From contig DASXVV010000014.1 in NCBI GenBank assembly GCA_036504035.1, positions 1-64,000 on the forward strand: 64,000 nt of DNA. Reading direction: 5' to 3'. A model generated the notes under the pieces. It had not been told where the DNA came from. It did not search any database and saw only the letters and a program-made list of their open reading frames with translations. The DNA comes from Candidatus Deferrimicrobiaceae bacterium. GTDB lineage: Bacteria > Desulfobacterota > Deferrimicrobia > Deferrimicrobiales > Deferrimicrobiaceae. Of the stretch, positions 1-64,000 are shown piece after piece. The position numbers were made by a program, and so were the translations under genes. Within the stretch, counting starts at the first letter, position 1. Each line of letters opens with the position of its first letter.

Positions 1-1
1 C

Positions 2-199
2 ATCGAGAAATGGCTCAAGAAGAAGGGCGATACGGTGCTGATGGGCGAGCCGATCGTTTCCTACACGGTCGGGCGGAGCAGCGAGATTAAGACCATCGAT
101 GCCCCTTACGACCTGACGATGGGCGAGACGCTGGTCGAATACTGGGACAACGCCGAAGTCGGCCAGACGCTGGCGACGGTGGTGCCGACCGTCAAGTAA
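2..199 (+). CDS. C-terminal fragment of a biotin/lipoyl-hairpin domain protein
   Basis: This is the last 65 codons of a gene that begins outside the window and ends at TAA 197-199. The visible residues (WLKKKGDTV, then GEPIV, then IDAP, then GETL, then GQTLATV) follow the beta-strand and glycine-turn pattern of a biotinyl/lipoyl carrier domain. In an active lipoyl or biotin domain a modified lysine sits in an exposed turn before the IDAP-like strand. Here that turn reads VGRSSEIK, so the usual DKA or MKM motif is not evident. It may be a degenerate carrier domain, a membrane-fusion-type hairpin, or a glycine-cleavage-H-like fold. The rest of the protein is unseen, so no pathway can be given. 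A strong terminator follows directly. Confidence 0.6.
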   Translation: MEKWLKKKGDTVLMGEPIVSYTVGRSSEIKTIDAPYDLTMGETLVEYWDNAEVGQTLATVVPTVK

Positions 200-274
200 A
201 CAGACACGATTCGGGGCCCGGTTACCCGCCGGGAGGAATAAACCCGATTTATCTGAAAGCGTTCAAGCGGTATC

Positions 275-310
275 CAAGGGAAGCGGGGGAATAACCCGCT
301 TCCCTTGTTT
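275..310 (+). terminator. Rho-independent terminator
   Basis: A perfect 13-bp inverted repeat (275-287 and 295-307) encloses a 7-base loop and is followed by GTTT. It ends the upstream gene and separates it from the glycosyltransferase array. Confidence 0.85.
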
Positions 311-361
311 GTATGCAGTTTCGGATCATGAACCCAAAAACGAATGTTCCCGGAATCGGAT

Positions 362-2389
362 ATGAATCGACGGGCTCTCCTGATATCGATCGGACTTGCA
401 GCGATGACGTGCGCTGTCTATTCGCAAATCAGTCAATGCCAATTCCTGATATATGACGATCCGCAATATGTTTCCGAAAATCGATGGGTCATGTACGGAT
501 TTACGCATGAAGGCGTGATTCGTGCCTTTACCACCTCGATGGCCGCAAATTGGCACCCGATGACCTGGCTCTCCCACATGCTTGACGTTTCGTTGTTCGG
601 GCTGGCCCCGGGGCCCCATCATCTGGTCAACCTCCTGATCCACGTGTTGAATGTCTTGGTGCTTTTCCGATTGCTGGATCGGATGACCAACGGGAAAGTC
701 ATCTGGCGATGCGCTTTTAGCGCGGCACTGTTCGCGATCCACCCTCTGCATGTCGAATCCGTGGCATGGATCGCGGAACGAAAAGACCTGCTATGCGCGT
801 TCTTCGGCTTGCTCGCGCTTTGGCACTATACGTATTATGTAAAAACAAAGTCCCGTCTTCGATATGGAATTGTTTTTGTTTTGTTTGTGCTCGGTCTGAT
901 GTCGAAACCGATGCTCGTGACGCTCCCATTCCTGATGCTGTTGCTGGACTATTGGCCGTTGGATAGGTTCGACAGGATATCACTCGGGGCACGAGAAGCT
1001 TTCACCGGTTTGTTGATCGAAAAGATTCCTATGATGGTTCTTTCGATCTTATCGAGTGTCTTGACCCTGTGGGCTCAAAATAAAGGGGAAGCACTGATCG
1101 CATTCGATGCGTTGCCTTTATGGGCAAGAATAGGCAACGCCCTGACGGCTTACCTGAAATATATGGGCAAGATGTACTGGCCGTCCTCGCTCGCCGTCTT
1201 TTACCCGAACCCCGGCCTGGTCTTGCCTCCATGGGAAATCGCAGGGGCGGCATGCCTGCTGATCGCAATCACGGGTTTCGCGGTCCGATTCTCTAGAACG
1301 AAACGGTATCTGCCGGTCGGATGGTTCTGGTTTCTGGGCTCAATGGTCCCCGTCATCGGCTTGATCCAGGTCGGATCCCAGGCCATGGCCGATCGATATA
1401 CCTACCTGCCGATGACCGGACTGTTCCTGATCATCGCCTGGGGAACCGCCGATGCGTGGGAACGATATCGTCTCCCGAAAAACGTCCTTGCCTGCCTGGC
1501 TGTTTCGATTATCTGCCTCCTGTCTTTGACGACCTGGAAGCAGGTCGGGTACTGGCGTTCGAATTACACGCTTTTCGGCCACATGATTCGCGTCGTCCCG
1601 AAATGGAACCGGCTGGGGCACATCAATATGGGGGGCAGTTACCTGAATGACGGGAATCCTGCCGCGGCGGTTGGACAATTCGCCCAGGCGCTCCACGAAA
1701 AACCGGACGATGAAATGGCGAACTGGGGGATGGGAATCGCTTGCCACATGCTGGGGCGTATCGCCGAAGCAGAGCAGTTTTACCGGAATGTATTAAAGAT
1801 AAACCCGGAACACACCAAGGCGCGTCTCTTCCTCGGATGTTCCCTGATCGACCGGGGGAACTTCGAGGAGGGATACAAGCATGTGCGGATCGTGGCACAA
1901 AATGGAATCGTCGACGATCCTTATGTTCTGATGGCCAAGGGGATGATCCTTTTCCACGATGGCAGGATGGAGGAATCCATCCGAACCTTCCAGGATGCCT
2001 TGGTTTTCACTCCGAACGATATCCTCGGGAATATGAAGCTGGGACTTGCCTTTGCCAAGACGGGGCGGTATGGGGAGGCCATCGAACGATTTCGATCGGT
2101 GACGCAGTACTCCCCGCTTGACGCGTCGGCATATTACAACCTGGCTCTCGCACTCGAAAAAACGGGGGCGGTCCGGGATGCGGTTGCGAACTATGAAAAG
2201 GCGGCAGCCATCCGGCCGGCTGACGTGGAGATCCTCGGCAATCTCGGGATCGCACTCGGCAAGCTGGGGCGGCTGGATCAGGCGATTGTCCTTTTTCGCA
2301 AGGCGCTCAAGATAGACCCCGCAAATTCGGTGGCACGCGGTAATCTCGCGATCGCACTGACATTGAAGGAAAGGGAGAGACAGCCATGA
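362..2389 (+). CDS. TMTC-like membrane glycosyltransferase with TPR tail (copy 1)
   Basis: A 675-aa protein with roughly ten hydrophobic segments in the first 400 residues and several TPR units (NPAAAVGQFAQAL-type helices) in the last 270. This is the layout of TMTC/PMT-type GT-C enzymes, which in eukaryotes O-mannosylate proteins from a dolichol-phosphate donor. The acidic pair expected in the first extracytoplasmic loop is D32-D33 (YDDPQY). The family motifs NWHPMTWLSHM, HPLHVESVAWIAERKD (from 127) and ADRYTYLPMTG are present. I prefer the ATG at 362 because MNRRALL gives a clean signal-anchor; an ATG at 344 would add six residues. It overlaps the next gene by ATGA. Its A+T content looks higher than that of the downstream copies. 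Donor and acceptor are unknown. Confidence 0.8.
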   Translation: MNRRALLISIGLAAMTCAVYSQISQCQFLIYDDPQYVSENRWVMYGFTHEGVIRAFTTSMAANWHPMTWLSHMLDVSLFGLAPGPHHLVNLLIHVLNVLVLFRLLDRMTNGKVIWRCAFSAALFAIHPLHVESVAWIAERKDLLCAFFGLLALWHYTYYVKTKSRLRYGIVFVLFVLGLMSKPMLVTLPFLMLLLDYWPLDRFDRISLGAREAFTGLLIEKIPMMVLSILSSVLTLWAQNKGEALIAFDALPLWARIGNALTAYLKYMGKMYWPSSLAVFYPNPGLVLPPWEIAGAACLLIAITGFAVRFSRTKRYLPVGWFWFLGSMVPVIGLIQVGSQAMADRYTYLPMTGLFLIIAWGTADAWERYRLPKNVLACLAVSIICLLSLTTWKQVGYWRSNYTLFGHMIRVVPKWNRLGHINMGGSYLNDGNPAAAVGQFAQALHEKPDDEMANWGMGIACHMLGRIAEAEQFYRNVLKINPEHTKARLFLGCSLIDRGNFEEGYKHVRIVAQNGIVDDPYVLMAKGMILFHDGRMEESIRTFQDALVFTPNDILGNMKLGLAFAKTGRYGEAIERFRSVTQYSPLDASAYYNLALALEKTGAVRDAVANYEKAAAIRPADVEILGNLGIALGKLGRLDQAIVLFRKALKIDPANSVARGNLAIALTLKERERQP

Positions 2390-3591
2390 GCAATATCCGA
2401 AGACGAAAACGGATAAAAACGTTCTTTCCCGTTCTCTTCTCGTGTCTCCTGTGGATCGGTTCAACGGGCAACGCGTTTGCGAAGCCGTTCCTGCTCGGAA
2501 GGGAATCGGCTGCCCCGCTCTGGACGACGCGCAGCCTGCTTGAAACACACGATCGTCTCGCGGCCGATCTTCCTGCCGCGGGAGGAAAACTCCTGATCCT
2601 GAGCCGAACCGACTTCATTTCATCGCTGTTGTTGCCGCTCAAGGAAGAGGGACTCCTCAAGAATTGCATACTAGTACTCCCGTTCGATAACGTCTTGACG
2701 CAAGCAAGGCTCGTGACGCTGCTCGCCACCTTGAAGCAGGATGGGGTGGGTGAGTCGGACCGGGCCGGCTTCACGCTGGATAATGGGACATTTCACGGGA
2801 AAATCGGGGGAATGCCGGTGACTTTCACGACATTGCCGGGGATTCCCGATAAGGTGGATCTGCGTGTCGTGGCGATCGAGAGTGCCTTTTTTCAGGATAT
2901 GCAAAACGCGATAAAGAATCCGATGACTGTACTTGCCCGGAAGTTGCTGTTGACGTTTCGCGATCGGCAGGTCGAAACGAGCAGCCTGCTCCTGCTTGAT
3001 GCCGTCGGCCGGTCGGACTATCCGCTCGAATTGGGGTATCTGGAGGGCTTATATCGCGAGATGTTGACCGACCCCGATCGCTTCGCGACAGGTTTTCCTC
3101 CCAAATGGGGCGATTTTGTCGCGGCAGAGCTGGCCTACTTTTTCTCCCAGTATCCCGAGGCGTTCGAACACTACAAGAAATTCCTGGAACAGGGACAAAA
3201 CGATCCGTCGACCTGCATCAAGATCGCCATGATGGCGATCCGGGATCTCGACGTCCCGTTCGCACTGCAGTGGGTCAATCGCGCGGTTTCGACCGATCCG
3301 CTCTACCGTCGCGCCTATGCGGAAATCGCCGAATATCTCTTTGGGAAAAACATGTTCGACCAGGCGGAACGCGTCATTCTTGCCGGATTGGCCAAGTATC
3401 CAAAAGACCCGCTGTTGGCAACGGGTCTGGCGACCTTTTACGTAGCCCGGGGTGAAGCCGCGCTTGAATCGGGGGACACGGAATCCGCCAAGGATCATTT
3501 CATGGCGGCTGCCGAGGTCGGCGGGGCCGATCGGGAGATCGTCGAAAAGGCCAGGAAGCTGATGAATTCCCCGTCAAAAGCCAAAGACTGA
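2386..3591 (+). CDS. Periplasmic TPR-containing protein of unknown function
   Basis: A 401-aa protein with a basic N-terminus followed by a hydrophobic stretch and an AFA-like signal cleavage site near residue 31. The first half (KLLILSRTDFISSLLLPL, then VVAIESAFF) has alternating beta/alpha character and I cannot assign it to a family. The second half (from about residue 230) has TPR-like helix pairs such as YPEAFEHYKKFLEQG and MFDQAERVILAGLAKYPKD. The start overlaps the previous stop by four bases and is preceded by a GGGAGA ribosome site. It sits between two TMTC-like glycosyltransferases, so it may be an accessory or scaffold protein for them. That role is inferred from position only. Confidence 0.7.
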   Translation: MSNIRRRKRIKTFFPVLFSCLLWIGSTGNAFAKPFLLGRESAAPLWTTRSLLETHDRLAADLPAAGGKLLILSRTDFISSLLLPLKEEGLLKNCILVLPFDNVLTQARLVTLLATLKQDGVGESDRAGFTLDNGTFHGKIGGMPVTFTTLPGIPDKVDLRVVAIESAFFQDMQNAIKNPMTVLARKLLLTFRDRQVETSSLLLLDAVGRSDYPLELGYLEGLYREMLTDPDRFATGFPPKWGDFVAAELAYFFSQYPEAFEHYKKFLEQGQNDPSTCIKIAMMAIRDLDVPFALQWVNRAVSTDPLYRRAYAEIAEYLFGKNMFDQAERVILAGLAKYPKDPLLATGLATFYVARGEAALESGDTESAKDHFMAAAEVGGADREIVEKARKLMNSPSKAKD

Positions 3592-3596
3592 TTCCG

Positions 3597-5261
3597 ATGC
3601 CGCCTGGAATATCGGGAAAATCGTTCGGCCGCGCCAAAATATGGGCAGGTCTTATTTTCCTGGTATCCGCAGGGGTATATTTGAACGCTTTGCCGAACGG
3701 GTTCGTATACGACGACCACTTCCAGGTCGAGAACAACCCATGGATTCGCGATTTCAGCCATCTCCGCGATATATTCGGGAATCCTGCCTGGGGATTTTGG
3801 GGCCGGGGTGGAAGCAGTTACTATCGCCCCCTCATGCATCTGGCCTATGCGGCCATTTACCGGTTTTCCGAGCTTTCCCCCTTCGGCTACCATCTGGTCA
3901 ACGTGGCTTGCCACGCGGCGAACGCGACCCTGTCGTTCCTGTTGGCCCTCAAGCTGTCCCGGTTCTCCGATTGCGCCGACGAGGGTGAGGCGCTTGTTTT
4001 TGCCGCGTTCGCCGCCGCGATTTTTGCGGTACACCCCATCCACACCGAAGTCGTGGCGCTGATCGCGGCCATCCCCGAACTGCTGTTCAGCCTGTTTTTC
4101 ATCCTGGCGCTGCTGGCTTACCCGTTCGGCATCCCCAAAGCCCCCGATGTCCGACGATGGGGGGCGATCCTGTTGTCGTCTGCGTGCGCCTTGACGGGGC
4201 TACTTTGCAAGGAGACCGCCATCATGGTCTTCCCGGTCATCGTGGCAGGGGACCTGATCTCGAAGCCCCGCGACTCGAGCTTCAGGAGCCTCATTGTCGG
4301 CAAGGCTCCGGGCTACATGCCATTCCTGGCAGTCATTGCCGTTTACCTGATCCTCCGGGTTCATGCCTTCGGCGCGATCGCCCCGTCCCGGTCCCACCAG
4401 GACTGGCCGCTGCTCAAGACGGGCATGAATGCCGTATTCCTGGCCGGACGTTATGTCGGTTGCCTGGTCGCACCCATCCGGCTGAATTTCTTCCACATCA
4501 TCCGGCCGGTCACGTCCGCGACAGATCCCGGGTTCCTCCTCATGGCGGGTGTGGCGGGGGCTGCGGGCATCCTTGCCCTTGGATCGTCGAGAGGCGACCG
4601 CCGCCTGTCGATGGGGTGGGCGCTGCTGTTCCTGCCGCTTGCCCCGGTCCTGTACCCGCCGGTGCTGGCCACCCTGTTCGGCGAACACAACCTGTACCTC
4701 CCGACATTGGGATATTCCATCATCGTTTCCGGTTTCGCGACCTCCTGGTGGCATCGATCTCCCGGGAAACGCACAGCAATCGCCTGGGGAGCGGTCATGT
4801 TCCTTGCCTTGCTGTCAGCCATGACCGTTGCGCGGAATCCCGTCTACAAGAGCGACGCGACGTTGTGGCAGGATGTCAGCGACAAGCTGGGGGATACTTC
4901 GCCGATTCATTTCCAGAGGGGCTACTGGCTACTGGAAGGAGGAAAGCTGCCGGAAGGGATCGATGAAATGAAAGAGGCCCTTGCGCTTCACCCGGGATAC
5001 CCCGGCGTGGCGTACAACATGGGAACCGCCTATGCGAAGCTGGGGAAAGATAACGAGGCACGGATCTATCTCGAGATGGCCGTAGAAGAGAACCCGGGCG
5101 ACTTCGTCGCGCATTTCGCCCTGGCGGCGCTTCATTTCCGTCAGGGTCGCATTGCCGATTCCGTGCGCGAGTACGAGACCGTTATACGCCTGGCCCCCTC
5201 CGACACCGACGCGCGGGGGCGGCTTGAGACGATCCGGCGCAAGTATCCGAAGGCCCCATGA
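3597..5261 (+). CDS. TMTC-like membrane glycosyltransferase with TPR tail (copy 2)
   Basis: A 554-aa polytopic protein. The acidic pair D39-D40 (VYDDHF) follows the first membrane segment, SYYRPLMHLAY follows in the first large loop, and the conserved HPIHTE motif is at 146-151. A shorter TPR region (about residues 430-554, with LGKDNEARIYLEMAVEENPG) ends the protein. It belongs to a different subgroup from copies 1, 3 and 4: it reads LLCKETAIM where they read SKPMLVTLPF, and GEHNLYLPTLGY where they read ADRYTYIPMIG. Copy 5 (14540) shares this subgroup. The start lies five bases after the previous stop and the end overlaps the next gene by ATGA, so it is in the same transcription unit. Confidence 0.8.
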   Translation: MPPGISGKSFGRAKIWAGLIFLVSAGVYLNALPNGFVYDDHFQVENNPWIRDFSHLRDIFGNPAWGFWGRGGSSYYRPLMHLAYAAIYRFSELSPFGYHLVNVACHAANATLSFLLALKLSRFSDCADEGEALVFAAFAAAIFAVHPIHTEVVALIAAIPELLFSLFFILALLAYPFGIPKAPDVRRWGAILLSSACALTGLLCKETAIMVFPVIVAGDLISKPRDSSFRSLIVGKAPGYMPFLAVIAVYLILRVHAFGAIAPSRSHQDWPLLKTGMNAVFLAGRYVGCLVAPIRLNFFHIIRPVTSATDPGFLLMAGVAGAAGILALGSSRGDRRLSMGWALLFLPLAPVLYPPVLATLFGEHNLYLPTLGYSIIVSGFATSWWHRSPGKRTAIAWGAVMFLALLSAMTVARNPVYKSDATLWQDVSDKLGDTSPIHFQRGYWLLEGGKLPEGIDEMKEALALHPGYPGVAYNMGTAYAKLGKDNEARIYLEMAVEENPGDFVAHFALAALHFRQGRIADSVREYETVIRLAPSDTDARGRLETIRRKYPKAP

Positions 5262-7147
5262 CGCGTCGACTCCCGCTGCATGTCGCGATTTCGCTTGCGC
5301 TCGCCTTGCTGGTCACGCTCCTCTATTTTCGCGTCGCCCATTTCCCGTTCATCCAGGTTGACGACACGGAATACGTGATCGAGAACCAGGCCGTCCATCG
5401 GGGGCTGACGGCCGGGAATCTCGCCTGGGCCTTCACCACGTTCGACAATGCCAATTGGCACCCGCTGACCTGGTTGTCCTACATGGCCGACGTCTCGTTG
5501 TTCGGCGTGAATCCCGGCGGTCACCATCTCGTCAACCTGCTGTTCCACCTCGCGAACACTTTGCTGCTGTTCGACCTGTTCCGCCGGCTGACCGGGAAAA
5601 TATGGGAAAGCGGCCTGGTTGCCGCGCTGTTTGCCGTTCATCCGTTGCACGTGGAATCGGTCGTCTGGATCGCCGAGCGGAAGGACGTTCTCAGCACCTT
5701 CTTCTTTTTTGCCACGATGCGGGTCTACTTGCGATATGCGGCGTTTCCCGGCGCCGCGGGTTACGCCGCCGTGCTCGGGTCATTCGCGCTGGGGTTGCTA
5801 TCCAAGCCCATGCTGGTGACGTTGCCTTTCTGCCTGCTGCTGATCGATTACTGGCCGCTCGAACGATTGACGGTCGCATCCGCGCGACGGCTGTTGCTCG
5901 AGAAGGTCCCGCTGTTCGCCCTGTCCGCCGCAGGCTCGGTGCTGACCATCCTGGCGCAACGGGAGGGCGCCGCGATCGGGTCCCTCGTGCATTTCCCTTT
6001 CGGGATACGGGTGGGAAACGCGGTCGTGGCCTATGTGGATTACCTGTCCAAGGCAATTGTTCCCGTTGGGCTGTCCGTATTCTACCCTCATCCGATGGGG
6101 ACGCTGTCGCCCGTCAGGGTGGCGGTTTCGGGAATCCTGCTGGCGACGATGACCGTCCTTGCGGTCGTCGCGGGAAGAAAGCGGCGCTGGCTTGCCGTCG
6201 GATGGTTCTGGTATATCGGGACGCTGGTGCCGGTCATCGGGCTGGTCCAGGTGGGCACGCAGGCGATGGCGGACCGATATACCTATATCCCGCTGGTCGG
6301 GTTTTTCCTGATCCTGGCGTGGGGAGGCAGCGAGCTGGCCGGTCGGCTGAGAATGCCGCACCGCATGGTCGCCGGGGGCGTGTTGGCCTGGATCCTGGCT
6401 CTTTGTGCTTGCACGTGGAACCAGGTGGCCTACTGGCGGGGCGTCGGACCGCTGTTTGCGCGCGCGGTCGAGGTTACGGAAGGGAATGCGTTCGCGCATA
6501 CCGTTCTTGGGGCGGCCGCATTCGAGCAGGGAAGCGACAATGCCGCTATCCGCCATCTGGAGGAAGCGCTCCGGATCCATCCCGATTTCCCCGACGCGCA
6601 CCTGAACCTGGGGTTGGTATACGAACGACAGGGCAAGCTCGGCGCGGCCGAAGCGCAGCTGCGCGAAGCCGTGCGCCTGTTTCCGGACGACGCCAAGGCG
6701 AATTTCAACTTGTGGCGGGTTCTCAGGAAACTGGGGAGGGCGGAAGAGCCGCCGAGCCGATGGCCCGAACCCGACGGAAGAAGCGGGAAAGGGGCAGCAG
6801 AGCACGATCGCGCGGGTCTCTATCTCGCCGGTCTCGGCAAGTTCGAAGAGGCGGCGGAGCAATTCCGCCAGGCATTGCGGGCCAATCCGGACGACGCGGA
6901 CGCATCGTACAACCTGGGCCTTGCCTATGTGAAGTTGGGTCGGGACGCCGAGTCCGTTCCCTGGTTCGAACGCGCCGTGAAACACGATGCGCGCGACGTG
7001 GCTGCCCGGTTTTCGCTGGCCTCGGTTTATTACCGGCTGGGGCGCATTCCCGAGTCCGTCCGGGAGTACGAAGCCTTGTCGAGGCTGAACCCGGGCGATA
7101 ACGAGGTCCGGGCCCGGTTGCGGGCGATCCGGCAGAGAAACAGATGA
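5258..7147 (+). CDS. TMTC-like membrane glycosyltransferase with TPR tail (copy 3)
   Basis: A 629-aa polytopic protein closely related to copies 1 and 4. D35-D36 (VDDTEY) is the probable catalytic acidic pair. NWHPLTWLSYMADVSLFG, HPLHVE (128-133) and ADRYTYIPLVG are shared almost word for word with copy 4. The soluble tail carries about five TPR units in two blocks, separated by a Pro/Glu/Arg-rich linker (EEPPSRWPEPDGRSGK) near residue 500. The ATG overlaps the stop of copy 2. The protein-level match to copy 4 without close DNA identity points to an old tandem duplication. Substrate unknown. Confidence 0.82.
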   Translation: MTRRLPLHVAISLALALLVTLLYFRVAHFPFIQVDDTEYVIENQAVHRGLTAGNLAWAFTTFDNANWHPLTWLSYMADVSLFGVNPGGHHLVNLLFHLANTLLLFDLFRRLTGKIWESGLVAALFAVHPLHVESVVWIAERKDVLSTFFFFATMRVYLRYAAFPGAAGYAAVLGSFALGLLSKPMLVTLPFCLLLIDYWPLERLTVASARRLLLEKVPLFALSAAGSVLTILAQREGAAIGSLVHFPFGIRVGNAVVAYVDYLSKAIVPVGLSVFYPHPMGTLSPVRVAVSGILLATMTVLAVVAGRKRRWLAVGWFWYIGTLVPVIGLVQVGTQAMADRYTYIPLVGFFLILAWGGSELAGRLRMPHRMVAGGVLAWILALCACTWNQVAYWRGVGPLFARAVEVTEGNAFAHTVLGAAAFEQGSDNAAIRHLEEALRIHPDFPDAHLNLGLVYERQGKLGAAEAQLREAVRLFPDDAKANFNLWRVLRKLGRAEEPPSRWPEPDGRSGKGAAEHDRAGLYLAGLGKFEEAAEQFRQALRANPDDADASYNLGLAYVKLGRDAESVPWFERAVKHDARDVAARFSLASVYYRLGRIPESVREYEALSRLNPGDNEVRARLRAIRQRNR

Positions 7148-7151
7148 ACCG

Positions 7152-9227
7152 ATGATACGAAGACCATCCGTCCAACTGTTGATCCCGTTCGCGCTCTCGA
7201 CCGTCATCCTGTTGCTGTACGCCCGAACGGGCGGTTACGGCTTCGTCTATTACGACGATGTGAACTACATTTCCCGCAATCCTGCGGTACAGGACGGGCT
7301 GACGCTCGACGGGGTATTGTGGGCCTTCTCTTCCTTCGACCAGGCCAACTGGCACCCGCTGACCTGGCTGTCGCACATGGCGGATGTCTCATTGTTCGGG
7401 ATGGCTCCCGGCAGGCATCACCTGGTCAATGTCATTTTCCATGTGCTGAACACCGGCCTGCTGTATCACCTGTTCAGGCGCATGACCGGAAAGGTGTTCG
7501 AAAGCGCCCTGGTCGCCGCCCTCTTCGCCGTGCACCCGTTGCACGTCGAGTCCGTCGCGTGGCTCGCCGAGCGCAAGGACGTGCTCAGCACCTTCTTCGG
7601 GTTGCTGACGATGATCGCTTACGGACGCTACGCGTCGCGTCCCGGCGCGGGACGATACATCGGGGTTCTCCTGCTGTTCGGGCTTGGCTTGATGTCGAAA
7701 CCGATGCTCGTCACGCTGCCGTTCGTGCTGCTGTTGCTCGACGATTGGCCGCTCGGGCGAACCGCGAAAAACGGGGCTTCCTTGCCGCGCCTCGTCCTCG
7801 AGAAAATCCCGATGATCGCCATGTCGGCGGCCGCTTCCGCAGCCACGATCTCGGCGCAGATTTCCGACAGCGCCGTGGGATCGATCGGTCATTTCCCGCT
7901 TGGGATCCGCGTCGCCAACGCATTGAATGCTTATGCCCTTTACCTGTCGAAGGCGTTGTGGCCCTCGAACCTGGCGGTATTCTACCCGCACCCGCTGGAA
8001 TCGCTCTCCACGGCCCGGATCATCGGCTCGGGTGTTCTGCTCGTCGCGATCACCGTGTTGGCGATATCCCAGGCACGAACCCGTTCCTGGCTGACGGTCG
8101 GATGGCTCTGGTTCATCGGCACGCTGGTCCCAGTGATAGGCCTCGTTCAGGTCGGGGGACAGGCGATGGCCGACCGATATACCTATATCCCGATGATCGG
8201 ACTGTTTGTCGTCGCGGCGTGGGGCGGAAGCGAACTGGTCAACCGATGGCGGATCCGAGCGCCGGTCGTCGCCTTCCTGGCGGCCGCCTGGCTGGTGGCG
8301 CTTTCCGTATGCACCTGGTTCCAGGTCGGTTACTGGCGGGGGCCGGTCCCGCTATTCGCCCACACGCTGGATGCGACCCGCGACAACTGGCTCGCCCATC
8401 TGGTGCTGGGCGACGCCGCCCTCGATTCGGGCGACGACCGGTCGGCGGTGCTTCATTTTCGAGAGGCGGCGCGAATCCGGTCGGGCTACGCGGAGACGCA
8501 CATGAAAATCGGGATGGCGGATGCCCGACAGGGCCGTGACGCGGATGCCGAAGTGCAGTTCAGGGAAGTTCTTCGTTTCCATCCCGAAGATACCCGGGCA
8601 CAAATTCTCCTGAGCGAAACGCTTTCAAAAACGGCCCCCCGGGGCGAAGATGCGGCGCTTGATGCGGCCGGACACACCCGGGTCGGGATGGCGCTGGCGG
8701 GGAAAGGCAGTCTCGGCGAAGCGCTGGGGCACTTTCGGGCGGCGCTGGCGCTTCGTCCGGATGATCCGGAGGCCCACTATAATCTGGCCGTGGCCTTGGG
8801 GCGACTCGGCAAGAAGGAAGAATCGCTTCGGCATTTCCGGGAAGCGACCCGGATACGCCCGATCGATTCCGACGCGTGCAAGAAAATCGGGTTGGCGCTC
8901 GTGAGACTGGGGCGACTCACGGAAGCGCTCCCGCGGTTCCGCGAGGCGATTCGCCTTGCGCCCGACGATCCGGAGGCGCAGTACAACGTCGGGGCGACGC
9001 TGATGCAGTTGGGGCGGCCATCCGAGGCGATCGCGCATTTCCGGATCGCGGTCCGGGAGAGCGGGGGAAGCGATGCGGACGCGATGCTCGCGCTGGGCAC
9101 GGCGCTGGAGGCGAGCGGCCAAGTCGAGGAATCGCGCGAGCGCTATCGGGACGTCCTGCGGCTGAAGCCCGGAAACATCGCGGCGATGGACCGGCTCGAA
9201 AAGGCGCGGAAGCCGGTGGGGGAGTAG
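7152..9227 (+). CDS. TMTC-like membrane glycosyltransferase with TPR tail (copy 4)
   Basis: A 691-aa protein, the longest of the set. D35-D36 (YYDDVN) follows the first membrane span. HPLHVESVAWLAERKD begins at residue 128, followed by GLMSKPMLVTLPF. The membrane part ends near residue 400, and seven or more TPR units make up the rest (for example DPEAHYNLAVALGRLGKKEE). It starts four bases after copy 3 ends. The gene converges with the minus-strand GT2 at 9242, with only 14 bases between the two stops and no clear terminator. It is likely to act on the periplasmic face using a polyprenyl-phosphate sugar, as inferred from the family. Confidence 0.82.
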   Translation: MIRRPSVQLLIPFALSTVILLLYARTGGYGFVYYDDVNYISRNPAVQDGLTLDGVLWAFSSFDQANWHPLTWLSHMADVSLFGMAPGRHHLVNVIFHVLNTGLLYHLFRRMTGKVFESALVAALFAVHPLHVESVAWLAERKDVLSTFFGLLTMIAYGRYASRPGAGRYIGVLLLFGLGLMSKPMLVTLPFVLLLLDDWPLGRTAKNGASLPRLVLEKIPMIAMSAAASAATISAQISDSAVGSIGHFPLGIRVANALNAYALYLSKALWPSNLAVFYPHPLESLSTARIIGSGVLLVAITVLAISQARTRSWLTVGWLWFIGTLVPVIGLVQVGGQAMADRYTYIPMIGLFVVAAWGGSELVNRWRIRAPVVAFLAAAWLVALSVCTWFQVGYWRGPVPLFAHTLDATRDNWLAHLVLGDAALDSGDDRSAVLHFREAARIRSGYAETHMKIGMADARQGRDADAEVQFREVLRFHPEDTRAQILLSETLSKTAPRGEDAALDAAGHTRVGMALAGKGSLGEALGHFRAALALRPDDPEAHYNLAVALGRLGKKEESLRHFREATRIRPIDSDACKKIGLALVRLGRLTEALPRFREAIRLAPDDPEAQYNVGATLMQLGRPSEAIAHFRIAVRESGGSDADAMLALGTALEASGQVEESRERYRDVLRLKPGNIAAMDRLEKARKPVGE

Positions 9228-9241
9228 TTTCCGTCTTGCCG

Positions 9242-9979
9242 TTACGGTTTGTTGCCTCCAAGAAATTTTCGCAAGACCAGCAATTCGGCGATCATCTGCA
9301 ACGGGGTGGACAGCAGGTTGACGTGGCTGCCGGACACGTTGCGCCAGCGAATTCCTGTCTCCTTGACGCGGAGGCCGAGTCGCCGCGCCAGGACCAGCAG
9401 TTCCACGTCGAACGCGTAGCGATCCAGTCTCTGGAATCCGAAGACCGCTTTCGCGGCATCGCCCGTGAACATCTTGAGGCCGCACTGGGTGTCCATGATG
9501 TCGAGGCCGAATGCCATGCGGACGATTCGCCCGAATGACCGGCCCATGAATTCGCGGACCCGGGACTGCCGGACCTCGATCACGGATTCGGGGCATGCCC
9601 GTGATCCGATCACTGCGTCGTACCCCCGGGAAAACCACGGGAGCAGTTTTTCGATCTCTTCGATGGGGGCGGCCAGGTCCGCGTCGCAGAAGAGCCGCAG
9701 GGGCATGTTTGCCTCCCGCATCCCGCGGCGAACCGAATACCCCTTCCCACGGTTTGAATCGTTGCGTATCACGCGGACCGACGGTATCCCATCGGCGAAT
9801 CGCCTGGCGACCTCGAAGGTATCGTCGGAGCTTCCGTCATCGACCACGATCAGTTCGAAGGTCCACCCGGCATCGCCCAGGTACCGGACGATACGGTCGA
9901 TCGTTTCGCCAAGCCGGTTCCCTTCGTTGAAAGCGGGGACGACGACGGATAGGCCTGTAGAATGGTGTTCCTCGAGCAA
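9242..9979 (-). CDS. ALG5-like polyprenyl-phosphate glycosyltransferase (GT2)
   Basis: A 245-aa GT2 enzyme. SVVVPAFNEG, ELIVVDDGSSDDT and the metal-binding CDADLAAP match dolichyl-phosphate sugar synthases. DTQCGLKMF and RYAFDVELLVLARRLG, followed by WRNVSGSHVN, are characteristic of the ALG5 (dolichyl-phosphate beta-glucosyltransferase) branch rather than the DPM branch. It would transfer a sugar, probably glucose, from a nucleotide sugar to a polyprenyl phosphate at the inner membrane. There is no C-terminal membrane domain. I chose the TTG at 9979 because a GCGAGGA ribosome site lies seven bases upstream and the family begins just before SVVVPAFNE; an ATG at 10087 would run into the divergent gene. 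It could supply lipid-linked donor to the neighbouring GT-C proteins. Confidence 0.82.
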   Translation of the reverse strand: MLEEHHSTGLSVVVPAFNEGNRLGETIDRIVRYLGDAGWTFELIVVDDGSSDDTFEVARRFADGIPSVRVIRNDSNRGKGYSVRRGMREANMPLRLFCDADLAAPIEEIEKLLPWFSRGYDAVIGSRACPESVIEVRQSRVREFMGRSFGRIVRMAFGLDIMDTQCGLKMFTGDAAKAVFGFQRLDRYAFDVELLVLARRLGLRVKETGIRWRNVSGSHVNLLSTPLQMIAELLVLRKFLGGNKP

Positions 9980-10058
9980 GCGATGTCCTCGCTGATCAAC
10001 GGCCGGATGGTATAGTGTGACGACCGGAAACCATGATAGTGCCAGACAGGGTCTCTTG

Positions 10059-13000
10059 ATGAAGCTAAATTCGACCGCCTCCCGCAATTCGATCCTCTTG
10101 ATGGCGTTCTTTTCGGGAATGTGCGCCTTGGCCTACCAGGTTTACTGGCTCAGGGAATTGCGGCTGATCCTCGGCGCGACGATGCCGGCAACCGCGGGCG
10201 TCCTCGCCGTATTCATGGGGGGCCTTGGAATCGGCGGGCTGTTTCTCGGGCCCAGGGCGGACCGATGCCGGAATCCGGTGCGGTTCTACGCGCAACTCGA
10301 ACTGGCCGTCACGGCCGGAGCCGCCTTGTCGCCGATCCTGCTCCATGCCGCAGGGATGGCATACGGGATGTTTTTCGAACGAGGCCTCGAAGGAGGAATC
10401 GCCAGGACGCTGGTCAGGACGGGGCTTGCCACGCTGGTCCTCCTTGCCCCGGCGATTGCGATGGGGGGAACGATCCCCGCTCTCGGTCGGGCGATCGAGG
10501 ACGACGAGGATACCGGCCGCAGAAAATGGAGCCTCCTTTACGGGTTCAATACCCTGGGGGCAATCCTGGGGGCTGCTCTGCCCACCCTTTTTCTGTTCGA
10601 ACGACTCGGAGCGCGATCGACCATCCTCATCGCATGCTCGCTCAACGCCGTCTTGACGGCGGGTGCCTTCTTCCTGTCCCGGAAAATGCCGGCTTGCGAA
10701 CCCGAGCCGGTCGACCTCGAAAAACACGAGCCGACGTCGGCACCGGACGGCATGCCTCGCCTGGCGTGCATCGCCGCGTTCCTGGCCGGTTTTGCCTTCT
10801 TCCTTGCCGAAATCGTCTGGTATCGGATGCTGGCCCCCATCCTGGGCGGTACGACTTATACCTTCGGGCTGATCCTGGTTTCGGTCCTCTTCGGGATCGG
10901 TGCCGGGGGAATTGCCTATTCCTTCCAGCCGATCGGAAAGCGCTCTTCGATCGGCGCGCTGGCGCTGGTCAGCGCGCTGGAAGCACTGGCGCTGGCGTTG
11001 CCGTTTGCAACCGGCGACGGCATTGCGCTGGCGGCGGGCCTTTTCGGCAGCGTCAGGCCGTTCGGATTCATGGCGACGGTCGCAGGATGGATGGTCATCA
11101 TCGCCTTCGTGGTGGTTCCGACGGCTTTCCTGGCGGGCATCCAGTTTCCCCTCCTGCTTGCGGTCGCGGGCCGCGGGCGGGAGCGGGTCGGAACGCACGC
11201 AGGCTGGGTGACCGCCTCGAACACGGCGGGAGCCGTGTCCGGTTCCATCCTCGGAGGCTTCTTCCTGCTTCCGCTTCTTGGCGCATCGAATTGCTGGCGC
11301 CTCGCAGCGGTATCGGTTCTTGCGGTTTGCGGGCTCGCCTGTGCATCGTTTCAGAAAAAAGGCCGTGCCCTGACCGGGGCGACCCTCGCGCTGGCGATGA
11401 TGGCGGGCGGCGCCCTCATTGCCGGGGGGCCGACGTCCGTTTGGCGGCATGGCGGAATCGGAACCGGCAGCTTCCCGACGGCCAACCCGGATGCCCGCGA
11501 AATCCAGCGTTGGGTGCGCAATTCGAAGATTGGCATCCTTCGGCAATTCGAAGGCCGGGAGGCGTCCATCGCCGTCCTGGCCCGAAACGGACTCGCTTTC
11601 ACCGTGAACGGGAAAGTCGACGGCAATGCGATCGGCGATGCGCCGACCCAGGTGATGCTGGGGCTTCTCGGGACCTTGTTCCATCCAGGCACCCCCCGGA
11701 AGGCGCTCGTCATCGGGCTCGGGACCGGAAGCACCGCCGGCTGGATCGCCCGCGTGCCATCGATCGAAAGAGTCGATGTGGCGGAAATCGAGCCGTCCGT
11801 GATCGCGTTCGCCCGAATGTGCTCGGCCGTGAACCAGGATGCGATGAACAATCCGCGGGTGAAGGTGCATGTCGAGGACGGACTGGAATACACGAACGTC
11901 ACGCGAGAAAGATATGACGTCATCGTCTCAGAACCGTCCAATCCGTACCGCGCGGGCATCGCTTCCCTATACACCCGGGAATTTTTCCAGGCGGCAGCCC
12001 GTAAAATGAACGACGGCGGGATCTTCGTCCAGTGGCTTCAAACCTATGACATCGACGCCGGAACGCTCTGGACGGTGCTGTCGACGCTTCGGTCGAGCTT
12101 CCGGCATGTCGAAATCTGGCAGACGGTCGGCGGCGTCGACCTTGCGATCATGGCGACCAATTCGACCCCGATGCGCGATGTGCGCGTATTGAGGGGCAGG
12201 GTAGGGTCGGAGCCTTACCGGGAAGCGCTTTCTGCAACCTGGTACGTGCAGGATCTCGAGGGCGTTCTCGGGAGACATGTCGCAGGGGCGGCACTGGTCG
12301 ATCTCGTGGCCGCAGATGGGCGCTGGCCACCCGATACGGCCGATCGCAACCGGGTCGAGTACGGGTTCGCCCGGTCCGTCATGGCAACGAGGAGCTCCAT
12401 GGTTGCCGGTTTGATCCGGATGGCCCGCGTCCTGAAGGCCGGGAGTCCCGATCTCGGGGGAGACGTCGATCGTGCCCTCGTGGACGCCAACCAGGGATTG
12501 ACGCTGGTTGCCGGGGGCATCGACCCCCTTGGGCTGGTCGACGATCCGGACCGCAACGGTCGATGGGAGGCCGTGGCCGGCTACCTTCGTAATTACGATA
12601 CGGCGGCCTGCCTGGGCAGGTGGCCCGCAGGGAAACAGTCGCCGGCAAACGCGCTGGAACGGATCGTTTTGGCCGACAGTCTTGCCGACCACGGCCGGAA
12701 CGAGGCGCTGGGTTGCCTGGAACCGCTTTTCCCGGACTATCCTGTGGATGCGATGCTGATCAAGGCCAGATTGCTATGGCGTACGGGCAAGCTCGATGCG
12801 GCGTCGAAAACTCTTGCCGGGGCTTTCGAGGCGCTCCGCCGGCGGCCGTGGGCGAACGAGGCGGTGCTTGACCGCGCCCTGCAGGACATGGCTCCGAAAA
12901 TCGGAAAAACGTCCCGGTTGCGGGGGCAGGAAATCGCAAACGCCCTTTCGATGCCCTTTGCCGCTTCCCTGCAGAACACCGACCGGTTGTTCGCGATTGT

Positions 13001-13241
13001 TCGAACCACGCCGATCGCGGCGCAGGCGGCGGGCGCGCTCGCGGCATTCGAACCCGATTTCCCGTGGGACGAGGAACTCCTTTCCGCCCGGGCACAGGCC
13101 TATCGGGTGCTCAACAGTCCGCTGGCCCGAAAGGCGGCGGAAGAGCTCGCCCTGTTCAGGAATCAGGACAAAGGCGATCTGCCATATTCCTTTTTCAAAG
13201 GATCGCCGGGGTGGAAACCTGTTTTTCCACCAACGCCGTAG
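10059..13241 (+). CDS. Membrane-fused spermidine/spermine synthase-like protein
   Basis: About 1060 aa. The first 430 residues form many membrane spans (MAFFSGMCALAYQVYWLREL, MGGLGIGGLFLGPRADR), as in fused MFS-like/spermidine synthase proteins. A spermidine-synthase-type Rossmann domain follows: GLGTGST near 553, VDVAEIEPSVI, DGLEY, and SEPSNPYRAG near 625. The last 300 residues are helical and unassigned, with weak TPR-like character. The family is usually annotated as a polyamine aminopropyltransferase, but substrates of the membrane-fused forms are not established. I prefer the ATG at 10059, preceded by ACAGGG. A GTG at 10017 would add 14 residues, but a TATAGT box at 10011-10016 suggests transcription begins after it. 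Confidence 0.78.
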   Translation: MKLNSTASRNSILLMAFFSGMCALAYQVYWLRELRLILGATMPATAGVLAVFMGGLGIGGLFLGPRADRCRNPVRFYAQLELAVTAGAALSPILLHAAGMAYGMFFERGLEGGIARTLVRTGLATLVLLAPAIAMGGTIPALGRAIEDDEDTGRRKWSLLYGFNTLGAILGAALPTLFLFERLGARSTILIACSLNAVLTAGAFFLSRKMPACEPEPVDLEKHEPTSAPDGMPRLACIAAFLAGFAFFLAEIVWYRMLAPILGGTTYTFGLILVSVLFGIGAGGIAYSFQPIGKRSSIGALALVSALEALALALPFATGDGIALAAGLFGSVRPFGFMATVAGWMVIIAFVVVPTAFLAGIQFPLLLAVAGRGRERVGTHAGWVTASNTAGAVSGSILGGFFLLPLLGASNCWRLAAVSVLAVCGLACASFQKKGRALTGATLALAMMAGGALIAGGPTSVWRHGGIGTGSFPTANPDAREIQRWVRNSKIGILRQFEGREASIAVLARNGLAFTVNGKVDGNAIGDAPTQVMLGLLGTLFHPGTPRKALVIGLGTGSTAGWIARVPSIERVDVAEIEPSVIAFARMCSAVNQDAMNNPRVKVHVEDGLEYTNVTRERYDVIVSEPSNPYRAGIASLYTREFFQAAARKMNDGGIFVQWLQTYDIDAGTLWTVLSTLRSSFRHVEIWQTVGGVDLAIMATNSTPMRDVRVLRGRVGSEPYREALSATWYVQDLEGVLGRHVAGAALVDLVAADGRWPPDTADRNRVEYGFARSVMATRSSMVAGLIRMARVLKAGSPDLGGDVDRALVDANQGLTLVAGGIDPLGLVDDPDRNGRWEAVAGYLRNYDTAACLGRWPAGKQSPANALERIVLADSLADHGRNEALGCLEPLFPDYPVDAMLIKARLLWRTGKLDAASKTLAGAFEALRRRPWANEAVLDRALQDMAPKIGKTSRLRGQEIANALSMPFAASLQNTDRLFAIVRTTPIAAQAAGALAAFEPDFPWDEELLSARAQAYRVLNSPLARKAAEELALFRNQDKGDLPYSFFKGSPGWKPVFPPTP

Positions 13242-13252
13242 AGTGATATAAT
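13224..13252 (+). promoter_or_regulatory. Predicted sigma70-type promoter for the NHL lipoprotein
   Basis: TTTCCA (13224-13229), a 17-base spacer and a consensus TATAAT (13247-13252) lie just before the ATG at 13291. The -35 box overlaps the end of the upstream gene. Confidence 0.5.
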
Positions 13253-13290
13253 CCCGCCAAAATATTACTTAATCCCAAGGGGGTAAACCC

Positions 13291-14418
13291 ATGAAAAAGA
13301 TTTTGATCCTGCTGACGATCGGGATCACTTCCGCGATGCTCGTGCATTGCGGGGGCGGGAATCCGGCACCGGTCGTCGGGCAGCCAGTCCAGTTGGGCGG
13401 TTCCATCCAGGGAATATCGCTGGCCCTTTCGAACGGGGTCGCGATCTATGCCGGAATCGCCGATACGCCCGGGGCGATCGACTGCACGGCAGCGACATCG
13501 GCCACGTTCATGGATGCGCAGGGAATCACGACCGACGGGACTTTCCTTTACGTGTCCGACACGGGCAATCAACTCATCCGGAAGGTCAATATCGGGACAG
13601 GCGCCGTGTCCACCGTTGCCGGAACCGAGGGCGTATCGGGGATGGACGACAACACGACCGGGCCGGGAGGAACGACGTTCCTATACCCGCAGTTCATCAC
13701 CACCGACGGGACGAACCTCTATTTGACCGAACCTGACAGCAACATCGTTCGGAAAGTGGTGATCGCGACGGGGGCCGTGACGCGGTTCGCCGGTACGGGT
13801 GTCGCTGCCTCGGTCGACAACATCGACCGGCTGCAGGCGCAATTCAACAGCCCGCGGGGGATTACGACGGAAGGGACGAACCTCTACGTCAGCGACTATA
13901 GCGGGAATGTGATCCGGAAGATCGAAATCTTGACGGGCAAGGTGACGACGTTGGCCGGATCCGGCCTGCCTGGCGCAGATGACAATACGACCGATGGGTT
14001 ATCGGCCACGTTCGACGGCCCCTGGGGCCTGACGACGGACGGGACGAACCTTTACGTTTCCGACCGGAACAACCACAAGATCCGGAAAGTCGTGATCGCC
14101 ACGGGCGCCGTGACGACGCTGGCCGGCTCCGGGACCCAGGCTTTCGCGGACGGCACGGGCACGGGGGCTTCGTTCAACAGTCCGGCGGGTCTCACGACGG
14201 ATGGCACGAGCCTGTACGTCGTGGACTACCGGAATAATCGGATCCGGAAAATCTCGATCGCGACGGGCGTCGTGACCACGGTCGCGGGAAATGCCGTGGC
14301 GCTTTCCGTGGACGGAAACGGGGCTGCCGCGGGATTCAACATGCCCTTCGGAATCACGACCGACGGACACAGTCTCTTCGTGACCGACGGCAACCAGACG
14401 ATTCGCAAGATCAACTGA
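13291..14418 (+). CDS. NHL-repeat lipoprotein (six-bladed propeller), Thr-rich
   Basis: A 375-aa protein with a lipoprotein-type N-terminus. A hydrophobic stretch ends at LVHC, with Cys20 the likely lipidated residue; His at -1 is unusual for a lipobox. The body has six tandem repeats of about 50-60 residues, each with a core like GITTDGTNLYVSD, then IRKV, then TGAVTTLAG. This makes a six-bladed NHL-type beta-propeller that would face the periplasm or cell surface. AAGGGGG precedes the ATG. The repeats are rich in Thr-Thr, Thr-Gly and Ser-Asp. Being sandwiched among putative protein O-glycosyltransferases makes it a candidate acceptor, which is inference. It is monocistronic, with its own promoter and a terminator. 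Confidence 0.8.
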   Translation: MKKILILLTIGITSAMLVHCGGGNPAPVVGQPVQLGGSIQGISLALSNGVAIYAGIADTPGAIDCTAATSATFMDAQGITTDGTFLYVSDTGNQLIRKVNIGTGAVSTVAGTEGVSGMDDNTTGPGGTTFLYPQFITTDGTNLYLTEPDSNIVRKVVIATGAVTRFAGTGVAASVDNIDRLQAQFNSPRGITTEGTNLYVSDYSGNVIRKIEILTGKVTTLAGSGLPGADDNTTDGLSATFDGPWGLTTDGTNLYVSDRNNHKIRKVVIATGAVTTLAGSGTQAFADGTGTGASFNSPAGLTTDGTSLYVVDYRNNRIRKISIATGVVTTVAGNAVALSVDGNGAAAGFNMPFGITTDGHSLFVTDGNQTIRKIN

Positions 14419-14435
14419 TCATCGCCGAAATCCCC

Positions 14436-14466
14436 GGGAGCCCGGCCTGCAGCCGGCCGGGCTCCC
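14436..14466 (+). terminator. Stem-loop terminator after the NHL lipoprotein
   Basis: A 12-bp perfect GC-rich stem (14436-14447 with 14455-14466) has a 7-base loop. No T-run follows, so it may work with Rho or only slow polymerase. Confidence 0.55.
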
Positions 14467-14539
14467 AAGCATCACCCCGAGCGGCTGCATTCCGATCCCT
14501 TCGAAGTCATCACGCTCATGGAAAAAGGATAGCGTCGCC

Positions 14540-16312
14540 ATGAACCTCGTTGCCCGGCGAAGAGCCCGGCTCTGCCTCGTGCTTCTCGCCGGCGTCGCAG
14601 TCTATGCGATTTCCCTGGGAAACGGCTTCATCTACGACGACAACACGCAGATTCTCGCGAACCGGTGGTTGCGGGATTTCCGAAGTGTTCCCGAAATCTT
14701 CTCGAGTCACGTATGGGCATTCGAGGGAGGGTGGCTGACGAATTATTATCGGCCGTTGATGCACCTTGCATACCTGGCCATTTACCAGTGCTTCGGCCCG
14801 AATCCCTTCTGGTTCCACCTGGCAAGTCTTCTCCTGCATCTTCTTTGCTGCCTGTCGGTATACCTCGTGACCGAAGGGCTTGCCCGTTCCGCCGCCGTCG
14901 AGTCCGGATGGCATGATGAACCCGGTCGACGGCGCCAGATCGAAACCCTTCCTTTCCTGGCTGCGCTTTTTTTCGCGGTGCATCCGGTCAATACGGAATC
15001 CGTGGCGTTTGCCGCCTGCTTTCCCGAGCTTCTCTACACGTTGTTCGGTCTCATGTCGATCCACTTCTTTCTTCGGACCGGTTTGACGAACCGGGAAATC
15101 CTTTCCTTCTCCGTCCCGTCGGCTATTGCGCTGTTCCTTGCGTTGCTCAGCAAGGAAACGGCCGTCGTCATCCCCGCTTTTTTCCTGTGCCATGATCTAT
15201 CCTTCCGGCGCTTCGAACGGGCAGGGAAGACAGCGATATTCCTGCGTTATTTGCCCTGTGGCGTTGTGACCGCGGCCTACCTCGGAATCCGGACGGCGGC
15301 CCTCGGGTATCTCCTGAAATTCAGGGAGGGTGGGATCCTGTCACCCGGGGAAATGTTTGCGGGATTTTCCCGGATGATCCTCTGGTGCCTGCACAAGCTT
15401 GTCTGGCCGTTCAACCACAATTTCTATCCGTGGCTCCCGAAAGTCTCTTCCCTTCCCCCATGGCAGCTTGCCGGCATGATCGTTCTCCTGGCCGGAATCG
15501 TGGCGGCCTCCTGGCTGCTCTGTCGAAGGCGACCCATTCTTTTGTCGGCCCTTGCCCTGCTTATGCTCCCGATCTTGCCGATCCTGCTGGGGACCCGCGC
15601 CGTGGCGCAGAAGGCGCCTGTCGGGGAGCATTACCTCTACCTGTCCGCCGCCGGATTCTGTATCATCCTGGCCTGGTGCGCTGTTCGGCTGACCGAATGC
15701 GAAATGCCCCGCCTTGGCTGGCGCAGCGTGCTCGTTGCGGCGTTGACGGGAATCTACGGGGTGTCCGCGGCGCTGCGTCTTCCGGCGTTTTCGGACGACC
15801 TAGCCATCTGGAAGGACACGGTCAAGAAGTCACCCGACGCACCGGAGCCGCGGGCCTGGCTCGCGACCTCGTTGTTCAAGAAGGGGCGGATCGACGAGGG
15901 GATCGCGCAGGCCAGGAAGTCGATCGCCCTGGGCGGGCAGGACCAGGCGAATCTCTACAACCTGGGCTTCGCCTTGCAGAAGCGGGGGAATTGGGACGGG
16001 GCTGCGGATAGTTACCGACGCCTGGTTGCGGCGACTCCCGGCGATGCCGTGGCGCGATACAGGCTCGGAGAGGTTCTCCTGGCGTCGGGCAAGACAGATC
16101 AGGCGGTGTCGCAACTTGAGGAGGCGGTTCGGCTGGACGACCGGATTTCGCCCGCGCATCTATCCCTCGGGATTGCCTACGGAAGGCAGGGCCTGGCCGG
16201 CAAGGGGAGGGCGGAGATCGAAGAAGCCCTCAAGCTCGACCCGAATTTGCCCGGGGCGCAAGCGGCGCTCGCGGTCCTCGGCAAGGCCCGGCAGGGTTCG
16301 CGGAAACAATAG
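14540..16312 (+). CDS. TMTC-like membrane glycosyltransferase with TPR tail (copy 5)
   Basis: A 590-aa polytopic protein. D33-D34 (IYDDNT) follows the first membrane segment, and NYYRPLMHLAYLAIYQ closely matches copy 2. The loop motif is HPVNTES instead of the HPLHVES of copies 1, 3 and 4. LLSKETAVV and GEHYLYLSAAG place it in the copy-2 subgroup. The last 170 residues are TPR units (KGRIDEGIAQARKSIALGG and following). It is separated from the first four copies by about 5 kb and stands alone between a terminator and a convergent radical SAM gene. An AAAGGA about 12-17 bases before the ATG may be its ribosome site. Confidence 0.8.
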   Translation: MNLVARRRARLCLVLLAGVAVYAISLGNGFIYDDNTQILANRWLRDFRSVPEIFSSHVWAFEGGWLTNYYRPLMHLAYLAIYQCFGPNPFWFHLASLLLHLLCCLSVYLVTEGLARSAAVESGWHDEPGRRRQIETLPFLAALFFAVHPVNTESVAFAACFPELLYTLFGLMSIHFFLRTGLTNREILSFSVPSAIALFLALLSKETAVVIPAFFLCHDLSFRRFERAGKTAIFLRYLPCGVVTAAYLGIRTAALGYLLKFREGGILSPGEMFAGFSRMILWCLHKLVWPFNHNFYPWLPKVSSLPPWQLAGMIVLLAGIVAASWLLCRRRPILLSALALLMLPILPILLGTRAVAQKAPVGEHYLYLSAAGFCIILAWCAVRLTECEMPRLGWRSVLVAALTGIYGVSAALRLPAFSDDLAIWKDTVKKSPDAPEPRAWLATSLFKKGRIDEGIAQARKSIALGGQDQANLYNLGFALQKRGNWDGAADSYRRLVAATPGDAVARYRLGEVLLASGKTDQAVSQLEEAVRLDDRISPAHLSLGIAYGRQGLAGKGRAEIEEALKLDPNLPGAQAALAVLGKARQGSRKQ

Positions 16313-16362
16313 ACGTGCCGCCACCGATCGGTCTCGTCGGCGTTGTCCGGGAAAATCGGGGG

Positions 16363-17730
16363 CTACCCCAGTCGCTTGAGTTTCGCGAACAGGTTCCGGA
16401 TTCCCCGGCGTGACGAGAGCGTCCTCGCCAGGTTCGCCTTCCTCGCTCCGGAAAGATAGAACAATCCGTAAGCTCTTATTTTTTCGTATGTCAGTGACCG
16501 CTGCCCCAGCCCGAACTGTTTCCCGTAGGCGTACCGCCGGTAATAGTCCATGTCCTCGGCGGGCAGTTCGATGGATTGCCGGGTCATCTCGTAGAGGTGG
16601 GTTGCCGGGAGCGGCGTCGCGATCGAAAAGGTGGCGTCGTCGATCGGCAGGGCGCAGGCGAACCGGACGGTGCGTCGGATCTCCTCGATCGTTTCCGACG
16701 GGGCGCCCAGCATGAAGTATCCCTGGATCTTGAGCTCCATGGAATGGGCGATCCGGACGGCTTCCTCGACCTGGCCGACGGTCACATCCTTGTGGTAAAC
16801 GTCGTCGAGAATCCGTTGCTGGGCCGATTCCATCCCGATGAACACCTTCCTCAAGCCGGCCTCCTTCATCCGTTGCAGGTCTTCGCTCCTGAAAAGGTCC
16901 GCCCGCATGTTGCATGACCAGGAAAGTCCCAGGCGCGCCTCGAGCAATGCGCCGCACAAGGACTTGAGCCATGCGGAGTCCACGTTCAGCGTGTCGTCGG
17001 CGAACATGAAACCACCGATTCCGAATCGCTCCTTGAGCATCCTCAGCTCGCGGACGATGTTGTCGGGAGAGCGTCTCCGCAGCCGGGTTCCGAACAGGCG
17101 CGACAGGGTCGGCTGGCAGAAACTGCACCGGAAAGGGCATCCCCGGGTCGCCAGGACGTTCGTTCCCCGGAGGTCGGGCGACACCGCGTCCATCTGGAAC
17201 CAGAGGGCGGTGTAGCGCGCCATGTCGAGCAGGTCATAAGCGGGAAATGGCAGCGCGTCCAGATCTGCGGCAACCGGTGCCGGCCCGTTGTCGACAACTC
17301 GCCCGTCCCGCTTGAAGGCGACCCCGGGAATCCCCTCGAATGCGCCCCCCCGGGCGACGATCTCCCGGAAGGGGCCCTCGCCCTCGCCGGTGACGATCGC
17401 ATCGACCGACGATTCGGCCAAGGTCGATTCCGGGAGGACCGTGGGGTGGGGACCGCCGAAGACGACACGGGCGTCCGGATGCCGCCGCTTGATCGACCGG
17501 GCCAGTTCGCAGGCGTCCCGGAAGGTCGAGGTCATCACGCTGAACCCGTACAGGTCCTGGCGTTCCTCGAGCAGCCGGGCTTCGAGCCGCCGCCGCCCGA
17601 GGAAGGTCCCGTCGAGGATGTTAACCCGGGTTCCGGGCACCTTCGAGGCGCTCGCTGCCAGGATCGCCACGCCAAGAGGGGGATCGCCGGACGGGTAACG
17701 GAATCGGGGAAAGACGAGCAGAACCTTCAT
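16363..17730 (-). CDS. B12-binding-type radical SAM protein
   Basis: A 455-aa protein. Residues 1-150 form a cobalamin-binding-like Rossmann fold (MKVLLVFPRF, PPLGVAILAA, VFGGPHPTVLP, VTGEGEGPF) without the DxHxxG signature. The radical SAM cluster motif is C198-x3-C202-x2-C205 (CPFRCSFC), and GMESAQQRILDDV and GYFMLGAPSET follow in the TIM barrel. These proteins use a [4Fe-4S] cluster and S-adenosylmethionine for radical chemistry, often methylation or rearrangement of lipids or sugars. The substrate here is unknown. It is convergent with copy 5 of the TMTC set and divergent from the GT-C gene at 17794. The protein at 19883 is a probable distant paralogue. Confidence 0.8.
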   Translation of the reverse strand: MKVLLVFPRFRYPSGDPPLGVAILAASASKVPGTRVNILDGTFLGRRRLEARLLEERQDLYGFSVMTSTFRDACELARSIKRRHPDARVVFGGPHPTVLPESTLAESSVDAIVTGEGEGPFREIVARGGAFEGIPGVAFKRDGRVVDNGPAPVAADLDALPFPAYDLLDMARYTALWFQMDAVSPDLRGTNVLATRGCPFRCSFCQPTLSRLFGTRLRRRSPDNIVRELRMLKERFGIGGFMFADDTLNVDSAWLKSLCGALLEARLGLSWSCNMRADLFRSEDLQRMKEAGLRKVFIGMESAQQRILDDVYHKDVTVGQVEEAVRIAHSMELKIQGYFMLGAPSETIEEIRRTVRFACALPIDDATFSIATPLPATHLYEMTRQSIELPAEDMDYYRRYAYGKQFGLGQRSLTYEKIRAYGLFYLSGARKANLARTLSSRRGIRNLFAKLKRLG

Positions 17731-17793
17731 GTTTCCAGTATACTATCTCATCGCGGCCTGAATGGCCGGATCCTCCCGAGCAATGAAAATTCG

Positions 17794-19776
17794 ATGACCA
17801 TCCCGCGTACGGACATGAGTCGCCTGGGGACCTACCTCCTCTGGTTCGGTGTGATTCTTGTCCTGTATTGGCCGGCCCTGGATCTTCTCCCCATGAAGGA
17901 TCACCCGGTGTTCCTGCTCGAGCGGGAGCTGTACCGCAACGACTGGCGCTGGTTTCTCGGCGCGCTCTCCTACAACCGGACCCGGGTTCTGTTTCCGGGA
18001 GACTTCTACCTCTTTCGGCCGCTCCACATGGCGATCGTCGCCGTCGAGGACATCCTGTTCCGGCACGATTTCGCCGTTCAGGGCGTCATTGGTTGCGCCA
18101 TGTTTGCAGCGACCGCCACGATCCTTTTCACTGCCGCCCGGCGGCTCTGCGGGATTTACGCCGCAACCGTCGGCGTGCTGATCTGGGTCTCCTCCGCAGC
18201 CGGGGCTTCCATCGTGCTCTGGCAACACATCGCTCCCTATTCGCTGGCGCCGGGCCTGCTTCTGGGGGCCGTCCTTCTATTGCATGGAGAAAGACGGCGT
18301 TCACCGGGTGCGGCGGCGGCGTGCGTGCTGGCCGCTTCGCTGCTCAACGAGTCGGCCGTCGTGGTCGCCCTGGCTCTTTCCGGTTATTTCCTGGTCGCGG
18401 GCCCGAAGGCGACGCGCAAGGGTAACGGAGCCGCCTTCCTTTTTCCTGCGCTCCTGTCGCTCGCGCTCAACGCATTCGATTTCTACGTCTTGCATCCCGT
18501 TCCGAATATCCTGGGGGCAGCCGATCGGGCAACGTGCGCCGGATTGTTCAAAGGAATCCGGGATTACCTCGGGTCGGTAGGCGTCGCCCTGTTGTCGCCG
18601 TGGTCGATCCGATTCCAGGATTTCCAGACCCAAAATTTCCTGTTTTACTGGCCGTTCTGGAATCTGACCCTCTTCCAATTGAGCCTGTGCGCTCTTCCTG
18701 TGAGCGCGCTGGTTGTCCTGTCGTCCTGGAAGTTCGTGCGGCGCATCCGGTCTGGAGACGGTGGTTTCGAGGCGACCGCCGGCGCGTTCTTCCTGATGCT
18801 GTTTTTCACCGTCAGCGCGGTTTGTGCATTCCGGATGTCGACCCGGGGCGAGGAATACCTCGGGGGGGCGACCTATTATTACGCGATCGCCCACTTTGCC
18901 GTCATGGGAATGATATTCGTGCTGCTGTCCGGGAGACGGGAACGGCTGACTGCACGGTTCACGGCCCCGTTTCTCTTGTTGATCGCGACGCATGTCTTTG
19001 TGCTTCACCGGGATCTGGCCAGAAACTCGGAGATCATCCGCCCGGTCATTTCCCTGGTTAGGGAAACGAGCAGCTGGTTCAGGGAAAACCCCGGCTACTG
19101 TTATTCCGGTGGAGACGTCCTGCCGAGCAACTGGAGCGTCCTGCTCCTCGACTACTCCTGTTCGCGCAGGCCGAAGGCGGACCCGTTGTACCTGATGGAA
19201 ACGGGCGAGTCGACCGCAGCATTGTGCCGTGTCCGGATACCGGATCCGCCGTCGGCGGGGGAGACGATCCCCCTGGCAGAAATCCAGGACGAAGATCCGC
19301 TGATCAACCTGTGCCTGGAACAGACGGCCCTGGAACGGAATCCGCGGAAATGCATCCTCGGGGCCAAGGTTCCCTTCGGATACGAGATTCGCTTCGGGCT
19401 GGATCGCGTCGGGGCGTTCGATCTCCTCCTTCGTGACAATGACGGGGAATTCTACGTTTTCCGAATCGACCGAAACCTGGTCGGGGGGAATTCCCCGGGG
19501 GTGAACTGGTGGGATGTGACGGACACGGATCCGGCCGCCATCCGGGCCGATTATCGGGTCTGTTATTCCGGGGACTCGCTGGCATTGGTCCGCAATGGGG
19601 TCATCCTGATGCGGTTGCCCCTCTCTCGGGGCGGGACGAACCTGCTGGAGCTTCGCATCGTTTCGACCGACGACGCGTTGCGGGGCCTCCATGAGGTCCG
19701 GCTTTCCGACGCCCCCGTGGTTTCAGCGGCCCGCATCAAGCGCGTCAAGGAGTTCCGGATCCCGTCTTCCAGATGA
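17794..19776 (+). CDS. GT-C-like polytopic membrane protein with unassigned C-terminal domain (paralogue A)
   Basis: A 660-aa protein. About ten hydrophobic segments fill residues 10-420, with a short extracytoplasmic loop after the first (LPMKDHPVFLLERELYRNDW). This recalls the acidic loop 1 of GT-C glycosyltransferases, although no family could be named. Residues 420-660 form a soluble domain with several Cys (CYSGGD, DYSCSRR, LCRVRIPD) and a beta-rich end (RVGAFDLLLRDNDGEFYVFRI). It aligns along its whole length with the protein at 21357, so the two are paralogues. ATG 17794 is preferred; an in-frame ATG at 17815 matches the MSR start of the paralogue. Longer in-frame extension upstream overlaps the divergent gene and is unlikely. 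Confidence 0.7.
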   Translation: MTIPRTDMSRLGTYLLWFGVILVLYWPALDLLPMKDHPVFLLERELYRNDWRWFLGALSYNRTRVLFPGDFYLFRPLHMAIVAVEDILFRHDFAVQGVIGCAMFAATATILFTAARRLCGIYAATVGVLIWVSSAAGASIVLWQHIAPYSLAPGLLLGAVLLLHGERRRSPGAAAACVLAASLLNESAVVVALALSGYFLVAGPKATRKGNGAAFLFPALLSLALNAFDFYVLHPVPNILGAADRATCAGLFKGIRDYLGSVGVALLSPWSIRFQDFQTQNFLFYWPFWNLTLFQLSLCALPVSALVVLSSWKFVRRIRSGDGGFEATAGAFFLMLFFTVSAVCAFRMSTRGEEYLGGATYYYAIAHFAVMGMIFVLLSGRRERLTARFTAPFLLLIATHVFVLHRDLARNSEIIRPVISLVRETSSWFRENPGYCYSGGDVLPSNWSVLLLDYSCSRRPKADPLYLMETGESTAALCRVRIPDPPSAGETIPLAEIQDEDPLINLCLEQTALERNPRKCILGAKVPFGYEIRFGLDRVGAFDLLLRDNDGEFYVFRIDRNLVGGNSPGVNWWDVTDTDPAAIRADYRVCYSGDSLALVRNGVILMRLPLSRGGTNLLELRIVSTDDALRGLHEVRLSDAPVVSAARIKRVKEFRIPSSR

Positions 19777-19806
19777 CGATTCGCCGCGGATTCGCCGGAT
19801 TTCCGG

Positions 19807-19812
19807 TATAAT
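19807..19812 (+). promoter_or_regulatory. Possible -10 element upstream of radical SAM gene
   Basis: A consensus TATAAT stands in the 106-base gap before the radical SAM gene at 19883. No convincing -35 box was found at normal spacing. Confidence 0.25.
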
Positions 19813-19882
19813 AGCCGCATCCGGACCGATAGACCGGACCTTCCGGTACCGGTCGACCCAGGAAACAGACGAGCCCACCCAG

Positions 19883-21349
19883 TTGCTGAAAATCGCCTTC
19901 GTCATGCCCCACTGGACCACCGTTTTTGGCGGGTACTCCAAGGTCGCCGGGCGGGCTTCCTCCTTCCCCCCCCTGAACCTTGCGATGCTGGCGGCTCTGG
20001 CCGAAGCCCAAGGGCACCGTGCGTTGATCGTCGACGCCGAGATCGAACAGCTCACTTCCGAACAGACCATCGAGCGCTTGAAGGCGTTCGGGCCGGACTT
20101 TGTGGGTTTTACCGCCACCACGCCGATCTTCTCCATGACCTCCGATTGGGCGTCGCGCGTCCGAAAGGAACTGGAGGTTCCCGTCGGGATCGGGGGGTTC
20201 CACGTCACGCTTTTCGGTTCGGAGGCATTTCACGACCATTTCGACGTGGCCTTCCTGGGAGAGGCCGACCGGTCGTTCGACCGGTTCCTGGCCCATTTCG
20301 GGGACCTGGACGCGTATGCCCGGATCCCCGGGCTGATGTTCCGGAAAGAGGGCCGGGTGATCTCGACCGGCATCGCGGAACCGTCGCCCAATCTCGACGT
20401 GCTCCCGCCCCCGGCGCGTCACCTGCTCAAGACGGAACGCTACCGGGTCGGTTCGCTCAAGGGTACCCTGAACTACACTTCGATCATGGCGTCGCGCGGA
20501 TGCCCGTTCAAGTGCGTCTTCTGCACGAACCAGATCAGCGGAACCCGGGTCCGGCGACGCAGCGTGGCCCATGTGGTCGAAGAGATCGTGTCGGTCGTCA
20601 AGCGCCATGGCGTTCGCCATTTCTATTTCGTCGACGACGTGCTGACGCTGAACCGGGGGTACATGCTCGAACTGTGCGCAGCGATCGCCCGCGAAAAGCT
20701 CGAGATCACGTTCGAAGGGAGTACCCGGGCGAATCTGGTGGATGACGCGCTGATGGCGGCAATGAGACGGGCCGGGCTGATTCGGCTTTCGTTCGGCCTC
20801 GAATCCGCTGACGAATCGATTCGCGAGATTATCCGGAAGGATGTCCCGCTCGAGGCCTATGCCGATGCGTGCCGGATCGCGACACGCCAAGGGGTCGAGA
20901 CGATCACCTCGGCCATGCTGGGTCTGCCGGGCGACACCCGTGAAAGCATTGGACGGACGATCCGTTACCTGAGGGACACCCGTGAGCTGAAACATTCGAC
21001 GCTGAGCATCGCGATGCCCTATCCCGGGACCGAGTTGCACGGGATGGCGCTTCGCGGGGAGCACGGGCTGGAACTGTTGAGTCACGATTATTCCCGTTAC
21101 CAGCGTTATGGTTCCGCGGTGATGGCGGTCAACGGCATCAGCCCCGAAATGTTGCTTCGCCTCCAGAAGATCGGTCTTCTGAAAATCTACCTGGCTCCGT
21201 GGCGCCTGATCCCCGTTCTCCGGCGGATGGGGTTCCGATCGCTGCTGATGCCCTTCGCGAGTGCCCTGGTTTCTTGTGCGCAGGAAGCATCGTCGCGAAT
21301 TGGCCGGCGGATCGCATCGCTGCGATTCAAACGGGCAGGGACGGGGTGA
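19883..21349 (+). CDS. B12-binding-type radical SAM protein
   Basis: A 488-aa protein. The N-terminal fold (KIAFVMPHW, PPLNLAMLAALAEAQGH, VGIGGFHVTLF, FLGEADRSF) is cobalamin-binding-like. The cluster motif is C207-x3-C211-x2-C214 (CPFKCVFC), followed by the barrel motif SFGLESADESIREII and by AMLGLPGDT. The start is uncertain. TTG 19883 places the usual lysine-hydrophobic beginning at the N-terminus, whereas an ATG at 19904 would cut into the first beta-strand. It is seven bases upstream of paralogue B and probably co-transcribed with it and the gene at 23300, suggesting that it modifies a lipid or sugar handled by those membrane enzymes. Confidence 0.78.
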   Translation: MLKIAFVMPHWTTVFGGYSKVAGRASSFPPLNLAMLAALAEAQGHRALIVDAEIEQLTSEQTIERLKAFGPDFVGFTATTPIFSMTSDWASRVRKELEVPVGIGGFHVTLFGSEAFHDHFDVAFLGEADRSFDRFLAHFGDLDAYARIPGLMFRKEGRVISTGIAEPSPNLDVLPPPARHLLKTERYRVGSLKGTLNYTSIMASRGCPFKCVFCTNQISGTRVRRRSVAHVVEEIVSVVKRHGVRHFYFVDDVLTLNRGYMLELCAAIAREKLEITFEGSTRANLVDDALMAAMRRAGLIRLSFGLESADESIREIIRKDVPLEAYADACRIATRQGVETITSAMLGLPGDTRESIGRTIRYLRDTRELKHSTLSIAMPYPGTELHGMALRGEHGLELLSHDYSRYQRYGSAVMAVNGISPEMLLRLQKIGLLKIYLAPWRLIPVLRRMGFRSLLMPFASALVSCAQEASSRIGRRIASLRFKRAGTG

Positions 21350-21356
21350 TCCCGCG

Positions 21357-23297
21357 ATGACCGGCACCCTCGTCATGTCGAGACGGCTGGCGACGTACCT
21401 GGCGTGGTTCGGTGCGGCGCTGGCGCTGTACTGGCCGGCACTCGAACTCCTTCCGCAGAAGGACCACGCCGTATTCATGCTCGGCCGGGAACTTTACCGG
21501 AACGACTGGAAGTGGTTCCTCGACGTTCTGTCCTACAACCGCACCCGGCTCCTCCTCCCCGGCGACGCCATTTCCTTCCGGCCGCTGCACATGGCGATCA
21601 TCGCGGTCGAGGATCTCCTGTTCCGGCATGATTTCCTGGCGCAGGGGATCGTCGACTGCGCCTTTTTCGCGACGACCGCTACGGTTCTGTTCGCCGCCGC
21701 GAAACGGCTCTGCGGAACCCTTGTCGCAATCCCGCTCGTCCTGCTCTGGATGTGCGGCGCGGCCGGCGCCTCGATCGTCCTCTGGCAGCACATCGCTCCC
21801 TATTCGCTGGGGCCGGGGCTCCTGCTCGGAGCCGTGCTCCTCCTGCACGGGGAAGGGGGGCGACGGTCCCCCGTTGCCGCGGGGGCGTGCGTGCTGGGTG
21901 CCGTGCTGCTTGGCGAGCTGTCCGTCCTTGTCGCCCTCGGCGTTTCCGGCTACTTCCTGGTCGCGGGACCGAAGTCGGCGCGGCGGTCGATCGGGGCCGT
22001 CTTCCTCGTCCCGACCCTCCTGGCGCTTGCGATCAACGCGCTGGATTATTTCCTGCTTCATCCGGTGCAGGCCGTCGTTGGTCCCAACGACACGATGGTG
22101 ACGACCGATCTGGCCCAGGGCGTCTGGGCCTTCGTCGGCTCGATCGGGGTCGCCTTCTTGATGCCGTGGTCGGTGCGCTTCCAGAACATGTGGGTCGACA
22201 GCTTCCTGTTCAACTGGCCTTTCTGGAACCTGGGCGTCCTTCAACTGAGCCTCTGCGCCCTGCCCGTGGCCGGCCTGGTCGGCCTGTCCGTCCGGGATTC
22301 CGTGCGGGGCAGCCTGGCAGGGGAGGACGGGTTCGAGTCTACCCTCCGCGTTCTCTTCCTGGCGTTGTTCGCCGCCGTCTGTGCGGTCTGCATTCTCCGG
22401 ATGGCGACGCGGGGAGGGCAGTACCTTGGCGGAGCCACCTACTATTACTCGATCGGGTTCTTCTCCCTGCTGGGTATGCTGCTATCGTGGATGTCGGGCC
22501 GGCCGGGACGTTTGGCGGCCGGGGCCGCCTTGCCGCTGCTACTTGCCGCGGTCGTGCACGGATACGTCCTGCGGCGCGAACTGGCGGAAGCATCCGCCAT
22601 ATCCCGTCCCGTCGCCCGCCTCGTCCGGGAGGCGAGAGGCTGGCTCGAAAGCAATCCCGCGTATTGCTACGCCGGCGATACCGTCTTCCTCGGCGGCTGG
22701 GGCGTCCTGTTCCACGATTACTCCTGCTCGGCGAGGCCGGGGGCTGAACCGGTGTATCTCCTGAACGAGTCCGGGCTCCGGCCTGCATTCTGCCGCGTCG
22801 CCTTGCCGGAGTCTCCGCCCAGGGACCGGGCCGTTCCGCTGGAGGAAATCAGAGGAGGCAATCCGATGCAGATCGAGCGGGGCGCCGACGTTCCATACGG
22901 ACACGAAATCCGGTTCGTCCTCGACCGCGTCGGGGCGTTCGAACTCCTCCTCCGGGACGACATGGGGGAAAGCTGCAAGTTCCGGGTCGAACGGAACCTG
23001 GTCAATAAAACCTCCAATGACACGAACTGGTACCAGGTCACGGGTTGGGACGCGGCAGGGTCGCGGGTCGATTACCGAGTCTGCTTCTTCAACGATTCGG
23101 TCGTGCTTGTAGGAAACGGGCTCGTTCTGGGGGGATTGCCGGTCCTTTGGACCGGGAAGGACCGGCTGCAACTCCGCATCGCGGCACCCGGCAGCGCCCT
23201 GGAGGGGCTTCGCGAGATCCGGCTGTCGGACGTGCCGTCAGCCGGCGAAGTCCGAGTCGAACCTATCCGGGAATTCCAGACGATCGTGAGGAGGTGA
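21357..23297 (+). CDS. GT-C-like polytopic membrane protein with unassigned C-terminal domain (paralogue B)
   Basis: A 646-aa protein homologous throughout to the one at 17794. Shared blocks include RELYRNDW, FRPLHMAI, WQHIAPYSL and YLGGATYYY. The C-terminal soluble domain keeps the Cys positions (CYAGD, DYSCSARPG, FCRVALPE) and the RVGAFELLLRDDMGE segment, but is about 20 residues shorter in the region after DRAVPLEEIRGGNP. The ATG at 21357 follows the radical SAM stop by seven bases, with a GGGG ribosome-like run upstream. The function is probably transfer of a lipid-linked sugar, judged from topology and neighbours only. Confidence 0.7.
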   Translation: MTGTLVMSRRLATYLAWFGAALALYWPALELLPQKDHAVFMLGRELYRNDWKWFLDVLSYNRTRLLLPGDAISFRPLHMAIIAVEDLLFRHDFLAQGIVDCAFFATTATVLFAAAKRLCGTLVAIPLVLLWMCGAAGASIVLWQHIAPYSLGPGLLLGAVLLLHGEGGRRSPVAAGACVLGAVLLGELSVLVALGVSGYFLVAGPKSARRSIGAVFLVPTLLALAINALDYFLLHPVQAVVGPNDTMVTTDLAQGVWAFVGSIGVAFLMPWSVRFQNMWVDSFLFNWPFWNLGVLQLSLCALPVAGLVGLSVRDSVRGSLAGEDGFESTLRVLFLALFAAVCAVCILRMATRGGQYLGGATYYYSIGFFSLLGMLLSWMSGRPGRLAAGAALPLLLAAVVHGYVLRRELAEASAISRPVARLVREARGWLESNPAYCYAGDTVFLGGWGVLFHDYSCSARPGAEPVYLLNESGLRPAFCRVALPESPPRDRAVPLEEIRGGNPMQIERGADVPYGHEIRFVLDRVGAFELLLRDDMGESCKFRVERNLVNKTSNDTNWYQVTGWDAAGSRVDYRVCFFNDSVVLVGNGLVLGGLPVLWTGKDRLQLRIAAPGSALEGLREIRLSDVPSAGEVRVEPIREFQTIVRR

Positions 23298-23299
23298 CG

Positions 23300-25015
23300 G
23301 TGTCCCCGTCCCAGCCGTTTCGCCCAACCATCCGGCATAACGCCGTCTTCCTGGCCGCGATTGTCGCCTGCGGGGCGTGGCTCCGTTGCTGGCACCTCGG
23401 CGGGCAGTTGCTGCTCGACGACGAGTGGCACGCGCTGAATTTCGTGCAGGGGAAGGATTTCCTCGGGGTCCTGTTCGGCCAGGGCCTGGGAGCGAACAGC
23501 ATCCCGGTCAATCTCTGGGCCTGGATCCTACTGAAGACGTCGGGATGGTCCGAACTCGGGCTTCGACTGCCGTCGCTCGTCGCCGGAATCGCTGCGGTCG
23601 TGGTGATCCCCCTGCTGGTGCGGCGGCTGTCCGGCGGCTTCGTCTGGATCGCCGTCGCCGCAGCGATGGCGGTTTCCCCCGTGCTGGTCTTCTATAGCCG
23701 GGTTGCCCGCCCCTACGCCCCCGCCTGCCTGTTCGGAGCAGCGTCGGTGCTCTTGGCCGCGATCTGGATGAAGGAGCGGAAAACGTGGCAGTCGCACGTC
23801 GGGGTCCTGTCCGGCGCACTGGCGGTCTGGTGGCATCTTTACTCGGTGATCCCGGTCGGTTCGGCGCTCCTGGTGACGCTCGCGCTTGCCTGCCGCTCGG
23901 ACTATCGGGCGGGGGAGACGGCACTCCGCGGGTATGTGAGCCGTTATCTGGCTCCCGTCCTGCTGTTCGTCGTTCCGCTGGCGGTGCTCGTCGGGATTCC
24001 GAACGTCCTCAATCCGTGGTGGCTGGGCGTTTTTTCCGCCGGGGAGCGGGCGACGGCAGGGACGTTGTGGGAAGTATTCCGGCTCGGCTTCGGGACCGGT
24101 TCCGCCTTCCTGGTCGTGTTTTGCCTGGGTCTTCTGCTGCGGGGGTGGATGGCGCTCTACGCGAAGGAGCGTCCCCTGTTTCTCGTGCTAGGGGCGGGGT
24201 TTGCGCTCTACTTCGTCGTCGCGGCGCTGAACCGCCAGGACGGGTCCCATACGGCGATCCAGGTCGTCCGCTACGGGATCGTCTACCTGCCGCTCCTGCT
24301 GCTCGTGGCGGGCGCCGGCCTGTCGGCGGTCCTGTCCGATGCATTCGGCGAAAAGGCGGCACGGGCCTGGCCGGTTGCGCTCGTCCTGTCCGGTGTCCTG
24401 TATCTGGCCGGGCCGCTCCCCCGGATTTACGTCGAACCCAACAATTTCACGAGCCACTCCGCATTCCAGTATGTCTACGATCCGATGGACTGGAGCCGGA
24501 GCCGGGTCCGGGAATTCTTCGCCAATGAAACCCGCTGTTTCCCCCAGGAGGAGCTTCCCCCGTTCTATCGGAGCGTCCGGGACGCCCGTCCGGGCGGGGA
24601 GGCGGTCCGCGGAATCGTGGAGTACCCGGTTTTCCTGGGCGATCACTTCAACTACCTTTACTATTTTCAGCATTTCCACGGCCTGCCCGTCGCGGCGGGG
24701 TATATGCCCGGACTCGCGGGGCGACGGTTCATGTTGAGCGACGGGTTCATCTGCGGAAACAATTCGATCGACGAGGTGCTGGCCAGCCCGCCGATCGGGT
24801 CGCATTGGAAGACGATGGTCGACATCAGGGAAATCGGGGAAATGAGAGGGCGATACCGGGGCTGGGTCCTGGTCGTGCACAAGGACCCCGAACAGGAGAT
24901 CTGCGCCCCCTGGAGCCACGTCGGGGAAATGGCCTCGCTGGTCAAGTCCTACGATGGGGCCTTCGGGGGGAGGGTCTACGAGGATGCGCGCATCGCCTGC
25001 TGGCTCATCCGCTGA
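23300..25015 (+). CDS. GT39/GT83-like (ArnT/PMT-type) membrane glycosyltransferase
   Basis: A 571-aa protein. LLLDDEWHALNFVQGKDF follows the first membrane segment, and VNLWAWILLKTSGWSELGLRLPSLVAG, YSRVARPYAPACLF and about ten further membrane spans follow the ArnT/PMT pattern. DDEW carries the expected catalytic acidic residues. The C-terminal 130 residues are periplasmic, without TPR units, and contain two or three Cys. The GTG at 23300 is chosen because a consensus AGGAGG lies eight bases before it, just inside the end of paralogue B. The gene converges with the minus-strand sugar operon with a 6-base gap and no visible terminator. Confidence 0.75.
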   Translation: MSPSQPFRPTIRHNAVFLAAIVACGAWLRCWHLGGQLLLDDEWHALNFVQGKDFLGVLFGQGLGANSIPVNLWAWILLKTSGWSELGLRLPSLVAGIAAVVVIPLLVRRLSGGFVWIAVAAAMAVSPVLVFYSRVARPYAPACLFGAASVLLAAIWMKERKTWQSHVGVLSGALAVWWHLYSVIPVGSALLVTLALACRSDYRAGETALRGYVSRYLAPVLLFVVPLAVLVGIPNVLNPWWLGVFSAGERATAGTLWEVFRLGFGTGSAFLVVFCLGLLLRGWMALYAKERPLFLVLGAGFALYFVVAALNRQDGSHTAIQVVRYGIVYLPLLLLVAGAGLSAVLSDAFGEKAARAWPVALVLSGVLYLAGPLPRIYVEPNNFTSHSAFQYVYDPMDWSRSRVREFFANETRCFPQEELPPFYRSVRDARPGGEAVRGIVEYPVFLGDHFNYLYYFQHFHGLPVAAGYMPGLAGRRFMLSDGFICGNNSIDEVLASPPIGSHWKTMVDIREIGEMRGRYRGWVLVVHKDPEQEICAPWSHVGEMASLVKSYDGAFGGRVYEDARIACWLIR

Positions 25016-25021
25016 CCGTCT

Positions 25022-26248
25022 TCACGACTGGCGCGCTTCGAGAAACCCCGCGATCGTCTCGAGCACGTAGTCCATCTCCGCCGTACCCAGATCCTGATGG
25101 ACGCCGAAGTGGAGGCCGTGGTTCCCGATGTATTCGGCGTTCGGGAATTCCCCGAGGCGGTAGCCCAACTCCGAAAAGCCGGGGCACTGGGTCGGCATCG
25201 AGGCGAACAGGGTGCGCGTCTCGATGCCGCGCTCCTCGAGGTATCGAGACAGCTCGGCCCGAGTGAACGACGCGTCCTCCTGCACCACGACGGGGACCGC
25301 GTGCGGCCCGATCCGCTCCCACGACTCCTCCCGAATGGTGCACAGCCAAGGGGAGAACCGGTCGAACCGATCGAGCACGTGGGTCAGGTTCTCCCGCCGC
25401 TTATGCAGGATCTCGTCGTAGAGGTCGAACGCCCCCAGCCCGATCGCGGCTTCCAGTTCGTTCATCTTGCAGGAAAAGCCGATGCGATCGAAGCGAAAGC
25501 GGATGTCGTCGCCCCCCTCGCCGCGAAACCGCTTCGGGCAGTAGCCGCCCTCGAGGTTCAGCATGCAGCGGCGGCAGGCGCAGGCGCGGCCGTGCGAGCG
25601 CAGCGACCTGAGAACCTCGGCATAGTCCTCGCGGTCGGTCGTCACGATGCCGCCCTCGCCGGAGGTGATGATGTGCGCGACGTAGAGGCTGAAGGCCGTC
25701 ATGTCCCCGAGCGATCCGGCCGGCTTTCCCTTGTAGAGCGTCCCGTGGGCTTCGGCCGCGTCGTCGATGACCGCCAGGCCGTGACGGTCGGCGATCGTAC
25801 GGATGGCGTCCATGTCCGCCGGCTTTCCCATCAGGTGGACCGGCATGACGGCGCGCGTTTTTTCGGTGACGGCGCGCTCGATCAGCGACGGATCGATGTT
25901 GAGCGTCTCCCGGTCGACGTCCACGAAGACGGGCCGGAAGCCTGCCTGGAGCACGGCGTTTCCCGTGGCCACGAACGAGAGCGCCGGTACGATGATCTCG
26001 TCGCCCCGTTTCGCACCAAAGTCGTGCAGGACGGCGAGCGCGAGCGCGTCGGCGTCGGTCCCGCTGCTGACCGCGACCGCCTCCCGCGCCCCCACCAGCC
26101 CGGCGAACCGGTCTTCCAGCATCCGGACGTACTTGCCGCTGGAGATCCGTCGCGAATCGAGCGCCTCCCGGATCAGCTCTTTCGAGCGTTCGGTGATGGT
26201 GATCGTGCCGAAAGGAACGCGGATTCCTTTTCCGGAGGAATGCGGCAT
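25022..26248 (-). CDS. DegT-fold sugar enzyme with His in place of the PLP lysine and a Cys cluster (ColD/E1-like)
   Basis: A 408-aa DegT/DnrJ/EryC1-family protein. SSGTDADALALAVL binds the PLP phosphate, and IDDAAEAHG carries the PLP-ring Asp. Where aminotransferases have the Schiff-base Lys before the GEGG loop, this protein has His192 (SLYVAHIITSGEGG). Such a change is known in GDP-4-keto-6-deoxymannose 3-dehydrase (ColD) and CDP-6-deoxy-hexulose 3-dehydrase (E1/RfbH). Cys223, Cys225, Cys228 and Cys237 lie in the segment where E1 holds [2Fe-2S] ligands, but the spacing differs. A 3-deoxygenating role on a nucleotide 4-keto sugar is therefore likelier than transamination. The ATG at 26248 has AAAGGA upstream; a longer ORF start would overlap the GT2 gene. 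It is the last gene of the operon. Confidence 0.78.
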   Translation of the reverse strand: MPHSSGKGIRVPFGTITITERSKELIREALDSRRISSGKYVRMLEDRFAGLVGAREAVAVSSGTDADALALAVLHDFGAKRGDEIIVPALSFVATGNAVLQAGFRPVFVDVDRETLNIDPSLIERAVTEKTRAVMPVHLMGKPADMDAIRTIADRHGLAVIDDAAEAHGTLYKGKPAGSLGDMTAFSLYVAHIITSGEGGIVTTDREDYAEVLRSLRSHGRACACRRCMLNLEGGYCPKRFRGEGGDDIRFRFDRIGFSCKMNELEAAIGLGAFDLYDEILHKRRENLTHVLDRFDRFSPWLCTIREESWERIGPHAVPVVVQEDASFTRAELSRYLEERGIETRTLFASMPTQCPGFSELGYRLGEFPNAEYIGNHGLHFGVHQDLGTAEMDYVLETIAGFLEARQS

Positions 26249-26271
26249 GCGGGGGGATCCTTTCCGGGGCG

Positions 26272-26976
26272 TCAGATGTGGGTGAATTTTTCCAGGATGA
26301 CCTGGGACATGTAGGCCAGTCCCCACCGGACGACCTGGAGCTTGCGTTCGCCGCCGATCCGCTTCGGCTCGGGGCAGGCGATGTCGGCGATCTTCAGTCG
26401 CGCCTTCGCGGCGCGGACGGACAGGATCGGCTCGACCCCGATCCGCGTGAAGAACGCCTTCTCGTACGGTTCGTAGGTGGCATCCTCGTCGAGCCGGAGC
26501 GTCCGGAAGAGACTCGTCCTATAGATGCGATAGATGGTCATCGCGTCGGTGTAGTGGCCGCCGTGGAGGAGGTTGATCGCCCGGGTGAAGAGCCAGTTCC
26601 CGAACCCCGTGACGAGGTCGTCGTCCTCGCTCGTGGCGTCGCCGAAGTAGCGGGAGCCGATGACCATGTCGTAGCCCTCGCGGGCCTTGTCGACCAGCTG
26701 CGGAATGTATTCGGGAGGCGAGTTGCCGTCGGGACTGAACGTGATGACATAGTCGCCCCGGATGAGCGGCCACGCTTCCTGGTAAGCCGCGCGCAGCCCC
26801 CGCTTCTTCTGGACGTAGACCTCGTACCCGATCTCCCGAGCATACTCGGCGCTGCCGTCGGTCGATTGTCCGTCGACGAGGAGGATCTGGTCGACCCACT
26901 CGCGCCTGATCAGCGGAGAAAGTGCCTTCAGCCCCTCGATCTCGTTGAGCGAGAGGATGAGGAGGGTGACCGTCAT
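26272..26976 (-). CDS. GT2 family glycosyltransferase
   Basis: A 234-aa GT2 (DPM-synthase-like) protein. The N-terminus MTVTLLILSLNEIEGL, the LVDGQSTDGS nucleotide loop, the FSPDGNSPPEYI metal loop and MVIGSRYFG are visible. There is no membrane anchor. It would transfer a sugar from a nucleotide donor to a lipid or sugar acceptor. Its ATG overlaps the stop of the transketolase C-half (ATGA), so the two are translationally coupled. It may transfer the sugar made by this operon, which is inference from context. Confidence 0.8.
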   Translation of the reverse strand: MTVTLLILSLNEIEGLKALSPLIRREWVDQILLVDGQSTDGSAEYAREIGYEVYVQKKRGLRAAYQEAWPLIRGDYVITFSPDGNSPPEYIPQLVDKAREGYDMVIGSRYFGDATSEDDDLVTGFGNWLFTRAINLLHGGHYTDAMTIYRIYRTSLFRTLRLDEDATYEPYEKAFFTRIGVEPILSVRAAKARLKIADIACPEPKRIGGERKLQVVRWGLAYMSQVILEKFTHI

Positions 26977-27905
26977 GCGAGGAAGGCGCGCACGGCGGAG
27001 AGGATCGACGGGGTGTCCAGCCCGTAATGGCGACGGATCGACTCGCGGCCGCCGTATTCGTAGCAGTAGCCGTCCTCGTGGCGCAGCCCAAGCCGCTTGA
27101 CCGGCACGGTGACCCCGTGATCGGCCAGCGTTTCGCAGACGGCGCTCCCAAGCCCCCCGGGCAGGAAGTGCTCCTCGAGGGTGACCAGTCTGCCCGCATC
27201 CCGGACGGCTTCCAGGAACAGGGGCTCATTGACCGGGAACCGGTAGAGATCGATGACGCCGACCGGGATTCCCTGCTTCGCGAGATCGTCCGAAACGGAC
27301 ATGGCGACATGCGTCATGCAGCCGGTCGCCACGATATATGCCCCGGGCGATCGGCGGAGGACGGCAACCCCTTCGGAGAAATCGGTCTCGCGGGAGTGGA
27401 GATCGGGCAACGGCTCGCGGTCGAGACGGATGTAGCGGGACGACGGACCGGCGACGGCGAGGTCGGCGACGGCGGCGGCCATCACGTTGTCGGTGACGCT
27501 GTCGATCGAAACGTGAGCCATCGAGCGCATGACGGCAAGGTCCTCGATGATGTGATGCGTCGGCCCCGAATCCGCGTATCCGAAGCCCGCGCCGACTCCG
27601 ACGACGGCGATGGGAATCTGCATGATGCCGCTGTTGACCCGGATCTGCTCGAGGCACCGCAGCGTGATGAAGGGGGCGATGGCGTAGGCGAACACCTTTT
27701 TCCCGCTCAGCGCCAGGCCGGCCGACAGGGTGATGGCGTTCTGCTCGGCGATGCCCACGTTCACGAACTGCGAGGGAAGCTCCAGCCGGATCCGGTCGAG
27801 GGCGGGGGCGCCCATGTCGGCGGTGACGATGACGACCTCCCGATCCCGGGAGGCGTGCTCGTAAATGCGGTTCCAGAAGGCGTCGCGCTGGGAGAGGTCA
27901 CTCAT
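26973..27905 (-). CDS. Transketolase, C-terminal half (split enzyme)
   Basis: A 310-aa protein with the pyrimidine-binding and C-terminal domains of transketolase. FVNVGIAEQNAI has the catalytic Glu54 that activates thiamine diphosphate. AYAIAPFITLRCLEQIRV and GADSGPTHH-like YADSGPTHHIIEDLAVMR follow, and then the transketolase C domain (IVATGCMTHVAM, VTLEEHFLPGGLG). With the gene at 27898 it should form a two-subunit enzyme transferring C2 ketol units. The start at ATG 27905 overlaps the N-half by eight bases and has AAAGGG upstream. Split transketolases occur in primary metabolism of many bacteria, but this copy lies inside a nucleotide-sugar operon. Confidence 0.85.
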   Translation of the reverse strand: MSDLSQRDAFWNRIYEHASRDREVVIVTADMGAPALDRIRLELPSQFVNVGIAEQNAITLSAGLALSGKKVFAYAIAPFITLRCLEQIRVNSGIMQIPIAVVGVGAGFGYADSGPTHHIIEDLAVMRSMAHVSIDSVTDNVMAAAVADLAVAGPSSRYIRLDREPLPDLHSRETDFSEGVAVLRRSPGAYIVATGCMTHVAMSVSDDLAKQGIPVGVIDLYRFPVNEPLFLEAVRDAGRLVTLEEHFLPGGLGSAVCETLADHGVTVPVKRLGLRHEDGYCYEYGGRESIRRHYGLDTPSILSAVRAFLA

Positions 27906-28734
27906 CTTTGAATACCCTTTCGAGGTCCTTCCGGCACGCGTCGGCGATTGCGCCGGCAGGCGCCGAACCGTGCCACAGGGGGATGTCGGACAGCCGCTCG
28001 ATGCCCTTGCCCTTGACGGTGTCCGCGATGACGAGGAGCGGTTTCCGGGAGCGTCGGGACCGAACGTTGGCGAGCGCGTCAAGAAGGCTTTCGAAGCAAT
28101 GCCCGTCGACCCGCTTCACTTCCCATCCGAACGATTCCCATTTCTTGTCCATGGGCTCGAGCGCGACGAGGTTTTCGGTGAAGTCGGTCACGCAGAGGTA
28201 GTTGCGATCCATGATCGCCACCAGGTTGTTGAGGTTGTTGTGGGCGGCGAACATCGCGGTTTCCCAGATGGAGCCTTCGTAGCACTCCCCGTCGCCGATC
28301 AGCGTGAAGACCATGTGGAGCTCGCGGTTCATCCTGGCCCCGAGGGCGAGCCCCGCCGCAAGGCCGAATCCCTGGCCCAGCGATCCCGACGTGATCTCGA
28401 CCCCGGGCACGGAATGCTGGAGATGGACGCCGAATTTCCCGCCCGACTGGGCGAAGACGTCCAGCTCTGCGGGGGGGAAGAAGCCCAGGTCCGCGAGCGT
28501 CGCATAGAGCAGGGGACTGGCTTGCCCCTTGCTCAAAATGAACCGGTCGCGTTCGGGCCAGTCCGGGTGCTGCGGATCGAACCGGAGGATGTTGCCGTGG
28601 TGGAGGGCGACGAGGATCTCGACGCACGACAGCGACGAGGTCACGTGGCCGGTCCCGGCGGCGGTGCACATGTCGAGCACGGTTCGGCGCAGCTGGTGCG
28701 CCTTCTTGCGGAGTTGCTTGACGGTGCCGTGCAT
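27898..28734 (-). CDS. Transketolase, N-terminal half (split enzyme)
   Basis: A 278-aa thiamine-diphosphate-binding subunit. GTGHVTSSLSCVEILVALH begins near residue 27. The ThDP/Mg motif is GDGE (147-150) with N178 closing it (LVAIMDRN). EITSGSLGQGFGLAAGLALG is typical of transketolase. It precedes the C-half in the same operon and lies 16 bases after the upstream radical SAM gene. Possible roles are to make sedoheptulose 7-phosphate for heptose synthesis, or to add a two-carbon branch to a keto sugar. The sequence alone does not decide. Confidence 0.85.
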   Translation of the reverse strand: MHGTVKQLRKKAHQLRRTVLDMCTAAGTGHVTSSLSCVEILVALHHGNILRFDPQHPDWPERDRFILSKGQASPLLYATLADLGFFPPAELDVFAQSGGKFGVHLQHSVPGVEITSGSLGQGFGLAAGLALGARMNRELHMVFTLIGDGECYEGSIWETAMFAAHNNLNNLVAIMDRNYLCVTDFTENLVALEPMDKKWESFGWEVKRVDGHCFESLLDALANVRSRRSRKPLLVIADTVKGKGIERLSDIPLWHGSAPAGAIADACRKDLERVFKDE

Positions 28735-28750
28735 GCGTGTTCCTTTCCTG

Positions 28751-30247
28751 TCAGCTTTCTTCGAGAAGTCGGCGCTTCACGGGGAGGGATAGCATTTTTT
28801 CGAGGTGCCTGACAACCGCGTCGCCGAAGGCGCTTCGGATCATCGCCAGGTAGGCCGGGTCGGAATGGTATGCCAGGAACGCCTCGTCCCGAAATTTCAG
28901 GACCTGCGCGGGCGAGAGCGTTTTGGTCGGAAGCGGGGCGGTGTGGTAGCCGTGCTGGGAGAACCCTTCCCACGCGTCGGGCACGACACCGGGCACCGCG
29001 GCGGCCTGTTCATAAAGCCTGGATCCCGGATAGGCCATGACCGAGTAGAAGTTGGCGAACTCGGTATTGAGTTCCCGGGCGAGCGCCAGCGTCTCCTGCA
29101 TGCTCCCGATCGTATCGTCGGGAAGGCCGAACATATAGTTCCCAAGGACCCGGATGCCGCTGTTCCGGATCAACCGGACCACTTCCCGGATGTCTCCCGA
29201 GATCTTCTTCCGGACCCCGCGGCGGACGGCCTCGTTGCCGGATTCGATGCCCAGGCAGATCCACCGGATGCCCGCACGCGCCATCTTGTCGAGCAGCGCG
29301 GGATCGATCGTGTCGACGCGGCCGTAGGCCCAGAGATTGAGGTCGTAGTTCCGTTCGATGAGCCGGTCGCAGAACCCCTCGACCCGCTTTCCGGACAATA
29401 TGAAAAGCTCGTCCTCGATGCGGATGTTCCGGACGTGGTGGCGCATGACCAGGTCGTCGATCCGGCCGAGGACGTTGTCGAGCGACCAGTAGCGGATGCC
29501 CGGCTTTCCGAAGACGGCGTGGATGCAGCAGTAATCGCAATCATAGGGGCAGCCGAGGGATGTGTGGATCACGGCGTAGGGTGAGCGGACGTCGGAGAAA
29601 TCGGGCGTTTCGCTCCGTTGGAAGTCGTCGAAGCAGTGCATGTTGTGGGCGCGATAAGCGGTGAGGGGCGGCAGCATCCCCCAGTCGCAGGATCGGAGCT
29701 CCGAATCGGGGTCGGCAATCTGAACGATCGGCGCCCCGGGCGTGGCGATGCCGTCCTTCCGGTACCAGAGGCCGCGAACGGCCCCGAGGTCGCGCTTCCC
29801 CCGGAGATGCCCGACCAGGTCTTCGAGGGTGTGGAGCCCCTCTCCCTGGATCACGAAGTCGGCGCTTTCTTCCGCAAGGGTTTTTTGGGGAAGGGCGGAC
29901 GGGTGCGTGCCGCCGAGTGCCACCGGGAGGTCGGGTTCAGCCGCCTTCAGGTCGAGGACGATCCGGCGCGCCGCCGGCATGGTCTGGGTCGACGCGGACG
30001 GGTTGTGGCCGTACACGAGGATCGAGACGAGCCGGGGGCGATGCTTTTCGAGCAGGTCGCGCAGGATGTCGGCATCCCATCCCTCGACGTTGACGTCGTG
30101 GATCGCCGTTTCGATCCCCCGGTCGCGAAGGCCGCACGCGAGCATCAGCGTCCAGGCGGGAGGGGCGACGGCGGTGAATTCGGCGGCCAGCGCCTGATAC
30201 GTCTTTGCGTGGTTCCCCGGATGGATGAAAAGGATGTCGATGCCCAT
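28751..30247 (-). CDS. B12-binding-type radical SAM protein in the sugar operon
   Basis: A 498-aa protein. The N-terminal 170 residues (MGIDILFIHPGN, VSILVYGHNP, ALGGTHPSALP, FVIQGEGLHTLEDL) have the cobalamin-binding fold. The cluster motif is C233-x3-C237-x2-C240 (CPYDCDYC), followed by ENIRIEDELF-like NIRIEDELFIL, CLGIESGNEAVRRGV and NYMFGLPDDT. The ATG at 30247 lies six bases after the kinase stop; a longer open frame overlaps the kinase gene and is rejected. A radical SAM enzyme inside a sugar operon could methylate or rearrange the sugar or its lipid carrier. The substrate is unknown. Confidence 0.8.
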   Translation of the reverse strand: MGIDILFIHPGNHAKTYQALAAEFTAVAPPAWTLMLACGLRDRGIETAIHDVNVEGWDADILRDLLEKHRPRLVSILVYGHNPSASTQTMPAARRIVLDLKAAEPDLPVALGGTHPSALPQKTLAEESADFVIQGEGLHTLEDLVGHLRGKRDLGAVRGLWYRKDGIATPGAPIVQIADPDSELRSCDWGMLPPLTAYRAHNMHCFDDFQRSETPDFSDVRSPYAVIHTSLGCPYDCDYCCIHAVFGKPGIRYWSLDNVLGRIDDLVMRHHVRNIRIEDELFILSGKRVEGFCDRLIERNYDLNLWAYGRVDTIDPALLDKMARAGIRWICLGIESGNEAVRRGVRKKISGDIREVVRLIRNSGIRVLGNYMFGLPDDTIGSMQETLALARELNTEFANFYSVMAYPGSRLYEQAAAVPGVVPDAWEGFSQHGYHTAPLPTKTLSPAQVLKFRDEAFLAYHSDPAYLAMIRSAFGDAVVRHLEKMLSLPVKRRLLEES

Positions 30248-30252
30248 CGGAG

Positions 30253-31326
30253 TCAGCCGTCCTCCGGACCGGCGGCATGGATGTCCGTGAACCGATCGAT
30301 GGTCCGGCTGCTGATGTCGGCGTCGATCTCGGAGAAGTCCTCTTCCTGGTCGAAGAAGATGATCTGGCTGCCGGCATGCTCGAACTTGAACGGGACCCAG
30401 ATGAGCCGGGACAGGGCGTCCCGGACCGCTTTCTGGAATTCCGGCGGCACGAACAGCAGGAGGAAGCCGCCCCCTCCCGCGCCGGTGAGCTTTCCGCCGA
30501 TCGCGCCCGCGTCGATCGCGACCTGGTAGAGGTTGTCGATGTAGGGGCTGGAGATGTCCCGGGATAGCCCCCGCTTGGCCCGCCAGGCCTCCTGCATGAG
30601 CTTCCCGAACCGGCGGATGTCGTCCCGGCTGTTGATCAATGCGGTGCCTTCCGCGACCAGCTCGCCGATCTTCGACAGTTCGTTTTCCCGGGAAGGCAGG
30701 TCGTGGACGTAGCCGTCGGCCACGCGCGACGCGGTCCGCTTGATCCCGGTGTAGAAAAGCATGAGGTGGGAATTCAGTTCGGCGATGCGGGCGCGGGAAA
30801 CGGTGATCGGGCGCACGGTGTATTCGCCGTCCCGATGGAACATGATCTGGTTGAATCCCCCCTGGGCCGCGAGGATCTGGTCTTGCGACCCGACGGTCTC
30901 CCGGAGCAGATCCTGCTCGATGTGGATGCTTTCGGTCGCGAGCTGCTGCTTCGACGGCATCCGCCCCCCGAGGGCATGCAAGGCGTGGAGCAGCCCGACG
31001 GTGAACGCGCTGCTCGACCCCATCCCGCTGCGCGCGGGGAGGTCGCCGTCGTGGTGGATCTCGAGACCCCGGTCGAACTTCAGGAACCGGATGACTTCGC
31101 GGACCGCCGGGTGCCGGATCTGCCCGTAGTCGTTTCCCTCTTCGACCCTCGAATACATGAGCCGGTACTTGTGCTCGAAGAAGGGGGGAAGGTAGCGGCA
31201 GGTGATGTAGCAGTACTTGTTGATGGTCGTCGCAAGAACGCTGCCCCCGTTTTGCTTGAACCATGCCGGGTAATCGGTCCCGCCGCCGAAGAAGGAGATG
31301 CGGAAAGGTGTCCTGCTGATGATCAT
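30253..31326 (-). CDS. hddA: HddA-like heptose 7-phosphate kinase (GHMP family)
   Basis: A 357-aa GHMP kinase. MIISRTPFRISFFGGGTDYP is the usual start of D-glycero-alpha-D-manno-heptose 7-phosphate kinases. The ATP-binding motif PARSGMGSSSA is at 97-107 and the third motif KLTGAGGGGF near residue 288. It would phosphorylate C1 of the heptose 7-phosphate on the way to GDP-heptose. The ATG overlaps the end of the nucleotidyltransferase (ATGA). The pathway's isomerase (GmhA) and phosphatase (GmhB) are not in this window. A related sugar kinase role (for example on another 7-carbon sugar) remains possible. Confidence 0.78.
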   Translation of the reverse strand: MIISRTPFRISFFGGGTDYPAWFKQNGGSVLATTINKYCYITCRYLPPFFEHKYRLMYSRVEEGNDYGQIRHPAVREVIRFLKFDRGLEIHHDGDLPARSGMGSSSAFTVGLLHALHALGGRMPSKQQLATESIHIEQDLLRETVGSQDQILAAQGGFNQIMFHRDGEYTVRPITVSRARIAELNSHLMLFYTGIKRTASRVADGYVHDLPSRENELSKIGELVAEGTALINSRDDIRRFGKLMQEAWRAKRGLSRDISSPYIDNLYQVAIDAGAIGGKLTGAGGGGFLLLFVPPEFQKAVRDALSRLIWVPFKFEHAGSQIIFFDQEEDFSEIDADISSRTIDRFTDIHAAGPEDG

Positions 31327-32066
31327 TCGAGGGTTCCTGTTGTCTCAGGGATTCGCTTCGAAAAATACGCGTCTGCTTCCGCAAAGGAGGCGGGCGTTCC
31401 GATATCGAAGAATATATCTTTGCACAGGTAAGCCGTAATGGGAATGCCCTGATCCAGCCAGCCGGGGATCACGGTGTTTTCGAGCGACACGAACGTGTCC
31501 TCGGGGATGCCGGCCAGGAGCTGTTCGTGGAACAGGTAGATCCCCGCGTTGATGCTTCCTTCCCCCGCCCGTTTTTCGCGGAAGGCGAGGACGCGCCCCT
31601 CCGGGGAGGTCTCGACGCGCCCGAATCGCGCGGTATCGCGGGCATGCTTGAGGACGATGCTCGCCGGTGCGCCCGTTTGCACGTGGCGGTCAAGGAAAGC
31701 GGGCAGGTCGGCGGCGCAGAAGGAATCGCCGTTCAGGACGAGAATCGTCCCGGACCTGGCCTTCGGCAGCGCGAACCGAAGCGCTCCTCCCGTGCCGAGC
31801 GGAATGGGTTCCTCTGCGTATTCGACCGTCATCCCGTCGTGGCTGGCTCCGACCGCATCGCGGATCTCTGCGGCCCGATAGCCCGTGCACAGAACGACGT
31901 GCCGGACCCCGGCGTGCCGGACCTGACCGAGGATGATCTCGATGAAGGGACGGCCGCCGATCCGGGCCATGACCTTCGGGTGGTCGCCCGTCACGGGGCG
32001 GAGACGTGTACCCTGCCCCCCCGCGAGGACGAAGGCGGAAACGTCGGAGGGCTTCAGGCGGTTCAT
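31323..32066 (-). CDS. hddC: HddC-like sugar-1-phosphate nucleotidyltransferase
   Basis: A 247-aa protein. FVLAGGQGTRLRPVTGDHPK is the nucleotide-binding start of the family. EEPIPLGTGGAL and VLNGDSFC (metal-binding Asp) follow, and KDIFFDIGTPASFAEAD ends it. It most resembles D-glycero-D-manno-heptose 1-phosphate guanylyltransferase and mannose-1-phosphate guanylyltransferase-type enzymes. It would activate the sugar phosphate made by the adjacent kinase. ATGA overlaps couple it to the epimerase before it and the kinase after it. Confidence 0.78.
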   Translation of the reverse strand: MNRLKPSDVSAFVLAGGQGTRLRPVTGDHPKVMARIGGRPFIEIILGQVRHAGVRHVVLCTGYRAAEIRDAVGASHDGMTVEYAEEPIPLGTGGALRFALPKARSGTILVLNGDSFCAADLPAFLDRHVQTGAPASIVLKHARDTARFGRVETSPEGRVLAFREKRAGEGSINAGIYLFHEQLLAGIPEDTFVSLENTVIPGWLDQGIPITAYLCKDIFFDIGTPASFAEADAYFSKRIPETTGTLE

Positions 32067-32998
32067 GCGTTCCGGTACGGTCCCTTGTCGATCATCCGGA
32101 CGCCCTTGATCAGTTCCCCGATCCCTTCCGCGAGCGATCGGCGCGCCTCGAATCCGGCATCCTTGAGCCGCCGGCTGGATACGATGTAGTTCCGCTTGTC
32201 GGGGTCGGTGCCGATATCCGAGAAGATGATGTTGAAATCCGGGATCGCTCCCTTGATCGCAAGCGCCAGCTCGCCCTTGGACATATTCGCCGAATCGAGC
32301 CCGAGGTTGTAGGGCTTGCCTGCCATCGCGCCTCCGTGCTCGATGCAATGGCAAAAGCAATCGGCGACATCCCGGATATGGACGAAGTTCCGCTTGAAAT
32401 CCTTTTCGAAAATGACGATGCTCTTCTCGGTCAGCGCTGCGAGCACGAAGTGGTTGACGAGCAGGTCGTACCGCATCCGGGGGGATGTCCCGAACACCGT
32501 CGCCAGCCGCAGCGTGATGGCGTTTTCCTTCTGCAGGATCGCCCGCTCGGCGTCAGACTTCGTGTGGCCGTACAATGAAATGGGTTCCAGCGGAGTTTCT
32601 TCCGTGCAAAGGACATCGCCGGACTTCGTGCCGTACCCGCTGTTGGTGGTCGGGTAGATCAGGAGCTGGTCCCGGCTTCGGAGCGCGTTCAAAAGCACGG
32701 ATGCCTCGAAGTTGACCGACTTGGCATAGAAAGGGTCGTTATCGCAGGCCGGCGCCCCGACCAGTGCCGCCAGGTGGATGATGACGTCGGACCTCCCGAG
32801 GATCGGCGCGAGGGCGGCCCGGTCCCGGACGTCGCCCCGGACGAAGTCGAAATCGGGGTTGTTGCACAGGTGGAGAAGGGTGGATTGCCGGTAAAGCAGG
32901 TTGTCGAGTGCGATGACCTTGTGTCCGCATGCAAGAAGCCGGTCGCAAAGCACCGAACCGATGTAACCGGAACCACCCGTGACGCAGACGCGAAGCAT
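32063..32998 (-). CDS. NAD-dependent epimerase/dehydratase (extended SDR)
   Basis: A 311-aa extended short-chain dehydrogenase. The NAD-binding motif GGSGYIGS is at 8-15, TTNSGYG at 117-123, and the catalytic Y143-x3-K147 (YGHTK) follows. NFVHIRDVADCF is the usual substrate-domain motif. It would act on a nucleotide-linked sugar, oxidising C4 transiently for epimerisation or dehydration. It is the first gene of the eight-gene minus-strand operon, with a GGAAGGAG ribosome site before the ATG. Three residues of CVTG-type N-terminus precede the glycine loop, so the start is well defined. Confidence 0.82.
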   Translation of the reverse strand: MLRVCVTGGSGYIGSVLCDRLLACGHKVIALDNLLYRQSTLLHLCNNPDFDFVRGDVRDRAALAPILGRSDVIIHLAALVGAPACDNDPFYAKSVNFEASVLLNALRSRDQLLIYPTTNSGYGTKSGDVLCTEETPLEPISLYGHTKSDAERAILQKENAITLRLATVFGTSPRMRYDLLVNHFVLAALTEKSIVIFEKDFKRNFVHIRDVADCFCHCIEHGGAMAGKPYNLGLDSANMSKGELALAIKGAIPDFNIIFSDIGTDPDKRNYIVSSRRLKDAGFEARRSLAEGIGELIKGVRMIDKGPYRNA

Positions 32999-33027
32999 AC
33001 GAGTCTCCTTCCAGTTCGCGGGAAACG

Positions 33028-33056
33028 ATTATAATGTGAATTTGCTCGGGTCGGGA
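33028..33056 (-). promoter_or_regulatory. Predicted promoter for the sugar operon
   Basis: On the minus strand a consensus TATAAT (33033-33028) lies 30 bases before the epimerase ATG. The -35 region (TCCCGA, 33056-33051) is weak. Confidence 0.35.
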
Positions 33057-33070
33057 GACATGATAATAGT

Positions 33071-33100
33071 TTCCGAATCGGCACGCGAATTGTTTATACT
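33071..33100 (+). promoter_or_regulatory. Predicted promoter for the M6 protease/beta-barrel unit
   Basis: TTCCGA (33071-33076), an 18-base spacer and TATACT (33095-33100) face the ATG at 33158 and diverge from the sugar-operon promoter. Confidence 0.42.
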
Positions 33101-33157
33101 TGCCCGGATACGCGTGTGGTGCGTATTTTGACGCTTGTGGTGTACCCAAGGAGCGAC

Positions 33158-36100
33158 ATGACGTTTCGTAGAAAATACGAGTCCTGCCTGGTTTTGTTAC
33201 TGCTCATTCTGCTCGTTTCGGTCGCCGGTGCCATGCCTCCGCCGCGCCCGGGGCTTGTCGACCCCTATACGGGGCGGTACCGCACGACGGGGGGCAGGGT
33301 GCCCGAGGCGCCGGCTTCGGTCCTTTCGCCGCGCCCCTCCGCGGAAGGCGGGAAATTCCCCTATGCGCCGTCGGCGTTGGTGAAATCACGCACCACCGCG
33401 CGTCCGCTCTCCATCAGCGCCATCGGCAACAACTTTCGTCCGCTGGTGCTGATGATCGATTTCGCCGCCCGGCCGGCGTCGCCGTTCGCGACGCGCGCGA
33501 CCCTGGACACGGTGCTGTATACCGGCAGCCAGAGCCTGAAGAACTATTGGGCCGAGGTTTCGCGCGGGTTGTTCACCTTTTCCCCGCTGGCATCGAATGC
33601 CGACATCAATCCCGACGGAAGCGGAACGCTCACATTCGGATGGCTCCGCCCGACGGCCGGCCCGTCCGCCCCCGGGGGGTCCTTCCATTCCACCATCACC
33701 GATCCCCTGGCCATCTCGAATGCGGCCGTCCCCAATGTGCAGCAGCTGCTCCGGGACGCCATCGCCTATCTCGACAACACCACGTTCGCAGGCGTCCCCT
33801 TCGTCGACTACCGCAATCCGGTCGACAACACCGTCTCGGTCATCATCGTGCATTCGGGCTACGGGCAGGAGGACTCAGGCAACACCACCGACCCCTATTC
33901 CCATTCGGCTCCTTTCCCGGTGGATGCCCCGATCAAGACCCGCAACGGTTTCGTGATCGCCGATTACACGCTGGTGCCGTCGCTCCAGTTCTATAACGAT
34001 CTCCTGCAGGCCCGCGACAAGCCGATCGGCGTTGGCGTCATCGCCCACGAAATGGGCCACCTGCTGGGGTTGCCCGATCTCTACCCCACTGCGTCGGGGG
34101 GGCAGGGGGTGATCCAGCGCAACTATTCCGGCGTCGGCGTGTTCGATCTCATGGGGTACGGCCTGTGGGGCAGCCCGCTGTCGGCGGGACGCCTGCCCGG
34201 GTCGACACTCTCCGGGTTTCCGCCGGGCACCGAGTCGCCGTCCCATCTCTCGGCATGGTCCAAGGCCGAGCTCGGCTGGCTCGTTCCCACGATCGTTTCG
34301 CGCACCACGACCGCCGACCTGCTGTTGCCTCCCGCCGAGACGAACCTCGCCGCCTACAAGATCTATCCCAACGGGCCCGGCGACGAATCGCAGTTCTTCC
34401 TCATCGAAAACCGGCAACTGCCCGGCACGACCGGCGCACGCTTCGATGGCGGTCTCCCGGGCAGCGGCATGCTTGTCTGGCGCGTCGACAACGACAAGAT
34501 GGACCTGTGGCGCAATTCCAACCTTTCGGTTCCGTTGCTGCGGACCCAGCCGGTCAACGACGACAACACGGCCTCCTATCCGCATCTCGGCCTCTCGGTG
34601 ATGGAAGCCGACCTGCCCGACGCCGTCGACCCGCTCATTTCCCCCTTCGTCCCCCATCTCGTCCGGTCGTTCCCGGCCGGATCGGTCACGGCCGCGAACG
34701 CCTACTTCTTCGGCTCGGCCGGTGATTTCTTCGGGACAGGCCGCATTTTCGACCGGACGCATCCCGTCCCGGGCGCCGACATGACCAACTCGGCCCCGTG
34801 GTCGCTCAAGCGCTTCCTCGACACGGGCTGGCAGCTCGTCGTCAATTTCTTTTCCAATTCCATCCGGCTGACCGCCGAGTTGCCGTTCTGGAAAAACTTT
34901 ACGGACATCCCGCCCAACAACCCGTCGACCACGCTTCATCAGGTGCTCACCTACGGCTTCGACAACTCGGGCCGCACCTGGATCGGCACGGCCGCCGACG
35001 GTATCTGGGTCTATGGCATCAATACCTGGACTCACCTGGTTCCTGCGCTTTCGAGCCGCGTCCAGGCGATGGCTTACGACGGCGCCTCCAACACGATGTG
35101 GGTGGGAACGAACCAATCCCTCGAACGCGTGCAAACGGGGCGCTTCCTCGCGCCCCCGATCTCGGGCTTCAACGTCAATTCGCTCCTGATCGACCGTCGG
35201 TCGAAGAAATGGATGGTGTCCGGGGGCGGGCTGGCCTTGAGTGCGGTCTACGACACGCCGTCCGAGTTCAACGTCGTGAGCGAAGTCACGTTCCGGCTTA
35301 CGCGCACCGGCGGGTCTACCGGACTGGCGACGGGCGAGTCCATAACCTGCATTGCCCTCGACAACAACGTGATCTCCGTAGACCCGACCGACCCCGTCCC
35401 GTTCAAGGACGTCCTCTATGTGGGCACTTCGCAGGGGCGCATCTTCCGGAACGCGCGCGCCGACAACGGCGCAGTCCTTTTCCCGCTTTACCCCGCCGAC
35501 GGGATCAACGGTCCCTCGTTTTTCACGAGCACGCTCAAGTTCGAAGAAATGCCGATGCCCGCGCTGTCGCCCTCCGCCATCTACGGCATGGCGGTCGACG
35601 GTGCCGGCACCCTGTGGATCTCCACCAACCTGGGCATGCTGCCGTTCGACCGGGGCGAATACCACCAGGCGCCCGGCGTCAGCTTTTTCAACCCCTTCAA
35701 TATGTTCGGTGACAATATCCTCACCAGCCAGCCCGGCTACATCCCCGTCCCTAATCCCCAATTCACCGGCGCCAACATCTTGCCCACCGGAGTCGCGCAC
35801 CAGCAGAACGGGCAGGACCGCGGCATCATCTGGGTGGCCTACGGCGATGGGCGGCCGCAACCTCTCCCGCCGCTGCCCCCGTTCTCCGAGTTGTCCGGCG
35901 GCGGCGCCGAGCGGATCGACGTCGGGGCGATGGCCAACCCGAAGATCCCCCGGGTCGGCACCTGGTACGAGGTGGCCCGCACCCTGTTCACGCTCAACGA
36001 TCAAGTCCCCAAGGGGCCGGGCGTCCTCAAGACGGGTGGGCTGGTCAGCGACCTCATCGGGGCGTTCGGGGACGGCGGATTCAACATCTGGTTCGGCACG

Positions 36101-36841
36101 AAGGATTCGGGCACGTTCCGGTTCGGCTCCGGCGCGGCCATGACGCTCGACCGCGACACATACCTCCAGGAAACCGCGATCGCCACCGTGACCGTCCTCG
36201 ACGAGAACGCCACCGACAATACCCTGTTCGTCACGATCTCCTCGCCGGTCGCAACCGACATCACGGTGCCCGTGACGCGCAATCTCGACAATGTCTATGT
36301 CGGCACTTTCGGCTTCATCCTGGGGGCATCCGACAACGTGTCCGCCATCCGCCGCATCGGCGTCAAAACGCCGTCCACCGACATTCTGGCCTCGTACAAG
36401 CCCGTCACCGGGCCGTCGATCAGTCGGACCGCCAAATGGAAGCCGATCGCTCCCTTCCGGGACACCCTGCTCGTCGGAGGCTGCTTCGTCGCGACGGCCG
36501 CGTACGGCTCCGCCATGGCGCCCGAAGTCGATTCGCTGCGCCGCTTCCGGGACGGCTTCCTGATGACCAACCCGATCGGGCGCTCACTGGTGGCCCTCTA
36601 CTACAAGGCCAGCCCCCCGTTGGCTGACTTCATCGCGCCGCGTCCGGCCCTGCGGGCCATGGCGCGCTTCATGCTGGCCCCGGCCGGCCTGCTGGCCGGG
36701 TTCTGCGCCGGAACCGGCATCGCCGGCAAGCTGGCCGTCCTTCTCTTGATGATTGCTTCCGCGCTCCTGCTCTTCCGCTTCGGGCGGGGGCGGTCGGCGT
36801 GTTTCTCGGAAAACCGTGCCGAAGGTTCGCCCGAACGATGA
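33158..36841 (+). CDS. Secreted M6-type metalloprotease with propeller region and CFI-box C-terminus
   Basis: A 1227-aa protein. A signal peptide (LVLLLLILLVSVAGA) is followed by an M6 peptidase domain with the zinc motif HEMGHLLGLPD (H297, E298, H301, D307). A middle region near residues 600-950 has two-component-regulator-propeller-like repeats (GRTWIGTAADGIWVYG, GTLWISTNLGMLPFDRG). The C-terminal 120 residues begin with GGCFVATAAYGS (Cys1109) and continue into a hydrophobic, Ala-rich stretch, matching the CFI-box-CTERM module seen on exported proteins. The start is the ATG at 33158, with AAGGAG upstream; a frame open from 33116 is rejected. It overlaps the beta-barrel gene by ATGA. The role is probably surface proteolysis or maturation of a neighbouring exported protein. 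Confidence 0.78.
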   Translation: MTFRRKYESCLVLLLLILLVSVAGAMPPPRPGLVDPYTGRYRTTGGRVPEAPASVLSPRPSAEGGKFPYAPSALVKSRTTARPLSISAIGNNFRPLVLMIDFAARPASPFATRATLDTVLYTGSQSLKNYWAEVSRGLFTFSPLASNADINPDGSGTLTFGWLRPTAGPSAPGGSFHSTITDPLAISNAAVPNVQQLLRDAIAYLDNTTFAGVPFVDYRNPVDNTVSVIIVHSGYGQEDSGNTTDPYSHSAPFPVDAPIKTRNGFVIADYTLVPSLQFYNDLLQARDKPIGVGVIAHEMGHLLGLPDLYPTASGGQGVIQRNYSGVGVFDLMGYGLWGSPLSAGRLPGSTLSGFPPGTESPSHLSAWSKAELGWLVPTIVSRTTTADLLLPPAETNLAAYKIYPNGPGDESQFFLIENRQLPGTTGARFDGGLPGSGMLVWRVDNDKMDLWRNSNLSVPLLRTQPVNDDNTASYPHLGLSVMEADLPDAVDPLISPFVPHLVRSFPAGSVTAANAYFFGSAGDFFGTGRIFDRTHPVPGADMTNSAPWSLKRFLDTGWQLVVNFFSNSIRLTAELPFWKNFTDIPPNNPSTTLHQVLTYGFDNSGRTWIGTAADGIWVYGINTWTHLVPALSSRVQAMAYDGASNTMWVGTNQSLERVQTGRFLAPPISGFNVNSLLIDRRSKKWMVSGGGLALSAVYDTPSEFNVVSEVTFRLTRTGGSTGLATGESITCIALDNNVISVDPTDPVPFKDVLYVGTSQGRIFRNARADNGAVLFPLYPADGINGPSFFTSTLKFEEMPMPALSPSAIYGMAVDGAGTLWISTNLGMLPFDRGEYHQAPGVSFFNPFNMFGDNILTSQPGYIPVPNPQFTGANILPTGVAHQQNGQDRGIIWVAYGDGRPQPLPPLPPFSELSGGGAERIDVGAMANPKIPRVGTWYEVARTLFTLNDQVPKGPGVLKTGGLVSDLIGAFGDGGFNIWFGTKDSGTFRFGSGAAMTLDRDTYLQETAIATVTVLDENATDNTLFVTISSPVATDITVPVTRNLDNVYVGTFGFILGASDNVSAIRRIGVKTPSTDILASYKPVTGPSISRTAKWKPIAPFRDTLLVGGCFVATAAYGSAMAPEVDSLRRFRDGFLMTNPIGRSLVALYYKASPPLADFIAPRPALRAMARFMLAPAGLLAGFCAGTGIAGKLAVLLLMIASALLLFRFGRGRSACFSENRAEGSPER

Positions 36842-38730
36842 GGAGGTTTTTCGCAATCGTGGTCGCCTTGTCCTCAGCGGCCGTCCTGCTTTTCCCCGGC
36901 CCGGGCGGCCTTGCGTTCGCGAAGGGGCTCGTCAGCGGCTCCTATACGTTGAGCTGGAGCCAGGACGTCCAGAACCAGGCTACTTACAAGGATTCACGCA
37001 CCTTCAAGCAAACCCTGGAGACGAAATATTCGGGTTTTTTGTCCCCCCTTGTCGAAAACGAAATCTCGCTCAAGATCGACTACGACAAGTCTCCCGACGC
37101 GGCGACCAAGGTCAGCGTCTACCCTACGATCACGCTGGCCTACAAGGGCTCGTATTGGAATGCAGGCACGAAGCGTACGGTCACCCGGGAGCCCGGATCC
37201 AACCAGAAAGTCTCCGATTCCCACTTCGTCGAGGTTTTCTACCAGCCGGTCCGGTTCGGCATGCCTGACTTCAAGGGGAAATACACGGCCGATTTCGATG
37301 CGCAATCCGGTACTACAGACAAGTTCAAACAGGGTGTCACGCTGTCGACGAACTACCAGCCGGCCGAATGGTTCACCTTGAAGGGGGATTACGCGTGGAC
37401 TGCCGATGACGAGCGGTTTCGCAAGGATCCGCCGGATCCGACGCTGACGCCCGTCACCAAGGAAGAGAAGTACAGCATCACCGCCGGCGTGCGCCATTTC
37501 ATTTCCCAAAACCTGAAGATCAACACCGAATGGAAGTCCGAGTTCAGCCGATCATCGACCTTTTTCGATAACGGCGTGACCAAGCTCGATTCCAACAAGG
37601 AAGACCAGGACCATACCTGGAAGAACACGTTGGCATTCCGCCCGTTCGCCGACACCTCGATCGACGGCACGTTCGATTTCGATCTCAAGCAGACGATGCT
37701 TCCAAAGATCGAGGCCGGACAGGTGGCGCAGGAAGAGCATACGATCACCTACAACAGCTCCGTCAAGGCCGTCCAGAAGGTCGGGAAGCCGATCGAGCTC
37801 CGGGGCGAATACACGCGGGCGAGGACCGATGTCCGGCACAACCTGTCCCCCAACGTCAACAACGACGACGGGTGGAGCATCGAGGCCAAGGGCGATTTCT
37901 CCAAGCAGTTGCAACTGGATGCCAAGTATACGCTGCACAATATCGTGGCCGCCAACCCGGGCGATATCTCCAAAGTGCCTAACCGCACCGGGAATGTCAT
38001 CAAGTCCGCAAGCTGGACCGGAGACCTCCTTCCCATATGGAAGCCCGCCGCGACCTACGACTTGACCGATTCCTACGACTTCACCGTCCAGCGCGGGAAA
38101 TATCTGAAGACCTCCGAGACGAAATACGGGCTCAAGGGGCCCGTTGAGTTCAAGTACGTCGACCTTTCCCTAACGCCGACGTACGACATCACCATCAAGA
38201 ACGATTACTCCAATGTCGATCCCGCTGCCCAGGAGACGATCACGACCCGCGATTTCAAGCTCAGGGTCGCCAAGACCTTGTTGCTGACCCGAACGATCGA
38301 GTTCAAGGTCGATCACACGTACGGCCGCAAGGCCGAGTATGGCCACGTCGATCCCTTGCTGAACAACATCAACCGCTCCGATACATCCAGTGCGAATCTC
38401 CAGATCAAGGACATTGTTCCCAATTATGTCGGCGGGCTCGACATCACCCGATCGGCGACCGACACGAGCGGCGATGCCGACCTGCCCGACGTCACGGAAA
38501 ATTTCAATCTCAAGATCGATTACAAGTTCGAGAAGTTCGGCTGGAACGCCAGCTTCAAGTACGACCGAAATCTGAGGTTCGACAAGTTCAACAAGTGGAC
38601 TTTCGACTGGAAGGCGTCCTGGACGGTGTCAAACTGGGATTTGTCTTTGACCTACAACCAGTCCAAGACGCTTTCCCTGTTGCTCGATGAAAGCTACAGG
38701 GTAGGCATCGATTTCAAGTACAATTTTTAA
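36838..38730 (+). CDS. Outer-membrane beta-barrel protein
   Basis: A 630-aa protein with a signal peptide (IVVALSSAAVLLFPGPGGLAFA) and then many amphipathic strands of about ten residues (YTLSWSQDV, FTLKGDYAWTADDE, FKYVDLSLTPTYDITIKNDY). It ends in FKYNF, the terminal Phe typical of BAM-assembled barrels. No Cys or TPR was seen. About 30 strands could be present, but I could not count them reliably. It is translationally coupled to the M6 protease and followed 27 bases later by the CsgG/TolB-like lipoprotein. It may be the porin of a surface complex with the downstream proteins, which is inference. Confidence 0.75.
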   Translation: MRRFFAIVVALSSAAVLLFPGPGGLAFAKGLVSGSYTLSWSQDVQNQATYKDSRTFKQTLETKYSGFLSPLVENEISLKIDYDKSPDAATKVSVYPTITLAYKGSYWNAGTKRTVTREPGSNQKVSDSHFVEVFYQPVRFGMPDFKGKYTADFDAQSGTTDKFKQGVTLSTNYQPAEWFTLKGDYAWTADDERFRKDPPDPTLTPVTKEEKYSITAGVRHFISQNLKINTEWKSEFSRSSTFFDNGVTKLDSNKEDQDHTWKNTLAFRPFADTSIDGTFDFDLKQTMLPKIEAGQVAQEEHTITYNSSVKAVQKVGKPIELRGEYTRARTDVRHNLSPNVNNDDGWSIEAKGDFSKQLQLDAKYTLHNIVAANPGDISKVPNRTGNVIKSASWTGDLLPIWKPAATYDLTDSYDFTVQRGKYLKTSETKYGLKGPVEFKYVDLSLTPTYDITIKNDYSNVDPAAQETITTRDFKLRVAKTLLLTRTIEFKVDHTYGRKAEYGHVDPLLNNINRSDTSSANLQIKDIVPNYVGGLDITRSATDTSGDADLPDVTENFNLKIDYKFEKFGWNASFKYDRNLRFDKFNKWTFDWKASWTVSNWDLSLTYNQSKTLSLLLDESYRVGIDFKYNF

Positions 38731-38757
38731 TCCAGCCAGATGGGTAAGGAGGAGCTG

Positions 38758-39975
38758 ATGAGTACCACGAGAACGATCGGTCTGGGTCTTGCGTTGATTC
38801 TGCTCGCGGCGGGCTGTTCCCGCCCGATGCTGCGTGACAACGCTTTGCCCTCCAGGACCAAAGACCAGTACACGAAGATCAAGCGGGTCGCGGTTTTCCC
38901 GTTTGAGAACTACTCGGACACCAAGGAGGCCGAACGCTCGATCGAGGCGCTCCTCATTCCCAACCTGCGAGCCGAGGGCATTTTCGACGAGGTCGAAGAT
39001 ACCCGGTTCGTCCGCGACTCCATGAAGAAGCTCAAGATTACCTCGACGGAAAGCCTCGAAAAGGAAGTTCTCAAGAAGCTGGGCGACGAAATGAACGTCC
39101 AGGGAATCCTCTACGGGAAGCTCCTCCTCTATGGGAAAGGCAAGGAAAAAGATGCCGCTTCCCAGGTGACGATGGATATGGCGATGGTCGATCCCTCCAC
39201 CGGCAGCGTCCTCTGGGTCGGCAACGTGAGCGCGTACGGCGGGCTTACGGTCGGGAAGGTGTTCGGCGTCACGGAAGGCAAGACCGACATCGAGGTTGCC
39301 CGCGAGGCCGTCCGGTATCTCAGCGATTCCATGTCGACGCATGTCGTCCGGGCACGAGAGCGCGAAAAGAAGGGGATCATCGCCGACCTCAAGAACGAGG
39401 CGCTGAAGGAAGAAACCCGCCTCAAGGCGCTCAAGGGCGAAACCGGCAAGATCCAGGAGCAGCTCGACAAGGCCAAGGCCGAAGCCAAGGGAATCAAGGA
39501 CAGCGCGGTCAAGGAAGTCGAGTCGCAAAAATCCGACATGGAGCTCCAGAAGGCGGCGATCGAGGCCGAAAAGGCCAAGACCCAGCAGCAGCAGCAGGAG
39601 ATCGACCAGGAAAAGCTCAAGGTCGAGATGGAAAAGAAAAAGATCACCGAAGAGCAGAAGAAGCTCGAGGACATGCGCAAGGAAGCCGATGATGCGCGCA
39701 AGAAGGCCGAAGAGGCCGCTGCGGCGGCCAAGGCGGCAGCAGCGGCCCCTGCAGCGGCCCCTGCTCCGGCCCCTGCTCCGGCCCCTGCTCCTGAATCCCC
39801 TGCGCCGGCACCGTCGCCGGCGCCCGAAGGCGCACCGGCTGCCCCTGCGGCCGAGCCGGCTCCCGCGCCTGCGCCTGCCGTCGAACCGGCTCCGACGCCC
39901 GCTCCTGCGGCCGAACCGGCCCCGACGCCTGCTCCTGCGGCCGAACCGGCCCCCGCGGAGTCTCCGGCGAAATAA
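38758..39975 (+). CDS. CsgG/TolB-like lipoprotein with coiled coil and Ala/Pro-rich tail
   Basis: A 405-aa lipoprotein with lipobox LAAGC (Cys20). Residues 40-200 (IKRVAVFPFENYSDTKEAE, LVSRT-like DTRFVRDSM, VQGILYGKLLLYGKG) match the CsgG/GNA1162/TolB-like fold used by outer-membrane-associated lipoproteins. Residues 205-320 form a long charged coiled coil (EKKKITEEQKKLEDMRKEAD). Residues 325-405 are almost only Ala, Pro and Glu, in repeats of PAPAPAAEPAPTP. GGTAAGGAGG-like GTAAGGAGGAG sits before the ATG at 38758. It ends at a strong hairpin. It may stiffen or bridge the periplasm to the outer membrane, as TolB/Pal-type proteins do. Confidence 0.75.
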   Translation: MSTTRTIGLGLALILLAAGCSRPMLRDNALPSRTKDQYTKIKRVAVFPFENYSDTKEAERSIEALLIPNLRAEGIFDEVEDTRFVRDSMKKLKITSTESLEKEVLKKLGDEMNVQGILYGKLLLYGKGKEKDAASQVTMDMAMVDPSTGSVLWVGNVSAYGGLTVGKVFGVTEGKTDIEVAREAVRYLSDSMSTHVVRAREREKKGIIADLKNEALKEETRLKALKGETGKIQEQLDKAKAEAKGIKDSAVKEVESQKSDMELQKAAIEAEKAKTQQQQQEIDQEKLKVEMEKKKITEEQKKLEDMRKEADDARKKAEEAAAAAKAAAAAPAAAPAPAPAPAPAPESPAPAPSPAPEGAPAAPAAEPAPAPAPAVEPAPTPAPAAEPAPTPAPAAEPAPAESPAK

Positions 39976-40018
39976 CGTCGGGGCCGAAAGCCTGACAACG
40001 GCCATTCACGGCACAACG

Positions 40019-40052
40019 CGCACCCTTGGCGCCTTCGGGCGCCAAGGGTGCG
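40019..40052 (+). terminator. 15-bp stem with TTCG tetraloop
   Basis: A perfect 15-bp inverted repeat (40019-40033 with 40038-40052) closes on TTCG, a very stable tetraloop. No T-run follows (TCATTTCG). It lies between the lipoprotein and the SurA-like gene and may terminate partly or protect mRNA ends. Confidence 0.65.
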
Positions 40053-40081
40053 TCATTTCGAAAGACGAGGGGAGAAAGACG

Positions 40082-41155
40082 TTGAAAAGAATCATCCACG
40101 GGTTGATGCTGGGTGCCGTCGCATCCATGCTGTTCATAGGCTGTTCGTCCAAGAGCGCCGTCAACGAAACCGTCGCCACGGTCGACGGCAAGAGCATCAC
40201 GGTCATGGAGGTCAGGGAGGCTACCGGTATCCCCGGAGGGCTCGTGCCGGCTTCCACGCTCGACAAGGACCAGAAGAGGAAATTGATCGGGCAGATCATC
40301 GAGACGCGACTTTTGGCGCGGGAGGCACGCGCGATCGGCCTCGACAATACGCAGGAATTCAAGGATGCGATCCGCTTCGGTGAATCGGGGGTGGCCGTCA
40401 AGGGGCTGTTCCGTAAAGAACTCGATGCCAAGGGCCAGAAGGTCGGAAGCGAAATCGATGCCGCAGTCAAGGATCTGATGGCCAAGGACAAGAGCCTAAA
40501 AGCCTCCGATGCCCGCGCACGGGCGTCGCAGTCCGTTTTTTCGGCCAAGCTTTCCCAGATCCAGACCGAAATCACGGCCGCCGCGCGCAAGGCGTTTCCC
40601 GAAAAGGTCGATACTGCCCTGATCGCCCGGATCGCCAAGGGAGAGGACGTTCCCGACAACGCGGCGGTGGGTCAGGTCGGATCCGAGGCGATGACGTATG
40701 GCGACGCCAAGGTTCTGATCTCCAAGGCGACCATGGGAGCCAAGCATGCGGGCAAGGATTTCCTGAGGGACGAAAAAGCGCTCGCCGGCGCGATCAGCCA
40801 GGAATTGGGCGATCGCTCACTTGTTGCCTATGCCCGGCAGCAGGGCGGCGACAAGGGCCCCTGGCTCGAGCTTGACCGCACGCTTTACGAAAATTCCGTG
40901 CTTCTGGGGCTTCTGGCGGAAAAGGTGATATTCAAGGACCTGGGAGTCTCCGAAAAGGAGATCGAGAATACTTACAACGAACACAAGAACATGTTCGTCA
41001 AGGACGGGAAGCTCGTACCTCTCGCCGCAGTGCGCGACCAGATCGTCGCTTTCCTGCAGGACCAGAAGAAGCGGAAGGCCGTCGAAGCGTTCGTCGCCCC
41101 CTTGAAGGGAAAGGCGAAGATATCGATCGTCGAATCCATGCTCGAGAAGGTATGA
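40082..41155 (+). CDS. SurA-N-like periplasmic chaperone lipoprotein
   Basis: A 357-aa protein starting at TTG 40082, chosen because GAGGGGAG lies eight bases before it. Lipobox FIGC (Cys21) anchors it. NETVATVDGKSITVMEVREATG is the SurA/PrsA N-terminal start, followed by long helices (LIGQIIETRLLAREARAIG) and the typical end AAVRDQIVAFLQDQKKRKAVEAFV. A parvulin rotamase domain is not evident, so it is likely a chaperone of the SurA_N type rather than an active isomerase. A longer open frame from 39689 overlaps the Ala/Pro tail gene in another frame and is rejected. It could help fold the barrel or the cytochrome. Confidence 0.75.
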   Translation: MKRIIHGLMLGAVASMLFIGCSSKSAVNETVATVDGKSITVMEVREATGIPGGLVPASTLDKDQKRKLIGQIIETRLLAREARAIGLDNTQEFKDAIRFGESGVAVKGLFRKELDAKGQKVGSEIDAAVKDLMAKDKSLKASDARARASQSVFSAKLSQIQTEITAAARKAFPEKVDTALIARIAKGEDVPDNAAVGQVGSEAMTYGDAKVLISKATMGAKHAGKDFLRDEKALAGAISQELGDRSLVAYARQQGGDKGPWLELDRTLYENSVLLGLLAEKVIFKDLGVSEKEIENTYNEHKNMFVKDGKLVPLAAVRDQIVAFLQDQKKRKAVEAFVAPLKGKAKISIVESMLEKV

Positions 41156-41215
41156 TCCAGATTTGAATGAAGCGGACGGCCGAGCCGTCAAACGGTCCGA
41201 AAGGAGGGCTGACTC

Positions 41216-42157
41216 GTGAGGAGATCGATCGTAACGCCGCTAGCTCTGGCGCTGATGCTTGTCTTGTCCGGAGTGGCCTTTTCCGAACCGTCGTTCGACG
41301 CCGAGGACGCCTGGGGGCGCTTCGGGATCGGTCGCGAAGCCTTCGACCACCCGGTCGACATGGTTGCGGATCGCGACGAAAACATGTACATCGTCGACCA
41401 GGGCAACAATCGTATCCAGGTACTCGACCGGCGCGGCCGGTTCATTCGCGAGTGGGGAGGGCGCGGATTCGGGAAGGGCTCCTTCGACGCCCCCACGGCC
41501 ATTGCGATCGACAAGTCGGCAGGCACTTTGTACGTCGTCGATACGGGCAACAACCGAATCCAGAAATTCGATCTCACAGGGAGATACATCCTCGAAATCG
41601 GGCGCCTCGGATCGGGGCGCGGCGAATTCAACAAGCCGTCCGACATCGCCCTTGACCGTAAAGGGAATCTGTTTGTCGTCGATCCCGGCAACAACCGGAT
41701 CCAGAGATTCGATTCGACGGGAGCGTTCATCGAGGAGTGGGGCCGTTACGCCCAGCAAAGGAAGGGAACCGACCTCGACAAGCCGGTATCGCTGTCCATT
41801 TCCGACGACGGGTTCGGCTTTCTCTTTGTGACGACAGGCGACTGCCTGATTCGAAAATACGACCTGGATGGCCTGTCCGTGGCTTCCTGGCCGATGTTCC
41901 AGAAGGGGGAGGGGCTCGTTTGCGGGCCCACCCGAATTCGGATTGAACCGCGTCGGTATACAGTGTATATTGCCGATACCATCAACGACCGGCTGATCCT
42001 TTTCGACCGGGCGGGAGAACTTCTGGGCGAGCTCCGAAAGGGGCAATCTCCATTCAAGAAGCCCACGAGTATCTTTATAAACGACGTTTTCGGGGAAGAT
42101 GTTCTGGTGTCCGACACCGGAAACAACCTCATCCAAAAGGTCAGGAGGAGAAAATAG
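41216..42157 (+). CDS. Periplasmic NHL-repeat beta-propeller protein
   Basis: A 313-aa protein with a signal peptide (LALALMLVLSGVAFS) and at least five NHL repeats. Repeats read PVDMVADRDENMYIVDQGNNRIQVL, so VDQGNNRIQ, VDTGNNRIQKF, VDPGNNRIQRF and VSDTGNNLIQKV mark successive blades. Such propellers usually bind proteins or ligands. The GTG at 41216 has AAAGGAGGG upstream. It lies two bases before the thioredoxin gene and is probably part of the cytochrome maturation or electron-transfer operon. It has no catalytic residues that I could recognise. Confidence 0.78.
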   Translation: MRRSIVTPLALALMLVLSGVAFSEPSFDAEDAWGRFGIGREAFDHPVDMVADRDENMYIVDQGNNRIQVLDRRGRFIREWGGRGFGKGSFDAPTAIAIDKSAGTLYVVDTGNNRIQKFDLTGRYILEIGRLGSGRGEFNKPSDIALDRKGNLFVVDPGNNRIQRFDSTGAFIEEWGRYAQQRKGTDLDKPVSLSISDDGFGFLFVTTGDCLIRKYDLDGLSVASWPMFQKGEGLVCGPTRIRIEPRRYTVYIADTINDRLILFDRAGELLGELRKGQSPFKKPTSIFINDVFGEDVLVSDTGNNLIQKVRRRK

Positions 42158-42159
42158 GC

Positions 42160-42747
42160 ATGCGCTTTCCTGCGAAGTCCGGGTTGCTCCTCGTCGTGGC
42201 GGCAGCAGTTCTAGCCTCCTTCGGCGGAGTCTGTCTCGCTGAAGAAAAGGCCATGACGCCGCTGGGCGGTGGAATTCCGATGATCGAAGGCATCAAAATG
42301 CTAGACGTGGGCGCCCCGGCTCCCGATTTCACGCTCAAGGACACCAAGGGAGAAGTTTTCCATCTTGCGGAACTCAAGGGCAAGAAGCCGGTTGTCATCG
42401 TCTTCTGGTCCATCTTCTGCGAACCGTGCCGCTTCGAGATGCCCGTCATCCAGAAGCTGGCCGACAAATACAAGGCCGGGGGGCTCGAGGTGATCTCGGT
42501 CGTGCTCGACGGCGAACCGCTTAAGAGCAGCATCGATGGCTTCATCAAGCAGGAAAACTACACGATTCGAACGCTGATCGACGAGCTCGACGCGAAAGAG
42601 ATGTTCAAGGTCGCCGATCCATACGGCGTCGGCGGCACGCCGACCATTTACATCATCGACCGCTCGGGAGTCGTTTCCATGGCCCGGTCCGGCCGAATCA
42701 AGGAAGAAGAGCTCGAAAAAGCGATCTTGTCTGTCACCAAGAAGTGA
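42160..42747 (+). CDS. TlpA/ResA-like periplasmic thioredoxin
   Basis: A 195-aa protein with a signal peptide (about 27 residues). GAPAPDFTLKDTKG begins the TlpA/AhpC-like redoxin fold. The active site is C87-EP-C90 within FWSIFCEPC, and GVGGTPTIYIIDRSG carries the cis-Pro loop. ResA/TlpA proteins reduce apocytochrome c cysteines before haem attachment. Its position immediately before a thioredoxin/ten-haem fusion makes this role plausible. It starts two bases after the NHL gene, with GGAGG upstream. Confidence 0.82.
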   Translation: MRFPAKSGLLLVVAAAVLASFGGVCLAEEKAMTPLGGGIPMIEGIKMLDVGAPAPDFTLKDTKGEVFHLAELKGKKPVVIVFWSIFCEPCRFEMPVIQKLADKYKAGGLEVISVVLDGEPLKSSIDGFIKQENYTIRTLIDELDAKEMFKVADPYGVGGTPTIYIIDRSGVVSMARSGRIKEEELEKAILSVTKK

Positions 42748-42754
42748 GGACGTA

Positions 42755-44350
42755 ATGCGGGCCCTTGCGTTCGCGGCCCTTCTCGGCGTCGCGCTTTTCT
42801 TTCTGCCGGGACAGGTCCTGGCGGCCAACCTTGGCGACAAGGCGGTCGCCATCAAGGGCGAGGGGCTCGATGGCGCCCGGGTTGATCTTGGCGCCTATAT
42901 CGGCAAGAAGGTCGTCCTCCTCAAGTTCGGGTCGATCTATTGCTCGACGTGCGTTTCCTCGCTCGAGGATGTGGCCCGGATCCAGAAGAAATTCAAGCCG
43001 GCCGACCTGCAGATCGTGGGCGTCAATCTCGACGTCTACGGCCTAACGCGCGTCAAGCGCTTCTACCGCGGCTACAGTTCCATCATCAAATACCCGTTCA
43101 TCATCGACGATAAGCTGGCGGCCTCCCGGCCGTTCGACATCCAGTCCATTCCAGCGCACATCGTCATCGACAAGGAAGGCTTCATCCGCTACATGTCGAC
43201 GGGCGCTTCCCCCGAAGACCTGAAGACGCTCGAAGACGTCATCAGCCGGGTCATCAAGGGAGAGACCGGCATCGAGAAGCTGATGAAAGAGCTTCCGCTC
43301 CAGGTATTCCTCCCGTCCAACTTCACCAAGACCTACCAGGAGTCTGTGTACATCGTCGGCACCTCCAAGCCGGGCAGCAAGCTGTCGTTGACGCTCAATG
43401 GCGGTTCCAAGCAGAACATCACCTCGATGCGCGACCTGTTCTACATCCGAACTCCGCTTTCGCTCGGATCGAACTATATCGAGGTTCAGGTGGTCGACGA
43501 GTACGGTGGCAAGGTCAACCAGGGAATTGTCATTTTCCGGGAGCCCAAGGTCGGAGCGGGGATCGAGTCGCCTTTTCCTCTCTACTATTTCCATACCGAA
43601 AAGAACGAGGCACCGTGCAAGAAATGCCACGACCTGAACCCGCCCGAGTCGGGGGCCCAGGGATTCGCGACGGCCACGCAATTCTGCCTCGGTTGCCACA
43701 AGGAACTGACCAGCCAGAAGTTCGTGCATGGCCCCATCCCCGTCGGGGGGTGCGCGCCCTGCCACAACTTCTCGAGCCGCCCCCATCGGTACGAACCGAT
43801 GGCTTCCGGACAAGATCTCTGTTTCAAATGCCACGAGGACAAGCGCAAGGAACTGGTCAAGACGTTCCTGCACGGACCAATGTCGGCGGGCCTTTGCGTG
43901 ATCTGTCACAGTCCGCATTCCTCCAACGAGAAGTTCACGCTTCGCCGTTATGTCGGTGACTTGTGCCTGATGTGCCACGAGAGTCTCAAGTCGGTTTCGC
44001 TCCGCAAGGTCGTCCATAAGCCGGTCAACGACGGGAATTGCACCGGTTGCCACGATGCGCACTCCTCGTTGCGCAATGACGGGTTCCTCAAACTTCCTGC
44101 CAACGATCTTTGCCTGTCGTGCCACCAGAACGTGACCAAGATGACCCACACCCACCCGTGGGGCGTTCCCCCCAAGTCCGACCGCCCCGTCAAGCTCGAC
44201 AAGGAAGGGAACCTGGCTTGCAGTTCCTGCCACATCCCGCATGCTTCGGACGAGCCAAAACTCATGCTCAAGGGCGGCTGCAACCTGTGCCATCCGCCGC
44301 AAGACAAAAATACGGAACAGCTACCAACACCCATACCCGCGGGAGGATAA
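42755..44350 (+). CDS. Thioredoxin-like / Ig-like / ten-haem cytochrome c fusion
   Basis: A 531-aa exported protein. After a signal peptide come a redoxin domain (residues 25-170) with C63-ST-C66 and the cis-Pro segment SIPAHIVID. A beta-rich linker (about 180-265) resembles an Ig-like domain. The last 260 residues hold ten CxxCH haem-binding motifs, the first at C288 (CKKCH) and the last at C509 (CNLCH), as in doubled-CXXCH cytochromes. Ten bound haems are expected, with His ligands supplied by other histidines. The CSTC site may act on cysteines of the same chain or of a partner. It is co-transcribed with the TlpA protein. I know of no well-characterised protein with exactly this order. Confidence 0.83.
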   Translation: MRALAFAALLGVALFFLPGQVLAANLGDKAVAIKGEGLDGARVDLGAYIGKKVVLLKFGSIYCSTCVSSLEDVARIQKKFKPADLQIVGVNLDVYGLTRVKRFYRGYSSIIKYPFIIDDKLAASRPFDIQSIPAHIVIDKEGFIRYMSTGASPEDLKTLEDVISRVIKGETGIEKLMKELPLQVFLPSNFTKTYQESVYIVGTSKPGSKLSLTLNGGSKQNITSMRDLFYIRTPLSLGSNYIEVQVVDEYGGKVNQGIVIFREPKVGAGIESPFPLYYFHTEKNEAPCKKCHDLNPPESGAQGFATATQFCLGCHKELTSQKFVHGPIPVGGCAPCHNFSSRPHRYEPMASGQDLCFKCHEDKRKELVKTFLHGPMSAGLCVICHSPHSSNEKFTLRRYVGDLCLMCHESLKSVSLRKVVHKPVNDGNCTGCHDAHSSLRNDGFLKLPANDLCLSCHQNVTKMTHTHPWGVPPKSDRPVKLDKEGNLACSSCHIPHASDEPKLMLKGGCNLCHPPQDKNTEQLPTPIPAGG

Positions 44351-44357
44351 GCACGCG

Positions 44358-46106
44358 GTGAAAAAAATCTACGGTTCCCTCGGTTTCAAACTCATCCTGG
44401 CCTCGATGTTCCTGGCGCTGGTCACAATCAGCCTCGGCGGCGTCATGGTCTATAAAATCAGCGAAGACGCCATCAAGGTCGACGCACAGAAAACCGCACG
44501 CGACCTGGCCCGCGAGATGAGCTCCTTCAAGTCCGAGGGATCCGAGGACAACGGCAAGCTGGTCGACGCATTGACCTCGATGAAGGTCGACAAGTTCGGC
44601 GCCGCCTGGGTAATGGATCGCAACGGCTTTCTGATCGCGCACATGGATCCGAAATTCCGGAACATGGTCGAGGCGCAGACCTACATCGGCGATACCTACG
44701 TCAATCTCAACGTGGCCGAACAGCCGATCCAGCAGCTCGGCGAAAAGAATCTGGTCCACAAGGCCAAGCTCCAGGAGTTGCTCGAAAAGTTCGACGGCGG
44801 GTTCGGAACCTACACCTTCCTGGGCGACAACAAGATCATCGCGTTCCGCGTCATCAAGGAAAAAGGGTGGTTGGTCGCCGTAGACCAACCGATCTCAACC
44901 GCCTTTTCCGAACTCGACCGGATCAAGCGCATGATCATGATCACTTGTGTGGCGATGGCCGTGCTCGTCATGGCGTTTACCTGGTTCGCCATGCGCATCA
45001 TCATCCGCCCCTACTACAAAGAACAGGAAGAATCCAACCTCCGACTCGAAATGATGAACCAGGAGCTCATGGCGTCACGAAAGAAACTCGAGAAAGCAGG
45101 CAACAGTCTCACGCGGCTTTACGATCTCAGCATTGCGATGCAGTACTCCGGCTTCCTCGAATCTCACTTGCCGCTGGTGCTGGGCGTCGCCCAGGAACGG
45201 TTCGACGTCGACCGCATCCTGCTCATGATGCCCGATGAAGAAGGCAAGTTGCTGCGTTGCCGTGCCTCGGTCGGCAACGTGTTCGAATCCGAAGAGAAGA
45301 TCGCCGTGCCCCTGTCGGCCCAGGGGGGGGCGATGGCCCGCGTATTCATGACCAAACAGACCCTCCATTTCGACGGCGCGACATCGCTGCCCGCCGACCT
45401 TCGACTTGTCCCCCCGCATTCCCAGATCCGCTCCCTCCGGTCGAAGGCCTTCGCGGTGTTCCCGCTCGCGTCCAAGGACAGGGTCATCGGGGTCCTGGGG
45501 GTCGATAACAAGATGAGCCGCCGCCCGTTGACGGGCGAAGACGTTCAGGCGATCGAAGACTTCGCCTACAAGATGGCTTCCCTCATCGAAAACACGATTC
45601 AGGTCCAAAGCATCCGGAAGGCCGCGCAAGAGATGGAAAATCGCGATCGGCTGACCGGGCTGTTCCACATTCGACACGTCAAGGGGCTGGCGGACGAATT
45701 CATCGCGTCCGCCGTTCGGGACCATGCGCCCTTTGCCGCCGGTCTCCTTTACCTTGCCAACTTCAAGGAATACAACGAGCTCAACGGATATCAGCGCGGA
45801 GATTTCGTCCTCCAGAAGACGGCGGAGCTGCTCAAGGGGCAGGAGGTCATGGGCGTGGTCCCCGCCCGGTGCTTCGGCGCGACTTTCCTGGCGCTCTTCC
45901 CCGGAAAGAACCGCGAGCAGGGTCAGTACCTCGTCGACCAGTTCATGAAGGAGCTCGGGCAGTTCGCCTTCTACGGCGAAAAGCGGCTTTCCGAGGGCCG
46001 TCTGGTCTTCAGGACTTCGGTGCTCGAGTACAACCGGGACTCCGGCCAGACCTTCGACGAATTCTTCGGTTCGCTCGAGACGCTCGAAAACGACGGTCAG
46101 GGCTGA
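44358..46106 (+). CDS. Membrane sensor: dCache-like, GAF, degenerate GGDEF
   Basis: A 582-aa protein starting at GTG 44358. Membrane segments lie at about 11-33 and 192-216. Between them is a periplasmic PAS/dCache-like sensor (AAWVMDRNGFLIAHMD, and GWLVAVDQP). A GAF domain (about 250-410, ending FAVFPLASKDRVIGVLGVDN) and a GGDEF-like domain (from RDRLTGLFHIRH) follow. The catalytic GGDEF signature is replaced by ARCFGATF (503-510), so cyclic-di-GMP synthesis is unlikely. It may bind GTP or act as a protein-interaction module. It is seven bases after the cytochrome gene, so it may sense redox or ligand state of that system. Confidence 0.8.
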   Translation: MKKIYGSLGFKLILASMFLALVTISLGGVMVYKISEDAIKVDAQKTARDLAREMSSFKSEGSEDNGKLVDALTSMKVDKFGAAWVMDRNGFLIAHMDPKFRNMVEAQTYIGDTYVNLNVAEQPIQQLGEKNLVHKAKLQELLEKFDGGFGTYTFLGDNKIIAFRVIKEKGWLVAVDQPISTAFSELDRIKRMIMITCVAMAVLVMAFTWFAMRIIIRPYYKEQEESNLRLEMMNQELMASRKKLEKAGNSLTRLYDLSIAMQYSGFLESHLPLVLGVAQERFDVDRILLMMPDEEGKLLRCRASVGNVFESEEKIAVPLSAQGGAMARVFMTKQTLHFDGATSLPADLRLVPPHSQIRSLRSKAFAVFPLASKDRVIGVLGVDNKMSRRPLTGEDVQAIEDFAYKMASLIENTIQVQSIRKAAQEMENRDRLTGLFHIRHVKGLADEFIASAVRDHAPFAAGLLYLANFKEYNELNGYQRGDFVLQKTAELLKGQEVMGVVPARCFGATFLALFPGKNREQGQYLVDQFMKELGQFAFYGEKRLSEGRLVFRTSVLEYNRDSGQTFDEFFGSLETLENDGQG

Positions 46107-46120
46107 GCGGGGCGCGAGGG

Positions 46121-46717
46121 TTGGCCAGGCATCCGGGACCCCCCCCGCGCTTCCTCATCTTCGATTCCACCGGAGAGGCGTGGCCCAAGGTCGTCCTTCC
46201 CCAGGTCGCATTCGCCGGGAGATCCAACGTCGGCAAGTCGTCGCTCCTCAACGCGCTGACCGGCCAAAAACACCTTGCGCGCACGAGTCGCACACCGGGC
46301 CGGACCCGCGGGATCGTGTTCTTCGAAATCGAAGGCCGTTATGCCTTCGCCGACCTTCCCGGCTATGGGTTCGCCAAGGTGTCGAAAGACGAGCGGGATT
46401 CATGGAAGACGCTGCTCGAAAGCTACTTTTCGTCTTCCCGATGGCTCCGGAAGGTGTACCTGCTTGTCGACCTCCGGCGCGGTCCCGAGGAAGAGGAGCG
46501 GATGCTGGCCGAATACCTATCCGCCGCCGGCGTATCATACCGCTGGATCGCGACCAAGGCAGACAAGCTGAAGCGGAGCGAATTACCGGGAGCTCTTGCG
46601 CGTTTTTCCGGGACGGGCTGGCTCGATGCGGGGGGACCCGCAGCCGTATGTTCGGCCGAGACGAAGGACGGGATCGACGCACTCTGGAAAGACATCCGTA
46701 ACGCTTTTTCATCTTGA
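46121..46717 (+). CDS. engB: EngB/YihA ribosome-biogenesis GTPase
   Basis: A 198-aa GTPase. The G1 loop GRSNVGKSS, G2 SRTPGRTRG, G3 DLPGYGFAKV, and G4 TKAD (IATKADKLKRSE) are complete. EngB helps assemble the 50S ribosomal subunit. The start is TTG at 46121, the only sensible site; the open frame continues upstream into the sensor gene, which is a different reading frame. There is no ATG before residue 130. It lies 14 bases after the sensor gene. Confidence 0.85.
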   Translation: MARHPGPPPRFLIFDSTGEAWPKVVLPQVAFAGRSNVGKSSLLNALTGQKHLARTSRTPGRTRGIVFFEIEGRYAFADLPGYGFAKVSKDERDSWKTLLESYFSSSRWLRKVYLLVDLRRGPEEEERMLAEYLSAAGVSYRWIATKADKLKRSELPGALARFSGTGWLDAGGPAAVCSAETKDGIDALWKDIRNAFSS

Positions 46718-46742
46718 GATTCTCCCTGCAAGCGGATATCAT
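46714..46742 (+). promoter_or_regulatory. Predicted promoter for nfnAB
   Basis: TTGAGA (46714-46719), a 17-base spacer and TATCAT (46737-46742). The -35 box overlaps the engB stop codon. Confidence 0.42.
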
Positions 46743-46834
46743 ATAAAGGTTTCATTTCGTCCGTTGGCGCCAGCCAAAATGTGTTTGAAATTTCGGCAGC
46801 CTAGCCGGTCCCCGGCGGGCATGGAGGGTAACCC

Positions 46835-47686
46835 GTGTTTCCAATCGTAGAAAGCAGAGAGATCGCCAAGAACGTCTTCTTCCAGAAGATCCAGGCTCCC
46901 CGCGTCGCGAAGAAGCGCAAGGCAGGCCAGTTCCTCGTCCTTCGCAAGGGCGAGCAGGGCGAGCGCATTCCGCTCACCATCGTCAACTCCGATCCCGTCG
47001 AAGGCACCGTCACCATCATCTTCCAGGTCGTGGGAAAGTCCACCGCCGAGCTTTCGCAGATGAAGGCGGGGGAAGCGCTTCAGGACGTCGTCGGGCCGCT
47101 GGGTCTCGCGACCCACGTCGAGAACTTCGGCACCGTGGTTTGCGTCTGCGGCGGCATCGGCACCGCGCCGCTGCTTCCCATCGCCACCTCGATCAAGAAC
47201 GCCGGCAACAAGCTGGTCTCCATCGTCGGCGCCCGCAACAAGGACCTCATCATCCTCGAGGACGAGATGAAGGCGATCTCCGACGAACTCATCGTCACGA
47301 CCGACGACGGTTCCTACGCCAAAAAGGGCTTCGTCACCACCGCCCTGCAGGAAATGATCGACGCCAAGACCAAGATCGACCTGGTTATCGCCATCGGCCC
47401 CGTGCCGATGATGCGCGCCGTCTCCGAAGTGACACGCCCCCATAACATCAAGACGATGGTCAGCCTCAACCCGATCATGGTCGACGCGACCGGCATGTGC
47501 GGCGCCTGCCGCGTCACGGTCGGGGGCGAAACCAAGTTCGTCTGCGTCGACGGCCCCGAGTTCGACGGGCATCTGGTCGACTTCAAGGAACTCACGATGC
47601 GAAATCGGGCCTATCTCCGCGAAGAGAAGGTCGCGATGGAGAAATTCGAACACAAGGATGGCAAGTGCATGGGAGGGTCCAACTAA
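46835..47686 (+). CDS. nfnA: NfnA/SudB-like FAD/NAD-binding reductase subunit with [2Fe-2S]
   Basis: A 283-aa ferredoxin-NADP-reductase-fold protein of the NfnA/SudB/PyrK group. GERIPLTIVN contacts flavin, CGGIGTAPLLPIA binds the nicotinamide nucleotide, and a C-terminal four-Cys region (MCGACRVTVGG, then FVCVDGPEFDGH) binds a [2Fe-2S] cluster. With NfnB it would catalyse electron bifurcation between NADPH, NAD and ferredoxin, or sulfide-linked NADP reduction. The GTG at 46835 is set by GGAGGG six bases before it. It overlaps nfnB by one base (TAATG). Confidence 0.85.
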   Translation: MFPIVESREIAKNVFFQKIQAPRVAKKRKAGQFLVLRKGEQGERIPLTIVNSDPVEGTVTIIFQVVGKSTAELSQMKAGEALQDVVGPLGLATHVENFGTVVCVCGGIGTAPLLPIATSIKNAGNKLVSIVGARNKDLIILEDEMKAISDELIVTTDDGSYAKKGFVTTALQEMIDAKTKIDLVIAIGPVPMMRAVSEVTRPHNIKTMVSLNPIMVDATGMCGACRVTVGGETKFVCVDGPEFDGHLVDFKELTMRNRAYLREEKVAMEKFEHKDGKCMGGSN

Positions 47687-49116
47687 TGGCCGAAATCACC
47701 CCCAAACCGCGCCCGAAACCGTTCAGCATCCCCCGGCAGCCGATGCCCGAGCAGCCGGCCTCGGTCCGGGTCAAGAATTTCAACGAAGTCCCCTACGGTT
47801 TCACAGCCGATCTGGCCGTTCTCGAGGCGCAGCGCTGCATTCAGTGCAAGAACCCGGCATGCGTGAAGGGTTGCCCCGTCAGCGTCAAGATCCCCGAGTT
47901 CATCGATCTGGTCGCCAAGGGAAAGTTTGCCGAGGCCGCAAGGAAGATCAAGGAAACCAATGCGCTTCCCGCAGTGTGCGGCCGAGTTTGCCCGCAGGAA
48001 GAGCAGTGCGAGGCGCCCTGCGTGCTCGGCAAGAAAGGCGACCCGGTGGCCATCGGCCGCCTCGAGCGCTTTGTCGCCGATTTCGAGCGGGTCACCGGCA
48101 ATGTCGAGATCCCCAAGCCCGGCGCTTCCACCGGCAAGAAGGTCGCCATCGTCGGCGGCGGTCCCGCCGGTCTAACCGTCGCGGGCGATCTGGTCGCCTT
48201 CGGCCACGACGTCACGATCTTCGAGGCGCTCCACAAGGCGGGCGGCGTGCTCATGTACGGCATTCCCGAGTTCCGCCTTCCGAAAGACATCGTCCAGGCC
48301 GAAGTCGAGTACATCCAGAAGTGCGGCGCCAAGCTCGAGTGCGACGTGGTCATCGGCAAGACGATCACCATCGACGAGCTTTTGGAAGAAGAAGGGTTCG
48401 ACGCGGTGTTTGTCGGTACCGGCGCCGGGCTGCCCTACTTCATGAACATCCCGGGCGAGAACCTCATCGGCGTCTATTCCGCCAACGAGTACCTCACCCG
48501 CGCGAACCTGATGAAGGCGTACGACTTCCCCACTTCCGATACGCCCCTTTCCAAGGTCAAGAACGTCGCGGTCGTCGGCGGCGGCAACGTCGCCATGGAT
48601 TCGGCGCGCACTGCCAAACGCATGGGCGCCGAGAACGTCTACCTCATCTACCGGCGCTCCAAGAAAGAAATGCCGGCCCGCATCGAGGAAATCCACCACG
48701 CTGAAGAAGAGGGGATCGATTTCCGGCTTCTCAACAATCCGCTCCAGTTCATCGGCAACGAGGACGGGTGGGTCACCGAGGTCGAGTGCCAGGTGATGGA
48801 GCTGGGCGAGCCTGACGCCTCGGGGCGCCGGCGGCCGGTTCCGGTCAAGGACTCCGAGTACAAGCTCCCGGTCGACGTCGTCATCATGTCGATCGGCAAC
48901 GGCGCCAACCCGCTGGTCCCGGCCACAACGCCCGGGCTCGACACCAACAAGTGGGGGAACATCCTCGCCGACCAGGAAACCGGAAAGACCAGCAAGAAGG
49001 GCGTCTTCGCCGGCGGCGACATCGTCATCGGCGCCGCGACCGTCATCCTCGCGATGGGCGCGGGCCGCAAGGCTGCCGCGGCCATTCACGACTACCTGAT
49101 GACCGGCAACTGGTAA
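47686..49116 (+). CDS. nfnB: NfnB/SudA/GltD-like FAD-dependent reductase subunit
   Basis: A 476-aa protein. The N-terminal Fe-S domain has RCIQCKNPACVKGCPV and CGRVCPQEEQCEAPC. The FAD motif is VAIVGGGPAGLTVAGDL and the NADP motif VAVVGGGNVAMDSARTAKRMG; the final FAD segment is GVFAGGDIVIGAATVILAMGAGRKAA. This matches the NfnB/GltD family, and pairing with the NfnA-like gene indicates NfnAB rather than glutamate synthase (no large GltB subunit is nearby). It acts in cytoplasmic redox balance of an anaerobe. A strong terminator follows. Confidence 0.87.
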   Translation: MAEITPKPRPKPFSIPRQPMPEQPASVRVKNFNEVPYGFTADLAVLEAQRCIQCKNPACVKGCPVSVKIPEFIDLVAKGKFAEAARKIKETNALPAVCGRVCPQEEQCEAPCVLGKKGDPVAIGRLERFVADFERVTGNVEIPKPGASTGKKVAIVGGGPAGLTVAGDLVAFGHDVTIFEALHKAGGVLMYGIPEFRLPKDIVQAEVEYIQKCGAKLECDVVIGKTITIDELLEEEGFDAVFVGTGAGLPYFMNIPGENLIGVYSANEYLTRANLMKAYDFPTSDTPLSKVKNVAVVGGGNVAMDSARTAKRMGAENVYLIYRRSKKEMPARIEEIHHAEEEGIDFRLLNNPLQFIGNEDGWVTEVECQVMELGEPDASGRRRPVPVKDSEYKLPVDVVIMSIGNGANPLVPATTPGLDTNKWGNILADQETGKTSKKGVFAGGDIVIGAATVILAMGAGRKAAAAIHDYLMTGNW

Positions 49117-49134
49117 TCCGGGCCGCCTGACCGA

Positions 49135-49181
49135 AAGACACCGCCCCCCGGGACCAGTGCCCGGGGGGCGGTGTCTTTTTT
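49135..49181 (+). terminator. Rho-independent terminator after nfnB
   Basis: A perfect 18-bp stem (49135-49152 with 49160-49177), a 7-base loop and a six-T run (49176-49181). Confidence 0.92.
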
Positions 49182-49241
49182 GGAAGGTTCAAATCATTCG
49201 TGCGCCGGGCGATTACGCCGGATGCCCGCTTCCGTAGCGCA

Positions 49242-49321
49242 GGGGACGGGGGGGGCTGAACGCAGTGCCGGTGGATAGAACTGTTGCGGCTGATGACGGA
49301 GTGAACGGCCCCCCCCTCCCC
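49242..49321. repeat. Long-loop inverted repeat with G8/C8 runs
   Basis: The 14-base arm 49242-49255 ends in eight G, and the 13-base arm 49309-49321 begins with eight C; they pair over 13 bases with one bulged C. The loop is 53 bases. It lies in the 183-base gap between convergent genes, which otherwise holds no gene or promoter that I recognise. It could terminate the minus-strand HgdB-like gene. Confidence 0.55.
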
Positions 49322-49364
49322 GGAGCGAAGGATCGGCGGCATTCGGCAGTGTACGGCGGCCGGT

Positions 49365-50339
49365 TCATGCGGTCAGCATCTCGACGAACGCCTCGATCCG
49401 GATGCGGGTTCGTTCATCGACGGGTCCAGGGTTTTCGCCTTCGAGCGTCAGCACCGGCAGGCCGATCTTTTCGCGGAGCAGGATATCCTCGATCTGCCGG
49501 AAGCAGAACGACTGGACATAGTGGACGACCCCGTCTATCCCGCGGCGCTTCACCTCGTTTTTGATGTCTTCGAGGCGGTCAAAGATGGAATAGGGGTAGG
49601 TGTAGCGAAGGTACTGCTCCAGCAGGGTGGCCGACGGTCCCGGCATCGCGAACTGCCGGGATACCTCGTTGAAGACGACCCGGGCCCCGGCCGCCTCGAA
49701 CGCTCCGTGCAATCCGGAGACGATCGGGGGAACGCCGACGAAGCCGATGCGCGGCCCGCCGGTGCGCGCGGGTCTTGTGGAGGCCCCGGCGAGGAATTCC
49801 CGGGCGCGGGCCGCGTAACTCGACGGGTCCCCCTCGAAATCGGAACAGCCGACGAGCCACAAGTGGTTCTCCTCGCCTGTGACCTGGCCGCTTTCCCAGG
49901 TCAGGCGGTCGATTTCGTGCACGGGAGCGCGGACGGCGTCCAGCGTCTTTTTCCATCGCTCGCCGTCGGCCGGCGTTGCCCCGAAGCGGGACGCCATCTT
50001 TTCGAGCTCGTTCGTGAGAAGGACGGGGTCGCGATCGAACGGGAACGCGAAGGGGGTCACGTTGACGCCGCGGTGCATCAAAACTTCCATCAGCGCCTGC
50101 GTGTAGCTGCAATCGCCTTGCGTGACGGCCACGATGTCGCGGAATCCATGGGCGCGCACGACGCCGTAGATCCCCTTGATCCAGCCGCAGCAGTTCCGGG
50201 GGAATCCGTCGCTTTCGGCCATCCGGATGAAGTCGCCGGGCGAGTCGGAGGCGATGAAGATGTTGTTGAGGTCGACCGGCGTGTGTCCGCCCGCGAAGAG
50301 CAGCTCGACGGGAATGGTTGTCGTGAATCCTACTCGCAC
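49365..50339 (-). CDS. 2-hydroxyacyl-CoA dehydratase D-component (HgdB/BcrC-like) protein
   Basis: A 324-aa protein of the 2-hydroxyglutaryl-CoA dehydratase D family, shorter than typical full HgdB subunits (about 380-430 aa). Cys50-Cys51 (RNCCGWIKG), Cys77 (GDCSY) and Cys279 (SFCFRQIED) are the likely cluster ligands. GSCDF-like GCSDFEGDPS and EGENPG are also seen. Family members bind a low-potential [4Fe-4S] cluster and need an activator ATPase, but no activator or second subunit gene is nearby. It may be a stand-alone reductase of unknown substrate. The next upstream gene on this strand encodes a small membrane protein eight bases away. Confidence 0.75.
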   Translation of the reverse strand: MRVGFTTTIPVELLFAGGHTPVDLNNIFIASDSPGDFIRMAESDGFPRNCCGWIKGIYGVVRAHGFRDIVAVTQGDCSYTQALMEVLMHRGVNVTPFAFPFDRDPVLLTNELEKMASRFGATPADGERWKKTLDAVRAPVHEIDRLTWESGQVTGEENHLWLVGCSDFEGDPSSYAARAREFLAGASTRPARTGGPRIGFVGVPPIVSGLHGAFEAAGARVVFNEVSRQFAMPGPSATLLEQYLRYTYPYSIFDRLEDIKNEVKRRGIDGVVHYVQSFCFRQIEDILLREKIGLPVLTLEGENPGPVDERTRIRIEAFVEMLTA

Positions 50340-50347
50340 GGGGGAGG

Positions 50348-50632
50348 TCAGTCCCCCTTGATGAAGAGAAAGTAGATGACGATGACGGCGACCACGGCGG
50401 TTCCCCCGCCGAAGATGGCCAGGTCGTTCCCGAGCGGCCCGGCCGACTCGTTCATGTTCGTGTAGCGGATCACGGCCATGAAGGCGCCGATCCCGAAGAG
50501 CAGGAGCAGGATCATCTTCCAGCGGAACAGGATGGAGAGCACGACCATGACCCCGACGGCCGTCAACGCCATCGGATGTTTCGCCATCGCGATGAGGTTG
50601 GGAGTTGAGAGCGACTCGATAAAGGCGTTCAT
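50348..50632 (-). CDS. Small two- or three-span membrane protein, unknown function
   Basis: A 94-aa protein with hydrophobic segments near residues 22-37 (ALTAVGVMVVLSILF), 38-52 (MILLLLFGIGAFMAV) and 71-90 (LAIFGGGTAVVAVIVIYFLF). The ATG at 50632 is chosen because GGGAAGGGAC lies about ten bases upstream; a frame open from 50728 includes unlikely hydrophilic codons. It precedes the HgdB-like gene by eight bases and is probably co-transcribed. No family recognised. Confidence 0.6.
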   Translation of the reverse strand: MNAFIESLSTPNLIAMAKHPMALTAVGVMVVLSILFRWKMILLLLFGIGAFMAVIRYTNMNESAGPLGNDLAIFGGGTAVVAVIVIYFLFIKGD

Positions 50633-50672
50633 GGCGTTTTGTCCCTTCCCTGGGCCGTTGGGCGCCGTTTTG

Positions 50673-50701
50673 TTGACAACCATACGATAGCGTCCTAAGT
50701 T
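50673..50701 (+). promoter_or_regulatory. Predicted promoter for murI-metH
   Basis: Consensus TTGACA (50673-50678), a 17-base spacer and a weak TAAGTT (50696-50701) upstream of the murI GTG. Confidence 0.4.
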
Positions 50702-50730
50702 AGAAAAATCAAAGATTTGAAGGAGCATGC

Positions 50731-51528
50731 GTGGATCGCCCGATCGGTGTATTCGATTCCGGCGTCGGGGGGCTGACCGTCCTCCGGGAGCTGGTCCGGA
50801 CGCTTCCGCAGGAAAGGTTCGTCTATATCGGCGATACCGCCCGCGTTCCGTACGGCACGAAATCCCGTGAAACCGTCACGCGATACGCGATCGAGATCGC
50901 GAATCACCTCATCGTGCGGCACGATATCAAGATGCTCGTCGTTGCCTGCAACACCGCATCTTCGCTGTCGCTGCCCGTGCTTCGGAAAATCTACAAGATT
51001 CCCGTGGTCGGCATGGTAGACCCGTGCGTGCGTCGCGCCGCGGCATTGCCGCTTCGCACCTCGATCGGGGTGATCGGCACGGCCGGGACCATCCGGTCCG
51101 GCGCCTACGATGAGGCGTTGCGCGTCGCCATCGCGGGCGCGGAGGTCCGATCCCTCGCCTGCCCGCTCTTCGTGGCGCTGGTCGAGGAAGGCGTCACCGC
51201 CAACGCCATCACGCGGGCGGTGGTCGCGGAATACCTCGAGCCCTTCCGGCAGGAGCCGCCCGATTCGCTGATCCTCGGGTGCACGCACTACCCGGTGCTC
51301 AAGGACCCCATCCGCGAATTCCTGGGCGACTCGGTCACCCTGATCGATTCCGGCGAGGAGGCGGCGCATGTCGTCGACATCCTGCTTTCCGAAGGCGACA
51401 TCAAGCGGCGGGGCGACTCCGCGGGTGACATCCGCTTCCTCGTGACGGACGACCCCGACCGTTTCACGCTGGTCGGCGAACGATTCTTCGGAGAAAAGAT
51501 GGCATCGGTCGAAAGGATCACGCTGTGA
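50731..51528 (+). CDS. murI: Glutamate racemase
   Basis: A 265-aa protein that makes D-glutamate for peptidoglycan. IGVFDSGVGGLTVLREL is the family start. The two catalytic cysteines are Cys73 (VVACNTASS) and Cys184 (LGCTHYPVL). GDTARVPYG is also present. The GTG at 50731 has AAGGAG six bases upstream. It overlaps metH by four bases (GTGA). Confidence 0.95.
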   Translation: MDRPIGVFDSGVGGLTVLRELVRTLPQERFVYIGDTARVPYGTKSRETVTRYAIEIANHLIVRHDIKMLVVACNTASSLSLPVLRKIYKIPVVGMVDPCVRRAAALPLRTSIGVIGTAGTIRSGAYDEALRVAIAGAEVRSLACPLFVALVEEGVTANAITRAVVAEYLEPFRQEPPDSLILGCTHYPVLKDPIREFLGDSVTLIDSGEEAAHVVDILLSEGDIKRRGDSAGDIRFLVTDDPDRFTLVGERFFGEKMASVERITL

Positions 51529-53984
51529 CGAAGGCTTCGACGGGGACCGAAAAGTTCCGGAAAATGATCGCCGATTCCCTGACGCTCTGGGACGGAGCGA
51601 TGGGAACCATGCTGCAGGCTCGCGGCCTCCTTCCCCGCGGCGCCGTTCCCGAGGAACTGTGCCTCTCCAATCCCGAGTCGCTGACCGAGATCCACGCCGC
51701 CTACGTCGCGGCAGGATCGATGGCCGTCACGACCAACAGCTTCGGAGCCAATCGGGTCAAGCTGGCAGAGTACGGTCTCGAGGCTCAGGTCGCGCAGATC
51801 AACGCCGCTGCGGTCGGTGCGGCCAGAAAAGCGGCGGGACCGGGGAGATTGGTTGCGGGATCGATCGGCCCGACGGGCAAGTTCGTCGCGCCGCTGGGAC
51901 CGCTCGATTTCCGCGAAGCCGTCGATATATTTTCCGAGCAGATCCGGGCATTGGCGGGCGCGGGGGCCGATCTGCTGATCGCCGAGACGATGATGGACCT
52001 GCGGGAGCTCAAGGCCGTGCTGGTGGCGGCGCGAGAGGTATGCGCGCTGCCTGTCGTCACGATGATGACGTTCGAGGGGAGCGGCGCGACGCTCCTGGGC
52101 ACGACTCCCGAGGCCTTCGGCGTCACGGCGTCCGCCATGGGGGCCGATGCCGTAGGGATGAACTGCTCTCTGGGTCCCGATGCCATGTTCCCCCTGATCG
52201 AGCGCCTCTACGCCGTCTCGAGCGTTCCCGTGATCGTTCAGCCCAACGCCGGCATGCCGACGCTGTCCGGCGACACGACCGTCTTCCCGATGGGGCCCGA
52301 CGAGTTCGGCGACTACGCCGCACGGTTCAAGGCCATGGGTGTGTCGATCGTCGGCGGCTGTTGCGGCACGACGCCCGACCACATCCGGGCTGCCGCACGC
52401 GAGATCGGGATCGTCCAAGGGCGTGTTGTTCCCAGAACATCCCGCCCCATCATCCCCGAGCCGGGATTGCGGGTCGCGTCGCGCGGACGGGTGACGACGG
52501 TGGGCGGAGGCGCATTCATCGTCGTCGGGGAGCGCATCAATCCCACCGGCAAGAAAGCGTTCGCCGAGGAGCTGCGTCGCGGGGAACTGTCCTCCGTCAC
52601 ACGCGAAGCGCGCGAGCAGGCCGAGAAGGGCGCCGACATCCTCGACGTCAACGTCGGGACTCCGGGCGTCGACGAGCCGGCGCTGATGCGGCAAGCCGTC
52701 TTTGCGGCCAACGTGGCGGCCGATCTTCCGGTCATGATCGATGCCTCCGACGTCGAGGCCCTTCGGACGGGGCTCGAAAGCGCCGACGGCCTGCCCGTGC
52801 TCAACAGCGTCACCGGCGAAAAGAAGAAGCTGGCCGCCGTGCTGCCGCTCGCGGCGAAATACGGCGCCGCCCTGGTGTGCCTGCCGTTCGACGAGCACGG
52901 GATACCCGATACGGCGGCGGGCCGGCTTGCGATCACGCGCCGGATCGTCCGTGCGGCTCTCAAAGCCGGCGTAAAAAAGGAGATGCTGCTCGTCGACGGC
53001 CTGACGACGACGGTCAGCGCCTCGGCCGATGCGGCGCGGGTCACGCTCGACACGGTGCAGGCGGTGCGCGAGAAGCTTGCGCTGCCGACCATGCTGGGGC
53101 TGAGCAATGTCTCGTTCGGGCTCCCCAACCGGGCGCTGGTCAACCGGGCGTTCCTGGGGCTGGCCATGGCGCGTGGGCTGTCGGCTGCCATCATCAATCC
53201 TCACGACGCCGGAATGGCCGACGCGGCCGTCGCCGCCCGGCTCCTGGCCGGGGAGCCCGGTTCCGCCGATCGCTACGTCGAACGGTTCGCCGGGACGGGC
53301 AGCGGTCCCGAAACGGTCCTGGCGGTCGCGGTCGAGGACGACCCGCTCCGGGCGGTGTCCTCCGCCGTCATCCGGGGCGACGCGAAGGCGGTCGTCGCGG
53401 CCGTCGAGCGGCTGCTGTCCTCCGGCATGCCTCCGCTCGAGATCAGTGCGAAAGGGCTTCTGCCGGGCATGGAGGAGGTCGGGCGCCGCTTCGAGCGCAA
53501 CATCGTCTTCCTCCCCCAGGTCATGGCGTCTGCCGAGGCGATGAAATCCGGTTTCACGCTCGTCAAGGCCGCGATGGGCGGCAGCCGGGCCGAATCGAAG
53601 GGCCGCATCCTCCTGGCCACCGTCGAGGGCGACGTCCACGACATCGGGAAGAACATCGTGGCGACGCTGCTCGAGAATCACGGGTTCGACGTGATCGACC
53701 TGGGGAAGAACGTGCCCTCCGCCCGGATCATCGCGGAGGCGAAGCGCCAGCGCGCCGACGTCGTGGGGCTGTCGGCGCTGATGACGACCACGATGACCGA
53801 GATGAAGCATGTCATCGCGCGCCTCACCGCAGAAGGAATCCAGACCGTCACCATCATCGGCGGCGCGGTCGTGACCGAAGAGTTCGCTTCCCGTATCGGC
53901 GCGACGCTATACGCATCCGACGGAATGGACGCCGTCCGCAAGCTGACGGCGGCGCTTGCCGGGGCAGCCGGGAAAAGGGGGTAG
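51525..53984 (+). CDS. metH: Cobalamin-dependent methionine synthase, short form
   Basis: An 819-aa protein with the homocysteine-binding domain (zinc ligands Cys214, Cys279 and Cys280), the pterin-binding domain (FIVVGERINPTGKKAFAE, then ADILDVNVGTPG), and the cobalamin domains (DVHDIGKNIV, with His705 as the lower cobalt ligand; VIDLGKNVPS). It ends after the B12 domain, so the C-terminal AdoMet activation domain (about 350 residues in E. coli) is absent. This short form is found in many anaerobes, where a separate protein reactivates cobalamin. The GTG start overlaps murI. Confidence 0.92.
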   Translation: MTKASTGTEKFRKMIADSLTLWDGAMGTMLQARGLLPRGAVPEELCLSNPESLTEIHAAYVAAGSMAVTTNSFGANRVKLAEYGLEAQVAQINAAAVGAARKAAGPGRLVAGSIGPTGKFVAPLGPLDFREAVDIFSEQIRALAGAGADLLIAETMMDLRELKAVLVAAREVCALPVVTMMTFEGSGATLLGTTPEAFGVTASAMGADAVGMNCSLGPDAMFPLIERLYAVSSVPVIVQPNAGMPTLSGDTTVFPMGPDEFGDYAARFKAMGVSIVGGCCGTTPDHIRAAAREIGIVQGRVVPRTSRPIIPEPGLRVASRGRVTTVGGGAFIVVGERINPTGKKAFAEELRRGELSSVTREAREQAEKGADILDVNVGTPGVDEPALMRQAVFAANVAADLPVMIDASDVEALRTGLESADGLPVLNSVTGEKKKLAAVLPLAAKYGAALVCLPFDEHGIPDTAAGRLAITRRIVRAALKAGVKKEMLLVDGLTTTVSASADAARVTLDTVQAVREKLALPTMLGLSNVSFGLPNRALVNRAFLGLAMARGLSAAIINPHDAGMADAAVAARLLAGEPGSADRYVERFAGTGSGPETVLAVAVEDDPLRAVSSAVIRGDAKAVVAAVERLLSSGMPPLEISAKGLLPGMEEVGRRFERNIVFLPQVMASAEAMKSGFTLVKAAMGGSRAESKGRILLATVEGDVHDIGKNIVATLLENHGFDVIDLGKNVPSARIIAEAKRQRADVVGLSALMTTTMTEMKHVIARLTAEGIQTVTIIGGAVVTEEFASRIGATLYASDGMDAVRKLTAALAGAAGKRG

Positions 53985-53988
53985 TCGC

Positions 53989-54279
53989 ATGCCGGTCCGG
54001 ATGCTTTCCGGGTTCAACCACAACATCAAGCACAACGGGCGCACCTATCACATCCAGACCGAGGACGGCGGGCGCACCAGCCCCAACATCGTGACGCACA
54101 CGTTCATCGGCGGCGTGATCCTCGACAGCGTGCGCAATTCCTACGCCGACATCATCGACGTCCCCGGCTGGCAGGATCGGTTGAAGGACCGGATGAAGGC
54201 GCAACATCTCGAGGAGATCCGCAAGCTGCTGTCGGGGGCGATTCCCCTCCCCGAAGAGGAGCCTTCCTCCGATGCTTGA
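53989..54279 (+). CDS. Small conserved-looking protein, unknown function
   Basis: A 96-aa soluble protein. The first part (LSGFNHNIKHNGRTYHIQTE) has beta-strand and His character, followed by GGVILDSVRNSYADII and a helical end. The start at ATG 53989 follows metH by four bases, and it overlaps the ftsE-like gene by eight. I do not recognise a domain. The placement between metH and ftsE suggests linked expression only. Confidence 0.6.
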   Translation: MPVRMLSGFNHNIKHNGRTYHIQTEDGGRTSPNIVTHTFIGGVILDSVRNSYADIIDVPGWQDRLKDRMKAQHLEEIRKLLSGAIPLPEEEPSSDA

Positions 54280-54958
54280 GTCCTTTCGAATCGGCATCAT
54301 CGGCCGTGCCGGGACGTTGTTCGACGGATTCGACGCCGCCTTCCGCGAAGGCGAGGTCTGGGCCCTGACGGGCCCGCCCGCGTCGGGTAAAAGCCGGTTG
54401 CTCGGAGTGCTGCACGGAGATTGCCGACCGGCGGCGGGCGACGTCCTGTCCGGCGGCACCTCGCTCTATCGGGGGACTCCCGATGCGGTGGCTCACCATC
54501 ACCGCACGGCGGGTCTCGTGGCCGAGCGTCTCGATGCCGGCGCCCACACGGTGGGTGACCTGTTCCGCCTGAGCGCGCTGGCGGCCGACGATGTTCCGGA
54601 GCCCGAACGCAAGGCGCGCGAAGTGGCGCTGCTCTCGCTCGTGGGTTTGCAAGGGGGCGCGGACTTCCGCTTCGCTTCGCTGTCGCAATCCGAACAGGTC
54701 CGTGCCGCGATCGCAGTCGAATTATTCCGGGGGCCCAAGGTGCTGTTGCTCGACACCCCGCTGGCCCGGGCCGGGAAGGAGTGGATGGAAATGCTGATCG
54801 CCTTGTTCCGGGCGCTGGCCCGAGAAGGCCGGATCGTCGTGTTTGCCGAGCGGGAGCTGCCTCCCGGGTTTCCGATGAAACCAGTGGCGGAGGGCGTTCG
54901 CTCCGGCCCATTCGTCTTGACGCAGCTTGTTTCCGGCGCCGGGGAGGCCTCCAGGTGA
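54272..54958 (+). CDS. ftsE: FtsE-like ABC ATPase with degenerate catalytic motifs
   Basis: A 228-aa protein. The Walker A loop GPPASGKS (34-41) is intact. The ABC signature LSGGQ is replaced by LSQSEQ (137-142). The Walker B strand VLLLDT (157-162) has Thr where the catalytic Glu belongs. It is fused by overlap (GTGA) to the FtsX-like gene, as in true ftsEX pairs, which drive EnvC-type activation of cell-wall amidases at the septum. The sequence suggests weak or absent ATP hydrolysis. It could bind ATP only, or the pair could act differently from the E. coli system. Confidence 0.72.
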   Translation: MLESFRIGIIGRAGTLFDGFDAAFREGEVWALTGPPASGKSRLLGVLHGDCRPAAGDVLSGGTSLYRGTPDAVAHHHRTAGLVAERLDAGAHTVGDLFRLSALAADDVPEPERKAREVALLSLVGLQGGADFRFASLSQSEQVRAAIAVELFRGPKVLLLDTPLARAGKEWMEMLIALFRALAREGRIVVFAERELPPGFPMKPVAEGVRSGPFVLTQLVSGAGEASR

Positions 54959-55848
54959 CCTTCCTCTCGTTGCTCCGGGTCGACTGGAAGATGGCACGGA
55001 AGACCCTTGCCCGGGAATGGGTCAACCGGTTTGCCATGTTCTTCATTCTGGCCGGCTTTCTCCTGACCCTGCTTGCATCGGGAGGCGTCAACCGGTTCCT
55101 CTCCGAGCAGTGGGTGGTCAATGCCGTTTTCCGCACGAATGTCTCCGCCGCCGAGGGAGCCGGCATCGCCTCGAAGGCCGAAAAGCTGCCCGGTGTCCGA
55201 GCCGTCACCTACAAGGATCCGGAGGCGGCCTGGAAAGAGTTCCTGGTCGACTATCCGGGGCTCGAATCGTTGCGGACCGACGGGAGTTATCCCGTTCCCG
55301 GTTACCTGACCATCCGTCTTCAGCCCGAGCGCCTGACCGTGGGCGACATCGCCTCGGTCGAGAACGCGCTCCGGCCGCTCCCACAGGTCGAGAAGGTCTA
55401 TACCGGCGCCCAGTCGCTTCCCCGCCTGCTCAAGGTGCGCGAATGGATCAACCTTTCGCTCTGGGGTTTCTTCGCGCTTCTCGCCGTCGTCTTCTTCGCC
55501 GTCTGCGCCTTGCAGGAATCGGTGCGCGCCTGCGCACTCAGACCCGACTTCGCGTTTCTCGAGGATCGCGGGATCTCGTCCCGCAGCATCATGCTGGCGC
55601 GCGGGGGAGGCAGCGCCATCATTGCCGCGTTGCTTGTCCTGCCGGCCATTGGAGCCTCCGCCGCGCTGCTGGTTTACGCGGGCAACCGATTCCCGTCGCT
55701 GGCGTCCGTCGTAGGACCGGTCGATGCGCTGGCGAACCCCGGCGCCTTTCCGACGATCCTGGTCTTTGCCGTCTCGGTTCCGGTCCTGATCTTCGCTGCG
55801 TCGCTTTACGGATGGCGGGCCTCCAGCCCTCGCAAACCCAATCGATGA
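54955..55848 (+). CDS. ftsX: FtsX-like membrane protein
   Basis: A 297-aa protein with the FtsX layout: an N-terminal cytoplasmic stretch, a first membrane segment (about 22-45), a periplasmic loop of about 120 residues (from NRFLSEQ to EWINLS) and three further membrane segments near 170-190, 220-240 and 262-282. GTG at 54955 has GGGGAGG eight bases upstream and overlaps ftsE. FtsX passes the ATPase signal to the periplasmic EnvC protein, which is the next gene. Confidence 0.8.
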   Translation: MTFLSLLRVDWKMARKTLAREWVNRFAMFFILAGFLLTLLASGGVNRFLSEQWVVNAVFRTNVSAAEGAGIASKAEKLPGVRAVTYKDPEAAWKEFLVDYPGLESLRTDGSYPVPGYLTIRLQPERLTVGDIASVENALRPLPQVEKVYTGAQSLPRLLKVREWINLSLWGFFALLAVVFFAVCALQESVRACALRPDFAFLEDRGISSRSIMLARGGGSAIIAALLVLPAIGASAALLVYAGNRFPSLASVVGPVDALANPGAFPTILVFAVSVPVLIFAASLYGWRASSPRKPNR

Positions 55849-57077
55849 TGCCGGTCCGCTGGAAGCGCGCATGCCTGGCGGCTTGCGCGGCTTTTTCCTT
55901 GCTGCTGTCCGCGGGTCCCTCCCTGGCGGCGGATTCGTTGGGAGATCTCCGCCGCGAGCGGGCCCGCCTGGTCGAGATGCGCCGGAAGGCCGAAAAGACG
56001 GCCGCCGAACTGACCGAAACGCTCCGGAAGGAAAAGAAGACCCGGGCGCGGGTCGGCGACCTGAAGACCCGGCTCGAACGGCAGCAGCGGTTCATCGTCG
56101 AGATCGACCGGAAGCTGTCCGCGCTCTCGGCCGACATGGACCGGACCGAGGCCGAGGTCCAGGCGCTGGAATCGCGCCAGGAAAAGTCACGGCGCAGGTT
56201 GAACGATGGCGTGCACGCAGCCTTCCTGACGGCGCGCGACCCTTCGTATCCCTCTCTTGACGGCTCCCCCACGCAGGAGCTTCGGCGCGATTTCGCGGTG
56301 CGCCTGCTGTCGCAGGGCAGGCGGCATCTGGAGACCGTGACGGCCGACCGGGACCGGAAGGAAGAGCAACTTTCGGGAATCGAGCAGAAGATCGCGCTAT
56401 CCGAAAGGCAGATGGCGAAGGAAAAACGGGTGGGCGAGACGCTCCAGACCCGCCAGGAGGCGGAGCGGGTCGCGCTGTCGCATCTCGAAGACCAGAACAA
56501 AAAGAAAAAGGCAGAGCTTGCGGACCTGCGCGCCCGGATCGCCCGGATGGATTCCCTGGTTTCGCGGATCGAACGGGAAGCCCGGAACCGGGAACGGGCC
56601 GCTCGGGAGAAAGAGTCCCGGGAGCCCGAAAAGCCGGCAGGCGGAGGACGAAAGCGCACCGCCGCACCGAAGCGGTTCGCCGGGATTACGGGCGGCATGA
56701 GCGCTCCCCTGGCGGGCAAGGTCGTCGGCCGTTTCGGACGCCAGCATGATGCGGTCTTCGATGTCGACGTCGAAAACCGCGGGGTCGAGATCGAGGCCAA
56801 GTCCGGGGCGGCGATCAAGGCGGTCGGGAAGGGCGAGGTCGTCTTCATCGGCACGGTTGCCGGTTTCGGCAAGGTGCTCATCCTGCAGCACGGGAGCGGC
56901 CTTTTTTCGGTCTACGGGAAGGCCGGTTCCTTCGGGGTCAAGCAGGGGCAGGCGATCTCTGCGGGGGAGGAGATCGGGCGCCTCCCCGCGGACTCGTCCG
57001 GGAAATCGGTGCTATACTTGGAACTAAGGGCCGGCGGCACAGCCATCGATCCGATGTCCGTGATAACCAACCTATAG
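55845..57077 (+). CDS. envC: EnvC-like amidase activator with degenerate LytM domain
   Basis: A 410-aa protein. A signal peptide (AACAAFSLLLSAGPSLA) precedes a long coiled coil (about 30-290, with KAEKTAAELTETLRKEKKT) and a LytM/M23-fold domain at the end. The zinc ligands are missing: the H-x-G-x-D position reads NRGVEI, and the HxH position reads VYG. This is as in EnvC, which activates AmiA/AmiB instead of cleaving the wall. It overlaps ftsX by four bases (ATGATG start) and precedes ctpA by nine bases. Confidence 0.82.
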   Translation: MMPVRWKRACLAACAAFSLLLSAGPSLAADSLGDLRRERARLVEMRRKAEKTAAELTETLRKEKKTRARVGDLKTRLERQQRFIVEIDRKLSALSADMDRTEAEVQALESRQEKSRRRLNDGVHAAFLTARDPSYPSLDGSPTQELRRDFAVRLLSQGRRHLETVTADRDRKEEQLSGIEQKIALSERQMAKEKRVGETLQTRQEAERVALSHLEDQNKKKKAELADLRARIARMDSLVSRIEREARNRERAAREKESREPEKPAGGGRKRTAAPKRFAGITGGMSAPLAGKVVGRFGRQHDAVFDVDVENRGVEIEAKSGAAIKAVGKGEVVFIGTVAGFGKVLILQHGSGLFSVYGKAGSFGVKQGQAISAGEEIGRLPADSSGKSVLYLELRAGGTAIDPMSVITNL

Positions 57078-57086
57078 GAGTCTCGA

Positions 57087-58469
57087 ATGAAGGGCAGGAA
57101 ATGGCTGGCCCCGGTGCTGCTGCTGGGCGTGTTCGTGGTGGGATTCGTCTCCGGCGACCTGACCACGTCGCGCCATTCGGCACAAGCAACCGTTGCATAC
57201 AACAAGCTCAAGGTTTTCGGCGATGTCCTGTCGGTCATCCAGAACAGTTACGTCGAAGAGCCGAGCACCGACAACCTGATTCAAGGCGCAATCAAGGGGA
57301 TGGTCCAGACGCTCGATCCGCACAGCTCCTATCTCACGCCCGACATGCTCAAGCAGGTCGAGGTCGAGACGCGCGGTGCGTTCGGGGGGCTCGGCATCGA
57401 GATCGGCGTCAAGGACGGAATGCTGACGGTCATCGCCCCGATCGAGGACACCCCCGCGGCGCGCGCAGGTCTCAAGGCCGGCGATATCATCGTCAAGATC
57501 GAGAACGAAAACACCCGGGAAATGACGATCAACGACGCGGTCAAGCGGATGCGGGGAGAGCCCGACACCAAGGTGACCATCTGGATCGCCCGCGAGGGGT
57601 TCACCGAGCCCAAGGCTTACACGATTACCCGGGCGATCATCAAGATCAAGAGCGTCAAGGCCAAGGGCCTGGGCGACGGCATCGGCTACGTCAAGATCAA
57701 CCAGTTCCAGGCCGACACCGACTCCGAGCTCGATAAAGCGCTTCAGGAGCAGCTCAAGACGAAAGAGGGCCTGAAAGGTCTCGTTCTCGACCTCCGCAAC
57801 AACCCCGGGGGGTTGCTCGACCAGGCAGTCAAGGTCTCCGACAAGTTCATCGAATCGGGGCTGATCGTCTACACCGACGGCCGCATCGAGAACCAGAAGG
57901 TGAAGTACGTCGCGCACAAGGAAGGGACCTACAACGGGTTCCCGATTGTCGTCCTGGTCAACGCCGGCTCCGCCTCCGCCTCCGAGATCGTCGCCGGGTG
58001 CCTCCAGGACCACGGGCGCGCCATCATCCTCGGGACGCGCACGTTCGGCAAGGCGTCCGTCCAGACCATCCTGCCGCTGGACGACGGCTCCGCGCTCCGC
58101 CTGACGACCGCGCGTTACTACACGCCCAACGGCCGCTCCATCCAGGCCAAGGGGATCGAGCCCGACATCGTCGTCACGGACGGCCGCGAGCCGGTCGATG
58201 GGCACGGGTTGATGCGGGAAAAGGACATCGATCGCCATCTCAAGGGCGACAGCGAAGAGGGTACCGAGTCCCCGAAGCCGGTCGTGATGCCGCCTCCCGA
58301 TAAAAAGGGCGACGACGGCAAAAAAGGCAACGGGGGGCGCAAGGAAGCTCCGATGCTCGAAGAGCCGGGGAAGGATGGCGCGAAGGATGTCCAGCTCGAC
58401 CGCGCCGTCGAGCTGCTCAAGGGTTGGGGGATCTTCAAGTCGCGCTTCATCGACAAGAAGGCATCCTGA
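57087..58469 (+). CDS. ctpA: C-terminal processing peptidase (S41)
   Basis: A 460-aa periplasmic or membrane-anchored peptidase. A signal/anchor (WLAPVLLLGVFVVGFVSG) is followed by a PDZ domain (GIGIEIGVKDGMLTVIAP-like GLGIEIGVKDG) and the S41 domain. The catalytic Ser is S297 in GSASASEI and the Lys is K322 in TRTFGKAS. The C-terminal 90 residues are Lys/Gly/Pro-rich and low-complexity, then helical. CtpA cuts exported proteins at their C-termini and often degrades cell-wall hydrolases or their regulators, which suits the ftsEX-envC neighbours. Confidence 0.9.
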   Translation: MKGRKWLAPVLLLGVFVVGFVSGDLTTSRHSAQATVAYNKLKVFGDVLSVIQNSYVEEPSTDNLIQGAIKGMVQTLDPHSSYLTPDMLKQVEVETRGAFGGLGIEIGVKDGMLTVIAPIEDTPAARAGLKAGDIIVKIENENTREMTINDAVKRMRGEPDTKVTIWIAREGFTEPKAYTITRAIIKIKSVKAKGLGDGIGYVKINQFQADTDSELDKALQEQLKTKEGLKGLVLDLRNNPGGLLDQAVKVSDKFIESGLIVYTDGRIENQKVKYVAHKEGTYNGFPIVVLVNAGSASASEIVAGCLQDHGRAIILGTRTFGKASVQTILPLDDGSALRLTTARYYTPNGRSIQAKGIEPDIVVTDGREPVDGHGLMREKDIDRHLKGDSEEGTESPKPVVMPPPDKKGDDGKKGNGGRKEAPMLEEPGKDGAKDVQLDRAVELLKGWGIFKSRFIDKKAS

Positions 58470-58496
58470 ACCGCTGAGCCCGCCGGTGGCCGGTCC

Positions 58497-59846
58497 TTGA
58501 GCCCGACGCTGTTCGAGACCGACAGCGCCGGAGTTCTCTCCGTAGGCCAGTTGACGGCACGGATCAAGCGGTGCCTCGAGGGGAACTTTCGCCATGTCCA
58601 GGTCGAGGGCGAAGTCTCGAACTACAAGCTCTACCCGTCGGGGCACCGCTACTTTTCCCTGAAGGACGACGAGGCGACGATCCGCGTCGTCCTGTTCAAG
58701 GGGCGCGACCGCTACATCACGGGCGAGATCCGCGACGGCCAGACCGTCCTGGTCACCGGCCACGTCGCCGTGTTCGAGAAGAAGGGCGACTATCAGATCT
58801 ACGCCCAGTCCGCCGAGGTGCGCGGCCGCGGCGCCCTGTTGCTCGAGCTCGAAAAGCTCAAAAGCCGCCTGGCCGCCGAAGGCCTGTTCGACCCGGCCCG
58901 CAAGCGGCCACTTCCCCTATATCCGGCACATATCGGCATCGTGACCTCCCGCCAGGGCGCGGTCCTTCGCGACATGATTCGCATCGCCCGGAAACGCTGG
59001 CCTGCCGTGCATATCACGCTGGCGCCCGCTCAGGTCCAGGGGGAGGGGGCGGCGCTCGATATCGCCGCGGCCATCCGGACGCTCCACGAAAACAGTCCGG
59101 CCGAGCTGATCATCGTCGGGCGTGGAGGCGGATCGATCGAGGACTTGTGGGCGTTCAACGAGGAGCCTGTCGTCCGGGCGCTGGCCGCATGCCCGGTTCC
59201 GACGATCAGCGCGGTCGGACACGAGACCGATTTTACGCTCGCCGACCTCGCGGCCGACCACCGGGCCCCGACGCCGACCGCCGCCGCGCAGATGGCGGTC
59301 CCCGATCGGGCCGAGTCGGCGGAGCGGATCGACGGGTTGTTGCGGCGGGTCCGGCGCGCCGAAGCCTGGCGCATCGATGGGGCGCGGCGCGATCTGAAGG
59401 CGGCCGCCAGTGCCCTCCAGGACCCGCGTCCGTTGCTCCAGGGACGCCGGTTCGCGGTCGCTGAGGCGACCAACACCATGGTCGAGCGATTGCGGTCGAT
59501 TCTGCGGGAAGGGCGGGAACGGTGCACGCGCCTCGAGGCCGCTGTGCGGGCCCGCTCGCCCGAGGCCTGGCTGGCGCGCCGACGGGGCGACCTCGAAGCG
59601 CTCCGGGAACGAATGGTTCGGCCGGTGCTCGCGCGCGAGGCCGAGCGCTCGGCAGCACTCTCGCTGTTGGGGGGGAAGCTGCTCGCCCTCGATCCCCGGG
59701 CCGTCCTGACCCGCGGATACGCGATCGTCACCCTCGCAGAAAGCGGCCGGGCGGTGCGTTCGGCCGCCGAGGTCTCCGAGGGGGCCCGGCTGCAGGTCCA
59801 GGTCGCGGACGGGGCTTTCGGCGTCCGTGTCGAGGGAAAAAGTTGA
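58497..59846 (+). CDS. xseA: Exodeoxyribonuclease VII large subunit
   Basis: A 449-aa protein. LSVGQLTARIKRCLE, VQVEGEVSNYKLYPSGHRYFSLKD and the OB-fold precede the catalytic region (GIVTSRQGAVLRDMI, then LAPAQVQGEGA and IIVGRGGGSIEDLWAFN), all characteristic of XseA. It degrades single-stranded DNA with XseB, which is encoded about 950 bases downstream after an M23 peptidase gene. The start is TTG at 58497. Confidence 0.93.
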   Translation: MSPTLFETDSAGVLSVGQLTARIKRCLEGNFRHVQVEGEVSNYKLYPSGHRYFSLKDDEATIRVVLFKGRDRYITGEIRDGQTVLVTGHVAVFEKKGDYQIYAQSAEVRGRGALLLELEKLKSRLAAEGLFDPARKRPLPLYPAHIGIVTSRQGAVLRDMIRIARKRWPAVHITLAPAQVQGEGAALDIAAAIRTLHENSPAELIIVGRGGGSIEDLWAFNEEPVVRALAACPVPTISAVGHETDFTLADLAADHRAPTPTAAAQMAVPDRAESAERIDGLLRRVRRAEAWRIDGARRDLKAAASALQDPRPLLQGRRFAVAEATNTMVERLRSILREGRERCTRLEAAVRARSPEAWLARRRGDLEALRERMVRPVLAREAERSAALSLLGGKLLALDPRAVLTRGYAIVTLAESGRAVRSAAEVSEGARLQVQVADGAFGVRVEGKS

Positions 59847-60748
59847 CCGTCCCCCGCCGCGCGCTTCCTGCGGCGCTGCTCCTGGCCGCTGCGATGCTGT
59901 TGCCGCCGCTCCCGGCGGCGGGCGCCAGTCCGGTCGCGCCCGGGGACGGAGCGCTCACGGTGTCCCTCGATCGGGCGGCTCCCGCTCAGGGCGACGTGGT
60001 TCGGGTCGAGCTGAGGGGGACGCCGCCGATCGACAATGCCGTTCTCCACTGGAAAGGGCGGCCGTGGCCGATGCGGGATTGCGGCACCGGATGCTCCGAG
60101 GCGCTGGCCGGCATCGACCTGGCCGAGGCGCCCGGTCGGCACACGCTCTCCGTGCTCGGCCGCCGGTCCGGGGTGCCGATCCGGGCCGACGTCGAGATCG
60201 CGGTGCGCGAACGGCCGTTCCCTGTGCAGTCGCTGACGATTCCGAAAGAGAAGGATGTGCAGGACGCGGCGCTCCTCGCACGGGTCGAGTCCGAGGCGAA
60301 GGCGCTTCGGGCGCGGTTCGAGTCCGCGCCTTCCGCGCCGTCGTGGGCCTCGCCGTTCCTTCCGCCCGTACCGGGATTCAATCCGGCCCATTTCGGCGAG
60401 CGCCGCGTGATCAACGGGGAACCGCGCAGCCCCCACACCGGCGGCGACATGAACGAACCCGCCGGCACGCCGGTTTCCTCGATCGCCGACGGAAGGGTGG
60501 TGTTCTCGGGCGAGCAGTTCTTCGGGGGGAACGAGGTGGTGATCGACCATGGAGGCGGCGTCCTCAGCATGTATTTCCATCTGGCCGAACGGCGCGTCTC
60601 AGAGGGAATGCCGGTGCGTCGGGGCGACGTGATCGGGGCCGTGGGCGCGACCGGAAGGGCGACCGGGCCGCATCTCCATTTCGGTCTTCGCGTGACCGGA
60701 GCGCGCGTCGATCCGGCGTCGCTGCCCGGGCTGGTCGACAAACGCTAG
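59843..60748 (+). CDS. M23 metallopeptidase, periplasmic
   Basis: A 301-aa protein starting at TTG 59843, overlapping the xseA stop. A signal peptide (LPAALLLAAAMLLPPLPAAG) is followed by a beta-rich domain. The M23 domain ends it: PHTGGDM carries the first His and Asp ligands and GPHLHFGLRV the HxH ligands. The zinc site is therefore complete, in contrast to the EnvC-like protein upstream. It should cut peptidoglycan cross-links. Its insertion between xseA and xseB is a detail shared with some deltaproteobacteria as far as I recall. Confidence 0.85.
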   Translation: MTVPRRALPAALLLAAAMLLPPLPAAGASPVAPGDGALTVSLDRAAPAQGDVVRVELRGTPPIDNAVLHWKGRPWPMRDCGTGCSEALAGIDLAEAPGRHTLSVLGRRSGVPIRADVEIAVRERPFPVQSLTIPKEKDVQDAALLARVESEAKALRARFESAPSAPSWASPFLPPVPGFNPAHFGERRVINGEPRSPHTGGDMNEPAGTPVSSIADGRVVFSGEQFFGGNEVVIDHGGGVLSMYFHLAERRVSEGMPVRRGDVIGAVGATGRATGPHLHFGLRVTGARVDPASLPGLVDKR

Positions 60749-60765
60749 CCGTCCCGGCGTATAAT
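60735..60765 (+). promoter_or_regulatory. Possible internal promoter before xseB
   Basis: TCGACA (60735-60740), a long 19-base spacer and a consensus TATAAT (60760-60765) about 34 bases before the xseB ATG. Confidence 0.35.
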
Positions 60766-60798
60766 GACAATCCAATCCCTGTAAGAGAGACGAGTGAC

Positions 60799-61065
60799 AT
60801 GCCGGCCAAGGAAAAACAGGTACCGTTCGAGGAAGCGCTCAAGTCGCTCGAGGCCGTCGTCGCCCGGCTCGAAGCAGGCGATGTCCCCCTCGAGGAATCG
60901 ATCCGGATGTTCGAGGATGGGATGGCGCTCGCCGCGACCTGCCAGAAGAGGCTCGACGAGGCCGACCGGAAGATCGAGCTGCTCCTGCGGAAGCCCGAAG
61001 GCGTCCGGGTCGAAAGCGAGGATGCGTCCGATGTGCTGGGGGGAGAAAACCGGACCGATGGCTGA
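60799..61065 (+). CDS. xseB: Exodeoxyribonuclease VII small subunit
   Basis: An 88-aa helical protein. PFEEALKSLEAVVARLE, VPLEESIRMFEDGM and CQKRLDEADRKIE are family hallmarks. The ATG at 60799 is preferred over a longer open frame. It overlaps ispA by eight bases. Confidence 0.92.
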   Translation: MPAKEKQVPFEEALKSLEAVVARLEAGDVPLEESIRMFEDGMALAATCQKRLDEADRKIELLLRKPEGVRVESEDASDVLGGENRTDG

Positions 61066-61951
61066 CGCTTCCGACGCGCTCTCCTCCCGGAAGGAAAGAA
61101 TCGAGGCGGTTCTCCCCGGTTTGTTGGCCCCGGGCGTGTGCCCGATGCCCGAGAGTCTCCGGGTCGCGGTCGAATATTCGCTGACGGCGGGCGGTAAACG
61201 GATGCGCCCGGTCGTCCTGCTGTCTGCGGGGGCGGTCGCGGGCGGCGACGAGGAGGCGATGATGCCTTTCGCGTGCGCCATCGAATACGTCCATACCTAC
61301 TCGCTGATCCACGACGATCTTCCCGCGATGGACGACGACGATTTCCGCCGCGGGCGCCCCACCTGCCACAAGGCGTTCGATGAGCCCACGGCGATCCTGG
61401 CGGGAGACGCGCTCCTGACCGAGGCGTTCCGCGCGATGGCCGAGTCGGCGCTCGCGCGCGAAGCGCCGGGGCGGTCCATGCGTGCCATCGCCGTCCTGGC
61501 GCGCGCTGCGGGGGCTTCCGGCATGGTAGGGGGACAACAGCTCGACGTGGCGGCCGAACGGAAGCCTTCCGGCTCCGCCGACGTCCTGTCGATCCACGAG
61601 GGGAAGACGGCCGCGCTTTTTTCGGCGGCCGCCGCAATGGGGGCGATCCTCGGGGGGGGAGACGACACGGTCGTCGGCCGGATGTCCCGATACGGAAAGG
61701 CGCTCGGTCTCCTGTTCCAGGTGACCGACGATATCCTCGACGAGACCGGCAGCTTCGAGGAGATGGGCAAGGCGGTCGCCAAGGACCGAGGGCGCGGGAA
61801 GGCCACCTGGCCGGTGGTCTACGGCCTCGAGGCATCGATGGCCCGCGCATCCGCGCTGGGTGACGAGGCGCTGGCGATGCTCGACGGCTTCGGCCCCGAT
61901 GCCGACCCGCTGCGGGAGATCGTCCGCAAGGTCTCCGTGCGGAGAGGATGA
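61058..61951 (+). CDS. ispA: Polyprenyl (farnesyl/geranylgeranyl) diphosphate synthase
   Basis: A 297-aa all-helical prenyltransferase. The first Asp-rich motif is HDDLPAMDDDDFRRGRP and the second is VTDDILDETGSFEEMGKA. GGKRMRPVV binds diphosphate. It condenses IPP with allylic diphosphates to make C15-C20 chains, feeding undecaprenol and quinone synthesis. A GGGGGAG stands 12 bases before the ATG. Dxs, the first enzyme of the MEP pathway, follows immediately. Confidence 0.93.
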   Translation: MADASDALSSRKERIEAVLPGLLAPGVCPMPESLRVAVEYSLTAGGKRMRPVVLLSAGAVAGGDEEAMMPFACAIEYVHTYSLIHDDLPAMDDDDFRRGRPTCHKAFDEPTAILAGDALLTEAFRAMAESALAREAPGRSMRAIAVLARAAGASGMVGGQQLDVAAERKPSGSADVLSIHEGKTAALFSAAAAMGAILGGGDDTVVGRMSRYGKALGLLFQVTDDILDETGSFEEMGKAVAKDRGRGKATWPVVYGLEASMARASALGDEALAMLDGFGPDADPLREIVRKVSVRRG

Positions 61952-61960
61952 AAGGGGATC

Positions 61961-63895
61961 ATGTCACGCTGGCTGGACGGAATCGATTCGCCTGCGGACC
62001 TGCGCAAGGTGCCCCGGGAAAAGCTGCCCGAGGTCGCCGCCGAACTGCGCGAGGCGATCGTGCAGACCGTGGCGCAAACGGGCGGCCACCTGGCCTCGAG
62101 CCTGGGCGTGGTCGAGCTGACGCTCGCGCTCCATTACCAGTTCGACAGCCCGCGTGACAGGATCGTCTGGGATGTCGGGCACCAGGCCTACGCGCACAAG
62201 ATCCTGACCGGCCGGCGCGGCCAGTTCCCGACGCTGCGCACGCTCGACGGCATCTCCGGATTCCCCCGCATCTCCGAAAGCCCGCACGACGCCTTCGGCG
62301 TCGGGCACTCGGGCACCTCGATCTCCGCGGCGCTCGGCATGGCGGCGGCGCGCGACATGTCGGGCAGGGACAACAAGGTGATCGCCGTGATCGGCGACGG
62401 GTCGCTGTCGTCCGGCCTGGCCTTCGAAGGGCTCAACGACGCGGGGCACCAGGACCGGAACCTCATCGTCGTGCTCAACGACAACGAGTGGTCGATCTCG
62501 CAAAACGTCGGGGCGCTCTCCGGCTACCTGAACAGCATTATGACCGGCCGCTTTTACACAGGGCTCCGCCGCCGGATCGAGACGTTCCTCAAGTCGCTGC
62601 CGCACGGGCAGCTCATGGCCCGCATCGGCAAGAAGGCCGAGGAGCTGGCGAAAGGCTTTATCGTCCCGGGGATCCTGTTCGAGGAGTTGGGATTCACATA
62701 CATAGGCCCCATTCCCGGGCACGGCATCGAGGATCTTCTTAGGACGTTCGAGAACCTGGCCAATCTCGAGGGGCCGCTGCTGGTGCATGTCCTGACCTCC
62801 AAGGGAAAGGGGTTTGCCCCGGCCGAGTCGAACCCCGAGTATTTCCATGGCGTAGGCAGCTTCGATCCCAAGACGGGCGAAGGCAAGGCGAGCAAGGCCG
62901 CCCCGTCCTACACCGACGTCTTCGGAGAGACGCTGGTCGAGATCGCGGCCGACAACCCCGATGTCGTGGGGATCACCGCCGCCATGTGCGGCGGGACCGG
63001 CCTGACGGCCTTCAGCGAGCGCTTCCCCGACCGGTTCTTCGACGTAGGCATCGCCGAGGGGCATGCGGTCACGTTCGCCGCGGGCCTGGCCCGCGAAGGC
63101 AAGATCCCGGTCGTCGCGATCTACTCGACCTTCCTGCAGCGGGCCTACGACCAGATCATCCACGACGTCTGCCTCCAGAACCTGCCGGTGGTTTTCGCCG
63201 TCGACCGGGGCGGCCTCGTCGGCGCCGACGGCGCGACGCACCAGGGGCTTTTCGACTTGTCTTTCCTTCGGCATATTCCCAACCTGACGGTCATGGCGCC
63301 CGGCGACGAGCATGAGTTGCCGGTGATGCTTCGCGCCGCCGTGAATTCGGGCAGGCCCGTCGCCATCCGCTTCCCGCGGGGTGCCGGCGCGGGGACGCCG
63401 AAACCCGCCGAGCCGCCGCAGCTGCACTGGGGAAAGGCCGAGCTCGCCGTCGACGGGAAAGACATTCTCATCGTCGCGATCGGCGCCACGGTCGTCCCCG
63501 CACTCTACGCGGCGTCCGAGCTCGGGCGGCGCGGCATCTCTGCCGCCGTCGTCAACACCCGATTCGTCAAGCCGCTCGACGTCGATCTCATCCTGCCGCT
63601 GGCAAACCGGATCGGGCATGTGCTGACCGTCGAGGAGAACGTCCTGGCGGGAGGTTTCGGCGCCGCCCTGCTCGAGGCGTTCGAAGAGGCCGGCACGTTC
63701 CCGCACCAGATTCGGCGGCTCGGCGTCCACGACGCTTTCGTCGAGCACGGGAGCCCGGCACAGCTTCGGGCCGCGCTGGGACTCGACGGCGATGCCATCG
63801 TCGAAGAGGCCATCCGGATGCTCGCGGGCAGCGGGAAATCGCTGTTCCCCTCGATCCTCAGCGGCATCAAGTCGCGATTCGAAAAGATTGTCTGA
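61961..63895 (+). CDS. dxs: 1-deoxy-D-xylulose-5-phosphate synthase
   Basis: A 644-aa thiamine-diphosphate enzyme. HLASSLGVVELTLALHY, IVWDVGHQAYAHKIL, VIGDGSLSSGLAFEGLN and DRGGLVGADGATHQG are typical of Dxs; the catalytic Glu is in GIAEGHAV. It makes DXP from pyruvate and glyceraldehyde 3-phosphate, the first step of isoprenoid synthesis. GAAAGGGGATC precedes the ATG. Confidence 0.96.
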   Translation: MSRWLDGIDSPADLRKVPREKLPEVAAELREAIVQTVAQTGGHLASSLGVVELTLALHYQFDSPRDRIVWDVGHQAYAHKILTGRRGQFPTLRTLDGISGFPRISESPHDAFGVGHSGTSISAALGMAAARDMSGRDNKVIAVIGDGSLSSGLAFEGLNDAGHQDRNLIVVLNDNEWSISQNVGALSGYLNSIMTGRFYTGLRRRIETFLKSLPHGQLMARIGKKAEELAKGFIVPGILFEELGFTYIGPIPGHGIEDLLRTFENLANLEGPLLVHVLTSKGKGFAPAESNPEYFHGVGSFDPKTGEGKASKAAPSYTDVFGETLVEIAADNPDVVGITAAMCGGTGLTAFSERFPDRFFDVGIAEGHAVTFAAGLAREGKIPVVAIYSTFLQRAYDQIIHDVCLQNLPVVFAVDRGGLVGADGATHQGLFDLSFLRHIPNLTVMAPGDEHELPVMLRAAVNSGRPVAIRFPRGAGAGTPKPAEPPQLHWGKAELAVDGKDILIVAIGATVVPALYAASELGRRGISAAVVNTRFVKPLDVDLILPLANRIGHVLTVEENVLAGGFGAALLEAFEEAGTFPHQIRRLGVHDAFVEHGSPAQLRAALGLDGDAIVEEAIRMLAGSGKSLFPSILSGIKSRFEKIV

Positions 63896-64000
63896 TCCCC
63901 AAAAGACGAAGGCTCCCCGCGCGCGACTCGACGTGGCGCTGGTTGACCATGGGCTTGCCGAGACGCGCGCGAAGGCGCAGGCGCTGATCCTGGCCGGTCG
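63888..64000 (+). CDS. tlyA: TlyA-type rRNA methyltransferase, N-terminal fragment
   Basis: The first 37 codons of a gene cut by the window end. RLDVALVDHGLAETRAKAQA is an S4 RNA-binding domain, which opens the TlyA/hemolysin-A family of 2'-O-rRNA methyltransferases. The TTG at 63888, overlapping the end of dxs by eight bases, is a possible start; the only strong evidence begins at codon 63924. The methyltransferase domain is outside the window. Confidence 0.65.
   Translation, partial: MSDPQKTKAPRARLDVALVDHGLAETRAKAQALILAG

Follow-up and report, generated by a model that had tools for sequence, protein, structure and literature searches.

The 64-kb stretch of DNA analysed here (the window) contains an operon in which genes for a large beta-barrel, a lipoprotein, a PPIase-like lipoprotein, an NHL propeller, a TlpA protein with a CEPC active site, a fusion of a redoxin to a multihaem cytochrome, and a sensor follow one another in this order. 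The genes and the parts of the fusion are the following:

36838..38730, + strand: outer-membrane beta-barrel of 630 aa with about 30 predicted strands and without cysteine (model pLDDT 84.7; best Foldseek match 6r2q_B)
38740..39975, + strand: GNA1162-like lipoprotein with an Ala/Pro-rich tail (weak Pfam match; lipobox Cys in 14/14; syntenic)
40070..41155, + strand: PPIase/SurA-like lipoprotein, start codon uncertain (weak Pfam matches SurA_N_3 and Rotamase_2; syntenic in most close relatives)
41216..42157, + strand: NHL beta-propeller protein, exported (Pfam NHL, 9.7e-22; syntenic)
42160..42747, + strand: TlpA/ResA-like thiol-disulfide oxidoreductase, active site FWSIFCEPCxxE (active-site cysteines in 19/19 rows)
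42755..44350, + strand: redoxin-Ig-decahaem fusion, 531 aa (Pfam domains; architecture shared by 28 distinct homologues)
42755..42826, + strand: Sec-type signal peptide of the fusion, approximately residues 1-24 (from sequence; helix 2-15 in the model; putative cleavage site)
42833..43255, + strand: redoxin domain, residues 27-167 (PF08534/PF00578; structural match to DsbE/ResA)
42941..42952, + strand: CSTC motif, Cys63-Cys66 (CxxC in 26/28 distinct homologues)
43301..43540, + strand: Ig-like beta-sandwich, residues 183-262 (weak Pfam match; strands in the model)
43616..44293, + strand: decahaem region with ten CxxCH motifs, residues 288-513 (TIGR01905 and TIGR03508; nearest PDB sequence 6r2q_A; nine invariant non-CxxCH histidines)
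44358..46106, + strand: membrane sensor with a weak Cache-like match, GAF and a degenerate GGDEF (Pfam)

The fusion is encoded in one uninterrupted frame; its ATG lies 7 bases beyond the TlpA stop codon. A preliminary description of this locus reported a redoxin domain with CSTC and ten CxxCH motifs in a single chain, and the open reading frame, the Pfam matches (Redoxin at residues 27-163, 1.6e-16; Paired_CXXCH_1, 1e-36) and the structure model all agree with it. The CxxCH motifs start at residues 288, 311, 333, 356, 381, 404, 429, 453, 489 and 509; in 20,000 shuffles of the protein, the motif occurred 0.035 times on average and twice at most. Cys63 and Cys66 are the sole cysteines outside CxxCH, and the signal peptide has no lipobox cysteine.

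The predicted structure shows a thioredoxin fold at about residues 27-167 and a beta-sandwich at 183-262. The latter coincides with a weak match to the Ig-like Pfam family Glucodextran_B (182-262), in line with the Ig-like middle domain proposed earlier. Over the haem region the model is of low confidence, with pLDDT mostly below 50 over large parts. The redoxin domain superimposes on DsbE and ResA structures with Z scores of 20-22.6 and an rmsd of 1.4-2.0 over 137-141 residues, and its cis-proline, Pro133, is invariant. It lacks the glutamate of ResA (CSTCVSS instead of CEPCxxE) and the fusion falls below the NCBIfam ResA cut-off (52.7 of 170 bits); the domain is therefore termed ResA-like rather than ResA. 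A peroxiredoxin identity was rejected: although both the Redoxin and AhpC-TSA profiles match, CxxC is placed as in ResA/DsbE, which are also the best structural matches. Judged from its sequence, the fusion is a decahaem cytochrome, predicted to be exported, with an N-terminal ResA-like thiol domain and an Ig-like spacer.

In relatives aligned with the sensor, the GGDEF motif is replaced by [FYL]G[AS]xx. A cysteine just ahead of this degenerate motif and another in the GAF part (44358-46106) are kept in 13/14. Just upstream of the barrel gene, a large protein with a peptidase M6 match is encoded at 33116-36841, and similar open reading frames occupy this place in three relatives (L038, L042, L044). 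Further upstream, about eight long open reading frames of 550-1070 aa (344-25015), several with like N-terminal stretches (...YDDPQYV..., ...YDDHFQV...), resemble related membrane proteins of glycosyltransferase type, the type being judged by eye.

Distribution of the fusion and its operon

The architecture search suggested in the preliminary description recovered 28 distinct fusion sequences. Ten CxxCH motifs are present in 27/28, and the redoxin CxxC in 26/28 (13 CSTC, 11 CSSC and 2 CTTC), two sequences having no CxxC. A further full-length copy, with 40% identity to the fusion of the window, lies on a different contig of the host genome. Among 59 relatives searched, full-length fusions were found in the host's own family, in a second family of its class and in one more distant family. 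A scan of species genomes added full-length loci labelled Deltaproteobacteria, Deferrisomatales and Rokuibacteriota, and an even draw across the phylum contained the fusion in 20/395 genomes, from seven families. Within the host phylum, the fusion therefore occurs in seven families or more, and it is also present in MAGs labelled otherwise. In the plasmid collection, the best matches span only the redoxin part and lie in unrelated proteins.

Since 28 distinct sequences, drawn from numerous independent assemblies, have the architecture intact, and one genome has it twice at full length, a frame or assembly error that fused two genes is ruled out in practice, and we consider its probability negligible. 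Nothing was found to support such an artefact; a relative is itself broken by a frameshift (MAG locus L055, QIEJ01000064.1, 3078-4600), which splits the fusion between its Ig and haem parts through either sequencing error or decay.

The gene order of the operon is kept in close relatives. Distant relatives keep the lipoprotein, the NHL protein, TlpA and mostly the sensor, and in several a barrel open reading frame also lies upstream, so that the operon is conserved across at least seven families. In a search of 24 genomes of the family, the NHL gene was found in all 8 genomes that carry the fusion and nowhere else; the sensor was present in these 8 and, in addition, on a truncated contig from one incomplete genome. 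Such co-occurrence indicates a unit that is gained or lost together. One relative (G018, locus L151, G018:C26:8000-24136) has a remnant of the operon at 10596-12916, consisting of the PPIase-like gene and a diverged TlpA beside the flanking EngB. This TlpA has CEPC without the glutamate, and no fusion is present.

The thiol site, its probable TlpA partner and paralogues without CxxC

The active-site face of the fusion redoxin (residues 58-66 and 132-134) has a mean majority identity of 88%, compared with 57% elsewhere in the domain, a level of conservation reached by 0 of 20,000 random draws. The preliminary description had noted the TlpA gene directly ahead of the fusion, and this link is stronger than was claimed. 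A CEPC TlpA lies immediately upstream of every CxxC-bearing fusion found (a count that takes in L144, whose TlpA lies in overlapping open frames), and the same partner adjoins the fusion in at least 26 distinct relatives. CEPCxxE is kept in 19/19 aligned TlpA rows, its two cysteines being the only conserved ones of the protein, which scores 95 of 170 bits against the NCBIfam ResA model. The other exported proteins of the operon contain few conserved cysteines. The barrel of the window has none, the two lipoproteins (the PPIase-like one included) have that of the lipobox only, and half of the NHL proteins carry two. Within the operon, this leaves the fusion as the evident thiol partner or substrate of TlpA, which would act on CSTC, on the haem-site cysteines, or on both. 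That TlpA serves the fusion exclusively was an idea we dropped, since G018 keeps its TlpA remnant without a fusion.

Paralogues of the fusion within the genus have STNG (L002/L116) or SLVS (L117) in place of CxxC; they lie outside the operon and have no adjacent TlpA. A tree built from the Ig-haem part places them, on a long branch, within the clade of their own family (100/99), and this nested position indicates that the loss of CxxC is derived. Their redoxin part has drifted most: identity there is 30-33%, as opposed to 46-47% in the haem part. The two intact CxxC-less paralogues keep 10/10 CxxCH motifs and all nine conserved extra histidines, and from these motifs they would be expected to bear ten haems. 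Haem attachment therefore seems not to need CxxC.

These paralogues bear directly on the earlier suggestion of a self-maturing cytochrome, which is weakened. A ResA-like fold and 20 haem-site cysteines do share one chain, but copies deprived of CxxC retain every haem site, and the same genome encodes many multihaem cytochromes that have no redoxin domain. Obligate maturation in cis, in which no haem would be loaded without the built-in redoxin, is accordingly a very improbable explanation.

Having lost CxxC, the paralogues are also without TlpA, and CxxC and TlpA thus behave as one unit. The presence of TlpA before all CxxC copies and the joint loss of both in the paralogues indicate that the fusion thiols probably form a TlpA-coupled relay, running from TlpA to the fusion CxxC. 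Of the whole interpretation, this relay has the strongest support.

Other redoxins were compared with that of the fusion. A stand-alone tandem pair, CASC then CGPC, is encoded at G000:C11:38067-39133 (locus L003/L123) and also occurs in the relative G014. The CGPC redoxin clusters with the TlpA clade (89/66), and no other stand-alone redoxin is closer to the operon TlpA. The CASC redoxin has the top score against the fusion profile among the stand-alone redoxins of this genome, and the unrooted tree shows no sister relation between it and the fusion. At about 74-81 kb of the same contig (locus L121, 5007-12385), four redoxins with differing CxxC motifs are interspersed among cytochromes of 5, 7 and 8 haems; an NHL-like open reading frame and a large lipoprotein-like one come next. 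In this genome, redoxins are linked to cytochromes more widely. Elsewhere, redoxin-TPR proteins that lack CxxC precede Ig-octahaem cytochromes. They were considered as a split ancestor of the fusion redoxin and rejected, as they form a separate clade of their own in the redoxin tree; this order of redoxin and Ig-octahaem genes, alike to that of the fusion, may be convergent. The position of such CxxC-less proteins beside cytochromes makes a thiol-free role of these folds possible.

In another reading, the redoxin domain would bind TlpA, the barrel or the NHL protein, and CxxC would act as a disulfide switch that controls docking or activity, without a catalytic function. The retention of the redoxin fold without CxxC, both in the paralogues and in the redoxin-TPR proteins next to multihaem cytochromes, argues for it, as does the sensor encoded in the operon. 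Copies within the operon, however, conserve the whole active-site face and the cis-proline as an enzyme does, and their partner is an enzyme-type CEPC redoxin. We regard a switch or docking module as rather unlikely.

The haem part, the barrel and possible roles of the thiols

The operon context goes beyond what was seen in the preliminary description and points to an outer-membrane conduit. The DmsE/MtrA profile TIGR03508 and TIGR01905 match all 20 aligned fusion members, the fusion of the window reaching 78.7 of 192.2 bits against TIGR03508, below the cut-off and in a partial alignment (91-222 of 258). Searched by sequence against the PDB, the haem part best matches 6r2q_A, from an entry that is by its title an Mtr complex; we take chain A to be MtrA, though the molecule name in the file differs. 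For the barrel, the top Foldseek match is 6r2q_B, the MtrB chain of the same complex (E 1.3e-10, TM only 0.40). A second aligner did not place 6r2q_B among the best 50 matches listed. The barrel sequence has no match in the PDB up to E 10, and no MtrB or PioB family was found in the Pfam or NCBIfam matches of 10 barrel members up to E 1. A firm MtrB assignment was dropped because there is no family profile match and a single weak fold match.

The likeness to porin-cytochrome systems is probable, the 6r2q matches falling short of membership of the Mtr families. A haem part like MtrA/DmsE and a barrel weakly like MtrB make it likely that the operon encodes an outer-membrane electron conduit of porin-cytochrome type, of which the fusion would be the periplasmic wire. 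Against this stand the single weak fold match on which the MtrB likeness depends and the want of a second haem gene, no other CxxCH-rich open reading frame being present within the 64 kb. The haem region (43616-44293) has nine, not ten, invariant non-CxxCH histidines, and one haem may have its distal position filled by a different ligand or by a histidine that is not conserved.

As the best explanation we tentatively propose that the fusion is a conduit wire and that CxxC and TlpA form a relay serving the assembly or upkeep of this cytochrome, a statement which, taken as a whole, falls somewhat short of an even chance. The upstream ResA-like TlpA would exchange disulfides with the fusion CxxC and hold it reduced. 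The redoxin/TlpA pair would in turn keep the 20 haem-site cysteines reduced, or re-pair wrongly joined ones. This thiol care would act during threading of the chain and its placement next to the barrel, in concert with the PPIase-like and NHL proteins. Assembly as the purpose is the least certain of these steps. In System II, ResA reduces the haem-site disulfide of apocytochromes and is dispensable if the oxidising enzymes are absent (PMC3884852). This job of ResA, and the CcsA-type cytochrome-c assembly genes present in the genome (alongside two weak CcdA-like matches), argue for this explanation. Several observations weigh against it: paralogues devoid of CxxC preserve their ten CxxCH and extra histidines, the fusion redoxin has no ResA glutamate, the TlpA remnant of G018 suggests that TlpA may have other work, and CxxC-less redoxin-TPR proteins stand beside cytochromes elsewhere.

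The redoxin disulfide/dithiol could also be a point of electron entry into, or exit from, the haem chain, an idea close to the disulfide-driven electron carrier of the preliminary description, which the results neither favour nor contradict. Two directions are conceivable: electrons from TlpA thiols might leave through the conduit, or electrons from the conduit might reduce disulfides. In favour of such an exchange, a single chain contains both a thiol site and ten haems, and the two are selected jointly in the operon. No sequence feature indicates contact between thiols and haems, in a region where the model is of low confidence, and we know of no clear redoxin precedent for transfer from a two-electron thiol to a one-electron haem. 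In Shewanella, most extracellular organic disulfide reduction requires Mtr conduits (PMC10986466), so that conduits and disulfides can meet, as shown for that organism and not for the fusion. Geobacter ExtHIJKL, which combines a porin, a cytochrome and a rhodanese lipoprotein, is a further point in favour, and its authors urge attention to non-cytochrome components (PMC6148476). Electron exchange between thiols and haems nevertheless appears unlikely to us. The fuller version, a wired thiol cytochrome whose TlpA-coupled CxxC and decahaem chain would link the periplasmic thiol/disulfide pool to extracellular acceptors or donors through an outer-membrane conduit, is distinctly doubtful.

The paralogues have lost exactly the thiols and therefore offer a ready test of whether thiols take part in building or running an outer-membrane conduit, a question to which natural mutants can seldom be applied.

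Comparison with known systems

Like MtrA/DmsE and MtrB, the fusion has ten CxxCH of the doubled-CXXCH type, is predicted to be exported and is encoded with a large outer-membrane barrel. It differs by its additional N-terminal redoxin and Ig-like domains and by its score of 79 of 192 bits for DmsE; the barrel stands outside the MtrB families, and no MtrC-like gene occurs in the window. The Uet conduit (undecahaem electron transfer) of Tenderiales and Gallionella comprises a barrel (UetC), a peptidylprolyl isomerase (UetB), NHL proteins (UetHI) and a doubled-CXXCH protein (UetJ) (PMC10734462). Our operon is alike by gene kind only, in having a barrel, a PPIase, an NHL protein and a multihaem doubled-CXXCH cytochrome; it lacks the UetA tetrahaem and the trihaem genes, whereas the listed Uet parts include neither TlpA nor a redoxin fusion. 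An MtrA-family cytochrome with a non-haem domain is known from the mtrA-DOMON of Group 6 mtr clusters (PMC8805035), with DOMON rather than redoxin and with nine haems. ExtHIJKL of Geobacter sulfurreducens likewise unites a porin, a periplasmic cytochrome and a protein of sulfur chemistry in one cluster (PMC6148476), but there the rhodanese lipoprotein is separate, the cytochrome is pentahaem and there is no fusion.

With ResA/CcmG/TlpA, the fusion redoxin shares the fold, the place of CxxC and the cis-proline, and the neighbouring TlpA has the CEPCxxE signature. Unlike them, it has CS[ST]C or CTTC without the glutamate and is joined to the usual type of substrate. The C-terminal domains of DipZ from Mycobacterium tuberculosis, the rank 1 match, also consist of a redoxin followed by a beta-sandwich; they have no haem, and the full-length superposition is poor (rmsd 11). 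Redoxins fused to single-haem cytochrome c domains are known. The preliminary description had asked if the architecture was already well described, and we found no published fusion of a redoxin or thioredoxin to a multihaem cytochrome in the open-access literature searched. The individual parts all belong to known kinds; their combination and the strict pairing with TlpA appear undescribed in that literature. Conduit cytochromes are usually viewed as haem-only wires that are matured by general factors; here, the putative conduit wire bears its own thiol-disulfide domain, and the conserved operon provides it with a dedicated redoxin partner.
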